A stretch of DNA of 51,159 nucleotides, taken from NCBI GenBank assembly GCA_029865845.1, contig JARXAM010000047.1, positions 1 through 51,159 of the forward strand, written 5' to 3'. Source of the stretch: Rhodoferax sp. (GTDB taxonomy: Bacteria; Pseudomonadota; Gammaproteobacteria; Burkholderiales; Burkholderiaceae_C). Of this stretch, positions 1 through 51,159 are shown in pieces. A model generated the notes under the pieces. The model saw only the letters and a program-made list of their open reading frames with translations. It was not told where the DNA came from and did no database searches. The stretch's first letter is position 1, and each line of letters begins with the position of its first letter. A program made the translations under genes and the position numbers.

Positions 1-102
1 AACGATGGCATTCATGGTCTTCAAGAACTCATCACGCCGCGTGGGCTTGCGGTAGTTCTCAAACGTTTGGTCGGCCGCCATGGCAAGCGTTTGTTGTTTC
101 AT
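1..102 (-). CDS. IS5-type transposase, N-terminal fragment (runs off left edge)
   Basis: Thirty-four codons remain in frame from an ATG at 102 to the window edge. The protein begins MKQQTLAMAADQTFENY and continues with a KPTRRDEFL motif, which matches the start of IS5-group DDE transposases. An AGGAAG ribosome-binding site lies about seven bases before the start. The catalytic domain is outside the window. The 71 bases between this start and the stop of the PepSY gene at 174 should contain one terminal repeat of the element, but it cannot be defined without the other end. Family assignment is by remembered N-terminal similarity. Confidence 0.7.
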   Translation of the reverse strand, partial: MKQQTLAMAADQTFENYRKPTRRDEFLKTMNAIV

Positions 103-173
103 TGCTGCTTCCTGTACAAGTGGCTCAGGTGCACGCAAGTCGCGGGCCAACTGGGGACTTAATCGTCATTGCC

Positions 174-1574
174 TTAGGAAAGCACTCGGCGGAGTGCCGG
201 AATGCGTGAAATCAACAACCAGTCCAACACCACCACCGCCAGCAATACCCCGCCAGACAAAGGAAATGCCAAGCCGGTGATCACCATCACCAATGCGCCG
301 GTCTTCCACAACGGTGCTTGCGCGGGAACAGAGGGTGCTGCCAAGCGACCACTGCCCTTTGGACGACGGACCCACCACATCACCACGCCACTCACGCACA
401 ACAACACAATCGCCAGGCAAAAAAGCACATTGGCCCCTGCACTCCACAGTCCTACATCACCTTGGTGTAACGCAATGCCAATGGCCATGGCTTTGGCCAC
501 CAGCGAGTAGTCGGCAAATGCCACGTCCGCCAGCACCCGGCCGGTATAGCGGTCTACATGGACCGTACGGTCTTTGAACGGATGGGTCAGGTCGCCACTC
601 ATGGTGTCCGCTGAAATGGTGTAGACGCCTTTGGCATCCTGGGGCACGTTGATATGGAACTGACCTGCAAAGCCCAATCGCTTGGCCAAAGCGGAGACGC
701 CGTCAAGGTTGACGGGCTCGCCTGCTGCCACGCCCAGCACACCCGCGTCCGAGCCGGATGCGGGCAGCAGCGTTTGCTCCAGGCCCCAAGGCACATCGTG
801 ACCGCCAGCGGTGTTCAAGCTGGCATGTGTGGCATCGGATGCGGGCACGGCATCCCACTTGGCGGCAGGAAATGTTGCCCAAGGCTGCACCAACTTGCCC
901 CCCCAGATGCCGGTCCACGACATGCCAGTCAACAAAAAGGCCAACAGAATGATGCTGACCCAGAAGCCAACGCTGGCGTGCAGCGATTTCCACCAACGGC
1001 GCCCACTGGCACGCCATTCCGGCATAAGCACTTGCGCCCAACCGCTGCCATTGCGCGGCCAGAATAGATAGAGCCCCGTCACGATCATGACGATGCCCAA
1101 ACCGGCTGCGACCTCCAGGATTCGGTCGCCCGCATCACCGATCAACAAGGTTCCGTGGATTTTCTCAGCCCACGCAAAGATAGTGTTGTCTTTGTCCACT
1201 GTCTTCAAAACGCGAGCGCTGTAAGGGTCCACCGCAACCGCCTCGGTGGCGCCGTTGCGCACCACGACAAACCACGCGCTGAGGTCATTGTCCTTGGGCG
1301 CGATGTATTCCTTTAGGGTGGCACCGGGAAGCTCGTTCAACACGGCACGCGCTTGTGCCGTCACCGGCTGCATGGAGTTTTGGGGCTGCACGTACACCAG
1401 CTGACCCAAGCGGCTCTGAAAGCCCGTGAAATACACCATCACCAGGCCCGTGATAGCGAGCATCAGAAGAAACGGAGCGACAAACAACCCGGAATAAAAA
1501 TGCCAGCGCCATGCGACGGCATAGAAGCGGGACGATGAGGGTGCGCGCACAGGCGCGCTCACAGAAGACGACAT
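174..1574 (-). CDS. PepSY-associated transmembrane protein
   Basis: This 466-residue integral membrane protein belongs to the PepSY-associated TM family (PiuB-like), often linked to metal or siderophore handling and inner-membrane reduction. A first membrane helix follows the typical WRWHFYSGLFVAPFLLML segment; further helices lie near residues 180-200, 230-250, 390-420 and at the C-terminus, with periplasmic PepSY-like stretches between. I chose the ATG at 1574 (MSSSVSAPV) because homologues start shortly before the RFYAVAWRWHFY stretch. An ATG at 1589 is also possible and neither has a clear ribosome-binding site. It is the last gene of the copper cluster and looks intact although an IS lies just beyond its stop. 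Confidence 0.8.
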   Translation of the reverse strand: MSSSVSAPVRAPSSSRFYAVAWRWHFYSGLFVAPFLLMLAITGLVMVYFTGFQSRLGQLVYVQPQNSMQPVTAQARAVLNELPGATLKEYIAPKDNDLSAWFVVVRNGATEAVAVDPYSARVLKTVDKDNTIFAWAEKIHGTLLIGDAGDRILEVAAGLGIVMIVTGLYLFWPRNGSGWAQVLMPEWRASGRRWWKSLHASVGFWVSIILLAFLLTGMSWTGIWGGKLVQPWATFPAAKWDAVPASDATHASLNTAGGHDVPWGLEQTLLPASGSDAGVLGVAAGEPVNLDGVSALAKRLGFAGQFHINVPQDAKGVYTISADTMSGDLTHPFKDRTVHVDRYTGRVLADVAFADYSLVAKAMAIGIALHQGDVGLWSAGANVLFCLAIVLLCVSGVVMWWVRRPKGSGRLAAPSVPAQAPLWKTGALVMVITGLAFPLSGGVLLAVVVLDWLLISRIPALRRVLS

Positions 1575-1662
1575 AGGAAAGACATCCATAAAGCGGAAAC
1601 ATGGGCCGACTCGTGCACGAATCGACCTTGAGGCGGTGACTGCCAGCGAAGGCAGCAAAAGC

Positions 1663-2094
1663 TCACGCTAGCGCAGGCGGGCCACGCGCCGGCGGCGCAC
1701 GGTGGATGTCTTTGCAAAAGAAATGCGCCTGCCGGACCGTGCGCAACTGGTTTGCGCCGCTCACCAAGAAGAGGGAGGTCTGGTGGGGCGGCGGAGCAGC
1801 GCTGCGGTCCGAGGCTTGCAAGCAAAACGGGCAATGGTCGAGAGAAGGTGGTGGAGTCTGGCCGTTAGCGGTTCCACCCTGCATCGCCTCGGGTGAGGCT
1901 TCCACCCCCAAAACACCGCCATCGGCGGTACAAACCTCCTGCATCGGCCCCGATGCGCTCCACGCCAGCGCACGAGACACCGTGGGTGCCAGCGTCCCCA
2001 GTACCAGCACGCACAACACCAGCCACATCGCCCAAGGGCGGTGGATGACGTTGTGGCGGATGGGGCTGTGGGCGCGCAGCGTCACACCATGCAT
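1663..2094 (-). CDS. DUF2946 family protein
   Basis: This 143-residue protein has one N-terminal hydrophobic segment (residues about 20-45), a disordered middle, and the HCPFCLQ motif that marks DUF2946. The His-Cys-x-x-Cys arrangement could bind a metal, and DUF2946 genes recur beside PCuAC, YcnI and TonB-receptor genes for copper. A low-complexity Pro/Ala tail ends the protein. It sits 17 bases downstream of the PCuAC gene and is probably co-transcribed with it. A second DUF2946 gene opens the cluster at 4110. The biochemical role is unknown. Confidence 0.75.
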   Translation of the reverse strand: MHGVTLRAHSPIRHNVIHRPWAMWLVLCVLVLGTLAPTVSRALAWSASGPMQEVCTADGGVLGVEASPEAMQGGTANGQTPPPSLDHCPFCLQASDRSAAPPPHQTSLFLVSGANQLRTVRQAHFFCKDIHRAPPARGPPALA

Positions 2095-2111
2095 GAGTGA
2101 CTAGGACGTGC

Positions 2112-3038
2112 TCAGTGTTTGTGCGCGCCGTGGCCTGTAGAAGCCCCATGGCCTCCAGCAGCGTCGTGCCCGGCAGGCCCCACCTTCAACATGCCCTCAA
2201 AGCTGGCGAACAAGGCCAGTTGGTCTTTGCTCAACTTGGCCTCGGCCGCCTTCACCGCAGCGGCCAATCGGGTGGCGTGGTCGGCGGGCATGCCGGTGGT
2301 TTGCAACACCTTCGCATCTTTCAGTCCGTCACCCGCACAGACCACAATAAACCAACCATGGGACTCTTTTTGCAGCAAGGCGCGTCCCCCCTTGCTGCCC
2401 TGAATCCACCCTGCCACGGCATAGTTGCCCATCACTGTGACGGGCGCTACCGCCAACGGCGCATCGGGGCGGTCAAACTGCTTTTTCATGACTGCGGTGA
2501 TTTGGTCTGCATCCGGCCCTTTCGGTGCAGGGGCTGCGCCGTGACCCATGGCCCCATGATCGCCCTGCATTCCCCCGGCTGCGCTGGCTGGTGGCGTCTG
2601 CGACACCGGAATCCGCAGCGCTTGGGTGGTTTCCACGCCCTTGGCGTCTTTGAATACCAGGGTCAGTGGAATGGTGGTGTCTTTGAGCAGGGGCAACTTC
2701 AGGTCCATGAGCATCAGGTGGTAGCCACCAGGCTTGAGTTCCACCGCTTTGCCAGCGGGCAAATCCAGACCCTTGGGCAGGGCACGCATGCGCATGACGT
2801 CGCCCTCCATCTTCATTTCATGTACCTCTGCCACGCCCGCCACCGATGAGCGCACGCCCACCAATGTCGTTTCGGCCGGGGACTTCAACAGCATGAAAGC
2901 GCCGGTGGCCTTTTGGCCCTGCACGGTGGCGCGGGCCCAGGCGTTTTGCACATCCACCACTTGGGCAGACGCGCCTGCCATCGCCATACACAGGGCGAGT
3001 GCCGATGCAGGTGTCTTTATCGAACGAAAAAAATGCAT
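2112..3038 (-). CDS. PCuAC copper chaperone fused to a copper-uptake-associated domain
   Basis: The 308-residue protein has a signal peptide ending near ASA-Q26. A PCuAC domain (about 26-150) carries the periplasmic Cu(I) ligands HEMKM, the MRMR methionines and HLMLM. After a Gly/Met/His linker (about 155-170) comes a second domain (about 175-285) resembling the stand-alone 'copper uptake system-associated protein', and a His-rich tail (GHGASTGHGAHKH). PCuAC proteins deliver copper to periplasmic sites such as cytochrome oxidase. Usual PCuAC proteins are about 150 residues, so this is a two-domain fusion. A strong AGGAG lies seven bases before the ATG. It is 21 bases downstream of the YcnI gene. 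Confidence 0.85.
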   Translation of the reverse strand: MHFFRSIKTPASALALCMAMAGASAQVVDVQNAWARATVQGQKATGAFMLLKSPAETTLVGVRSSVAGVAEVHEMKMEGDVMRMRALPKGLDLPAGKAVELKPGGYHLMLMDLKLPLLKDTTIPLTLVFKDAKGVETTQALRIPVSQTPPASAAGGMQGDHGAMGHGAAPAPKGPDADQITAVMKKQFDRPDAPLAVAPVTVMGNYAVAGWIQGSKGGRALLQKESHGWFIVVCAGDGLKDAKVLQTTGMPADHATRLAAAVKAAEAKLSKDQLALFASFEGMLKVGPAGHDAAGGHGASTGHGAHKH

Positions 3039-3059
3039 ACCAAGCTCCTTGAGAATTGA

Positions 3060-3614
3060 TCAGTGGGCATGGCCGCCACCGGCCTGCACGTCCAATACGT
3101 CGAGTCGTGCGGCCGGGGACTTCAGACGGTGCGCATCGTGGTTGGCAGCGGGAATCTCGACCCAGGCGTTGCTGCCCTTGTCACACCCCTGTACGACTTT
3201 GAACCACAGCGTACCGGGTGTCTTGGGGGTGGTTCCACGGAATACAAACTCATCCGCAAACGCGTCGGGCAACGCGTTCTCTGCGCCCTTGGCGGTCCAG
3301 GTGATTTCCTGCACGCCCTCGGTGTACCGGGTGCCGTGCATCTCGTAAGGCTGGTCCAACGCACCCACCTTGGTGCTGACATTCCAACCTGCCTTTACCA
3401 AGGGCTGGGCCGCATTGAAGCCGGACGGGATGGTGACCGTGATGGACGTGGTGGGTGCCCCGGCACAGCCGTGCCCCACCCGCAGCACACCACGGTAACC
3501 TGCACCGGCAGCAGCGGCTTGGTCTGCCAGGGTGACATGGGCCCCTGCGGTACCCACACCGCCCAAGGACAAAAAGACGGCTGCCCACACAAGGTTCTTG
3601 CAATTCATATTCAT
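3060..3614 (-). CDS. YcnI family (DUF1775) periplasmic copper-binding protein
   Basis: This 184-residue protein has a signal peptide (to about residue 25) ending AGA-HVTL. The mature N-terminal histidine is the conserved copper-ligand position of YcnI/DUF1775 proteins. The domain continues with GYRGVLRVGHGCAGAPTTS, typical of the family, and a conserved Trp-containing segment near residue 78. The C-terminus ends GGGHAH. No separate membrane anchor is seen. A GAGG ribosome-binding site precedes the ATG by seven bases. It is flanked by DUF2946 upstream and PCuAC downstream in one transcription direction, which supports a copper role. Confidence 0.85.
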   Translation of the reverse strand: MNMNCKNLVWAAVFLSLGGVGTAGAHVTLADQAAAAGAGYRGVLRVGHGCAGAPTTSITVTIPSGFNAAQPLVKAGWNVSTKVGALDQPYEMHGTRYTEGVQEITWTAKGAENALPDAFADEFVFRGTTPKTPGTLWFKVVQGCDKGSNAWVEIPAANHDAHRLKSPAARLDVLDVQAGGGHAH

Positions 3615-3735
3615 AAAAATACCTCGACAACGCGCGCGCTGCGGCCCGATAGGGGCGCACCCACGCGAACATGAAAAATCAACACAGGGGGTACGACGTG
3701 CGCCGCGCGCTCAGCGCAGATGGCAGAGGGGGCGC

Positions 3736-4110
3736 TCAGGCGGCTGCGGGCGGGCCGCGAGCCAAGGCCGCACGGGCAAACCGCTGGAAGGCGTGCTGCG
3801 TGGCCGCAGGTGTGGCCCGCTCGTGGTACCGGCCAAGGGCAAGGGGTGTGTGCAGCACGGCAGGCGGGGCCACGGCAGGCAAGCACAACACGCAATCCAG
3901 CGTGTGGGCACGCTCCCACTGTGCATCGCCCGCAGGGTCGGAGGCCGGGTCCGCCACCCAGATCGGCTCTCCCGCCGTGGTGCACACCAGCGCCAACGAG
4001 GGGGCATGCACCCAGGGCGCTGCGACGGACATCCCCACGGCCAAGGCAAAGCACGCCACCATCCCACGGATGAGGGTGTGCGCTTGTCGCAAGGAATGAA
4101 AAACGGCCAT
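3736..4110 (-). CDS. DUF2946-like protein, first gene of the copper cluster
   Basis: This 124-residue protein has one hydrophobic segment (about residues 15-32) and an LDCVLCLPA motif in the middle. That motif is the Cys-x-x-Cys signature of DUF2946 but lacks the preceding His seen in the paralogue at 1663-2094 (Asp takes its place). It is 121 bases upstream of the YcnI gene and is divergent from marC, sharing an 80-base intergenic region. No good ribosome-binding site is visible, so an internal start (MVACFALAV or MSVAAPWV) is possible. The Ala/Arg-rich tail is probably unstructured. Confidence 0.65.
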   Translation of the reverse strand: MAVFHSLRQAHTLIRGMVACFALAVGMSVAAPWVHAPSLALVCTTAGEPIWVADPASDPAGDAQWERAHTLDCVLCLPAVAPPAVLHTPLALGRYHERATPAATQHAFQRFARAALARGPPAAA

Positions 4111-4190
4111 GGGTGCGAATTATGGACGACGCCGGGCTGGTATTCTCAAGCGCCGTGGTGACCACGATGCCCAGACTGTAGAGCCCCGCC

Positions 4191-4799
4191 ATGATGAATT
4201 ACACCTTTGCCTCCGCGACCATTTTGCTGATCCTGATCACGGACCCGATTGGCAATATTCCGATATTTGCCAACGCCCTCAAGCATGTGGCCCCCGAGCG
4301 GCGGCCCAAGGTCATCCTGCGAGAAATCTTGATCGCCTTTGCCTTGCTGCTGACCTTTATGTTTGTGGGCGAGAGCTTCTTGCGGGTCATGAACCTGAGC
4401 GAACTCTCGCTGCAAATTGGCGGTGGCGTGATTTTGTTTTTGATCGCGCTGCGCATGGTGTTTCCGCCCATTGCGGCAGCAGAAACCGAGATCAAGACCG
4501 AGCCCTTGATCGTGCCGTTGGCCATTCCGGCGGTAGCTGGCCCATCGGCGCTGGCCACCGTGCTGCTTCTGGTGTCCCAGCAGCCCGACCGCCGCATGGA
4601 GTGGATTGGCGCGCTGTGCGTCACCATGCTGGTCAGCGCCGTGGTGCTGGTGTCCGCAGAGCGCATTCAACGCATGATTGGCGACCGCCTGGTGGTCGCT
4701 GCAGAGCGGCTCATGGGCTTGGTGCTGGTATCTGTAGCAATTGAAATGATGCTGCGTGGCATCAAGACCTTTGTGCAGCAGGTGGCCGCAGCGTCCTGA
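4191..4799 (+). CDS. MarC family inner-membrane protein
   Basis: The 202-residue protein has about six membrane helices and the family's signature early segment LILITDPIGNIPIFANAL. It also has the conserved REILIAFALLL and PLAIPAVAGPSALATVLLL stretches. MarC proteins (MarC, YhgN, YchE in E. coli) are inner-membrane proteins of unknown transport substrate. Two ATG codons are adjacent at 4191 and 4194. The gene stands alone between divergent and convergent neighbours. Length and motifs are normal. Confidence 0.85.
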   Translation: MMNYTFASATILLILITDPIGNIPIFANALKHVAPERRPKVILREILIAFALLLTFMFVGESFLRVMNLSELSLQIGGGVILFLIALRMVFPPIAAAETEIKTEPLIVPLAIPAVAGPSALATVLLLVSQQPDRRMEWIGALCVTMLVSAVVLVSAERIQRMIGDRLVVAAERLMGLVLVSVAIEMMLRGIKTFVQQVAAAS

Positions 4800-4825
4800 C
4801 CCGGCCTTGGCCGCAGTCGCAGGTG

Positions 4826-5842
4826 CTAGCGCGACTGCGCTGCCACTTCGACGACCTCTTGCGCAATGGCCCCAAACATGCTTGCACCCTGAGGCCCCTT
4901 GACCTCCACGCGCAGCGTATCGCCCGGGGCCAAATATGCGGTTTGGGCCTGCCCGTCGAGCAGCACCTCCATCCCGCGCTTTTCCGCAATGCTGCAATAG
5001 CCTTGGGGCCACTGGGTGCGATCGCCTTTCACTACGCCAGCATGGCTCACGGTGCCCGACAACAGCAGGGTGCCAGACCGCAGGCGTCGCGCGACCGCTG
5101 CGTGCGCCAACAGCGCTCCAAAATGCACCTGCATGCCGTCGCCCAGGTCACACATTCCGACCTTGCGGCCGTTGAGGGTTGTTTGCACTTGCAGATGCAG
5201 CCTGCCTTGGTCCCAGGCCGGGCGGACTTCATCGGGCGTGACGACCACCGGTGCCCACGCCGTCGCCAGGTGCTGCTGAAACGGTGTCCACGCCTGCGTG
5301 GGCTGCGCCGGATCGTGCCGGCGCAGGGTGTGGTTGGCCAAAGCCAGCAGGCGCACCGCATCCAATGCGCGGTCGGGGCTGCACCCCAAGGGCACCTCGC
5401 CGGTGATCACCGCCAGATTGACCGCGAAATCCAGCTGCCAGGCCGGGTTGATGCACGCGATCTCGGCGTGTGGGCCCCGCAGGTCATCCCCCACGCCTTG
5501 TGCCACCGGGGACCACGGCAAGGAAGCAGCACCGTCCACGTGCCCCTGCGCCTGGGCCACCACATGGCGGTGGCTGGGGTAGGCATCCCCCTGCAAACAC
5601 TGATAAACGCGGGACATGGGGGCCTGACACATGGCCGGGTCAAACGCAAACGCATGGCGGGCGTGCCCGTGGTTGAGCTGGGTATAGACCTCCTCCAACG
5701 CGGGGGCCAAGTAGTTCCAGTCGTCCAAGACCTGTTGCAACCGGTGCGCAATATGCGTCGCATAGTGGGCCTGGGTGAGGTCTTTGGACACCACGACCAA
5801 TTGGCCGTCGCGCGATCCGTCGTGATAGCAAGCGAGTTTCAT
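4826..5842 (-). CDS. Fumarylacetoacetate hydrolase-fold protein with altered metal ligands
   Basis: The 338-residue protein aligns over its whole length with the FAA-hydrolase proteins common in Burkholderiales (start MKLACYHDGSRDGQLVVVS, middle HFGALLAHAA, end VFGAI-like MFGAIAQEVV). Typical members have D-F-E-x-E-(V/L)-A-V-V-x-G and a following N-D that bind the divalent metal. Here the segment is LDFAVNLAVITG, with Ala140 and Asn142 in place of both Glu, and Asn170-His171 in place of Asn-Asp. The ATG at 5842 matches homologues. It may be non-catalytic or use another site. It lies alone, divergent from the DUF3108 gene. Confidence 0.8.
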   Translation of the reverse strand: MKLACYHDGSRDGQLVVVSKDLTQAHYATHIAHRLQQVLDDWNYLAPALEEVYTQLNHGHARHAFAFDPAMCQAPMSRVYQCLQGDAYPSHRHVVAQAQGHVDGAASLPWSPVAQGVGDDLRGPHAEIACINPAWQLDFAVNLAVITGEVPLGCSPDRALDAVRLLALANHTLRRHDPAQPTQAWTPFQQHLATAWAPVVVTPDEVRPAWDQGRLHLQVQTTLNGRKVGMCDLGDGMQVHFGALLAHAAVARRLRSGTLLLSGTVSHAGVVKGDRTQWPQGYCSIAEKRGMEVLLDGQAQTAYLAPGDTLRVEVKGPQGASMFGAIAQEVVEVAAQSR

Positions 5843-5946
5843 GCGGCCATTTTCACCGCTTTTGCGCCCTGCACCGCCCGGCACGGCGCTGACTTACACT
5901 GGCCGTTTGCACGTCCATTGCACGCCATTGAATTCCCATTTTTGCC

Positions 5947-7095
5947 ATGTCTGAGGAATTGACTGCACCCCGCCATTCCCGCGACCGCGCGCCCACCACG
6001 CTTCGTCGGGCCGTGGTGGTGGCAACGGTGGTGGTGCTTTTGCATGCATGGACTTTGGGCGGAGGGGCGTGGTTGTCGGTGTCAGCGCCGTCGGTATCGC
6101 ACGCGCCCGACAGTGCCCTGCGAACCCGCCTGCTGCCTGCGCTACCCATGCCGCCAGCACCACAGGCACCTGCGCCGCAACTCTCGCCACCGCCCTCCAG
6201 CCAGACCGCGCCGCACACACCGCCCCCTACACGGGTCCCTGCGCAGCCCGAGGGCGACGCCCCAGCGCAGGCGATGCCACCGAACCCGACCGACCCACAT
6301 ACGAGCGAATCGCCGCCTGCAGACCCAGCGAATGTGCAGGAGGCCGCCGCCCCCATGCCCCCCGAGGGCCAGCCCCCCGCCACGGCCACTGCACCTGTTG
6401 CGCCCCCAGCCGCCCCGGCACCCGCACAAGCCCCACAGTTTGCGTTTCCACCACCCGTGGTACTGAATTACGACGTGGTCGGCCTGACGGACGGGCAAAA
6501 AAATGTGGTGAGCGCAGCCATTACGTGGAAGCACGATGGCATGCACTACCAGGCCAGCCTGGTGGTCACCAAGTTTTTGCTGAACTTGCGCCAATGGACC
6601 AGCAAGGGCCAGCTCACGGTCGAGGGCTTGGCCCCGGTACGGTTTGGCGAAAAAGGGTGGCGCCGCGCGGAAGTGGCTGCGCATTTTGTGCGCGACGAAG
6701 GGCGCGTGGTGTTTAGCGCCAACGCAGCGCCTGTGGCATTACTGCCCGGCGCACAGGACCACTTAAGTGTGTTCATGCAACTGGCCAGCCTGTGGGCCGG
6801 TGCGCCCCAGCGGTGGAACGAGGGGGATGTGCTGACGTTCCAGTCGATAGGCCCGCGCCAGGCTGAGACCTGGACGTTTATCGTGTCCGCCCCTGAGCGC
6901 ATCAGCGTGCCGGGAGGTAGCATGCAAGCCTTTAAGCTCACCCGAGAGGCAAGCGGGGAATACAGCACCAAAGCCGAGCTGTGGCTGGCACCCCAATTGC
7001 ACTACCTGCCCGCACGCATTCGCTTGTCCGAACCCAATGGCAATGTGTTGGACATGGTGTGGTCCGACAGCCAAACCACCAGCGGACCCGGATGA
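5947..7095 (+). CDS. DUF3108 domain protein with proline-rich linker
   Basis: The 382-residue protein has one N-terminal membrane anchor (about residues 22-45) followed by a linker of about 100 residues made mostly of Pro, Ala, Thr and Gln. This could span the periplasm. A C-terminal DUF3108 domain (about 170-375) includes the ITWKHDGMHYQASL strand and the AQDHLSVFMQLA segment. The anchor plus Pro-rich linker recalls TonB-like geometry, but there is no TonB C-terminal domain. It overlaps the next DUF3108 gene by an ATGA, so the two are probably translationally coupled. Function is unknown. Confidence 0.8.
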   Translation: MSEELTAPRHSRDRAPTTLRRAVVVATVVVLLHAWTLGGGAWLSVSAPSVSHAPDSALRTRLLPALPMPPAPQAPAPQLSPPPSSQTAPHTPPPTRVPAQPEGDAPAQAMPPNPTDPHTSESPPADPANVQEAAAPMPPEGQPPATATAPVAPPAAPAPAQAPQFAFPPPVVLNYDVVGLTDGQKNVVSAAITWKHDGMHYQASLVVTKFLLNLRQWTSKGQLTVEGLAPVRFGEKGWRRAEVAAHFVRDEGRVVFSANAAPVALLPGAQDHLSVFMQLASLWAGAPQRWNEGDVLTFQSIGPRQAETWTFIVSAPERISVPGGSMQAFKLTREASGEYSTKAELWLAPQLHYLPARIRLSEPNGNVLDMVWSDSQTTSGPG

Positions 7096-7841
7096 TGACC
7101 ACACGCACCACGGGGTGGCGCATGGCGCGGATGGTGTGTTGCGCCCTGGCCCTGCATGCGCTGCCCGCCGAGGGAATTGGGGCGGACGCGGCACGGCGCG
7201 CCGCACTCCCGGCACCTGTGCGGCTGGACTTTGAGGTCACAGGGGTGATCTCCTCCCCCTACTCGGGTAGCGCAGAGTTGGTCTGGACACACGATGGACG
7301 ACGCTACCAATCGCAGCTTCACATACGCAAATTCGGGCTGACCTTGCAAACGTGGACCAGCCAGGGCACCGTGTCCGAGAGCGGCCTGGAGCCCGAGCAC
7401 TTCACCAGCAAGCGCCTCGGACAAGCAGAAATCAGCGCCCGTTTGGACCGCGCTCGCGGTCGCGTGTCATTCAGCGAGGGGACACCGCAGACGGCACTGC
7501 AAGCGGGTGCACAGGACCAACTGAGTGTGTATATGCACTTGGCCTACCTGCTGGCAGCCGATAGCGAGCTGGCCACCATGGGCCAAACCCTTGCCCTGCA
7601 GGCCATCGGGGACCGGTATGCCGAACAATGGACGTTCACCATGGAAGGGGCGAAGTCCGTCACGCTCGGCGCGGTGTCTCTCCAGGCGCTGAAATGGACC
7701 CAGGAGCCCAGCGGCACGCGCAAGCAACGGCTGGAGGTGTGGTACGCCCCCTCGCGCCAGTTTTTGCCGGTGAGGATTCGCATCACCGAAGCCAATGGTG
7801 ATTACCTGGATTTGGTATCGGTCCATAACCCCATCCGGTAA
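7092..7841 (+). CDS. DUF3108 domain protein, tandem paralogue
   Basis: The 249-residue protein has a signal peptide (about 1-28) and one DUF3108 domain. The domain matches the upstream protein segment by segment: WTHDGRRYQSQL against WKHDGMHYQASL, GAQDQLSVYMHLAYLLA against GAQDHLSVFMQLASLWA, and AEQWTF against AETWTF. It has no Pro-rich linker and is predicted to be exported. The start overlaps the upstream stop (ATG at 7092, TGA at 7093); a second ATG at 7095 is possible. Its role is unknown; the pair looks like an old duplication that kept operon order. Confidence 0.8.
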   Translation: MMTTRTTGWRMARMVCCALALHALPAEGIGADAARRAALPAPVRLDFEVTGVISSPYSGSAELVWTHDGRRYQSQLHIRKFGLTLQTWTSQGTVSESGLEPEHFTSKRLGQAEISARLDRARGRVSFSEGTPQTALQAGAQDQLSVYMHLAYLLAADSELATMGQTLALQAIGDRYAEQWTFTMEGAKSVTLGAVSLQALKWTQEPSGTRKQRLEVWYAPSRQFLPVRIRITEANGDYLDLVSVHNPIR

Positions 7842-7926
7842 GCGGTGCACGCGCCGGGCGTTTTGCTGCTACCCTTGAATTGGTGCAGATGGCATCTATT
7901 TACGGATCATCGCTCTGACTCTACCT

Positions 7927-8229
7927 ATGCATACGCTCTACGAATCCGATTCTTTCTCCGTGACCCACATGCTGGCCCACAGTGACGCCGAGGACTTTGG
8001 CGCACCTGCCACCGCGTGGCAACTCCAAGGCACACCGCGCCTGGCCCGACATGGATTTGAGATCGTGGACAAACGCTCCAACAAAGAAGTGTTTTTGGAT
8101 GGCTCGTGGGCCGAGCTGTTTCAGCAACACATCGTGGCTTGGCAGGTGAACACGCCCACCCAAGAAGAAGTGGAGCACACGCTCGAACAGTACGCCGAAT
8201 TGGCCCAGACGCCTGTCCAGGTGCATTGA
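7927..8229 (+). CDS. DUF3567 family protein
   Basis: This acidic 100-residue protein is typical of the BTH_I0359-like DUF3567 family of Burkholderiales, with the conserved segments HGFEIVDKRSNKEVFLDG and FQQHIVAWQ. It is predicted cytoplasmic, with no signal or membrane segment. The ATG at 7927 gives the usual family length. It lies 53 bases before purU in the same direction and may share a transcript. Function is not established; its near restriction to this order is useful taxonomic evidence. Confidence 0.85.
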   Translation: MHTLYESDSFSVTHMLAHSDAEDFGAPATAWQLQGTPRLARHGFEIVDKRSNKEVFLDGSWAELFQQHIVAWQVNTPTQEEVEHTLEQYAELAQTPVQVH

Positions 8230-8282
8230 GTGCGGCGCGGCGTTCGGCAGGTGCAGGGGTGCGGAACTGCGACAATCGGGGC

Positions 8283-9131
8283 ATGAGCCAGACTTACATT
8301 TTTACGTTTTCCTGCCCCGACCGCTTGGGGCTTGTCCACGCAGTCTCGGGGTTCTTGCTGGAGCGCGGCGGCAACATCGAAGAAGCCGCCCAGTACAACG
8401 ACCACGACACCGGCCTGTTTTTCATGCGGGTGCAGTTCAGCTGCAGCGCCCTCAGCCACGCCGAGCTATCCAGCCAGCTAGAGGCATTTGCCCAACCGCT
8501 GCAACTCCAGTGGAGCCTGCACACGGTAGCGCAACCCATGCGCACCGTCATCATGGTCAGCAAGGAAGGGCATTGCCTCAATGACTTGTTGTTTCGCTGG
8601 AAGAGCGGGCTCTTGCCCTTGGACATACGCGCCATCGTCTCCAACCACCGCGACTTCTACCAACTTGCCGCCAGCTACAACGTGCCCTTTCACCACATCC
8701 CGGTGACGGCTGCGACCAAGGCAGCGGCAGAAACCCGGCAACTGGAAATCATTGAGGCAGAGGGTGCCGAGCTGGTCGTGCTGGCGCGTTACATGCAGAT
8801 ACTGAGCGATGCGATGTGCCGCCAGCTCAACGGCCGTGCGATCAATATCCACCACAGCTTTCTGCCCAGCTTCAAGGGTGCCAAGCCGTACTACCAGGCG
8901 CATGACCGGGGCGTGAAGCTGATTGGGGCGACCGCCCATTACGTGACGGCAGACCTGGATGAAGGCCCCATCATCGAGCAAGACGTGGCCCGCGTGGACC
9001 ATAGCCGCACGGTGGACGACCTGACCACCTTGGGCCGAGATACGGAGAGCCAGGTATTGGCCCGTGCCGTCAAATGGCACAGTGAGCACCGCGTGTTACT
9101 CAACGGGCACAAGACCGTCATCTTCCGCTAG
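8283..9131 (+). CDS. purU: Formyltetrahydrofolate deformylase
   Basis: The enzyme hydrolyses 10-formyl-THF to THF and formate, balancing one-carbon pools and supplying formate for PurT. The 282-residue protein has an N-terminal ACT domain (about 1-80, starting YIFTFSCPDRLGLVHAVSGF) and a formyltransferase-like catalytic domain. The catalytic Asn-His-Asp triad lies in INIHHSFLPSFKGAKPYYQA and in ADLDEGPIIEQD. The ATG at 8283 places the ACT domain at the start, as in homologues. Length is normal. It converges on the chemoreceptor gene at 9190. Confidence 0.93.
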   Translation: MSQTYIFTFSCPDRLGLVHAVSGFLLERGGNIEEAAQYNDHDTGLFFMRVQFSCSALSHAELSSQLEAFAQPLQLQWSLHTVAQPMRTVIMVSKEGHCLNDLLFRWKSGLLPLDIRAIVSNHRDFYQLAASYNVPFHHIPVTAATKAAAETRQLEIIEAEGAELVVLARYMQILSDAMCRQLNGRAINIHHSFLPSFKGAKPYYQAHDRGVKLIGATAHYVTADLDEGPIIEQDVARVDHSRTVDDLTTLGRDTESQVLARAVKWHSEHRVLLNGHKTVIFR

Positions 9132-9189
9132 GTCCACCGGCAAGCGATGCGGGTGTGCAGGGTGAGGCCCCCAGTGGGGTGCGCCAGAC

Positions 9190-10860
9190 TCAAGCGGCGA
9201 GTTGAAACCGCCCCACCAATTGGTCTAGCGATTGGGCCTGTTCATCCAGCGACTGTGAGGCAGCCGCCGCCTGCTCCACCAAGGCGGCGTTTTGTTGCGT
9301 GCTGTCGTCTAGCGCGGCCACGGCGCGGGATATTTCCTCTATGCCCGCACTTTGCTCTGCAGAAGCACCCGAAATTTTCTCCATGATGGCACTGGTTTTT
9401 TGGACAGACTCGGCCATCTCGCGGATGGTGTGCCCGGCCTTGCCGGCCAGCACGGCGCCTTCTTCCACTTGCCGGGTGGACTCCGCGATCAGCGCGTTGA
9501 TTTCACGTGCCGCGGTCGCACTGCGTTCTGCCAGAGAGCGCACCTCCTGTGCGACCACCGCAAACCCCCGCCCTTGCTCGCCCGCGTGCGCTGCCTCGAC
9601 GGCGGCGTTGAGCGCCAGGATGTTGGTCTGGAATGCAATGCCCTCAATGACGCTGATGTTGCGATGAATGGCTTGCGTGCTCTGGCTGATTTTGTCCATG
9701 GTGCGCACCACCTCGCCCACCACCTCGCCGCCCAACTGTGCCGCGCGATCGGCGTGGCCGGAGAGGTCGGCCGCCTCCACCGCGTTGTGGGCGTAATGAC
9801 GGGTCAAGTCCGCCATCTGCTGCACATGGGCACTGGTTTTTTCGAGCGAGGCACTTTGTTGCTCCGTGCGCAAAGACAAATCATGGTTGCCCGACGAGAT
9901 CTCACGGGAGGCATTGGCCACTTGCTTGGAACTGAGCGCAATGTCCTGCAAGGTATGGGAGAGCTTGACCTGCATGTCTTGCAAGGAGTGCAGCAGGCTG
10001 TCCTGGTCATGGGGGGCGAGTTTGATCTGCATGGACAAATCGCCCTGCGCAATCCGGCTGGCGATGGACTTGGCGTACGCCGGCTCACCGCCCAGTTGGC
10101 GCGACAAACGGCCCGTCACCCACGCGCTGATGACGATGGACAACAGGAACAACACCGCCATGATGCCCATGACCCAGCGCATAGACCATTGGTAAATTTC
10201 CCCCGCCTGCGCCATGGTGGCCTGCGCTGACTGTTCGCGCTGCTGCACCAAGGCGTCCACCAGCTTCTCTAACTTGCGGGTGTCATTGAGCAAGCGGGCG
10301 TCTTCGATTGGCACATCCGTGCTCATCTGCATCAAGTCCAGCGGCTGCGCCTTGACCAAGGCGATGTACGCGCGCTGGCGCTGGGCCCATCGTGCGACGG
10401 CCTCACCCAATTGCTGACTGCTTTCCACCGATGCTTGGGCGGTAGCCAGACCCTGGATGGTGGTGAGGCGCATGGTCATGTCGCCCAAGCTGGATTCAAT
10501 CGCTTCTCCCAGCTTTTTTCGCTCATCGGCGGTCGTGGCCGTCAGCAACTGCGTCTGGGCCCGGCTGGCGCGCAGCACCAAGCTTCGCGTCTCCTCGGCC
10601 GCCTGACTCGCCACGTACTCGTGGGAATAGATGGCCTGGGTCGATGCGTTGATGCGCCCGATTTGAAACAGCGCAAATCCGCCCATCACCATGGCCCCAA
10701 ACAGCACACTGGCCAAAGCCAGCCACACGCTCAGGCGCACCGTGATGCGGGGCGACGCCGCCGCCGGGGCAGGCTCCTGGGGCACGGTATGCGCAGGTGC
10801 CTCGGATTCATAGTGGGTCACAAGGGAGTTAGTATTTTTAATGATTGCAACACTATTCAT
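9190..10860 (-). CDS. Methyl-accepting chemotaxis protein
   Basis: This 556-residue inner-membrane chemoreceptor has a disordered N-terminus and a first membrane helix (about 42-64). A four-helix-type periplasmic domain of roughly 140 residues follows, then a second helix (about 225-245), HAMP ([21 protein letters not shown]) and a signalling domain. The signalling tip ([29 protein letters not shown]-type sequence) is fully conserved. No C-terminal CheR/CheB-tethering pentapeptide is present. I prefer the ATG at 10860 to the GTG at 10869 because AAGGTGG lies eight bases before it. The ligand cannot be predicted. It starts 44 bases after psd. Confidence 0.9.
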
Positions 10861-10873
10861 GCCAACCACCTTG

Positions 10874-10908
10874 TAAAAATCAAATAAATCAATAGAACCG
10901 AATTCTAT
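10874..10908 (-). terminator. Possible weak intrinsic terminator of psd
   Basis: On the minus strand ATAGAA and TTCTAT (10908-10903 and 10897-10892) pair around a TTCGG loop and are followed by a T-rich run (10891-10875). The stem overlaps the psd stop codon. The UUCG-type loop stabilises short stems, but this stem is A/T-rich and only six pairs long, so partial read-through into the chemoreceptor gene is likely. Confidence 0.35.
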
Positions 10909-11750
10909 CCGTTATTTGCCATCTTTTCACCCCATTTCACCGGGAGGCCGGGACTCCACCCCGGATCAAATGCCACGGTGCCACGAGGAAACAACAGCAC
11001 CACCGTGGAGCCCAACAAGAACCGCCCCATCTCCTGGCCCTGCCGCAGCACCACCTGTGCGGGCTCGTAATGCCACTCGGTCACCTGGGGGAGGCGCGGT
11101 GGATTGACCACGCCATGCCACACCGTGGCCATGCTGCCCACCACCGTGGCGCCCACCAGCGTCAACACAAAGGGGCCGTGTGGCGAGTCAAACACGCAGA
11201 CCACCCGTTCGTTGCGGGCAAACAAGCCCGGCACCCCCCGCGCGGTCGTGGGGTTCACCGAAAACAAGTCACCCGGCACATAGATCATGCGGCGCAGCGC
11301 ACCGTCGCACGGCATGTGGATACGGTGGTAGTCACGCGGGCTGAGGTAGATGGTGGCAAAGCTGCCGTGGTCAAACTGGGCCGCCAAAGCCGCATCGCCC
11401 CCTACCAGCGCGGTGCTGCTGTAGTGGTGTCCCTTGGCCTGAAAAATTTGTCCGTGGTCCATCGCGCCCAACTGGCTGATCGCACCGTCCACCGGGCACA
11501 CAAAAGGCGCTTGGGCCATGGGGCGGGCCTGAGGGTGCAAAGCGCGTGTGAAGAACGCATTAAAGGTGGGGTAAGCCGCTGGGTCGGGGTTAGCCGCCTC
11601 GGACATATCAACCCGGTATTTGTGGATGAACCACCGGATGAGCGCGGTTGTGGCTTTGCCCGCGCGTGCGCCAGCGACCCAGCCTGCAAAGGCGGTCAAG
11701 GCTTTTTTGGGGAGTAGATATTGCGCAAATACCGCAAGGGCGTCAGACAC
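10905..11750 (-). CDS. psd: Phosphatidylserine decarboxylase proenzyme
   Basis: The enzyme makes phosphatidylethanolamine from phosphatidylserine at the inner membrane. The conserved LGST motif (in [12 protein letters not shown], close to the C-terminus) is the self-cleavage site; its Ser becomes the pyruvoyl cofactor. [20 protein letters not shown] and WHGVVNPPR are family segments with active-site Asp/His residues. I chose the GTG at 11750 ([15 protein letters not shown]) because homologues begin MSDRLAVL-QYLLPK and a GGGAG lies seven bases upstream. The longer ATG start at 11798 has no ribosome-binding site. This gives 281 residues, normal for the group. Confidence 0.92.
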
Positions 11751-11799
11751 GGAGGAACTCCCGGTAAAAAAAGAGCGCAATTCTACTGACGCCCCCATC

Positions 11800-11819
11800 G
11801 GGAAACACGCTGGTTTCCC
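11800..11819. promoter_or_regulatory. Perfect hairpin between psd and the LysR gene
   Basis: GGGAAAC and GTTTCCC form a perfect seven-pair inverted repeat around ACGCTG. It is centred in the 92-base divergent region between the psd start (11750) and the LysR gene start (11843). It lies upstream of a TAGAAT (minus strand, 11785-11780) that could be a -10 box for psd. It may be an operator for the adjacent LysR protein or a transcript structure; neither is shown. Confidence 0.35.
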
Positions 11820-11842
11820 CTTGCCAGTGGCATCATGACAGC

Positions 11843-12715
11843 ATGAGCGCCTCTCGCATTCCCCCCATTCAGTGCTTGCTGACTTTTGAAGCCCTCGCGC
11901 GCCTGCGTTCGGTCACGCAAGCGGCAGACGAGTTGTTTGTCACGCCCAGTGCGGTCAGCCATCGGGTGCGACAGCTGGAGCAAATTATCGGCACCAAGTT
12001 GTTTGGCCGTGCCGACTTTTCCCTGACCACCGAAGGCAGTGAATACCTGGCCCATGTGCGCGAGGGTTTGGCCATCTTGCAAAAGTTTCCAAGCGCCGGC
12101 GCCGCACCGGGCAAGCGCAAGTTGCGCTTGGCGGTCACCCCCACGTTTTCGCGCTCGATTCTCATCCCCCGGCTGCGCCAGTTTACCGACGCCTACCCCG
12201 AGATCGACCTCACACTGCAGGTGTCCATTCCCTTGTTGGATGTGGTGGCCGAGGATGCCGACCTGATGGTGCGCTTTGGCACCGGCCGCTATGCCGACAT
12301 GGAGCATGTGTGCCTCATGAAGGACGATGTCACACCACTGGCCTCGCCCGCCTTTGTGCGGGAACATGGGCCCTTTGAGACCGCGCACGACCTGACCAAC
12401 CTGCCGCTGCTGCGCAGCCCCCTGGAGCCGTGGCGCACTTGGTTTGCAGCCCACGCGCTGGATTGGCCTGAGCCGGTAGACGGGTCGCAGTTCAACGACA
12501 TTGGCCTCATGTGCGATGCCGCTGCGGCGGGCATGGGCGTGGGCCTGGTCCGCCTCAAACTAGGTGCCCCGTGGCTGGACAACGGATCGCTGGTGCGACT
12601 GTACGCCCACCATACGCCCAGCCCCCATGCCCACTACCTGTGCTGGCGCACCGGTGCCATGGACCGGTGGGAAGTAGCCGCCTTTGCAGAGTGGCTCAAA
12701 AAAGCGGTGATGTGA
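11843..12715 (+). CDS. LysR family transcriptional regulator (GcvA-like)
   Basis: The 290-residue protein has an N-terminal winged helix (about 8-66), with recognition region LRSVTQAADELFVTPSAVSHRVRQLEQ, and a LysR substrate domain (about 90-288). The PPIQCLLTFEALARLRSVTQAA start and the DLMVRFGTGRYADM segment are of the GcvA/AmpR-like subgroup. It is divergent from psd and 113 bases upstream of the glcD-like gene in the same direction. Either could be a target; LysR proteins usually control the divergent neighbour. The inducer is unknown. Confidence 0.88.
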   Translation: MSASRIPPIQCLLTFEALARLRSVTQAADELFVTPSAVSHRVRQLEQIIGTKLFGRADFSLTTEGSEYLAHVREGLAILQKFPSAGAAPGKRKLRLAVTPTFSRSILIPRLRQFTDAYPEIDLTLQVSIPLLDVVAEDADLMVRFGTGRYADMEHVCLMKDDVTPLASPAFVREHGPFETAHDLTNLPLLRSPLEPWRTWFAAHALDWPEPVDGSQFNDIGLMCDAAAAGMGVGLVRLKLGAPWLDNGSLVRLYAHHTPSPHAHYLCWRTGAMDRWEVAAFAEWLKKAVM

Positions 12716-12828
12716 CAGCCGCGCTTGCGGCCCCCTGTTTTTCACACGCTCCTGCAAGTTTCTTCACACCAAACCCGCTTGCTTTCTTTTAGAGTGGGGC
12801 TCCACGCCACCGCCCCCCACCAACACGC

Positions 12829-14328
12829 ATGCACGCCCCCTCTGCCCCGCCCGTGACACCCTCTGCCAAGCAGGCACTTTTGGCCCGGCTGTTGCCCGCG
12901 CTGCAAGCGCACCTGCCCCGTCATGCCCTGCTCTACCAGACAGAAGACACCACCCCCTACGAGTGCGATGGCCTGACCGCCTACCGCCAACGCCCTCTGT
13001 TGGTCGCCCTGCCAGAAACCGAAGACCAGGTGGCCGCAGTGCTGCGCTGTTGCCACGGCCTGGGGCTGCCAGTGGTCGCACGCGGTGCGGGCACTGGCTT
13101 GTCTGGCGGTGCCATGCCCCACGCCTTGGGCGTGACGCTCTCGCTGGCCAAGTTCAACAAGATTCTCAAAATCGACAAGCGCAGCCGCACGGCGGTGGTG
13201 CAGTGCGGGGTGCGCAACCTGGCCATCAGCGAAGCCGCCGCCCCCCACGGCCTGTACTACGCGCCGGACCCCAGCAGCCAAATCGCCTGCACCATTGGCG
13301 GCAATGTGGCCGAAAACTCGGGCGGCGTGCATTGCCTGAAGTACGGCCTAACCCTGCACAACGTGCTCAAGGTGCGCGGCTTCACCATGGAAGGCGAGCG
13401 CATTGAATTTGGTGGCGATGCGCTGGACACGCCTGGCTATGACCTCATGAGCGTGGTGGTCGGCAGCGAGGGCATGCTGGCTGTGATCACCGAGGTCACG
13501 GTCAAGCTGGTCCCCAAACCCCAACTGGCCCGCTGCATCATGGCCAGCTTTGACGACCTGCGCAAAGCGGGCGATGCGGTAGCCGCCGTGATTGCCGCCG
13601 GCATCATCCCTGCGGGATTGGAGATGATGGACAAGCCCATGACCGCTGCCGTGGAGGACTTTGTGCATGCAGGCTATGACCTGAGCGCCGAGGCCATTTT
13701 GCTGTGCGAGAGCGACGGCACCCCCGAAGAGGTGGAAGAAGAAGTGAGCCGCATGCGCGAGGTGTTGCGCGCAGCAGGTGCCACGGGCATCGCCGTGAGC
13801 AACAGCGAGGCCGAGCGCCTGCGCTTTTGGAGCGGGCGCAAAAACGCCTTCCCTGCCAGCGGCCGCATCAGCCCGGACTACATGTGCATGGACAGCACCA
13901 TTCCCCGCGCACGGCTGGCCGACATTCTGTTGGCGATTGCCGAGATGGAAAAGAAATACCAGCTCCGCTGTGCCAACGTCTTCCACGCTGGCGACGGCAA
14001 TTTGCACCCGCTGATCTTGTTTGACGCCAACGACCCCGACCAACTGCGCCGCTGCGAGTTGTTTGGTGCCGAGATTTTGGAGACCAGCGTGGCCATGGGC
14101 GGCACCGTCACCGGCGAGCACGGCGTGGGCGTGGAAAAGCTCAACAGCATGTGCGTGCAGTTCAGCGCCCAAGAGAACGCCCAAATGTTGGCGCTCAAAG
14201 CAGCGTTTGACCCCCAGGGCTTGCTCAACCCCGGCAAGGTCATCCCCACCCTGCAACGCTGCGCCGAATACGGCAAGGAACTGGTGCGCGGCGGCAAGAT
14301 CAAGCACCCGGATCTGCCCCGGTTCTAG
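12829..14328 (+). CDS. FAD-binding oxidase, GlcD/D-lactate dehydrogenase type
   Basis: The 499-residue protein belongs to the VAO flavoprotein family. The FAD-binding half (about 60-230) shows the PVVARGAGTGLSGGAMP pyrophosphate-binding loop and GGNVAENSGG. The C-terminal cap ends with the NPGK and GEHGVGVEK motifs that contain the catalytic-site His. Such proteins oxidise 2-hydroxyacids (glycolate, D-lactate and relatives). No glcE or glcF is adjacent, so it may act alone with another acceptor, or the partners lie elsewhere. A naming choice between glcD and dld-II cannot be made from sequence alone. Confidence 0.85.
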   Translation: MHAPSAPPVTPSAKQALLARLLPALQAHLPRHALLYQTEDTTPYECDGLTAYRQRPLLVALPETEDQVAAVLRCCHGLGLPVVARGAGTGLSGGAMPHALGVTLSLAKFNKILKIDKRSRTAVVQCGVRNLAISEAAAPHGLYYAPDPSSQIACTIGGNVAENSGGVHCLKYGLTLHNVLKVRGFTMEGERIEFGGDALDTPGYDLMSVVVGSEGMLAVITEVTVKLVPKPQLARCIMASFDDLRKAGDAVAAVIAAGIIPAGLEMMDKPMTAAVEDFVHAGYDLSAEAILLCESDGTPEEVEEEVSRMREVLRAAGATGIAVSNSEAERLRFWSGRKNAFPASGRISPDYMCMDSTIPRARLADILLAIAEMEKKYQLRCANVFHAGDGNLHPLILFDANDPDQLRRCELFGAEILETSVAMGGTVTGEHGVGVEKLNSMCVQFSAQENAQMLALKAAFDPQGLLNPGKVIPTLQRCAEYGKELVRGGKIKHPDLPRF

Positions 14329-14352
14329 CCGCGCTCAGGTGGCCTTGATCTG

Positions 14353-15222
14353 CTAGAGCGTGTCACCCCCAACCAGCAGCCCACGCACCGGCAGCGTGTG
14401 GTCGCGTTGCAGCCAGTTGGTCGGGGCGTAATGGGTGGACGCATCGGTCACATGCAGGGTGTACGCATGGCGCGACACCGCAGAGCGGTTGGGCGCACTG
14501 TAGTGCGGCAACAAGCCGTGGAACACCACCAAAGCACCGGCGTTGACCTCCAGGGGAATGGCGTTGACCTGGCTGGCGGGCCAGGGGGTGCTATCCAAGG
14601 TGTTCATGGTGACCCGATCACCGTGGCGCTCAAAGCGCTCGCGCAGAACACCGCGCGGCCCACGGTGGCCGCCGGGCTCGGTCCACAGGCAGCCGTTGTC
14701 CACGGTGGCGTCCTCCAGGGCAAACCAAAAGGTGGTCACGCTGATGGGCGTGGTGTCAAAGAACGTGGCATCTTGGTGCCAGCCCACTTCGCCCCCGATG
14801 CCGGGCTGCTTGAAGATGTACATCGACTGCCAGACCTGCGGACGGGTGAGGCCCACGTCAGCGGCCAGTGCCGCCAGCGCAGGGCCGTGCGAGAAAGCCT
14901 CGAACACCGGGTCTAGATCGTGCAGAGCGTGGCCGATTTTGTTGATGGACAGCGACTTGGCCTGGCGCAATGCACCGTCCGGGCCAAAAGCCACTTCTTC
15001 AAAGAAGCAACTGATGCGCTGTGCAGAGTCCAAAAAGTACCGGTTCACCGTGCGGACCTGCTCCTTGGTGGTGAAAATGCTTGTGCTCTCGGCGGGGTCA
15101 AACGCCTCCACAATGGCCTCGGCGCGGGCGCGCACGGCCGCCATCTCGGCAGCGGATTTGAAATTGGGCAAGACAAGGTAGCCGTCCTGCGCGTAGCGGA
15201 TTTTTTGTTCAGACGTCAGCAT
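14353..15222 (-). CDS. Phytanoyl-CoA dioxygenase (PhyH) family protein
   Basis: This 289-residue Fe(II)/2-oxoglutarate-dependent oxygenase has the iron facial triad in WHQDATFF (His-x-Asp) and in FHGLLPHYSAPNRS (distal His). An Arg a few residues later (in SRHAYTLH) fits 2-oxoglutarate binding. The N-terminus (QDGYLVLPNF) and the SMYIFKQPGIGGEVGWHQD stretch are typical of the PhyH family. The substrate is unknown, because the family includes fatty-acyl, ectoine and halogenase-like members. It is convergent with the GlcD-like gene and divergent from the asparaginase gene across about 100 bases. Confidence 0.87.
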   Translation of the reverse strand: MLTSEQKIRYAQDGYLVLPNFKSAAEMAAVRARAEAIVEAFDPAESTSIFTTKEQVRTVNRYFLDSAQRISCFFEEVAFGPDGALRQAKSLSINKIGHALHDLDPVFEAFSHGPALAALAADVGLTRPQVWQSMYIFKQPGIGGEVGWHQDATFFDTTPISVTTFWFALEDATVDNGCLWTEPGGHRGPRGVLRERFERHGDRVTMNTLDSTPWPASQVNAIPLEVNAGALVVFHGLLPHYSAPNRSAVSRHAYTLHVTDASTHYAPTNWLQRDHTLPVRGLLVGGDTL

Positions 15223-15325
15223 GGGCTATGCAAAAGCAGGCAATGTCGATAGCGTTTCAGTATAGACAGCGTGCGATCTTGCGCTCCGAATTCGGCTACG
15301 CTTGTGGGCCAAAGAGACCCGCGCC

Positions 15326-16333
15326 TTGAACCTCACCCCACTCATCCAGCTCACCCGTGGCGGCACGCCCGAATGCATGCACTTTGGCGCGGTGGCCGTG
15401 ACAGACCGCGCTGGCCGGCTCAAAGCCTTTGCCGCAGACCCGCACCTGGTCACGTTCACCCGTTCTACCCTCAAAGCCTTACAAGCATTGCCTTTCGTTG
15501 AAGCCGGTGGCCCCACCCAGTTCGGCTTCACACACGCCGAAACCGCACTGCTGTGCGCAAGCCACAACGGCGAAGCCATGCATGTGCAAGCCGCCCACAG
15601 CATGCTGGCCAAGGCAGGCCACACCTACCAGGCCTTGCGCTGCGGCTGCCATGTGCCGCTGCAGTTCAGCTACTTCGACAAGGGTGCGCCCGAAGGTGCC
15701 ACCTTCACCGAGGCGCACAACAACTGCAGCGGCAAGCACGCAGGCTTCGTGGCGTATTGCGCGCAGCATGGCCTGCCGCTGGACGACTACACCGCGCCAA
15801 ACCACCCCTTGCAGCAAGCCATCGCCCGCGATGTGGCCCGCGCAGTGGGCATGGATGTGCAGGACATGCCACGCGGGATTGATGGCTGCTCGGCACCCAA
15901 TTTCGCCATGCCGCTGTCCAAGCTGGCACGCGGCTACGCACGCCTTGCCAGTGGCGCACAGGACCAAGAATTTGGGGCAAGCTTTGCCCTGTTGCGCGAA
16001 GCCATGACGGCCCACCCCGAGATGGTGAGCGGCACCGGCCGCAACGACCTGGACTTTATGCGCGTCGGTCGGGACGACTGGGTCAGCAAGGTGGGCGCCG
16101 ACGGCGTGCAAGTGGTCGCCAGCACAAGCCGTGGCGAGGCCTTCGCGCTCAAAATCATCGATGGCAACAAAGCGGCCCTGTTTGCCGCCAGTGTGGCCGT
16201 GATGGACCAGCTGGGATGGCTGGATGATGCCCAGCGCGCTGCGCTGCGCCCCTGGCGGGCGGCCGAAATCCGTAACGCACGCGGCCTGCTGGTGGGCGAG
16301 CGACTTCCTGTTTTTCAATTGCAAACACCATGA
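15326..16333 (+). CDS. L-asparaginase II family (Rhizobium-type asparaginase)
   Basis: The 335-residue protein belongs to the PF06089 thermolabile asparaginase family, unrelated to E. coli AnsA/AnsB. It hydrolyses L-asparagine to aspartate and ammonia. The signature HNNCSGKHAGF (Ser/Cys/Lys active-site region) and the preceding HAETALLCASHNGE segment are intact, as is GIDGCSAPNFAMPL. I favour the TTG at 15326 (LNLTPLIQLTRGG) because homologues start MxPLxxxTRGG; GAGA lies upstream. A TTG at 15302 is possible. Its stop overlaps the arginase start (ATGA), so the two are translationally coupled. Confidence 0.88.
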   Translation: MNLTPLIQLTRGGTPECMHFGAVAVTDRAGRLKAFAADPHLVTFTRSTLKALQALPFVEAGGPTQFGFTHAETALLCASHNGEAMHVQAAHSMLAKAGHTYQALRCGCHVPLQFSYFDKGAPEGATFTEAHNNCSGKHAGFVAYCAQHGLPLDDYTAPNHPLQQAIARDVARAVGMDVQDMPRGIDGCSAPNFAMPLSKLARGYARLASGAQDQEFGASFALLREAMTAHPEMVSGTGRNDLDFMRVGRDDWVSKVGADGVQVVASTSRGEAFALKIIDGNKAALFAASVAVMDQLGWLDDAQRAALRPWRAAEIRNARGLLVGERLPVFQLQTP

Positions 16334-17244
16334 ACACCAAAATCAGCCTGATTGGCGCACCCACCGACATTGGCGCTGGCAGCCGCGGCGCAAGCATGGG
16401 CCCCGAGGCCCTGCGCGTGGCCCACATCACCAGTGTGCTGCAAAGCCATGGGCTGGAGGTGCTGGACAAGGGCAACCTCAGCGGCCCGAGCAACCCGTGG
16501 CAGCCGCCCGTGAATGGCTACCGCCACTTGCCCGAAGTGACCGCGTGGAACCACAGCCTGCACAACGCGGTGTATGCCGAGCTGCAGATTGGCCGCCTGC
16601 CCATTGTGCTGGGGGGCGACCACTGTTTGGGCATCGGCTCCATCAGCGCAGTGGCGCGCCACTGCCGCGACACGGGCAAAAAGCTGCGCGTGCTGTGGCT
16701 TGATGCCCATGCCGACTTCAATACCAACACCCTGACGCCCAGCGGCAACATCCACGGCATGCCCGTGGCGTGCCTGTGCGGCTTTGGGCCGCAAGAGCTG
16801 ATCGAGATCGGCGGCCAGGTGCCGGCCATATCGCCCAAATGGGTGCGCCAGATTGGTATTCGCAGCGTGGACGAAGGCGAGAAGCGCTTTGTGCACGAGC
16901 AAGACCTCGAGGTCTTTGACATGCGCTACATCGACGAGATGGGCATGCGATCTGCCATGGAACTGGCGCTGGCGTTGGTGGATGCCAACACCCACCTGCA
17001 CGTGAGTTTTGATGTGGATTTTCTGGACCCCGACATCGCCCCCGGCGTGGGCACCACCGTGCGCGGGGGCCCTACCTACCGCGAGGCGCAACTGTGCATG
17101 GAAATGATCGCCGACACCGGCCGCATGGCCAGCTTGGATGTATTTGAACTCAACCCCGCGCTGGACGAACGCAACCGCACGGCAGAGGTGGCGGTAGACC
17201 TGATCGAGTCGCTATTTGGCAAAAGCACACTGATGCGCAAGTAA
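16330..17244 (+). CDS. rocF: Arginase
   Basis: The enzyme hydrolyses L-arginine to ornithine and urea. The 304-residue protein carries all di-manganese motifs: GGDHCLGIGSIS, DAHADFN and SFDVDFLDPDIAPG, plus HGMPVA. The start codon overlaps the asparaginase stop, so the operon couples two amide/guanidino nitrogen-releasing steps. Downstream (17279-17305) an imperfect hairpin lacks a T-run, so no clear terminator is seen. Length is normal. Confidence 0.92.
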   Translation: MNTKISLIGAPTDIGAGSRGASMGPEALRVAHITSVLQSHGLEVLDKGNLSGPSNPWQPPVNGYRHLPEVTAWNHSLHNAVYAELQIGRLPIVLGGDHCLGIGSISAVARHCRDTGKKLRVLWLDAHADFNTNTLTPSGNIHGMPVACLCGFGPQELIEIGGQVPAISPKWVRQIGIRSVDEGEKRFVHEQDLEVFDMRYIDEMGMRSAMELALALVDANTHLHVSFDVDFLDPDIAPGVGTTVRGGPTYREAQLCMEMIADTGRMASLDVFELNPALDERNRTAEVAVDLIESLFGKSTLMRK

Positions 17245-17390
17245 GCCGGTACAGCGGTGGCTCACTGCTGCGATAGTTGTAGCAAACCCGAAGTTTGTTC
17301 GCTACGCAATCAATGCGCCAAATTTCACTTTTTGCTCTGGTTCACGGACTTTTTTTTGGTTAAAGTAAAAACCTAACTGAAAAAATTAAC

Positions 17391-19628
17391 GTGAACCGCT
17401 CTATTCCACCTGTGCAGACGGCCGATCGTTGGGACGGCACAGAGCACATTCACCAGGACAACGCGTTCAACGTCTGGAAACTCGCCCTTGAAAGCACGGG
17501 GGATGGGTTGTGGGATTGGAATATCCAGACCGGGAACCATTCTTTTTCCCAACGCTTGCTGGACATGTACGGCTTCAGCGCGCACGCCCTGAACGAGCAG
17601 GACAACGCGTTTGACAGCCTGACCCACCCCGACGACCTGGCGCAAATGCTCAACGACCGCCAGGCCCATTTGGACGGGCTGACGCCGGTGTACAGCAACG
17701 AGCATCGGGTGCGCTGCCACGATGGCGCATGGAAGTGGATTTTGGTGCGCGGCACAGTCGTTCAGCGCGATGAACAGGGACGGCCGCTGCGCATGGTGGG
17801 CGTGCACACCGACGTTACCGCGCGCAAAGAGGCCGAGGCCTTGGTGCGGCAGCAGGCCTTTTACGACCCACTGACCGGACTGCCCAACCGCCGCATGCTG
17901 CGCGACCGGATTGAGCAGGAAATCAAGCGCAACCGCCGCGACGGCCGAATGATGGCCGTGCTGTTCATTGACTTGGACCACTTCAAGGAAGTCAACGACA
18001 CCATGGGCCACGACACCGGCGATTTGCTGCTGGTGGAGGCAGCCCGCCGCCTGCGCAGTTGCTTGCGCGAACACGACACCGTCGCCCGCATGGGGGGGGA
18101 TGAGTTCACCCTGTTGATCACCGAGCTTGACGAGGTTGCCCACTTGCAGCCCTTGTTGCATAAGCTACTGCAAACCCTCTCCAACCCCTTTGATTTGCTC
18201 CAGGAACGGGTGTTCATGTCAGCCAGCATTGGCGTGACCATCTGCCCCGACGACGGCCAAGAAGTCGAAACCCTGTACAAAAATGCCGACCAGGCCTTGT
18301 ACGTGGCCAAAGGCGCGGGCCGCAACCGGTTCAGCTTCTTCACACCCGCGCTCCAGCAAGCCGCCTTGCACCGCGCCCGCATTGCCAAAGACCTGCACGA
18401 CGCCTTGGCCCAGCAGCAGTTTGAGTTGCTCTACCAGCCGATTGTTGATTTGCGCAATGGCCAGGTCCGCAAGGCGGAGGCCTTGGTGCGTTGGCGCCAC
18501 CCGCAAAGGGGCATGATTCGGCCCGATGAGTTCATCCCGGTGGCGGAGTCCACCGAGTTGATCGTAGAGATTGGCGAATGGGTATTCGAACGTGTGGTGG
18601 AACAACTCCCACGCTGGCGCGACACGCTGCACCCCCAGTTCCAGGTCAGCATCAACAGTTCGCCCGTGCAGTTCAGACGCCGACTCCCCACCAGCACCTC
18701 GTGGGCCCAGCGCATGCGTGACGCGGGGCTGCCCGGCATGTCGTTGGTGGTGGAAATCACGGAAGGGCTGTTGCTCGACACCAACGATTCGGTGTCCGAG
18801 CAATTGCTCGAATGGCGGGACGCGGGCATTCAGGTCGCCCTGGATGATTTTGGAACGGGGTATTCGTCCCTGGCCTATTTGCAAAAGCTCGACATTGACT
18901 TCATCAAGATTGACCAATCGTTTGTGCAGGGACTGGTGCCGGGCGGCACCGAGTTCATCTTGTGCAAGGCCATGGTGGTGATGGCCCACGCGCTGGGCTT
19001 GCGCGTGGTGGCCGAGGGAGTTGAAACCGCGCTGCAACGCGACTTGTTGATTGACGCAGGATGTGATTTCGCGCAAGGGTACTTTTTTTCGAGACCGCTG
19101 CCCGTGGGCCTCCTGGAAGACCTGCTGGCGACTCCGGGGCTGGCACAACAATGGATTCCGGCGGCTACACTTGAAGGCATGCAACTTCTAGTCATTGACG
19201 ACCACCCTATCGTGCGCCAAGGCATGGTTGCGGCCCTGCGGCAGATTCATGCCGACGTAGAGATCCTGGAGGCCAGCGACGGGGCCCAAGGCTTAGAGTC
19301 TCTGGAGGCCAACCCACGCATCATGGCGGTGTTGATTGACCTGGAAATGCAGCCACTGGGCGGCATTCCCACGATCCGGCAAATGCGGCACATGCGCCCG
19401 AGCATGCCAATTTTGGTGGTCGCCGGGTCCGAGGAATGCGAAGACGTTCATTCGGCACTCGAAGCGGGGGCCAATGGCTACTGCCCCAAGTCTGCGGGGC
19501 TGCGCACCATGCGCCACGCCCTGAGCCAGGTACTGGAAGGCCTGACCTATATTCCCCACTTCGCGGTCCGTGGACCCGATGCCGCGCCCATGGAGAAAAA
19601 GGCAGGGGCCGACACCTCGTTGGCGTAA
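17391..19628 (+). CDS. PAS-GGDEF-EAL protein with C-terminal receiver domain
   Basis: The 745-residue cytoplasmic c-di-GMP enzyme has a PAS domain (about 28-147). The diguanylate cyclase domain (about 155-315) has GGDEF at 235-239 and an inhibitory RxxD at 226-229. The phosphodiesterase domain (about 335-585) has EAL at 363-365, DDFGTGYSSL and VAEGVET. A NarL-like receiver (about 597-722) has DD near 603 and a phosphoacceptor Asp at 650. The conserved Ser/Thr of the receiver is Ala678, and no output helix-turn-helix follows. GGDEF and EAL both look active. The start is GTG at 17391. A receiver after EAL is uncommon and may let a histidine kinase tune the enzyme. Confidence 0.9.
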   Translation: MNRSIPPVQTADRWDGTEHIHQDNAFNVWKLALESTGDGLWDWNIQTGNHSFSQRLLDMYGFSAHALNEQDNAFDSLTHPDDLAQMLNDRQAHLDGLTPVYSNEHRVRCHDGAWKWILVRGTVVQRDEQGRPLRMVGVHTDVTARKEAEALVRQQAFYDPLTGLPNRRMLRDRIEQEIKRNRRDGRMMAVLFIDLDHFKEVNDTMGHDTGDLLLVEAARRLRSCLREHDTVARMGGDEFTLLITELDEVAHLQPLLHKLLQTLSNPFDLLQERVFMSASIGVTICPDDGQEVETLYKNADQALYVAKGAGRNRFSFFTPALQQAALHRARIAKDLHDALAQQQFELLYQPIVDLRNGQVRKAEALVRWRHPQRGMIRPDEFIPVAESTELIVEIGEWVFERVVEQLPRWRDTLHPQFQVSINSSPVQFRRRLPTSTSWAQRMRDAGLPGMSLVVEITEGLLLDTNDSVSEQLLEWRDAGIQVALDDFGTGYSSLAYLQKLDIDFIKIDQSFVQGLVPGGTEFILCKAMVVMAHALGLRVVAEGVETALQRDLLIDAGCDFAQGYFFSRPLPVGLLEDLLATPGLAQQWIPAATLEGMQLLVIDDHPIVRQGMVAALRQIHADVEILEASDGAQGLESLEANPRIMAVLIDLEMQPLGGIPTIRQMRHMRPSMPILVVAGSEECEDVHSALEAGANGYCPKSAGLRTMRHALSQVLEGLTYIPHFAVRGPDAAPMEKKAGADTSLA

Positions 19629-19668
19629 TTGCACTGGTCCACAAGGCCAGCCACCAGCCCGGCAGGCG

Positions 19669-22600
19669 TCACCACGGCGATGCCAACAGTGCCGCATTGC
19701 CCCCGGCTGCCGTGGTGTTCACGGTGACCGTTTGTTCAGCACAAAACCGGTATAGGTAATGCGGCCCGCCCGCTTTCGGGCCGGTGCCCGACAGCCCCTC
19801 GCCGCCAAAAGGCTGCACGCCGACGAACGCACCGATCATGTTGCGGTTGATGTACACATTGCCCACCTGCGCCTGCGCCGCCAGCGCCTGGGCGCGGCTA
19901 TCGATGCGGGTCTGAATGCCCAGGGTCAAGCCATAACCCAGTGCGTTGATCTGCCGGATCACTGCCAGCGGGTCGCCCTCCCAGCGCACCACCTGGAGCA
20001 CCGGACCAAAGATTTCATCCGACAACTGCGCAATCGCATCCACCTCGAACGCATGGGGCCCGATCAGGTGGGGGAGTGATGGCGAGTTGGCGTATTGCAT
20101 GCTGCCCGTGGGCCACAGCACGGTGGCCTCGCTGCGCAGCCGGGCAATGTGCTGCTGAATGCGGCTGTAGGCTTCGCGGTCTATCACCGGCCCCACGTCC
20201 GTGCGCAGGTCGTCGGGGCTGCCCACATGCAATGCGGCGGCTGCGCCTTGCAGCATCTCAATCACCCGGTCGGCGATGGCGCTGTGCACAGCCAGCACGC
20301 GCAGCGCAGAGCAGCGCTGCCCCGCCGAGCGGAAGGCGCTCTGCACTACGGCGTCCACCACTTGCTCGGGCAACGCGCTGCTGTCTACCACCATGGCGTT
20401 GATACCCCCGGTTTCGGCAATGAGCGGGACGATAGGACCGTCTTTGGCCGCCAGGGCCCGCTGGATGTGCTTGGCCACCCCCGTGGAGCCGGTAAACACC
20501 ACACCCGCCACCCCCGGCAGGGCCACCAGCGCCGCGCCTACGGTGTGCCCCGGCCCGTGAAAGAGTTGCAGCGCGTCAGGCGGCACGCCTGCTGCCACCA
20601 GCAGGCCAATGGCGGCCTGCGCCACGGCCGGGGTTTGCTCTGCTGGCTTGGCCAGCACGGTGTTGCCTGTAGCCAGTGCCGCTGCCACCTGGCCGATGAA
20701 GATAGCCAAGGGAAAGTTCCACGGGCTGATGCAAACCCACAAGCCGCGCCCGCTCAGGTGCAGGGTGTTGGTTTCTCCTGTGACGCCATAGGCATCCCGC
20801 CCACGCACACCTGCCCACGACCCATCGGCCACGACAGGGTTGCCATGCACCTGCGGGCACGGCATGGGCTGCATGATGCGCTGGGCTTGGTCTGCGTAGT
20901 AGCGCAAAAAGTCGATGGCCTCGCGCACTTCGCTGACTGCATCGCCCCAGGTTTTGAAAGCCTCTTTCACCAGCAGGGCCGCAAACTGCGGCATGGCCGC
21001 CTGTAGCGCGTCCGCTGCGCGGCGCAGCGTGGCAGCGCGCGCTTCGACGGGCACCCGGCTCCATTGTTGGTAGCAGGCGGCGCTGGCGGCATAGGATTGC
21101 GCCAGCGTACCCAAGTCAGACTGTGGCACCTCTGGCACGGGGGTGGTTTGCCAAGCGGCCATCAAGGGTTCACGCATCGACGCCACACTCAGATCCAGGC
21201 CGGCGCTATTGAGGCGGCTGGCAGGGTGCTGGCCAAACAGGTGGGCGGGCAGCGGGAGGCTGGGTTGCGGATCCAGTCGCAAGGGCGATAGCAGCAGGTC
21301 GGTCAAGCCCACGGATTCGTCGGCAAGCTGGTGCACAAAGCTGGAGTTGGCCCCGTTTTCCAGTAAGCGGCGCACCAAATAGGCCAGCAAGTCCTGGTGT
21401 GCACCCACCGGGGCATAGACGCGGCAGGCGAGCAAGGGGTTTTTGAGCACCTCGCGGAAGATCCCCTCTCCCATGCCGTGCAAGCGTTGTAACTCGAAGG
21501 GGGCACCGCTCTGGGCGGCGAGTTGCAAGACGGCCGCAATGGTGCCTGCGTTGTGGCCCGCAAACTGCGGATACACCGCATCGGGTGCAGCCAATAGCGT
21601 GCGCGCGCACGCCAAGTACGACACATCGGTATGGTGCTTGTGGGTGAACACCGGGTAGTGCGGCAGACCCATCTCTTGGGCGCGCTTGATTTCGGCGTCC
21701 CAGTAGGCGCCCTTGACCAGGCGGCACATGAGCCGGACGCGGTATTTGCGCGCCAGCCCAATGACATGCTCCACAAGATCCAGCGCGCGCGTCTGGTAAG
21801 CCTGCATGGCAAGGCCCAAACCCGTCCATTGCGGGTAGTGGCGCGCCACCTTGGCGATCAGGGCCTCCACGACGTCCAGCGACAGCTCCAAGCGGTCTAC
21901 CTCTTCGGCATCCACCGTGAGGTTGATGTTGGCCCGGGCGGCGGCCTCACACAAGGTCCAGACACGGGGCACCAGTACATCGAGCACCGCCTGGCGGTGC
22001 GCGTCCTCATAGCGCGGGTACAGAGCGCTGAGCTTGATGGAGATGCCATCGTTGTCTGCCAAGGCTGCGGTGGTACTGGCGCGCGTAGCAAGGGTGGCTA
22101 GGGCGTCCGCGTAGCTCTGGAGGTAGCGCAGTGCATCTGTGTCCGTGCGCGCACCCTCGCCCAGCATGTCGTAGCTAAACCGCAAGTGGCCGCTGGCGTG
22201 TGCGCGGGCCGTCTGCGCCTCGGAGAGGGCCTGGCCTATCGTTTGGCCCAGTACAAACTGGCGGCCCAGCAGTTGCACTGCCCGCACGGTGGCTGCCACG
22301 ACCGTGCGGGCCCCCAGTGTTGCCAACATTCCCGGCGCACTTTCGGGCTCGGGGAACAGGTGTTTGGAGAGCGCAATGGCCGTGCTGGAGAGGCGGGCAA
22401 GCACCTTGTCGCTGTGCGCATCGAAATCGGCGCGCCCCAGTTGGTCGGCAGTGAGCGCCATCGCCGTTTCGGCATCGGGTACGCGCAGCAGGGCCTCAGC
22501 CAGGCGCATCAAGGCCAGGCCTTCGGCGCTGGAGATGGGGTATTCCTTGAGCAGGCTCTCCATCGCCCAAAAGGGCGGCGGGTTGTCACGCACCGCCTGC

Positions 22601-22743
22601 ACCCATGGCGCAGCGGCGCGGGCGGCGGCGGCCCAATGCAAGCCGTCCTGCAGCACAGACAGCGCGCGTGCGGCGACCTGGGCTTCGTCCCGGTAGGGAA
22701 GGGGCAAGCGGTCGCGGGTCAAGGGGAATGCAGTAGGACGCAT
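19669..22743 (-). CDS. putA: Bifunctional proline dehydrogenase / P5C dehydrogenase
   Basis: This membrane-associated flavoenzyme oxidises proline to glutamate in two channelled steps. The 1024-residue protein has a proline dehydrogenase barrel (roughly 100-430, with MCRLVKGAYWDAEIK and the HYPVFTHKHHTDVSYLACAR region). A P5C dehydrogenase follows (roughly 530-1010, with ETGGINAMVVDSS and catalytic Cys in GQRCSALRVL). The ribbon-helix-helix domain that makes long PutA proteins autoregulatory is absent: the protein starts directly with PutA arm sequence. Short PutA proteins are normally controlled by a separate regulator; the Lrp-type gene at 25072 is a candidate. It is divergent from the chemoreceptor gene. 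Confidence 0.94.
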   Translation of the reverse strand: MRPTAFPLTRDRLPLPYRDEAQVAARALSVLQDGLHWAAAARAAAPWVQAVRDNPPPFWAMESLLKEYPISSAEGLALMRLAEALLRVPDAETAMALTADQLGRADFDAHSDKVLARLSSTAIALSKHLFPEPESAPGMLATLGARTVVAATVRAVQLLGRQFVLGQTIGQALSEAQTARAHASGHLRFSYDMLGEGARTDTDALRYLQSYADALATLATRASTTAALADNDGISIKLSALYPRYEDAHRQAVLDVLVPRVWTLCEAAARANINLTVDAEEVDRLELSLDVVEALIAKVARHYPQWTGLGLAMQAYQTRALDLVEHVIGLARKYRVRLMCRLVKGAYWDAEIKRAQEMGLPHYPVFTHKHHTDVSYLACARTLLAAPDAVYPQFAGHNAGTIAAVLQLAAQSGAPFELQRLHGMGEGIFREVLKNPLLACRVYAPVGAHQDLLAYLVRRLLENGANSSFVHQLADESVGLTDLLLSPLRLDPQPSLPLPAHLFGQHPASRLNSAGLDLSVASMREPLMAAWQTTPVPEVPQSDLGTLAQSYAASAACYQQWSRVPVEARAATLRRAADALQAAMPQFAALLVKEAFKTWGDAVSEVREAIDFLRYYADQAQRIMQPMPCPQVHGNPVVADGSWAGVRGRDAYGVTGETNTLHLSGRGLWVCISPWNFPLAIFIGQVAAALATGNTVLAKPAEQTPAVAQAAIGLLVAAGVPPDALQLFHGPGHTVGAALVALPGVAGVVFTGSTGVAKHIQRALAAKDGPIVPLIAETGGINAMVVDSSALPEQVVDAVVQSAFRSAGQRCSALRVLAVHSAIADRVIEMLQGAAAALHVGSPDDLRTDVGPVIDREAYSRIQQHIARLRSEATVLWPTGSMQYANSPSLPHLIGPHAFEVDAIAQLSDEIFGPVLQVVRWEGDPLAVIRQINALGYGLTLGIQTRIDSRAQALAAQAQVGNVYINRNMIGAFVGVQPFGGEGLSGTGPKAGGPHYLYRFCAEQTVTVNTTAAGGNAALLASPW

Positions 22744-23098
22744 GGCGGCTTCTTTCTTTTGGTCAGTACGCTGCTATTTTTTCGAATCTTTGCTAGATTT
22801 TTTCTCTGAATATCCGATACGTAGTAGTGAATTGCTCTATGGGCGGATTACCGGACGATAGGCAAACAAAATTCATGCAAAACAATTTCATACAATTATT
22901 AATTGTGATTATTTTAATTTAAACATAAAATTGATGTACCCAAGTTGATGTATGGCGGTCGCAGATGGACACTTTCACAGCACAGGAACATGGGCGCACT
23001 GGCAGCGCGGCCACGCTGCGCATAGCGGCCGCCCGACCAACAGTCGCAGGCCGTGGCTATGATTCCTTTAAATACAGCCGATTGATTAAGAGGTCAGC
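22744..23098. promoter_or_regulatory. A+T-rich divergent control region, putA / chemoreceptor
   Basis: These 355 bases contain no gene. The stretch 22860-22940 is strikingly A+T-rich against its surroundings and contains a perfect 15-bp inverted repeat, ACAATTA-T-TAATTGT, at 22892-22906. Lrp-family proteins favour A+T-rich degenerate palindromes, so this is a plausible binding site for the regulator at 25072. Promoters for putA (minus) and the chemoreceptor (plus) must lie here, but I see no convincing sigma-70 or sigma-28 pair. Confidence 0.5.
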
Positions 23099-25063
23099 AT
23101 GAGCATTACCACGTTGGACGGCAAAGCCGAATCAGGATCGTTTTTTCGCTACCACGGCTGGATGGCACCGGGCATCCGGCTGTTTCGGCGGCTGAGCTTC
23201 AACGCCAAGTCCACCTGCATTGCAGTGGCCTTCTTGATCCCCATTACGTTGCTTTTGACCAACCTGTGGAGCACCACCCATGCCGATATTGTGCTCACCG
23301 AGCACGAGCTCACAGGCCTGCACTATTCGCGGCAACTGCATGAAGTCGTACAGCACGCGCAGCAGCGCCGGTTGGTAAGCATTCAGCAAGCGGGCGATAT
23401 CGCGACAAGCCAGCAAGCAGTGGCAAAGGCGTTTGCGGCACTGCAATCCATCGACAAGGCGTGGGGGGCCTCACTGCATGAGAGCGACACCTTTAGGGCG
23501 TTGGAAAAGGCCCACGCAGACCTGCTGCGTCAGCCCGTGGGGGGCAGCCAGGACGCTACCTTCGAGCTTCACACCGCGTACATAGAGTCTCTGTTGCGGC
23601 TGGGTGAGGAGGTCGCCGAGCAATCGGGCCTGACCTTGGACCCCGAGTCGGAAACCTTCAATTTGATGAATTACGCGGTGCTGTATGGTCCGCGCCAGAT
23701 GGAAAACGTGTCGGAGCTGACCGCACTGGGCTGGGCTGCACTGCATGCAGGCGCAAAGACCGAGTTCTTGAGTGACAACATTAACCAGGCGGTGGGCATT
23801 CTGCGGTTCATCGACAACATTGTGGAGAGCGCCTACATTCGCGCCACCGGCGGCACGGCCGAGGCAGACGCCAAATTTGGCATGAAGGCGAATGACGATG
23901 CCTACGACGCACTGCAAGAAGCCAGCAAAGCCCAGTTGCTGACTGACAAGGTGGAAGGCTCGCCAGACGCCTACTTGGCGCTGGGCACTGCATCATTGCA
24001 TGCAGAGCGACAACTCAATGACAAACTGCTTCAACAGTTGGAGTTGCGCCTCAACGAGCGCATTGAACGCCTGCATGCGGAGTTCTGGGGCCGCTTCGCC
24101 ATGGCCTTGGTGTTTGTGGCGCTGGCCTTTTATCTTTTGTATGCGTTTTTCAAGGTCATGGTGGGCGGGCTGCATACGGTCAGCCACCATTTGACCCAGA
24201 TTGCCCAAGGAACCTTGGCGGCCGCACCCATGCCCTGGGGACGGGATGAGGCGGCGAAACTCATGCTGACCCTGCGCACCATGGAGGGGAGCTTGCGCAG
24301 CATTGTGGGCAACACCCTCAACAGCGCGGCCAATGTGAATACCGCGAGCGAAGAAATCGCCTCAGCATCGCAAGACTTGGCGCGCCGCACCGAAGCCAGC
24401 GCCGCCTCGCTCGAACAAACGGCAGCCACCATGACCCAGATTTCCGAGTCGGTTCAACGCACGTCAGACACGGTGGCAGGGGCGGCAGATATTGTTCGCT
24501 CCAATGCGCAGTCAGCCAAACGCGGCGGCGAGGTGATCTCGGAGGTGGTGCGCAACATGCAAGCCATCAACCAAGCTTCGACCAAGATTGCCGACATCAT
24601 TGGGGTGATTGACGGCATCGCATTCCAGACCAACATCTTGGCGCTGAACGCGGCGGTGGAGGCCGCTCGGGCCGGCGAGCAGGGGCGCGGGTTTGCGGTG
24701 GTCGCCAGCGAGGTGCGTTCGCTGGCGGGGCGCAGTGCGGCAGCGGCCAAAGAAATCAAAACCCTGATCACGGCCACCATCGAGCAAGTGGAGCGCGGCG
24801 CGGACGTGGTCAGCGATGCGGGCAGCGCCATTCGGGACATTGTGGGCAACGCAGAGCGCATCAACACCTTGATGACCGAGATTGCCAGCGCCGCCCACGA
24901 GCAATCGCTGGGGATCCATCAGGTAGGTGCCGCCGTACATGACCTAGACCAAAACACCCAGCAAAACGTGGCACTGGTGGAAGAAACCGCTGCCGCTGCC
25001 CATGCGCTGTCCGACCAGGCAGCACGTTTGGTGCAAGACGTGTCCTTTTTTCAACTTCGCTAG
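23099..25063 (+). CDS. Methyl-accepting chemotaxis protein
   Basis: This 654-residue chemoreceptor has a first membrane helix (about 40-57), a long periplasmic region of about 270 residues rich in helix, and a second helix (about 340-358). HAMP and the signalling domain follow, with the conserved tip ([21 protein letters not shown]) and methylation-helix sequence ending [15 protein letters not shown]. The periplasmic domain is larger than the four-helix domain of the 9190-10860 receptor. It lies between putA and an Lrp regulator, so a proline or amino-acid attractant is possible but inferred from position only. Confidence 0.9.
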
Positions 25064-25071
25064 GCAAACCC

Positions 25072-25542
25072 GTGAGCGACACCCACCCGCTAGACCGTAT
25101 TGATCTGCGCATTTTGGGCTGCTTGCAGTCGGATGGGCGCATCTCCAACTTGAAACTGGCAGAGGAAGTGGGGCTGTCGCCCACGGCAGTGCTGTCACGG
25201 GTACAAAAGCTGAGCAAGGAAGGCTACATCCTGGGCTACGAGGCGCGGCTCAACCCGCTCAAGCTCAGTGCCGGCATGCTGGTGTTTGTCGAGGTGTCGC
25301 TGGATCGCACCACCCCGCATGTGTTTGACTCGTTCAAAGCGGCTGTGCAGGTGTACCCCGAAATCATGGAGTGCCACATGGTGGCCGGCGGGTTTGACTA
25401 CCTGCTCAAAACCCGCGTGGCAGACATGGGCGCGTACCGGTCGTTCGCCGGAACCGTGCTGTGGCAGTTACCGGGCGTGCGCGAAACACGCACCTATGCG
25501 GTGATGGAAGAGGTCAAAAACAGCACCCATTTGAAGTTATAG
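25072..25542 (+). CDS. Lrp/AsnC family regulator, candidate proline-catabolism regulator
   Basis: The 156-residue protein has an N-terminal helix-turn-helix (about 8-65: LDRIDLRILGCLQSDGRIS, then LSPTAVLSRVQKL) and a RAM effector-binding domain (about 70-150). Family length is normal. The start is GTG at 25072, eight bases after the chemoreceptor stop, so the two are probably co-transcribed. In alphaproteobacteria Lrp-type PutR activates short putA genes in response to proline; this gene lies on the far side of the chemoreceptor from putA, so the analogy is reasonable but inferred. It overlaps the convergent YggS gene by six bases. Confidence 0.88.
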   Translation: MSDTHPLDRIDLRILGCLQSDGRISNLKLAEEVGLSPTAVLSRVQKLSKEGYILGYEARLNPLKLSAGMLVFVEVSLDRTTPHVFDSFKAAVQVYPEIMECHMVAGGFDYLLKTRVADMGAYRSFAGTVLWQLPGVRETRTYAVMEEVKNSTHLKL

Positions 25543-26244
25543 GCGTGAGGGAGTCGGCCTCTTGGCCCTGGCACCAAAGATGGAGCTGCCCACGCGAACC
25601 ATGGTGCTGCCGCTGGCGATGGCAGCTTCCAGATCGCCGCTCATACCCATGGAGGCGGTGTCCACGGGCAAGCCCGTGGCCCGCAACGCATCCAAGATGG
25701 CGCATGCTTTGGCAAACACGGCACCTGCCGACTGGGCATCGTCGGTGGGCTCGGGGATACACATAATGCCGCGCAACCGCAAACGGGGAAGCGCCGCCAC
25801 CGCGTGCGCCAGAGCGGGCACGGCGTCAGGCGGAACCCCCGACTTGGTCGCCCCGCCGTCCACATTGACTTGGATGCACACCTGCAAGGCGGGCAGGCCC
25901 GTCGGGCGTTGGTCGTTCAGCCTTTGGGCAATTTTCAGTCGGTCTACCGTGTGCGCCCAGTCAAAGTGCTCTGCCACCCAGCGGGTTTTGTTGCTCTGAA
26001 TGGGGCCAATGCAGTGCCACTCCACGGGCAGGTGGGCCAGTGCGGCCATTTTGTCGAGCGCTTCCTGGATGTAGTTTTCGCCAAAGGCACGCTGCCCTGC
26101 ATCCACCGCCTGCGCTATAGCCTGCGGGCCGTAGGTCTTGGACACAGCCAGCAATGTCACGCTGTCTGCCGGTCGTCCGGCCACGGTGCACGCCTGTGCC
26201 ATCCGCTGCCGAACGGCCTGTAGGTTGTCGCCAATCATCGTCAT
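25537..26244 (-). CDS. yggS: YggS/PLPBP family pyridoxal-phosphate homeostasis protein
   Basis: This cytoplasmic 235-residue protein binds PLP without known catalysis and keeps vitamin B6 and keto/amino acid pools balanced. The PLP-lysine is in LLAVSKTY near residue 32. FGENYIQEALDKM and the ending ...SMGMSGDLEAAIASGSTMVR are hallmark segments. It is divergent from pilT, as in many proteobacteria where yggS adjoins type IV pilus genes. Start is ATG at 26244 or 26238. Confidence 0.93.
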   Translation of the reverse strand: MTMIGDNLQAVRQRMAQACTVAGRPADSVTLLAVSKTYGPQAIAQAVDAGQRAFGENYIQEALDKMAALAHLPVEWHCIGPIQSNKTRWVAEHFDWAHTVDRLKIAQRLNDQRPTGLPALQVCIQVNVDGGATKSGVPPDAVPALAHAVAALPRLRLRGIMCIPEPTDDAQSAGAVFAKACAILDALRATGLPVDTASMGMSGDLEAAIASGSTMVRVGSSIFGARAKRPTPSRL

Positions 26245-26291
26245 AATTCGTCGAGCGTAACAAAACCCGTCACTCCCCTAGAGAGGAATCC

Positions 26292-27335
26292 GTGGACATC
26301 ACCCAGTTGCTGGCTTTCAGCGTCAAAAACAAAGCGTCGGACCTGCATCTCTCGGCGGGCTTGCCGCCCATGATCCGTGTCCATGGGGATGTGCGCCGGA
26401 TTAACGTGGACCCGTTGGACCACAAGCAGGTGCATGCCATGGTGTACGACATCATGAATGACACCCAGCGCAAAATTTATGAAGAGTTTTTGGAGATCGA
26501 CTTTTCGTTTGAGATTGATGGTCTGGCGCGCTTTCGGGTCAACGCCTTTAACCACCAGCGGGGCGCGGGCGCGGTGTTTCGGACCATTCCGAGCAAAATT
26601 CTCACCCTGGAGCAGCTCAACGCACCCCGCATTTTTGCCGACCTGGCCCTCAAGCCGCGCGGCTTGGTGTTAGTGACCGGGCCTACCGGTTCGGGCAAAT
26701 CGACCACGCTGGCGGCGATGGTGAACTTTCTCAATGAGACGGAGTTCGGCCACATCTTGACGGTGGAAGACCCGATTGAATTCGTGCACGAATCCAAAAA
26801 GTGCCTGGTCAACCAGCGCGAGGTGGGGCCCCATACCATGAGCTTTGCGGCCGCGCTCAAGTCCGCATTGCGGGAAGACCCCGACGCCATTTTGGTGGGA
26901 GAGATGCGGGACCTGGAAACCATTCGGCTGGCCATGACGGCGGCAGAAACCGGGCACTTGGTGTTTGGCACCTTGCACACCAGCAGCGCTGCCAAAACCA
27001 TTGACCGGATCATTGACGTCTTTCCTGCCGAGGAAAAAGAGATGGTGCGCGCCATGCTGTCCGAGTCGCTGCAGGCAGTCATCTCCCAGACCCTGTGCAA
27101 AACCAAAGACGGGCTGGGCCGTGTGGCAGCGCACGAAATCATGTTGGGAACCAGCGCCATACGCAACCTGATCCGGGAAGCCAAAGTGGCCCAAATGTAT
27201 TCGGCGATCCAAACCGGCAACAGTGTTGGCATGCAAACCCTGGATCAAAACCTCATCGATCTGGTCAAACGCAACGTGATCAGCCCTAGCGAGGCGCGGG
27301 CCAAGGCCAAGATTCCCGACAACTTCCCCGGCTAG
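26292..27335 (+). CDS. pilT: Type IV pilus retraction ATPase PilT
   Basis: This hexameric secretion ATPase depolymerises type IV pili for twitching and DNA uptake. The 347-residue protein has Walker A (GPTGSGKSTT), the Asp box (TVEDPIEFVHESK), Walker B (ILVGEMRDLET) and the His box (HLVFGTLHTSSAAKTIDRIID). The AIRNLIREAK motif needed for retraction is intact. The start is GTG at 26292 with GAGAGG upstream. It is followed after 74 bases by pilU. Confidence 0.95.
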   Translation: MDITQLLAFSVKNKASDLHLSAGLPPMIRVHGDVRRINVDPLDHKQVHAMVYDIMNDTQRKIYEEFLEIDFSFEIDGLARFRVNAFNHQRGAGAVFRTIPSKILTLEQLNAPRIFADLALKPRGLVLVTGPTGSGKSTTLAAMVNFLNETEFGHILTVEDPIEFVHESKKCLVNQREVGPHTMSFAAALKSALREDPDAILVGEMRDLETIRLAMTAAETGHLVFGTLHTSSAAKTIDRIIDVFPAEEKEMVRAMLSESLQAVISQTLCKTKDGLGRVAAHEIMLGTSAIRNLIREAKVAQMYSAIQTGNSVGMQTLDQNLIDLVKRNVISPSEARAKAKIPDNFPG

Positions 27336-27409
27336 TTGCCAAACGGTGTGCGTGCCCCACAACGCGGTGCCTTGCGCACGCACCCAAATCAAGAAAGGTA
27401 GGTGCTCTG

Positions 27410-28546
27410 ATGGAGCGTGATCAGGCCACAAAATTCATCAACGACCTCCTCAAGCTCATGGTGAGCCGCAACGGCAGCGACTTGTTCATCACCGCAGAGT
27501 TTCCACCTGCCATCAAAGTGGACGGCAAGGTGACCAAGGTGTCGCCGCAACCCCTGAACGCGGTGCACACCATGGCGCTGGCACGCTCCATCATGAACGA
27601 CAAACAAGTGGCGGAGTTTGAGCGCACCAAAGAGAGCAACTTCGCCATTGCGCCCGCGTCGGTGGGGCGTTTTCGTGTGAACGCCTTCATGCAGCAAGGC
27701 AAAGTCGGCATGGTGTTGCGGGTGATACCCCAGACCCTTCCAACGATTGACGGCCTGGGCGTTCCACAAGTGCTCAAAGAGATCGTGATGTCCAAGCGCG
27801 GCTTGTGCATTCTGGTCGGGGCGACGGGATCTGGAAAGTCCACCACCTTGGCAGCCATGGTGGACTGGCGCAATGAGAGTTCATTTGGCCACATCATCAC
27901 CATTGAAGACCCGGTCGAGTTCGTACACGCGCACAAAAACTGCGTGATTACCCAACGTGAGGTCGGGCTGGACACGGACAGTTGGGAAGTCGCGCTCAAG
28001 AACACATTGCGGCAAGCGCCTGATGTGATTTTGATGGGGGAAATTCGGGACCGCGAGACCATGGAGCATGCCATGGCGTTCTCGGAAACGGGGCATTTGT
28101 GCCTGGCCACCTTGCACGCCAACAGCGCCAACCAGGCACTCGACCGGGTGATCAACTTTTTCCCGGAAGAGCGTCGCGGTCAATTGCTGATGGACCTTTC
28201 ACTCAACCTGCGCGCCATGGTGTCTCAGCGCCTGATTCCACGCGAGGATGGTAAAGGACGCATCGCTGCGGTGGAGGTGCTGCTGAACTCGCCCCTGATC
28301 TCTGACCTGATCTTCAAGGGCGAGGTGTCCGAGATCAAGGAAATCATGAAGAAAAGCCGCCAAGCGGGCATGCAGACGTTTGACCAAGCCCTCTTCGATT
28401 TGTACGAGGGACACCGTATCTCTTACGAAGACGCCCTGCGCAACGCCGACTCGCTGAACGACTTGCGGCTGCAAATCAAACTCAACAGCCACCGGGACAA
28501 GTCCAACGACTTGTCCGCTGGCACCGAAAACTTCGCCATCATGTAA
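27410..28546 (+). CDS. pilU: PilT-dependent retraction ATPase PilU
   Basis: The 378-residue PilT paralogue assists retraction together with PilT. Walker A (GATGSGKSTT), the Asp box (TIEDPVEFVHAHK), Walker B (ILMGEIRDRET) and His box (HLCLATLHANSANQALDRVINFF) are intact. The PilU-type C-terminal extension (LRLQIKLNS and beyond) is present. AGGTAGGTG precedes the ATG at 27410. The pilT-pilU order is standard for betaproteobacteria. Confidence 0.94.
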   Translation: MERDQATKFINDLLKLMVSRNGSDLFITAEFPPAIKVDGKVTKVSPQPLNAVHTMALARSIMNDKQVAEFERTKESNFAIAPASVGRFRVNAFMQQGKVGMVLRVIPQTLPTIDGLGVPQVLKEIVMSKRGLCILVGATGSGKSTTLAAMVDWRNESSFGHIITIEDPVEFVHAHKNCVITQREVGLDTDSWEVALKNTLRQAPDVILMGEIRDRETMEHAMAFSETGHLCLATLHANSANQALDRVINFFPEERRGQLLMDLSLNLRAMVSQRLIPREDGKGRIAAVEVLLNSPLISDLIFKGEVSEIKEIMKKSRQAGMQTFDQALFDLYEGHRISYEDALRNADSLNDLRLQIKLNSHRDKSNDLSAGTENFAIM

Positions 28547-28561
28547 GGAAACCTGCAATTC

Positions 28562-29488
28562 ATGTCCAGCATCGCACACAAAACCTACGAACCCTCGCCT
28601 GTTTACTCCGTCGCCTTTTTGGGTTTAGGCGTGATGGGATATTGCATGGCCGGACACTTGGCCCGTGCGGGTCACCAAGTCAGCGTGTTTAACCGTACCG
28701 CTGCCAAGGCAGTGACCTGGTTGGATGAGTTTGGCGGATCGCCCAGCCGCTTGGGGAGCCATGCCATTGCAGCGTCGCCACGCGAGGCCGCCCACAACGC
28801 GGACATCGTGTTTTGCTGTGTGGGCAATGATGCGGATGTGCGCAGCGTCGTGTTGGGGGAATCTGGTGCCTTTGCCGGCATGAAGCCGGGGGCCATTTTC
28901 GTGGACCATACGACCACCTCTGCCGACCTCGCGCGCGAACTGAGCGTACTGGCACACGCCCGGGGATTGCAGTTTGTGGACGCCCCGGTGTCCGGCGGAC
29001 AAGCAGGTGCCCAGAATGGGTTGCTAACCGTCATGTGTGGCGCTGACAACGATGCCTTTGAGTCGATCAAGCCCGTGGCGCTGTCTTTTGCGCGTGCCGT
29101 GACCTTGCTGGGTGGCGCAGGGAGCGGGCAACTCGCCAAAATGGTGAACCAGATTTGTATCGCGGGCCTGGTACAGGGCTTGTCGGAGGCCATCGCATTT
29201 GGCCAGAAGTCTGGGCTGGACATGCTCCAGGTGCTGGAGGTGATTGGCAAAGGTGCGGCACAAAGCTGGCAAATGGACAACCGTGGAAAGACCATGGTGG
29301 CCGACCAGTTTGACTTTGGCTTCGCCGTGGACTGGATGCGCAAGGACTTGGGGTTGGTGCTGGATGAGGCCAAACGCAACGGCGCCCGTCTGCCCATTAC
29401 CGCACTCGTTGACCAGTTTTACGCCGATGTACAGGCCATGGGCGGCGCCCGTTGGGACACCAGCAGCCTGATCAAACGCCTGAAGTAA
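28562..29488 (+). CDS. 3-hydroxyisobutyrate dehydrogenase-family oxidoreductase
   Basis: The 308-residue beta-hydroxyacid dehydrogenase has the NAD(P) motif GLGVMGYCMAGHL (about residues 20-32), the substrate-binding APVSGGQAGAQNG segment and catalytic Lys in LAKMVNQICIAG. An Arg in FNRT after the second strand suggests NADP preference, as in GarR/GLYR-type members. The substrate could be 3-hydroxyisobutyrate, tartronate semialdehyde or succinic semialdehyde; it cannot be decided. The gene starts 15 bases after pilU with AAGGAAA upstream, a common arrangement in Comamonadaceae, and probably shares its transcript. Confidence 0.87.
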   Translation: MSSIAHKTYEPSPVYSVAFLGLGVMGYCMAGHLARAGHQVSVFNRTAAKAVTWLDEFGGSPSRLGSHAIAASPREAAHNADIVFCCVGNDADVRSVVLGESGAFAGMKPGAIFVDHTTTSADLARELSVLAHARGLQFVDAPVSGGQAGAQNGLLTVMCGADNDAFESIKPVALSFARAVTLLGGAGSGQLAKMVNQICIAGLVQGLSEAIAFGQKSGLDMLQVLEVIGKGAAQSWQMDNRGKTMVADQFDFGFAVDWMRKDLGLVLDEAKRNGARLPITALVDQFYADVQAMGGARWDTSSLIKRLK

Positions 29489-29505
29489 AAGCGCGGTGCG
29501 CGATG

Positions 29506-29530
29506 CCCGCCCCCGGTGCCCTGGGGCGGG
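29506..29530. terminator. Hairpin between convergent genes
   Basis: CCCGCCCC (29506-29513) and GGGGCGGG (29523-29530) form a perfect eight-pair GC stem around a nine-base loop in the 54-base gap between two convergent genes. No T-run follows on either strand. It could stall polymerase from both sides, but it is not a canonical intrinsic terminator. Confidence 0.4.
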
Positions 29531-29542
29531 ACCAGCGCAACC

Positions 29543-30831
<1,289 letters not shown>

Positions 30832-31218
30832 TCAGGATGCGTCAAAGGCGGCAGGTATCCACTCGATAGCGTCGCCCTCGATCCACACCACGTCAAACCG
30901 GCAGGCAGGCGTGGTGCGCAGGGACAAAAGGTAATGCCGGGCCGCAAAGACAATGCGCCGCCGTTTGGCGTGTCCAATGCTGGCAGCGGCTCCGCCGTAG
31001 TCGGAGCGGCTGCGTTGACGCACTTCCACAAACACCAGCGTGCCTGCCGCATCGCGCAGAATCAGGTCGATCTCACCGCCGCCCCGTCCGGGCGTTCGAT
31101 AATTGCGCACAATGCATTGCATCCCTCGTGCCTGCAAGTAACCCAAGGCCCGCTCCTCAGCGGCATCGCCAAGCTGCTTGGTTGTGCTGCGGGCGGTGCG
31201 TGATGGAAGTATGTCCAT
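30832..31218 (-). CDS. yraN: YraN (UPF0102) endonuclease-like protein
   Basis: The 128-residue protein has a restriction-endonuclease-like fold: GDAAEERALGYLQ helix, then GGGEIDLILRD with the catalytic-type Asp, and FVEVRQRS with the Glu-x-x motif, where Gln replaces the usual Lys of VEVK. The start is ATG at 31218, with AGGAG 14-18 bases upstream that lies inside rsmI. Its start codon directly abuts the divergent rsmI start. Its cellular role is not established; DNA-repair or recombination roles have been suggested for the family. Confidence 0.9.
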   Translation of the reverse strand: MDILPSRTARSTTKQLGDAAEERALGYLQARGMQCIVRNYRTPGRGGGEIDLILRDAAGTLVFVEVRQRSRSDYGGAAASIGHAKRRRIVFAARHYLLSLRTTPACRFDVVWIEGDAIEWIPAAFDAS

Positions 31219-31221
31219 ATG
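31216..31221. promoter_or_regulatory. Abutting divergent start codons (CATATG)
   Basis: The yraN ATG (minus, 31218-31216) and the rsmI ATG (plus, 31219-31221) are back to back and form CATATG with no base between them. The ribosome-binding sites fall inside the opposite gene: GGAAG for rsmI at about 31205-31209, and AGGAG for yraN at about 31233-31237. Any promoter for either gene must also overlap the other gene's coding sequence. Confidence 0.75.
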
Positions 31222-32142
31222 AATGCGTCTTTTTCTCCTGCCTTGCTCGCCGCAAAGGAGGCTGCCGGTGGGCAACATTATCCGCAAGGCTGCTTGTATG
31301 TCCTTGCCACGCCCATTGGCAATCTGGCAGACATCACGCTGCGTGCCCTGCACGTGTTGGCCATGGCCGATTGTGTGGCTTGCGAAGATACACGGCACAC
31401 CCAACAGATGCTGCGCGCGTATGGAATAGACCGGGCAGGCGCGACTTTGTTGGCGCTGCATCAACACAACGAAGTGGAAGCGGCACACGCTGTCGTCGCA
31501 CGGCTTCGCGAGGGACAGCGAGTGGCTTATGTGTCTGACGCGGGCACCCCCGGCATCAGCGACCCCGGTGCTCGCTTGGTTGCACAGGTTCGCACCCAAG
31601 GCTTTCGCGCCATTCCGCTGCCGGGGGCGAGCAGCGTTGCAGCAGCGATGTCGGTAGCGGGGGTGGATAGCGCGCACGCCGGACACGGCGGCTTTGTATT
31701 CAAGGGTTTTTTGTCGTCCAAGGCGACAGAGCGCGCAACCGAGATCGAGGCCATCAAAACGGCGCCCAACGCGGTGGTCTTGCTGGAGGCCCCCCACCGA
31801 TTGGAGGCGCTTGCCCACGCACTGGCGTGTTTGGGCACACGGCTGGTCACCGTCGGTCGCGAGCTCACCAAGCAGTATGAGGAAGTGTGTACGGTGAATG
31901 CCGCAGACCTGGGCGCATGGGTGGCAGCCGATGCCAACCGTCTGCGGGGCGAGTTTGTGCTGGTGGTGCACCCTGGCGCGCCCGCCAGCGTTGGCGTTGA
32001 TAACCGGATACTGGCGCTGCTATTGGAAGAGCTCCCCCTCAAGTCTGCCGTCAGGCTGGCTGCTGACATTACCGGGGAGGCGCGCAACGCGCTGTATACG
32101 CGCGCCCTGGCGTTGCAGCAAGAGCGCCAAGCATCTCGCTAG
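31219..32142 (+). CDS. rsmI: 16S rRNA 2'-O-ribose C1402 methyltransferase RsmI
   Basis: The SAM-dependent tetrapyrrole-methylase-fold enzyme modifies C1402 in the ribosomal P-site. The 307-residue protein shows ATPIGNLADITLRAL, the ADCVACEDTRHT segment and SDAGTPGISDPGARLV. The first 25 residues precede the fold and vary between species. The gene converges on dgoA with a four-base overlap of stop codons (CTAG). Confidence 0.94.
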   Translation: MNASFSPALLAAKEAAGGQHYPQGCLYVLATPIGNLADITLRALHVLAMADCVACEDTRHTQQMLRAYGIDRAGATLLALHQHNEVEAAHAVVARLREGQRVAYVSDAGTPGISDPGARLVAQVRTQGFRAIPLPGASSVAAAMSVAGVDSAHAGHGGFVFKGFLSSKATERATEIEAIKTAPNAVVLLEAPHRLEALAHALACLGTRLVTVGRELTKQYEEVCTVNAADLGAWVAADANRLRGEFVLVVHPGAPASVGVDNRILALLLEELPLKSAVRLAADITGEARNALYTRALALQQERQASR

Positions 32143-32780
32143 GGCCTAGTGGCACCCCAGGCCTGCACATATGCCGCAGCGCGCTCGCGCACCGTGGACG
32201 CATCTGCACCGGGGGCAAACAACTGACTGCCAATGCCAAAGCCCGTGGCTCCTGCGGCCACCCATGCGGCCAAGCTCTCGGGGGTCACGCCGCCGACTGG
32301 CCACACGTCGGTGCCTGCGGGGACCACTGACTTCAAGGCCTTCAGTCCTGCGGGCCCCAGGGACTCTGCGGGAAACAGTTTGAGTGCATGCGCTCCCGCA
32401 GCCAAGGCCGCAAACGCCTCCGTGGGCGTGGCTACCCCCGGTGCCACCAACATGCCACGGGCGACCGCGTGCCGGATCACCACCGGATCACAATTGGGCG
32501 ACACCATAAGCCGACCGCCCGCTGCGTGCACGGCATCGACGTGGTCCGTGGTGAGCATGGTCCCGCCGCCCACCAATGCGTCGGGCGGCAAGCCCTGCAC
32601 CAGCAGGGCGATGCACTCGATCGCACCCGGCCGATTAAGTGGAACCTCCAAGGTACGAAACCCGGATACATACAGCGCCTGACCTACCGCCAAGGCCTCT
32701 GCCGGTGCCAAGCCCCGCAGAATGGCGATCAAAGGCATGGTTCGCGCTTGGGCTAACAGCGGATGAAGTTCAAGTGTCAT
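32139..32780 (-). CDS. dgoA: 2-dehydro-3-deoxy-6-phosphogalactonate aldolase
   Basis: The class I aldolase splits KDPGal into pyruvate and glyceraldehyde-3-phosphate. The 213-residue protein has the PLIAILRG start, VGGGTML, and the Schiff-base Lys in ALKLFPAESLGP. KDPG aldolase (Eda) is a close relative, but pairing with dgoK supports the galactonate branch. The start overlaps the dgoK stop (ATGA), indicating one transcript. Confidence 0.9.
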   Translation of the reverse strand: MTLELHPLLAQARTMPLIAILRGLAPAEALAVGQALYVSGFRTLEVPLNRPGAIECIALLVQGLPPDALVGGGTMLTTDHVDAVHAAGGRLMVSPNCDPVVIRHAVARGMLVAPGVATPTEAFAALAAGAHALKLFPAESLGPAGLKALKSVVPAGTDVWPVGGVTPESLAAWVAAGATGFGIGSQLFAPGADASTVRERAAAYVQAWGATRP

Positions 32781-33703
32781 GACTGGCTCGATTGGTGGTA
32801 GATGTGTTGGACTGCGGCCAAGAACACCTCACGGGCATCCAAAACCTGAAAATGGCATCGCATATGCTGCGCGGCCTTTTGGTACAGCGCAGCAAGATAG
32901 GGGGAGCCAATCAACGCCAAGGAATGCTCCCCCGACGAGCCAGCCCCCAACACATCCTTCAACTCGGCCCCGATAAGTAGCCCACTAAGGTAGGAGGTGG
33001 TCGATGCCGCAGGCATGTCTTTGCTGACCACCCGGGCCCGGGCACTGAACAAGGTGTGGCTGAGCGCGTGCGCGCCTGCGGCATCTACGCCTTGCAAGAA
33101 TGCGTCGTCGTCCCAGGCTGCGGAATCGGCCTGCGCAGCGGCAGCCAGCGTGCCTTGCTTGCGCAGCAAGTCAAACAATTCGCCCGTCATGTAGGTGCGC
33201 AACTGGAGCACCCGGCCCTCGTGCAATTGCACCCACTTGCTGTGTGTGCCCGGCAATACAAACCACCCCGAGGCGTGCCCTAGCGCCCACGCACCCAAAA
33301 GCTGCGTTTCTTCTCCGCGCATGACGTCGGGAACGCCTGCAGCATTTCTGATGCAGTAGCCCGGCAACAGCATGACGGGGGTCTGCAAACCCTGAGTGGG
33401 TACGTTCAGCGCATGCTCTGCCAAGGCGTACAAGGGAACCGTCGCATCCACATACGGCACCTCGTGCCACCCCAGCGCACTTCCCACCATGCCCGAGGCC
33501 ACCACCATGGTGGGCGTCACCCCCAAGGCCGTTACCGCATCTTGCAATGACTGGGGAAATCGCCCTTTGCTGGCCAAAGCGCCTTGGTCATCGTTGTATT
33601 CAGACACACATGCGCCAGACGGCGTGAGTGCGTACGCTCGGCGGTGGGTGGTACCCCAATCCACACCGACAATGGTCGTTGAGATGTGCTGCGACATAGA
33701 CAT
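32777..33703 (-). CDS. dgoK: 2-dehydro-3-deoxygalactonokinase
   Basis: The enzyme phosphorylates KDGal to KDPGal with ATP. The 308-residue DgoK-family protein starts with the ASKHA-type phosphate loop GVDWGTTHRRAY; GWFVLPGTHSKWVQL and the TYMTGELFDLLR segment are characteristic. The first gene of dgoK-dgoA, it is divergent from the GntR regulator across 73 bases, so probably under its control. Start is ATG at 33703 or 33697. Confidence 0.92.
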   Translation of the reverse strand: MSMSQHISTTIVGVDWGTTHRRAYALTPSGACVSEYNDDQGALASKGRFPQSLQDAVTALGVTPTMVVASGMVGSALGWHEVPYVDATVPLYALAEHALNVPTQGLQTPVMLLPGYCIRNAAGVPDVMRGEETQLLGAWALGHASGWFVLPGTHSKWVQLHEGRVLQLRTYMTGELFDLLRKQGTLAAAAQADSAAWDDDAFLQGVDAAGAHALSHTLFSARARVVSKDMPAASTTSYLSGLLIGAELKDVLGAGSSGEHSLALIGSPYLAALYQKAAQHMRCHFQVLDAREVFLAAVQHIYHQSSQS

Positions 33704-33776
33704 GCTGGAAGTGTAAAGCCCCTCTATTTAAACATATGATAATTAACATGCGAATTGGCGCATACTTGCGCGCATC
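33704..33776. promoter_or_regulatory. dgoK / regulator divergent promoter region
   Basis: The 73-base A+T-rich divergent region contains AACATATGATAATTAACATG (33731-33750), partly palindromic (CATATG, TAATTA). Its TATGAT core recurs in the promoter region of the SDR gene (34532-34537). Shared half-sites flanking a FadR-type regulator suggest an operator; the match is short. Confidence 0.35.
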
Positions 33777-34493
33777 ATGAATCGCTTATCTGCTGCACCA
33801 CCCGCTATTTACGGGGGGAAAAAACTGCATGGACAAGTCGTCCAGGAGTTGGGGCGTCGGGTCGTGGGCGGGCAGTACCCTGCCGGTAAGGTACTGCCTA
33901 ACGAAGAACTGCTGTGCCAAGAATTGGCGGTGAGCCGCACCGCGCTGCGCGAGGCTGTCAAAGTGCTGGCTGCCAAGGGACTATTGGAATCGAGGCCGCG
34001 CGTAGGCACGCGCGTGCGACACAAGGAGCAGTGGAACCTATTGGATCCGGACATCCTGGCGTGGCACTGCGCAACGGGCGTAAATGCCGAGTTTTTACTG
34101 CACCTGATTGAGCTTCGGGACATCATCGAACCCTCGGCCGCCGCCTTGGCAGCGACCAGCCACACACCGACGCAGCTTGCTGCCATTGCTGACGCGCTGC
34201 ATGCCATGGAGGCGGCCACCACCATCACCCATTGGGTGCAGGCCGACTTGGCATTCCACACGGCCATCCTGCAAGCCACCAACAACCCATTGCTGATGCC
34301 ACTGGCAGCCATTATTGGCAGCGCCCTCGAAGCGTTGCTGGGCATTTCTGCACGCACCTCCGACAACTTCAAAGACGCGCTTCCAGACCACCACAAAGTG
34401 TTCGATGCCATCCGTTTGCGTGAGCCCCAAAATGCTTTGCACCGCATGGCTGTGCTGCTGTCTGATACCCGCAGCCTGATACAAGCCCACTGA
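33777..34493 (+). CDS. GntR/FadR family regulator (DgoR-like)
   Basis: The 238-residue protein has an N-terminal GntR winged helix (about 15-85; GGQYPAGKVLPNEELLCQEL, SRTALREAVKVLAAKGLLE) and a helical FCD effector domain (about 100-230). The FCD domain carries metal-binding histidines, for example in LAFHTAI and DHHKVF. DgoR of E. coli, which senses galactonate, is of this type. It lies between dgoKA and the SDR-lactonase pair and probably represses both until the sugar acid appears; this is inferred from position. Confidence 0.87.
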   Translation: MNRLSAAPPAIYGGKKLHGQVVQELGRRVVGGQYPAGKVLPNEELLCQELAVSRTALREAVKVLAAKGLLESRPRVGTRVRHKEQWNLLDPDILAWHCATGVNAEFLLHLIELRDIIEPSAAALAATSHTPTQLAAIADALHAMEAATTITHWVQADLAFHTAILQATNNPLLMPLAAIIGSALEALLGISARTSDNFKDALPDHHKVFDAIRLREPQNALHRMAVLLSDTRSLIQAH

Positions 34494-34528
34494 GCGATTC
34501 CAACATTTTCTGCAAATTGGGACTTTAT

Positions 34529-34551
34529 TTGTATGATGAATATATCTACAA
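34529..34551. promoter_or_regulatory. Inverted-repeat candidate operator before the SDR gene
   Basis: TTGTA and TACAA (34529-34533 and 34547-34551) are inverted around 13 A+T-rich bases and contain TATGATGAATATA, related to TATGATAATTAACA before dgoK. It lies 27 bases upstream of the SDR start codon (34579), where repressor binding would block transcription. Confidence 0.35.
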
Positions 34552-34578
34552 TGCGGGCATCTTTTGGATTGGAAGCCT

Positions 34579-35358
34579 ATGAAGCCGGAAACACTTTCCC
34601 ATTACGCGAGTTACCCCAGCCTGTCGGGCCGCAGCGTCTTTGTGACCGGCGGCAGTTCCGGCATTGGCGGGGATATCGTGATCGCATTCGCCCGCCAGGG
34701 TGCTCGCGTGGCGTTCACTGGCCGCAATGTGCAGGCGGCGCAACAGGTAATTGACGCAGCCCGTGCACTGGGCCCCGAACCCTTGTTTTTGCCCAGTGAC
34801 GCGGCGGATGTGTCCGCTTTGCAGCACGCGATTGCCACCGCAGCCTCGCAGTTTGGAGACATTACGGTGCTGGTCAACAATGTAGCCAACGACCAGCGGC
34901 ACGATTGGGCAGGTGTGACTCCAGAGGACTTTGACGCACGGGTATCGGTCAACCTGCGTCCCCACTTTTTTGCGGCGCAGGCTGTGGTGGAGGGCATGAA
35001 ACGGGCGGGCGGCGGTGCCATCGTGAATTTGGGCTCCACCAGCTGGAAGATCAAGGGCAAGGGATACCCCATTTATGCCACCTGCAAGTCGGCGACGGTG
35101 GGGCTGACACGAAGTTTGGCCCGAGAGTTTGGGGAGTTCAACATCCGCGTGAACACCCTGACACCCGGCTGGATCATGACCGACAAGCAACTCTCCATGT
35201 GGGTGGACGAGGCGGGCGAACAGGCCATGCGGGATAACCACTGCCTGCCCGGAAGAATTTTGGGAGCCGATGTGGCCAACATGGCCCTGTTTTTGTCTGC
35301 TGCGGACAGCGCCATGGTGACTGCGCAAGACTTTGTGGTGGACGCGGGATGGACCTGA
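34579..35358 (+). CDS. SDR family sugar dehydrogenase (probable galactose 1-dehydrogenase type)
   Basis: This 259-residue classical short-chain dehydrogenase has the TGGSSGIGGDI cofactor loop, NNVAN in the fourth strand (NNAG equivalent), catalytic Ser in LGSTS and Tyr/Lys in YPIYATCKSA. Arg instead of Asp after the second strand (FTGRN) suggests NADP use. Coupled to a lactonase and beside dgoK-dgoA, it probably oxidises an aldose such as D-galactose to its lactone; the exact sugar is inferred. The ATG at 34579 has GGAAG upstream; a TTG at 34564 is less likely. Confidence 0.85.
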   Translation: MKPETLSHYASYPSLSGRSVFVTGGSSGIGGDIVIAFARQGARVAFTGRNVQAAQQVIDAARALGPEPLFLPSDAADVSALQHAIATAASQFGDITVLVNNVANDQRHDWAGVTPEDFDARVSVNLRPHFFAAQAVVEGMKRAGGGAIVNLGSTSWKIKGKGYPIYATCKSATVGLTRSLAREFGEFNIRVNTLTPGWIMTDKQLSMWVDEAGEQAMRDNHCLPGRILGADVANMALFLSAADSAMVTAQDFVVDAGWT

Positions 35359-36236
35359 TCGAGATGAACCCCACGCCCATATGGCCAGCCGAGTTGCAGC
35401 TTGGCGAGGGCCCCCTGTGGCACGCAGCCAGCCAACGCCTCTTTTTTGTGGATATCCTGGGCTGCGCGGTGCATGCATGGAGTCCGGCCACGCTGGAGCG
35501 ACAAAGCTGGGCTATGCCTGAGCGTGTGGGCTGGTTAATACCCCGCCGGGATGGCGATGGCTTTATGGCCGGATTTCAAAGCGGGTTTGTGCGGCTATGG
35601 CTGGAGCCACATGTGCGGTGGGAGCCCGTTGCGCAACCGCACGCGGCCTACCCCAGCGTACGCATGAACGACGCGAAGGCCGACCTCCGTGGCAACCTGT
35701 GGGCCGGCTCCATGGACAACGATGAACCCAGCCTCCGGCGCGGGCAGTTGGTCCGGCTGGCGCCGGATTTGCAGTGGGAAGTGGCTGACAAAGATATCTT
35801 TATCGCCAACGGGCCGGTGATTGCACCCGACGGAACGTGGATGCTGCATACCGACAGCTACCTCAATACGATCTACCGCTATAGCTTGGACGACGCGGGC
35901 CGTCTGGGCCACAAATCCGTGTGGCGGGTTTTTTCCGACGCGGAAGGGACTCCCGATGGCATGACGATGGACCGGGATGGCAACCTATGGGTCGCCTTCT
36001 GGGGTGGCGCGTGCATCCGCCAGTTCACGCCCTCTGCAGAATGTTTGCAAACCTGCTCCATACCCGCTTTGCAGGTCACTAGCGTGTGCTTTGGCGGGGA
36101 CGACTTGCGCACGCTCTTTGTGACAACGGCACGCACAGGCTTGAGCGATGCCATGTTGCAGCTCTACCCCTTGTCTGGCAGCGTCTTTTCGATGCCCAGC
36201 GCGGTGGGGGGCGTGTTGCCCATGGCCTTTGGCTAA
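35349..36236 (+). CDS. SMP-30/gluconolactonase family lactonase
   Basis: This 295-residue six-bladed beta-propeller metal-dependent lactonase has the usual ligand segments: LGEGPLWH (Glu), RMNDAKADLRG (Asn/Asp), NGPVIAPDG (Asn) and the catalytic Asp in DAEGTPDGMTMD. It would open the sugar lactone made by the upstream SDR. The start overlaps the SDR stop by ten bases, so the genes are coupled. It converges on the MATE gene with a four-base overlap. Confidence 0.88.
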   Translation: MDLIEMNPTPIWPAELQLGEGPLWHAASQRLFFVDILGCAVHAWSPATLERQSWAMPERVGWLIPRRDGDGFMAGFQSGFVRLWLEPHVRWEPVAQPHAAYPSVRMNDAKADLRGNLWAGSMDNDEPSLRRGQLVRLAPDLQWEVADKDIFIANGPVIAPDGTWMLHTDSYLNTIYRYSLDDAGRLGHKSVWRVFSDAEGTPDGMTMDRDGNLWVAFWGGACIRQFTPSAECLQTCSIPALQVTSVCFGGDDLRTLFVTTARTGLSDAMLQLYPLSGSVFSMPSAVGGVLPMAFG

Positions 36237-37570
36237 CGCGATTCCTCGCGTAGCTGGCGTCGGCTGTGCCGCGCGTTGCGCAACCAGCCGCGCCAGCCCC
36301 AGCGGGCCAGCAACAACAGACCACGTATCCATTCGTCAATCGCGTAGGCCATCCAAATGCCCGGAAGGCCGAACCACCGCCCGAGCCAAAACGACCCCAC
36401 CCCCAACACGATGACCAAGGAGCCTACGCTAGAGACAGCTGGGTACATCGCATCCCCGGTAGCGCGCAAGGCACCGTTCAAAATCAGATTGAACACCCGC
36501 CCGGTCTCCAGCACCAAGGACAGCCACAGCAGCGTTTGCGCGGCGTCGATCACCGCCGCATCGTGGGTGAAGGCCTGCATCAGCCAAGGCGCGCTGAGTG
36601 CGGCCGCCAGTGCCAGCGAGCCGGATGCCAACAATCCGTTGCGCACGGCCTTGCGCACCAAGGTGTTGGCGGCCCGCAACTGGCCTGCCCCGATCAAGCG
36701 GCCCACCATGATTTCACAGGCCCAGCCAATGGCCATGCTGGTCAAGAGCACGTACCGCAGTAGCTGCAAGGTGTAGGAATGGGTCGCCAGCGCGGTCACG
36801 CCCAGGCGTGCCGTTGCGGCCAAGGACACCATGAATGCGCCACGGTAGGTTACCTCCACCGCTGCGCCGGGTAGGCCCACCCGAAGAACAGGCAGCAGGT
36901 CGCTCCAAGCGCAGGTCCACCAATCGCGCCAACCGGGCACCAAATGCAAACGCACCCTCCAGCACCATAGATGCATGGCCAGGCCGCAGGCGCGGCTGAT
37001 CAACATGGCGATGGCATAGCCCTCTAGCCCCATACCGCCCCACGCGCCCCAGCCCCGCATCATCACAAGCGCCAACCCCAAGTGGATGGCATGCATGACC
37101 ACCATGATGCGCAACGAGTCTTTGGCCATCAAATGCGCGCGCAAAACGGCGGCCATGCTCAGGTTGTAGACCTCCAACAGTAACGCTGGCACAAACCATT
37201 GCAAATACGGTGCAGCCAGCAGCGTCACAGACGGCGGGGCGTTGAGCCATTGCAGCGCCTGCCCGCCGCCCACCACCACGAGCACCGCAACCACTGCGCC
37301 TGTCCATGTGCCGCCCCCCAAAGCGAGCAGGGCTGCACGGCGGGCCGCTGCGTGTTGCCCGCCGCCAAGATACTGCGTGACCACGACCCCCAGGCCAATA
37401 GCCAACACCCGAAAGGCCACATTCAGGGTTTCCAGTATCTGGTTGACTAACCCGAAGGCACCCGCTGCAACGTCAGACTCCTGCGACGCGAGCCATAAGC
37501 CCCCCATCGCCACGGTCATGCCCAAGAGAAACTCACCCAGCAAGGGCCCGGCAATGGTGTTGAGGCGCAT
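36233..37570 (-). CDS. MATE family multidrug efflux transporter
   Basis: The 445-residue protein has about 12 membrane helices in two MatE repeats, with QYLGGGQHAAARR in the first loop and IGAGQLRAANTLVRKAVR in the equivalent place of the second half. This fits an Na+- or H+-coupled exporter of the NorM/DinF type. I start at ATG 37570 (MRLNTIAGPLLGEFLLG), directly before the first helix; the open frame extends 46 residues upstream in sequence that does not resemble the family. It lies 58 bases downstream of the alpha-glucosidase gene in the same direction; no functional link is evident. Confidence 0.87.
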   Translation of the reverse strand: MRLNTIAGPLLGEFLLGMTVAMGGLWLASQESDVAAGAFGLVNQILETLNVAFRVLAIGLGVVVTQYLGGGQHAAARRAALLALGGGTWTGAVVAVLVVVGGGQALQWLNAPPSVTLLAAPYLQWFVPALLLEVYNLSMAAVLRAHLMAKDSLRIMVVMHAIHLGLALVMMRGWGAWGGMGLEGYAIAMLISRACGLAMHLWCWRVRLHLVPGWRDWWTCAWSDLLPVLRVGLPGAAVEVTYRGAFMVSLAATARLGVTALATHSYTLQLLRYVLLTSMAIGWACEIMVGRLIGAGQLRAANTLVRKAVRNGLLASGSLALAAALSAPWLMQAFTHDAAVIDAAQTLLWLSLVLETGRVFNLILNGALRATGDAMYPAVSSVGSLVIVLGVGSFWLGRWFGLPGIWMAYAIDEWIRGLLLLARWGWRGWLRNARHSRRQLREESR

Positions 37571-37628
37571 GGGCGCAGGCACGCCCCCATGCGCCGCTGA
37601 GTTGCCCAAACCGCTCAATGGGATTGAC

Positions 37629-39281
37629 TCAGTCCGTACCCAAGAAGGCCCCACCCCATGCCGCAAGCTCCAACGCGCCTGCTGCCATGGTGGCCGCCTG
37701 CAGGCCACTTTCTTTCAGGAGCTGCATCGCCGCACAGCTTGCTGGCACCGGCCAGCGGACCGCTTCAGCGCTGAAGTTGAATACGCACAAAGTCGTCTCG
37801 CCTTCATGGCGGCGCACATACGCCAGAACCTGCGGGTGTGCCGGCAGCACCTCCAGGGTACCGGACACCAGGCTGGGGCGGCCTTTGCGCCAACGCAAAA
37901 GTTGGCGGTAAAAGTGCAGCAGCGATCCGGTATCGCGCAACTGCGCATCCACCGTCAGCCCACGGTGCGTCGTGGCCACTGGCAGCCACGGTCGGCTGGT
38001 GGAGGGTGCCGAGGAGAAGCCGAGATCAGCAGCACCTGCCGTCCAGGGCATGGGGGTGCGGCAACCGTCGCGGCCTTTGAATTCAGGCCACATGGTGATG
38101 CCGTAGGGGTCTTGCAAATCCTCAAAAGCTATGTCTGCTTCGGGCAAACCCAGTTCATCGCCCTGGTAGATGCAGGGGGAGCCGCGCAGGGACATTTGCA
38201 AGGCTGCGCCCAGGCGCAGCAGCGCAGGGGCGGCGGTGGGCGCGGTCGTACCCCACCGGGTGGCCACCCGAACCACGTCGTGGTTGGACAGCGCCCAGCA
38301 TGGCCAGCCGCCGGGTGCCACATCTTCAAAGCGCTGCACAAAGCTGCGAAAGTGTGCAGCACTGTGCGCAGTACCCAGCAAATCAAAGCAGTAAGCCATG
38401 TGCAACTTGTCACCGCCACTGGTGTATTCGGCTACACGGGCCAAGCCATCATCATCCCCGATCTCGCCCACCATGGTGGTGTTGGGATACTCATCGAGTA
38501 AGGCGCGCAAGCGACGCAAGAACGCCAAGTTTTCGGGCTGGCTTTTGTCGTGCTGGTGCCATTGCCAGCCGTAAGGGTTGACGGCGTTGACCGCTGGGTC
38601 TTCGCCATCGGGGCGTCCGCGCGCGGGGTTGTCTCGCAACTGGGCGTCGTGGAAGTAAAAGTTGGCGGTGTCCAGGCGGTAGCCATCGACACCCAGCTCC
38701 AACCAGAACTTCACGGTTGCCAACAAGGCGTCCTGGACTTCGGGGTTGTGGAAGTTCAAATCCGGCTGGCTGGTCAGAAAGTTGTGCATGTAGTACTGGC
38801 AACGGCGGGTATCCCACTGCCACGCACTACCGCCAAAAATGGACAACCAGTTGTTGGGGGGCGTGCCGTCACTTTTGGCATCTGCCCAGATGTACCAATC
38901 AGCCTTGGGGTTGCTAAGGCTAGAGCGGCTTTCCACAAACCAGGGGTGCTGGTCAGAACTGTGCGACAGCACTTGGTCAATCATGACCTTCAAGCCCAGC
39001 GTGTGGGCGCGGTCCACAAGGGCTTTGAAATCCGCCACGGTGCCAAACATGGGGTCGACGTCACAGTAGTCGCTAACGTCGTAGCCGAAGTCCTTCATGG
39101 GGCTCTTGAAGAACGGGGACAACCAGATGCCGTCTGCGCCGAGGTCGGCCACGTAGTCGAGCTTGGCCGTAATGCCCGCCAGATCGCCGATGCCGTCTCC
39201 ATTGCTGTCTGCGTAACTGCGGGGATAGATTTGATAGATCACGCCACCCCGCCACCAATTGTTGTTGGATGCCTTTGCCAT
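37629..39281 (-). CDS. aglA: Alpha-glucosidase, GH13 family
   Basis: The 550-residue cytoplasmic GH13 enzyme hydrolyses imported alpha-glucosides. It has the barrel start VIYQIYPRSYADSNGDGIGDL, catalytic nucleophile Asp in DGYRLDTANFYFHD, acid/base Glu in MVGEIGD and the transition-state Asp in ALSNHDVVR. It lacks a signal peptide, consistent with use of ABC-imported sugar. It is the last gene of the aglKEFGA cluster, 53-71 bases after aglG. The start is ATG 39281 or 39299. Confidence 0.92.
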   Translation of the reverse strand: MAKASNNNWWRGGVIYQIYPRSYADSNGDGIGDLAGITAKLDYVADLGADGIWLSPFFKSPMKDFGYDVSDYCDVDPMFGTVADFKALVDRAHTLGLKVMIDQVLSHSSDQHPWFVESRSSLSNPKADWYIWADAKSDGTPPNNWLSIFGGSAWQWDTRRCQYYMHNFLTSQPDLNFHNPEVQDALLATVKFWLELGVDGYRLDTANFYFHDAQLRDNPARGRPDGEDPAVNAVNPYGWQWHQHDKSQPENLAFLRRLRALLDEYPNTTMVGEIGDDDGLARVAEYTSGGDKLHMAYCFDLLGTAHSAAHFRSFVQRFEDVAPGGWPCWALSNHDVVRVATRWGTTAPTAAPALLRLGAALQMSLRGSPCIYQGDELGLPEADIAFEDLQDPYGITMWPEFKGRDGCRTPMPWTAGAADLGFSSAPSTSRPWLPVATTHRGLTVDAQLRDTGSLLHFYRQLLRWRKGRPSLVSGTLEVLPAHPQVLAYVRRHEGETTLCVFNFSAEAVRWPVPASCAAMQLLKESGLQAATMAAGALELAAWGGAFLGTD

Positions 39282-39352
39282 AGTTGAGTTTTCCTTCAAT
39301 AAAAACGGCGAACCTGCTTACGCAAATTCGCCTGTAGGTAATGCCTGCGGAT

Positions 39353-40525
39353 TTATTTGACCGAGCCGGACAACAAGCCGCGCACAAAGAAGCGCTGCAA
39401 AGAGAAGAAGACCGCCACCGGCACCGCAATCGACACGAATGCACTGGCCGTCAGGATCTCCCAACTCTCGCCGCGTGATCCCAGCAAGTCATTGAGCTTG
39501 ATGGTGAGTACCACCTGGTCCGGCGCCTTGCCCAAAAACACCAAGGCGATCAAAAAGTCATTCCACACCCATAGAAACTGGAAAATGGCAAAACTGGCCA
39601 ACGCGGGCACCGACAAGGGCAGCACAATGCCCGTGAAGATCTGGAAGTGGGTGGCCCCATCCATGCGCGCGCTCTCGATGATGTCCCTGGGCAGTGAGGC
39701 GATGTAGTTGCGCAGCAAGTAGATTGCCAAAGGCAGTCCAAACGCCGAGTGCGCCAGCCACACGCCCAGGTAGGTTTTTGACTCGGTCCCAAACGCCTCG
39801 CCCACCTGGTTGTACAGGCGCAGCAAGGGGATGAGCGACATCTGCAGCGGCACCACCAGCAGCCCCACGACCACAATGAACAGAAACTTCCGTCCAGGGA
39901 ACTCCATCCAACTAAAGGCGTATGCGGCGAATGCGGCTATCAGGATAGGGATGAAGGTGGCGGGAATCGTTACCTTGAAGGTATTCAGAAATGCTTGTCC
40001 CACGCCTTCGCCTGCAATCACCTTTTCGTAGTTCTGTGTCATAAACACCGGGGGCGACTCTGCCACGTAAAACACGCGGACCCCACGGTCTTTGTCATAA
40101 GGCTGGCTGAGCTCCAAACGGTAACTGCCATCGGCCTGCACCGTCAGCGTTCCATCGGGCTTGCCGTCTTCTTCATCAAAGATCTGGCCATCTGCCACCT
40201 CAACCGCGGCACCCACCGCAAACTCATCAGGGTTGGACGACTTGAGCGAGAACTTCTTGATCAGGATGCCGCCGCCTTCTGGGAACAGGCGGCCACTGAT
40301 GACATAGCGATCCCCCTCTTTCACCAGACTTTGGGCACCCGCAGTGCGACGCATGTCCGCACGCGTTTGGGTGGAGAGCGCGGTCCACCAACCACTGGAC
40401 ACCAACTGCGTTTTCTCGCGGAAGCTCGATACCAGCAGGCCGAATGTCGGCAACACCCACATGAGCACAATGACCAGCAAAAGTGCCTGCGCCATCAATG
40501 AAGGGAGTGAGAAATACTTTTTCAT
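39353..40525 (-). CDS. aglG: Alpha-glucoside ABC transporter permease AglG
   Basis: The 390-residue inner-membrane permease has one N-terminal helix, then a periplasmic insertion of about 150 residues (roughly 40-190), then the MalG-like six-helix core. The EAA loop is [24 protein letters not shown]. The insertion is normal for rhizobial AglG proteins, in contrast to shorter MalG-type permeases. The start overlaps the aglF stop by four bases (ATGA). Confidence 0.9.
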
Positions 40526-41526
40526 CGTTGAGCCTCCTCGGTACGGAAGCGACGGATGTTGAATGCCATGACCGGCACCACTGCAAACATCAACACCATC
40601 GCCAGCGTGGAGCTGCGACCGTAGTCACCACCACCACGGAACATCCAGTCATACATCAGGTTGCCCAGCACACTGGTGTCCCATTGGCCTCCGGTCATGG
40701 CCATCACGATGTCAAACACCTTCAATACTGTGATGGTGATGGTGGTCCAGACCACCAGAATAGTGGACATGACTTGGGGCACCATGATTTCGAAAAAAAT
40801 CTGGATTTCACTGGCACCGTCAATGCGCGCGGCCTCAATCGTTTCATTGGGTACCCCGCGCAGTGCAGCGGACAGAATCACCATGGCAAAACCAGTCTGA
40901 ATCCAGATAAGGATGGCCATGAGGAAAAAGTTATTCCAAAAGGGAATGGTGACCCATGCCTGTGGCTGCAAACCCATGCCCATGACGATGGCGTTCAAGA
41001 TGCCGATTTGGTCTGCTTCGGGGCCACGGAAGTCGTACACAAACTTCCAAATCACACTGGCCCCCACAAAGCTGATGGCCATGGGCATGAACACCATGGA
41101 TTTAGCGAATCCACCCCACCACACGCGGTCCGCCAGCACGGCGACGACCAGTCCGAACGCGGTAGCAGCCGCAGGAACCACCAGCAACCACATGAAGTTG
41201 TTGCGAATAGTCAGCAAAAAATTCTGGTCGACCAACACCCAGCGGAAGTTGGCGAGGCCGACAAATTGCTCGCCCGTGGCGTCGTAAAAGCTCAGGCGGA
41301 AGGTTTCAAACAGGGGGTAGACCAAATATGTACCCAACAACAGCAAGGCCGGCGCAATGAACAACCACGGACGGACCTTGGTCCGCACTGCGTTGCGGCC
41401 ATTCGGGCTGCCCATAGGGAGCTGGGTAATTTTGTCCAACACGTAGTTGGAGCCGGCAAAGTACAGCAGGCAGAACGCAATGCTGACCAGGACAGCGAGT
41501 AGGGTCTGAAGGACGTGATCAGTCAT
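40522..41526 (-). CDS. aglF: Alpha-glucoside ABC transporter permease AglF
   Basis: The 334-residue MalF-like permease has an extra N-terminal helix (about 6-25), then a six-helix core with EAA loop [24 protein letters not shown]. The ATG at 41526 ([12 protein letters not shown]) or 41535 are both possible; no clear ribosome-binding site is seen. It is about 100 bases downstream of aglE and overlaps aglG. Confidence 0.9.
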
Positions 41527-41628
41527 GGGTGCCATGCTTTTGCGCGTTAAAGTTGACGTTGCCAAGGCCGGCAGCCAGTGCTGCCGGCCCAACGGCGCGC
41601 CGTTGAGGCGCACCGTCGGGGAAGCTAC

Positions 41629-42930
41629 TTACTTGAGAGCATCCCAACTCTTCTGGATTTCGTCAGCCACCTCTTTGGCAGATGCGCCGCCCGAGTAGTT
41701 GACCATGCCCTTCCAGAAGCTACCTGCCCCCACTGCTCCGGGCATCAGGTCGGAGCCGTCAAAGCGGAAGGTGGTGGCGTTTTGCAGGATCTCGCCTTGC
41801 TTCTTCAGCGAAGCGGTCTTGTACTTGGCCAGGTCCACACCCTTGTGCGGTGTCAAGAAGCCGCCTTCAGCCATCCAGATTTCATGCGACTGAGGGTGTT
41901 GCAGGTACTCCATGAAGGCCCGTGCGCCCTTGCTGTCTTTGGTGATGGTCAGGATGGTGCCACCGCCCAATACAGGGTTGCCGAGCTTCTTGCTGCTGTA
42001 TGAAGGGAAGTAGAAGAAGTCTGCTTCGTCCGCCTTCCCTTCGGGGAAGAAAGCAGGGATGAACGACGCTTGACGGTGCATGTAGCACTTGGGTGGGGAG
42101 CCGAACAGGCCCTTGGGGCTGTCCTTGAAGCTCACGGTGGCCACGGCCTTGGCGCCGCCATCCACGTAGGCGTCGTTCTTGGCAAACCAGCCATAGGCTT
42201 CGATCGCTTCGATCACGCGCTTGTCGTTGAACTTCATCTTGTTGCTGACCCAGTCGTCATACACCTCTGGAGGCTGGGTGCGCAACATCATGTCCTCCAC
42301 CCAGTCGGTGGCGGGCCAGCCGGTTGCAGCATCAGAACCCAGACCAATACACCACGGCTTGCCGCCATCTGCTGCGATCTTTTTGGTCAAGGCTTGGAGT
42401 TCTTCCATGGACTTGGGCACTTTGTAGCCCTTTTCCTTGAAGTTCTCGGGGATGTACCAGACCAAGCTCTTGACGTTCACGTTGTAGAACATGCCATAGA
42501 ACTCTTTCTTGCCGGCCTTATTGGCGTAGGTGCCCAGATCAGCCCACGAGCTGCCTGCTGCGTAGTTCTTTTTCACCCATTCTTGCGCCTTGGAGCCCAG
42601 TGGCTTCAAGCCGTCGATCGCTGCCATGTTGGCCGCCAGACCCGGTTGCGGGAACACAGAGATGTTGGAGGGCGAACCGGCCTTGATATCGATCACGATC
42701 TGCTGCTCGGAGCTTTGCGAGCAAGAATGCTTCACGGTAGCGCCGGTGGCTTTTTCAAAGTTCGCAATCACTTTCTTGAACATGCCTTCTTCGGCACCCG
42801 TCCAAGGGCAGGTGATGGTAATGACTTCACCCTTCAAATCTGGCCCTTTGTAATCCGCAGCCATTGCCGGAACGGCAAAGGCCCCTGCCACCAGAGCGCA
42901 CGCTCCGGCAATCGTGGTTTTCTTCATCAT
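41629..42930 (-). CDS. aglE: Alpha-glucoside periplasmic binding protein AglE
   Basis: This 433-residue family 1 extracellular solute-binding protein has a signal peptide (1-24) ending VPAMA-AD. The mature sequence KGEVITITCPWTGAEEGMFKKV is typical of AglE proteins for sucrose, maltose and trehalose in rhizobia. The start is set by tandem ATGs at 42930/42927 with GAGGAG seven to ten bases upstream; the open frame extends 71 codons further but lacks a signal. The 102-base gap to aglF may reduce distal expression. Confidence 0.92.
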   Translation of the reverse strand: MMKKTTIAGACALVAGAFAVPAMAADYKGPDLKGEVITITCPWTGAEEGMFKKVIANFEKATGATVKHSCSQSSEQQIVIDIKAGSPSNISVFPQPGLAANMAAIDGLKPLGSKAQEWVKKNYAAGSSWADLGTYANKAGKKEFYGMFYNVNVKSLVWYIPENFKEKGYKVPKSMEELQALTKKIAADGGKPWCIGLGSDAATGWPATDWVEDMMLRTQPPEVYDDWVSNKMKFNDKRVIEAIEAYGWFAKNDAYVDGGAKAVATVSFKDSPKGLFGSPPKCYMHRQASFIPAFFPEGKADEADFFYFPSYSSKKLGNPVLGGGTILTITKDSKGARAFMEYLQHPQSHEIWMAEGGFLTPHKGVDLAKYKTASLKKQGEILQNATTFRFDGSDLMPGAVGAGSFWKGMVNYSGGASAKEVADEIQKSWDALK

Positions 42931-42988
42931 CGTCTTCTCCTCGTGGTGCATTGCAGCCCATCCGCAACGCGTAAAAAAACTATGGAAC

Positions 42989-43993
42989 TCAGTCGACGCG
43001 CTTTCCGTCGGCGTTGAACTTGTAGAGGTGCTCTGACGCAAAGCCCAGAGAAATCGCTGAGCCAGGCGAGAGTCCCAGGGTGCCGTCCATGCGTGCCGTG
43101 ATGTCGCCAAACGCACCGGCGCTGACATAGGCAAAGGTTTCATTTCCCAGTTGCTCGGAATGCCTTAAGGTTCCCTGGATGGGTCCGCCGTCCGTCACTT
43201 TGAGATGCTCCGGGCGCAACCCTATCGTGGTCACGCCATGGCGGGCAGCCAACTCTCCGCCCAAAAAGTTCATTTGTGGGGAACCAATAAACCCAGCGAC
43301 AAACAAGCTGGCGGGCTTGTTGTAGAGATCAAGCGGTTTGCCCACCTGCTCTACCCGACCTTTGTTGAGCACCACGATCTTGTCAGCCAACGTCATGGCT
43401 TCCACTTGGTCGTGCGTCACATAGACCATGGTGGCCCCCAGTCGGCGGTGTAAGGTAGCAAGCTCTACGCGCATCTTGGTACGCAAGGCCGCATCCAAAT
43501 TAGACAGTGGCTCATCAAACAAAAACACCTTGGGGTCCCGCACAATGGCGCGACCAATGGCAACCCGTTGGCGCTGCCCACCGGACAGAGCTTTGGGTAG
43601 GCGGTCCAGATACTCGGTTAATTGCAGAATGTCGGCAGCTTCACGCACCCTGCGTTCAATCTCTGTTTTTGGCGTCTTCGCAATCTTCAAAGCGAAAGCC
43701 ATGTTGTCAAACACGGTCTTGTGTGGGTACAGCGCATAACTCTGAAACACCATGGCAACGCCACGCTCCGAGGGCCCAAGGTCATTCACACGCGTTCCGC
43801 CGATATTTAAGTCGCCTGCGGAGATTTCTTCGAGACCGGCAACCATCCGTAGCAGCGTCGTTTTTCCGCATCCTGATGGACCGACAAAAACGGCAAATTC
43901 ACCGGGCTCGATATCAAGATCGATGCCATGAATGACATCTGCCTTGCCATAGTTTTTGATGATTCCGCGCAGACGGACATCGGACTGACTCAT
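42989..43993 (-). CDS. aglK: Alpha-glucoside ABC transporter ATPase AglK (UgpC/MsmX type)
   Basis: The 334-residue ATPase has Walker A ([13 protein letters not shown]), the Q-loop in [10 protein letters not shown], signature [15 protein letters not shown], Walker B ([13 protein letters not shown]) and switch His in [12 protein letters not shown]-terminal TOBE domain (about 240-330) contains [11 protein letters not shown]. It energises AglEFG import. CAGGAG precedes the ATG by eight bases. It is the first gene of the operon, whereas S. meliloti has aglEFGAK with aglK last; aglR, the LacI regulator, is absent here. Confidence 0.93.
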
Positions 43994-44561
43994 AGACGTG
44001 CTCCTGACGTATAGCGTATCTAGCGTTTAGTGACTGACCAATCGCTCGAATGGTAATTTAATTACCTTCAGTTGATCTACGGGCAAACCCTAGTTTTTGG
44101 ACAGTTTTGCAAATTTTCCATCATTTTCAAAAGCGATTTTGTACAAGGACAATTTTTCTCAATCTTGCATCCGTCTTTGAGACCCATTACGCAACTCAGT
44201 TACCTCACGATTACGGTTCCAGCGCGCGGTTGCACCCCCTAGCTGCGCGCGTGCGAGCAGCACACTCGCATCCATACGCAGCCTCACACGGCCCTACTAC
44301 GAGCCGACTGAGTCCGGCGACGGCGCGATGCCCAGTCTACATGGGTAACCTTTTTTTGGCGATTTATGTCACTTCGATTGTTTTTGTCATATCGAACGCG
44401 AGGTACGCCTTGCGGTGCCACCCAAAGCCCCGACGCCCACTTCCCCGTGATACGAGGCGCAACACAATATGGAATGACGAGGGGTAGGCCAACGCAATAG
44501 CGGCACCGACGCCGCGCACGCACCGGCGCGGTAGTGCACAGAATGGCGCGTGCGCAGCGCC
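43994..44561. promoter_or_regulatory. Control region of the agl operon; no gene seen
   Basis: These 568 bases lie between the aglK start and the helicase stop. GGTAATT-T-AATTACC at 44052-44066 is a perfect 15-bp inverted repeat, about 59 bases upstream of aglK, and a good candidate operator for a sugar regulator. The stretch 44090-44180 is A+T-rich. A 126-codon open frame on the plus strand (44107-44487) has no ribosome-binding site, odd composition and no family resemblance, so I do not call it a gene. Confidence 0.5.
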
Positions 44562-45845
44562 TCAGCCCAAGGGCGGGCGAAGGCCCGCTGCGCGCAACTT
44601 GTCTTTTTTGCTAGGCCTGCGTCCTTTGATGCCGCCGTTCGCTTGGTCCGCAGTGGTCGACTGCAGCGGCATAGTCACTTCGAATCCAGGCACGCATTCG
44701 CGCGAAACTTCCAAACGGTTTCTCTTCTCAATCAACGCGAAATGTGCGCTGTTGTCAGATGTGATGAAACTCGTGGACAAACCCGCTCGGCCAGCCCGCG
44801 CTGTTCGGCCAGCGCGGTGGACGTAATCCGCCGGGGATCGTGGCAAGTCATACGACACGACGACAGGAAGGTCGGCAATATCCAATCCACGCGCTGCAAC
44901 ATCCGTGGCCACAACCACGCGCACCACTTTTGTTTTGAAGTCGGACAGCACTTGGCTGCGTTTGCCCTGACTCAGGCGACCATGAAACGGCTCGGCGGCA
45001 TAGCCCGCGCGTCGCAGTTTGTCAGCGATGATTTCTGCGGCATATTGGCTCGCGACGAACACCAGCACGCGGGACCAGGTTTCGTGGTGAATCAAGTGAC
45101 ATAACAACTGCGTGCGACGTGACGACTCCACCAAAATGGCGCGATGAACGATGTCCGGTTTGGGTTGACTCGCTGGGTCAAGCCCGATTTCTACGGGCTT
45201 GCATAACTCTGTACGGGCCAGTTGTTGAAACTCTGGATTGAATGTGGCAGAAAAGTACAAGCTTTGGTGCTTTGATAGCAAAAGGGCCTTGATTCGATGT
45301 ACCTCGTCTGCAAAACCCTGGTCCATCAATCGGTCTGCCTCATCGAGGACCAAGCAACGCACGCCATCTAAACACAAGCCCCTACGATCCACAAGATCCA
45401 GTATCCGGCCCGGCGTAGCAACGACAATGTCGGTTCCACCGCGCAAGCCTATCAACTGGGGGTTGATAGACACGCCACCAAACACCACGGATACCTTTGC
45501 GGGTTTACCAAGGCCCAGGTTAACCTGGGACATTACTGCTCCCACCTGGATTGCCAAGTCGCGCGTAGGAACCAACACCAAAGCATAGGGCAGCCGCTTG
45601 GCTTGCACAGCTCTGAGCACCCAGCTATTCAAAAGCGCCAGCACAAAGGCCAGCGTTTTGCCGCTCCCGGTTGGTGCGCGTACCAAAACATCCCGCCCCT
45701 GCAAAATCGGCGGTATCGCCTCTAGTTGAACGGGCGTAGGACGGATATGCTGTAGACGCCCCAACGCAACAAGAACCAAAGGATGGAGGTCAAGTTGAGA
45801 AAAACTCACCTCGCATGGGACCGCTGGTGGCCCCTGCGTGCTCAA
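44562..45845 (-). CDS. DEAD-box ATP-dependent RNA helicase (RhlE-like)
   Basis: The 427-residue RNA helicase has the Q motif (FSQLDLHPLVL, RPTPVQLEAIP), motif I (APTGSGKT), Ia (PTRDLAIQ), II as VLDEADRL, III (SATF), V (ATDVAARGLDI) and VI (HRAGRTARAG). The basic tail is short (GRRPSKKDKLRAAGLRPP). No ATG precedes the Q motif appropriately. The TTG at 45845 overlaps the TGA of the upstream gene (TTGA), implying translational coupling; a GTG at 45809 is the alternative. Base composition is less GC-rich than in the core genes. RNA target is unknown. Confidence 0.88.
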   Translation of the reverse strand: MSTQGPPAVPCEVSFSQLDLHPLVLVALGRLQHIRPTPVQLEAIPPILQGRDVLVRAPTGSGKTLAFVLALLNSWVLRAVQAKRLPYALVLVPTRDLAIQVGAVMSQVNLGLGKPAKVSVVFGGVSINPQLIGLRGGTDIVVATPGRILDLVDRRGLCLDGVRCLVLDEADRLMDQGFADEVHRIKALLLSKHQSLYFSATFNPEFQQLARTELCKPVEIGLDPASQPKPDIVHRAILVESSRRTQLLCHLIHHETWSRVLVFVASQYAAEIIADKLRRAGYAAEPFHGRLSQGKRSQVLSDFKTKVVRVVVATDVAARGLDIADLPVVVSYDLPRSPADYVHRAGRTARAGRAGLSTSFITSDNSAHFALIEKRNRLEVSRECVPGFEVTMPLQSTTADQANGGIKGRRPSKKDKLRAAGLRPPLG

Positions 45846-46477
45846 GCCGCCACCGCTCTTTTGGCTTGCGAGGGAGATTGAATAAACTGCCCATTTCGGT
45901 TGAGGCGTGTGGCCAGTGCATCTAAGTAACCCAACAGCCGCTCCGCTTGCAGCGGTTTTTGGTACAAAGTAACCCAATTGGGCAATCGTCCATCGTCATC
46001 GACCTCTTTGTGCGTGAGCGCGGTGAGAACAATTACTTCAATAGATTGATAGGCCGCTTCCTGAGACATGGCATTGATCAGGTGGTAGCCATCAAACGGG
46101 GACATCATGAGGTCGGTTACCACCAAATCCGGACGCTGTCTTTCTAGCTGGATAAGTGCTTGTGATGCATCACTGGCGACAGTCAGTGTGACCTGATGCC
46201 CACCCCGCGCCAAGAGTGCTTGGAAATAAGCCACCTGGACCGGATCATCCTCAGCCAACAGCACTCGCATGGGACGAGAGCCGACTTCATTTGGCGTACT
46301 GGTTCCACGGGATTGCACCAGTTTGTCAATCGCACTCCGGAAAATCCGCCTGTGCCCACCGGGTGTTACCCACGCCTCCAACTCTCCACTGATGACCATT
46401 TTCTGCACCGAAGTGGTCGATAAGCCCAGAATTCGGGCCGCTTGTTGTGTGGTCAAGACGTCGGTGCTATTAGTCAT
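45842..46477 (-). CDS. Helix-turn-helix/receiver protein (inverted response regulator)
   Basis: The 211-residue protein has an N-terminal MerR/excisionase-like helix-turn-helix (about 6-50: LTTQQAARILGLSTTSVQKM, then the wing PGGHRRIFR). A C-terminal receiver (about 70-190) has acidic AEDDP, phosphoacceptor Asp in VVTDLMM, Thr in VLTALT and Lys in YQKPL, all intact. Most response regulators have the receiver first; here DNA binding comes first. The ATG at 46477 has AGG eight bases upstream. Its stop overlaps the helicase start. No histidine kinase is adjacent. Confidence 0.85.
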   Translation of the reverse strand: MTNSTDVLTTQQAARILGLSTTSVQKMVISGELEAWVTPGGHRRIFRSAIDKLVQSRGTSTPNEVGSRPMRVLLAEDDPVQVAYFQALLARGGHQVTLTVASDASQALIQLERQRPDLVVTDLMMSPFDGYHLINAMSQEAAYQSIEVIVLTALTHKEVDDDGRLPNWVTLYQKPLQAERLLGYLDALATRLNRNGQFIQSPSQAKRAVAA

Positions 46478-47904
46478 GTTTAGCCTGTTGTTAGAGTCCA
46501 GACTCGCCTCAGACACAACACGCGTCAGGGCCAGTGCGATAGATATATTTTATTCACTTCAAACCCCATAGAGCACATCACTTTTAGTTTTTGCATTTTA
46601 TTTACAAATCTTTTTTTGTGAAATTCGCCAATTCAATGCAGGGAATTCGCCACTACTTAAAGTCCACAGATGTCGGCGTTAGCATTTTTTCCATTTCACC
46701 CCCCAAATCAGCCGGTACAGTGAGCGCAAATTCCGGTGCAGGATCATTAATCTCAATCGGTTTCTCTAGGCATTTCGCGAAGCCCGTCACGATCCGCTGT
46801 GGGAAATTGGGATTGAGGTGAAAGCCAGAAACAATCGTTTCCAATGGTTTACAAATTTGGTTCATTTTTTTGAAGTACCTAAAACGTTGCAAATGAAATA
46901 TACCGAATTGGCCGTCGCTGTCAAGCTTACCCGGATTCTGAACGTAGCATGCAGTCGTCGCGCACATAACGTGGTCTACCCTGTAAACACCGCTTGCGGG
47001 CGGCTAGAACTGCTTCCTGCCGAAAGCGTGTCGCCCAAGCAGTTGTTTATCCGATCCGATCCGCTACCTAACGTCGTTACCCTCCGCCGTCCACACCAAC
47101 ATTTTCGGGAGATCCCGACCACTCACCCGCCGCCGAACTCTGGCAATAGGCTCTTGCGCGCTTTAAGCATTTTTTGCTTCATGCATCGCTTAGGGGGATA
47201 GAAAAGGTGAAGTGAAATGGCGCTGGGGCGATTCATCCGCGGAGTGCTCCGAGCTAGCATCCATTCCACAGGGAGGGACCACATGCAACCTCAATGCTTT
47301 TGGATGGTAGCGCTCGAAACTTTCGGCTTTTATGTCACCGGCGCTCGGGGCAAAACCTATGCGAATTTATTGATTCCACCGCGAATAGGTACTCTGCGCG
47401 AACCTTATACCTATGTACGTTAACGCATACGCTTCTGTACTATTCTGGGTGCCCCTTGCATCTGACCTTGTACATGCTTGCGTGTTGCAAGCACCTGTTT
47501 TGAATGTGCAGTCCCTGCGGGGATGGGTGTCGCTGGAACCATAACTGGGCCGCAATGGGAAGCATATCTGTGCCGATCAGGCAAGAAGGAGCTGTCTTTG
47601 GCCACCTTGAGGATATGGACCTTCTCCTTGACGGTCGGCGTGGACGCCTAGCAAGGCACAACCTTAATTGTTAAATCCCCCACTTTCGCGTGGAGGAACT
47701 CGCCAAGCTACGAGGCCAGGCCTTTACTCACGGAGGCCTCGACTTGGTCGCCTCGGAGAGCCCATTTATCGATTGAGCGTGTACACGGTCAGCACGCCGT
47801 TCAAGTAGCGCGAGCCGCTACGGTCTCATCTTTGAGACGTTAACGACCCATTAGCATCTAGTGTCCTGAAATCGAGTCACTATCCTCGGCTGAACTCAAT
47901 CCTC
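46478..47904. other. Gene-poor, A+T-richer stretch
   Basis: These 1.43 kb hold no convincing gene. A minus-strand open frame at 46653-46865 (70 codons, starting MNQICKPLETIV) has an amino-acid make-up compatible with a small protein but only a poorly spaced AGG, so it stays unassigned. Short frames at 46818-47201 and 47217-47423 (plus) and 47440-47661 (minus) overlap each other and look random or degenerate. The segment separates core-like genes from the caspase locus and may be a scarred integration region; I found no defined repeats or attachment site. Confidence 0.5.
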
Positions 47905-49647
47905 TCAACATTCGACGATCTTGAAAATACTGCCCTTATCGCCGTCGGAGCAGAGAAACAACCCTGGCTCAACGCAGACGATGCCCGGCCTTCGTGCCCC
48001 GCGTGAAAGCTGGAAGGAAGTGACGAAGCTGCGAAAGATCGGATCCCAGAATGCTACCGTCCCGTCGAAATAGGTCAGGCCCAGCAATTCGTGTTGCTCA
48101 TCGAACGCCATGGCGCACACCCCGACTTCGACGAAGTCCTTTTGTGTGGAATCACCCTTCCAGGGTAGGACGGCCATAGAGCAGAATCCGGACGTTCGAT
48201 GCTTGCGATCTACATACTCAGGCTGACCCTCAAGGCTGAGCCGCCCTTCAGCGACGCTGCCGTTGTCGGCGCCCAGATACACACGGTCATGGTCGGCCGC
48301 CACCAACATTGAGGTAATTCGCATAGGCGACTGACTGACCCAAGAACAATTTGCCTCCCAGCGCAATGCTCCTTTTTCCAAGTGGTACACATAGCTTCGC
48401 GAAGACGCGTCCCGTGTGCCGGCGACCAGAAGCGAAGTGCCCGTGATCCAGGTGGCAGCGTTGATCTCGAGACCAAGCGGCAGCCCTTGCACCTTCTCAC
48501 TCTTGAAATTGCCGGCAGTGTCTGACCAGAGAACCAGCCCAAGCTTGTTGGCATCGGGTGAGCCAAATGCCGCGAGGTATGCCCCTGCAGGTGACCACCG
48601 AGCTCCAAATACACGCGTCATGCCCGGCACTGTCTTGGCATTGGCCTCTATGGCGGTTTTTTGCCACGTAGCAGTTGCAGTCAAAACTTCGACGAGGTGT
48701 ACGCTCTTGCTGAGAGGTTTCACGAACGCATGGCGGCTACCGCCAGGATGCGGCTCGAAGGTGTACATGCTCCCGGACAACGCGGCCGGCAATCTCGCCT
48801 CCGGGAGCAACTGATTCGCCGTGTATTTGGCGAGTGCTCTTGAGCCCGAAAGTACCGCCCGTACCACGTTTCCTGACTGGCCCAGAAGTCTTGGAGAATG
48901 GGAGGTGTCCATCGCCTCTTGTTCGATCCGGAAACCATCGAGCGGGCGGTCACGCAGCGACGCGTACAGCCAGGGCGTCTGCCGCTTGAGATCCGGGAAT
49001 GAGGAGACGCGCGAGATCACAGCCTCCACAGTTGGCAGCACGCCACGACCGTACTGCTTCAATTCTTCTGTCAGCGACAGTGTGAAGCGGCTCGCCTTGT
49101 TATCCGGCATCCCAAATGATTTGGTCCCGTCAGCTGACGCGTAGATCACCACGCAATTGGAGATGTTTTCAAACGCCGTTCTGCGGGCCTTTTGCAACGA
49201 CTCGCTTAGCCCAGGTACTTCCTCAGGAACTCGGCAGGCATCGATGATGACCACCTTCTGCGCAGGCGAAGTCGACATCTCGTCCAATACAGTAGACAGT
49301 GCCAGCAAGTTGCCGTTGCCCGTTAGACTTTTCTTGAGGTCGGCGGTCGCGACGCCGCGTCCACGCAGGATTTGCACGCCATCAATGTCAATGCCATGAC
49401 CGCTGAAGTAAAAGACGATCGTGTCGTCGGCACTCTTCGCCTTCGCGAAGAACTTCTTGAGTTCTCCGTTCGGAACTAACGGTTGGAGTGCTTTGTCGAC
49501 CCAAGACTTGCATTTAAAGCCCTTGCGAGACAGTACTTGGGAAAGGCTTTTGACGTCGCGCTTGCAGAAAGGCAGGTCGCGCTCAGGGTCGCCGTAATCG
49601 GAAACGCCGACGAGAAATGCCTGTTTGACGGGTCGAGTTGCGCCCAT
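47905..49647 (-). CDS. Caspase-like (C14) peptidase with C-terminal beta-propeller
   Basis: The 580-residue protein has no signal peptide. An N-terminal caspase/metacaspase p20 domain (about 1-145) begins KQAFLVGVSDYGDPERDLPF and has the catalytic dyad His84 in FYFSGHGIDIDG and Cys138 in VVIIDACRVP. A p10-like part with ASADGTKSFGMPDNKASRFT and SLTEELKQYG runs to about 215. After a linker, about 300-580 forms WD40-like blades (ARWSPAGAYLAAFGS, CAMAFDEQHELLGLTYFDGTVAFWDP). GGAG lies eight bases before the ATG. Both catalytic residues are present, so proteolysis is likely; the propeller could sense a ligand or partner. It lies 98 bases downstream of the two-membrane-segment gene in the same direction. 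Confidence 0.85.
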   Translation of the reverse strand: MGATRPVKQAFLVGVSDYGDPERDLPFCKRDVKSLSQVLSRKGFKCKSWVDKALQPLVPNGELKKFFAKAKSADDTIVFYFSGHGIDIDGVQILRGRGVATADLKKSLTGNGNLLALSTVLDEMSTSPAQKVVIIDACRVPEEVPGLSESLQKARRTAFENISNCVVIYASADGTKSFGMPDNKASRFTLSLTEELKQYGRGVLPTVEAVISRVSSFPDLKRQTPWLYASLRDRPLDGFRIEQEAMDTSHSPRLLGQSGNVVRAVLSGSRALAKYTANQLLPEARLPAALSGSMYTFEPHPGGSRHAFVKPLSKSVHLVEVLTATATWQKTAIEANAKTVPGMTRVFGARWSPAGAYLAAFGSPDANKLGLVLWSDTAGNFKSEKVQGLPLGLEINAATWITGTSLLVAGTRDASSRSYVYHLEKGALRWEANCSWVSQSPMRITSMLVAADHDRVYLGADNGSVAEGRLSLEGQPEYVDRKHRTSGFCSMAVLPWKGDSTQKDFVEVGVCAMAFDEQHELLGLTYFDGTVAFWDPIFRSFVTSFQLSRGARRPGIVCVEPGLFLCSDGDKGSIFKIVEC

Positions 49648-49745
49648 TTTGTCTTCTCCGTTATGGACGCCTTATATACGTCGTCCTCTCGCAAGTCAGC
49701 CTCGATGGTATCCGCAGCTTGGTCGCATCGGACGGCGACGCATGT

Positions 49746-50705
49746 TCAGTACCAAATTGGTTCGCTGGAATATATCGAACGATCCGAAATAATCACGATT
49801 GTGTAGAGCACGGCACCGGCGTAAACGAACTCCGGCAACGCATCGAGGACGTCGTGGTCTCGAAAGTACTTTATGTCGGCAAGACCCAGACGAGCCATCA
49901 GTCCAAGGGGCCTCATTTCCCCTTCGATCCTCGACCAGAGATCTGGAGACTCTCTCAGCTTGTATTCCTCTGCCATGTTTCTATCGATGGCTGCCACGAG
50001 CCGGTCGTGGTTCGCTTCGAAAACGAGGCGAAGCCGGTGTTGTGTTTCGCAAAATTTCTCGATGTGATCGATCGCCGTAAGCAGCAGTTGCCGCGCGGAA
50101 GGACTGTCCAGGCGCGCATCTAGGTCGCGGTATGCTTCGAAGAATTCGTTCGAGGACAGCAGGCGCTGCTCGGGCGCGCTTCGCCTTGCCACTGCACTAC
50201 GACGAATCCATCGTGGCAGCACGCGCGCAATCCCTCCGACAGCTTCGCTGTTTGATTCAGGCCGCTTGCAAGCGTCGCTTAACTCCCGCAGTCCCCGTCT
50301 TACCCCTGCATAACGCATAAGGATGTTCTCCTCGTACTGAGTGGGAAGCTCCGGCAAAAAAGACTTGAAGATCTGCTCGCTCATCCCATGGAAAAGATGT
50401 CGACTTGGACGAGGTTGTTTCGGCGTAGTGTGATCGTCAACCAGGTTGCACAGGGTCTTCAATGCGTCGTCAGCGCATTTCTGAAGTTCCAGCTTCGCAG
50501 CTTTTGAAGCCTCGCGCACATCTATAAGTAGGTCGCTGTATTTCTGGAGATGCACTGCGACGGAGTTTCTGTGTTCCCTTGCGTCAGCGACGATCACGGC
50601 CTCGCGTTGCCCCTTCTCTGCGCGCCGCGCCACCTTCAGCGACCACAGTGAAATTCCGATAGGCACCACCACTCCAGCCAAGTTAAATAGTTCGTGTTCG
50701 GTCAT
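49746..50705 (-). CDS. Uncharacterised protein with N- and C-terminal membrane segments
   Basis: I do not recognise this 319-residue family. It has a hydrophobic helix at about 6-23 (FNLAGVVVPIGISLWSLKVA) and a long charged, helix-rich middle (about 25-280) that includes a likely coiled coil (LLIDVREASKAAKLELQKC). A second hydrophobic helix lies at about 289-307 (LPEFVYAGAVLYTIVIIS). Both ends in the membrane with a cytoplasmic middle is one reading. The ATG at 50705 begins just before the first helix; a TTG at 50744 is the alternative. It is transcribed ahead of the caspase-like gene, suggesting one operon, and could be the peptidase's target, anchor or effector. Confidence 0.65.
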   Translation of the reverse strand: MTEHELFNLAGVVVPIGISLWSLKVARRAEKGQREAVIVADAREHRNSVAVHLQKYSDLLIDVREASKAAKLELQKCADDALKTLCNLVDDHTTPKQPRPSRHLFHGMSEQIFKSFLPELPTQYEENILMRYAGVRRGLRELSDACKRPESNSEAVGGIARVLPRWIRRSAVARRSAPEQRLLSSNEFFEAYRDLDARLDSPSARQLLLTAIDHIEKFCETQHRLRLVFEANHDRLVAAIDRNMAEEYKLRESPDLWSRIEGEMRPLGLMARLGLADIKYFRDHDVLDALPEFVYAGAVLYTIVIISDRSIYSSEPIWY

Positions 50706-50867
50706 TGAGCTTGTGCGTATGTCTCGCGATTCTTTATGCGCCAATTTTCACGGATCGATCCGCCTAGTGACCTCTCCATCACGGTTTAACATACAGCGGC
50801 AGTCGCTTCTACAACAGCCCAAACATCAGTCATTTACTTGTACGTGTGGGGGAGTCCATATAAGAAG

Positions 50868-51020
50868 TTACTTGATTTTGTTTTGCGATTGCCGCATTGC
50901 CTGTTCAAGGCAACCGTTTTCTTCTTCAGCTACGAGTTTTTGCATTGCGTCCAAACGAATAGTCTGCGCTGCTCTCCGACGGGCTTCAATTTTTTCCAGG
51001 GTCATTTCCCACTGCAAAAC
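50868..51020 (-). pseudogene. 3' remnant of a coiled-coil ORF cut by an IS
   Basis: A minus-strand frame reads without a stop from the presumed IS boundary (51020) to a TAG/TAA-type stop at 50868, giving about 50 residues ([16 protein letters not shown]... ending MRQSQNKIK). The sequence is charged, helical and protein-like. No ribosome-binding site fits the internal ATG at 51005, and the inverted repeat of the IS3 element starts at the next base. I read it as the tail of a gene interrupted by the IS; it could also be a fortuitous frame. Confidence 0.4.
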
Positions 51021-51159
51021 TGAATCGCCCCGGGTTTTGAGGAGGCTCCAACCTTTGAGAAGATGGATCCATGAGAAAGTCAACAAAGTTTTCCCCGGAA
51101 GTCCGCGAACGTGCTGTTCGCATGGTGCATGAGCATCGAGGTGAGTACACATCGTTGTG
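51021..51159 (+). mobile_element. IS3-family insertion sequence, left end (runs off right edge)
   Basis: The element appears to begin TGAATCGCCCCGGGTTTTGA at 51021, which resembles the TGAACCGCCCCGGG-type terminal repeats of IS3-group elements. The transposase OrfA starts 50 bases inside. The right end is outside the window, so repeat pairing and target duplication cannot be checked. Confidence 0.65.
51071..51159 (+). CDS. IS3-family transposase OrfA, N-terminal fragment
   Basis: Thirty residues are present from the ATG at 51071 to the window edge. The start [19 protein letters not shown] is the helix-turn-helix beginning of IS3-group OrfA proteins. GAGAAG lies about ten bases upstream. The remaining OrfA and the OrfB catalytic protein, normally made by frameshifting, lie beyond the window. 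Confidence 0.8.

Follow-up and report, generated by a model that had tools for sequence, protein, structure and literature searches.

Response regulators usually carry the receiver domain ahead of the output domain, and phosphorylation of the receiver would alter DNA binding by the HTH; in HTH_17-REC regulators the order of the two domains is inverted. The closest known helicases are of the RhlE type; for one of them, Caulobacter RhlE, low temperature is reported to bring about induction, mainly at the post-transcriptional level, and association with the degradosome (PMC5472812). For adjacent genes on one strand, the portion of a reporter study used here, covering E. coli and Haloferax, describes that reinitiation after termination is almost abolished by a spacing of about 20 nt (PMC10666635). 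We found no literature on a regulator-helicase pair, as judged from titles and the openings of abstracts among the matches listed.

Here we describe such a pair in a window of 51,159 nt, the whole stretch of DNA analysed, from contig JARXAM010000047.1 of a Rhodoferax sp. assembly (GCA_029865845.1). A previous sequence-only reading saw in it an inverted response regulator translationally coupled to a DEAD-box RNA helicase through a stop/start overlap. Our analysis favors, with a probability of about 0.68, a lineage-specific two-gene transcription unit in which the helicase would start at GTG 45809 and the TTGA would be incidental. A striking stop/start overlap may thus arise from an overlooked GTG start; and, if the reading is true, two-component control would extend to an RNA helicase through a pair of genes retained in 13 genomes. 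The features of the locus are collected in Table 1.

Table 1. Features of the regulator-helicase locus (positions in the window)
Feature	Coordinates	Strand	Basis and remarks
TAAAAT, -10-like hexamer, 69 nt before regulator ATG	46547..46552	-	Alignment of 13 upstream regions; consensus resemblance only
HTH_17-REC response regulator, orphan, 211 aa, ATG start	45842..46477	-	Pfam HTH_17 E 1.2e-11, Response_reg E 7e-15
HTH_17 (excisionase/MerR-like) DNA-binding domain, residues 7-57	46307..46459	-	Pfam; TIGR01764 also above cut-off
Receiver domain, residues 72-182	45932..46264	-	Pfam; E76/D77 acidic pair, D122, T152, K174 present
TTG of the sequence-only reading, overlapping regulator TGA	45843..45845	-	Sequence; adds 12 residues before conserved start
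Spacer, regulator stop to GTG, 32 nt	45810..45841	-	44-49 nt in 12 pair-clade relatives
DEAD-box RNA helicase, RhlE-like, GTG start supported by homology	44562..45809	-	DEAD E 4.5e-42, Helicase_C E 1.2e-28; start by alignment to relatives' ATG

The two proteins

The regulator is an inverted response regulator, as first described: the ORF (46477-45842, minus strand) encodes an N-terminal HTH_17 domain and a C-terminal receiver, a fusion in which both parts pass Pfam. TIGR01764 scores 42.7 bits against a cut-off of 28.8, and the HTH_17 domain, which at its Pfam E-value would serve as a DNA-binding output domain, includes the motif TPGGHRR (residues 38-44), presumably the mark of a MerR-like wing. 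The receiver retains an acidic pair, a phospho-Asp, a Thr/Ser and a Lys; we take E76/D77, D122 (the phosphoacceptor), T152 and K174 to be the active-site positions, and 82 of 84 aligned homologues have a D at position 122. The regulator starts at an ATG, and 12/12 pair-clade relatives have one in the corresponding position. A search for a solved full-length relative returned none at E ≤ 1e-6; the 14 PDB matches, all confined to residues 58-191, take in the receiver domain with its flanks but leave out the HTH. Across the family, the regulator has matches at E ≤ 1e-10 in 103 of 200 genomes, some of these covering just the receiver domain; in plasmid records the regulators are all below 60% identity (166/166).

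The ORF behind the regulator, which ends at 44562 on the minus strand, does encode a DEAD-box RNA helicase: RPTPVQ, PTGSGKT, DEAD, SAT, ARGLDI and HRAGRTAR are found in that order, and we take them to be the Q motif, Walker A, DEAD, SAT, motif V and motif VI, respectively. Two motifs vary among homologues (PTRDLA vs. PTRELA in the pair relatives; HRAGRTAR vs. HRIGRTGR in the family genome G002). The best NCBIfam matches are RhlE1 (343.5 bits; cut-off 750) and RhlE (342.6 bits; cut-off 743), both far under the curated cut-offs, so the protein was not assigned to the RhlE equivalog. It has the DEAD and Helicase_C domains in common with Caulobacter RhlE and differs from it in sitting behind a response regulator. 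The role in cold or RNA turnover that was suggested for it earlier is a guess. A role in defence was considered and rejected, as its 37 PADLOC matches resemble general helicase matches.

The start of the helicase gene

The letters TTGA at 45845-45842 are present, overlap the regulator stop in frame with the helicase, and resemble the 4-nt overlap of coupled pairs in the material drawn from PMC10666635; the helicase start also has no in-frame ATG, as the sequence-only reading stated. The choice of TTG as the helicase start fared differently: an in-frame GTG at 45809, 32 nt past the regulator stop, had been overlooked, and it aligns with the ATG of the homologues. An ATG lies within 8 codons of the GTG-aligned place in 12/12 pair-clade helicases (exactly aligned in 10), in 17/17 genus helicases outside the pair clade (exact in 14), and in 28 of 29 family loci (exact in 14), some family loci being cut by contig ends (L058, L063) and L071 having no ATG near the aligned place. 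These 12 pair and 17 non-pair loci come from 88 genus genomes with a helicase match (the window's own included); the 29 family loci are those of relatives among 117 family genomes with a match (own included). The residues ahead of the GTG, LSTQGPPAVPCE, fall before the relatives' ATG, local matches passing the start by a few residues in some rows. All 12 pair-clade helicases begin with M-P-F-S, M-S-F-S, M-T-F-S or M-P-F-F, i.e. M-[PST]-F-[SF].

In 12/12 pair-clade relatives the helicase has an ATG of its own 44-49 nt past the regulator stop, and a conserved in-frame start on that stop is found in 0/12. The helicase ATG stands in frame 1 relative to the regulator stop in ten relatives, in frame 2 in one and in frame 0 in one, the last being G426, whose regulator stop is TAA. 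The TTG is in frame in the window because the spacer is 12-17 nt shorter than those of the relatives. Overlaps of this kind also come about by chance: among the 77 mechanical ORFs in the window (ATG-started, at least 150 aa, six frames, many of them not genes), 22 end in A/G/T+TGA. Where the frame of a downstream gene stays open through the upstream stop, about one gene in 10 is thus expected to show such an overlap (22/77 x 1/3); the helicase frame is open for 50 codons before the TTG.

Translational coupling with "fixed co-production", as originally proposed, would mean that the window species starts the helicase at TTG 45845 and, through the 4-nt overlap, makes regulator and helicase in a fixed proportion. 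The TTGA exists and is in frame; the TTG has the better Shine-Dalgarno-like match (-4.6 vs. -2.4 kcal/mol for the GTG), and therefore a species-specific TTG start is possible; and co-directed pairs most often overlap by 4 nt or 1 nt, according to the portion of PMC10666635 used here. However, the 12 extra residues come before the relatives' ATG, none of the 12 relatives places an in-frame start on the regulator stop, and chance would produce such an overlap in about 1 case in 10. Coupling over the 44-49 nt of the relatives is unlikely in its own right, because a spacing of about 20 nt nearly abolishes reinitiation in the reporters described there (PMC10666635). Unlike the overlaps of the coupled pairs in that source, the one in the window is not conserved and is probably not a start. 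We find coupling unsupported and judge it distinctly unlikely; on homology and conservation, the TTGA overlap is most likely accidental and comes down to which start codon was chosen.

The spacer itself is strongly alike in L109-L119 (GCGGGGGCTC.TGCCGCCGT or close), beyond the apparent need of a plain gap; that of the window is shorter and less like them.

Distribution of the pair

Among 103 genomes of the genus, a regulator orthologue (E ≤ 1e-95) was found in 13, the window's included; in the 12 other carriers the regulator is 82-91% identical and the helicase is the next gene in 12/12. Of the two things proposed for comparison across relatives, the gene order is thus conserved in the clade and the overlap is not (0/12). 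The sequence-only reading had also staked itself against relatives in which the helicase has its own ATG and promoter and lacks an adjacent regulator: such an ATG is present inside the clade, relatives lacking an adjacent regulator occur outside it, and an own promoter is only hinted at.

Outside the clade the two genes are apart in nearly all of the loci examined. More distant regulators occur in 27 genus loci (L121-L147; 57-70% identical) and in one family locus (L148; 51%), and no helicase match was found near them in the fetched stretch, the downstream part of which is short in some (201 bases at worst). We treated 26 of these loci (L121-L146) as one type, named after dprA: in the seven genomes read (G414, G416, G484, G480, G402, G432 and G462) the regulator adjoins a dprA-like gene, with secF on the opposite side in six. 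Regulator and helicase of this type lie on one contig in 18/26, 6.7-7.1 kb apart and always divergent, and on different contigs in 6/26; 2/26 have no helicase match at E ≤ 1e-100. Two of seven further genus helicase loci read (G446 and G493) share the G217 neighbourhood, in which a ugpC-like and a pobA-like gene flank the helicase, and have no regulator match (best E 1.3 and 0.32, respectively). Within the stretch of up to 1.5 kb taken on each side of the family helicase loci, a regulator of the HTH_17-REC kind appears in 1/29 (G002), where it is downstream of the helicase and 35% identical. The pair of G426 has different surroundings, with rsmI-like and EAL-like genes. The names dprA, secF, ugpC, pobA, rsmI and EAL are our reading of translations, not tool output, and neighbouring genes were read in part of the loci.

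The best reading of this distribution is a lineage-specific regulator-helicase pair whose order is kept in one clade. Its two proteins diverge unequally: between the window and the relatives the regulators are 82-91% identical and the helicases 60-65%, and between G217 and G399 the values are 94% and 79%. The regulator and the helicase are therefore not evolving in step, which speaks against a tight partnership.

In other members of the genus, a related HTH_17-REC regulator by a dprA-like gene, mostly with secF on its other side, was seen at L121, L127, L133, L138, L144, L191 and L192.

Paralogues and a candidate kinase

The absence of a histidine kinase near the pair was noted earlier and holds for the contig: 0/37 HATPase_c matches of the genome are on the window contig (C114), in an assembly that is 76% complete. 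The same genome has, on contig C45, a paralogue with 61% identity to the regulator; a REC-like ORF adjoins it on one side and a kinase (HisKA, HATPase_c) on the other, and the kinase is followed by another regulator, 37% identical to that of the window. A second regulator with 55-60% identity to that of the window is present in 12/12 pair-clade relatives, and a kinase adjoins it in G217 and G349, the two loci checked (62% and 56% identity); G349 has one more paralogue of the C45 type (L096), at whose locus a kinase is absent. Because the C45 paralogue adjoins a kinase, and its counterparts in G217 and G349 do so too, the C45 kinase is plausibly the first candidate partner of the orphan regulator.

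A tree of 82 regulators, in which the second regulators included are those of G217 and G349, gathers the 24 dprA-type rows in one fork (98/93). Another fork (99/97) unites the pair-clade rows and the C45-type paralogues, the latter nesting beside G426 with weaker support; the tree carries a long-branch warning, its inner order is unsure, and it excludes L139 and L141 (rows with a stop or fewer than 150 aligned residues were left out). The dprA-secF site was considered as the former place of the window regulator and dropped: dprA of the pair-clade genomes has no regulator or SecF match within 1.5 kb in 10/10 (own included), so the site is uninformative on the origin of the regulator. EmbRS of Rubrivivax, a lead in that its paper names rhlE, was likewise set aside: in the part of that report on which we draw, the receiver is N-terminal and rhlE is listed with a polysaccharide cluster (PMC3684757).

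One strand of locus L032 (6921-12590) in the window genome holds a REC-like ORF, two HTH_17-REC-type regulators and a histidine kinase; a multi-PAS histidine kinase lies on the other strand.

Upstream sequences and expression of the pair

The -10-like TAAAAT upstream of the regulator is present in 12 of 13 aligned genomes and reads TAGAAT in G426. A promoter scan of 45700-46800 gave 1 site vs. 0.8 in shuffles, and picked another TAAAAT, at 46600-46595. The hexamer TAAA[AC]T occurs within 120 nt of the helicase ATG in 8/28 family loci (L071 left out), in 5/17 genus non-pair loci and in 0/12 pair loci, against about 1% in shuffles; the rows are related, and most helicases elsewhere are also without the hexamer. 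Its absence before the pair helicases is a hint that these may rely on the regulator transcript. As a candidate shared operator, TAAAATGCAAYGGAAGCCCCAAAACTGA, taken from the alignment of relatives and searched with up to 3 mismatches, occurs once each in 4/8 genomes (G217, G454, G399, G431), always at a site immediately before the regulator; it is absent from the window genome, G426, G446 and G493; we draw no regulon from it because it is found once per genome, only at the regulator, and is missing from half of the eight. No known RNA family reaches the gathering threshold in 44000-48000.

The reading we prefer would have the regulator transcribed from a promoter upstream of it, with the helicase, 32 nt downstream, read from the same transcript and its translation starting at GTG 45809. 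We consider co-transcription of the two genes likely. The regulator may have come to lie upstream of an existing helicase gene and displaced its upstream region; loss of the regulator in other lineages is the other possible direction of events. The regulator would probably receive its phosphate from a kinase of another locus, plausibly that next to the C45 paralogue, and may control its own promoter and hence the level of the helicase. A stronger version, in which the captured helicase, of a housekeeping type, has lost its own promoter and is expressed only from the autoregulated transcript of the regulator, so that a phosphorelay controls RNA remodelling, seems doubtful to us.

The two genes could instead be mere neighbours, the helicase having its promoter within the regulator gene and being otherwise unconnected with the regulator. 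That they are apart outside the clade in nearly every locus examined, and evolve at very different rates, fits this explanation; but the tandem order with a spacer of 44-49 nt is kept in 12/12 other carriers, including G426 with its other surroundings, and TAAA[AC]T is absent from the 120 nt before the helicase in all 12, and we regard mere neighbourhood as unlikely. The proposed two-gene transcription unit is a pair of ordinary parts in a clade-specific order.

Other features of the window

Elsewhere in the window, a 332-aa ORF (49746-50744, minus strand), for which neither Pfam (E ≤ 1e-4) nor PADLOC (E ≤ 1e-5) gives a match, lies beside a gene for a caspase-domain protein (47905-49647, minus strand). 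The latter matches Peptidase_C14 (E 1.6e-22) over residues 9-233 of 580, has a weak PADLOC caspase match (8.2e-06), and carries a long C-terminal part.
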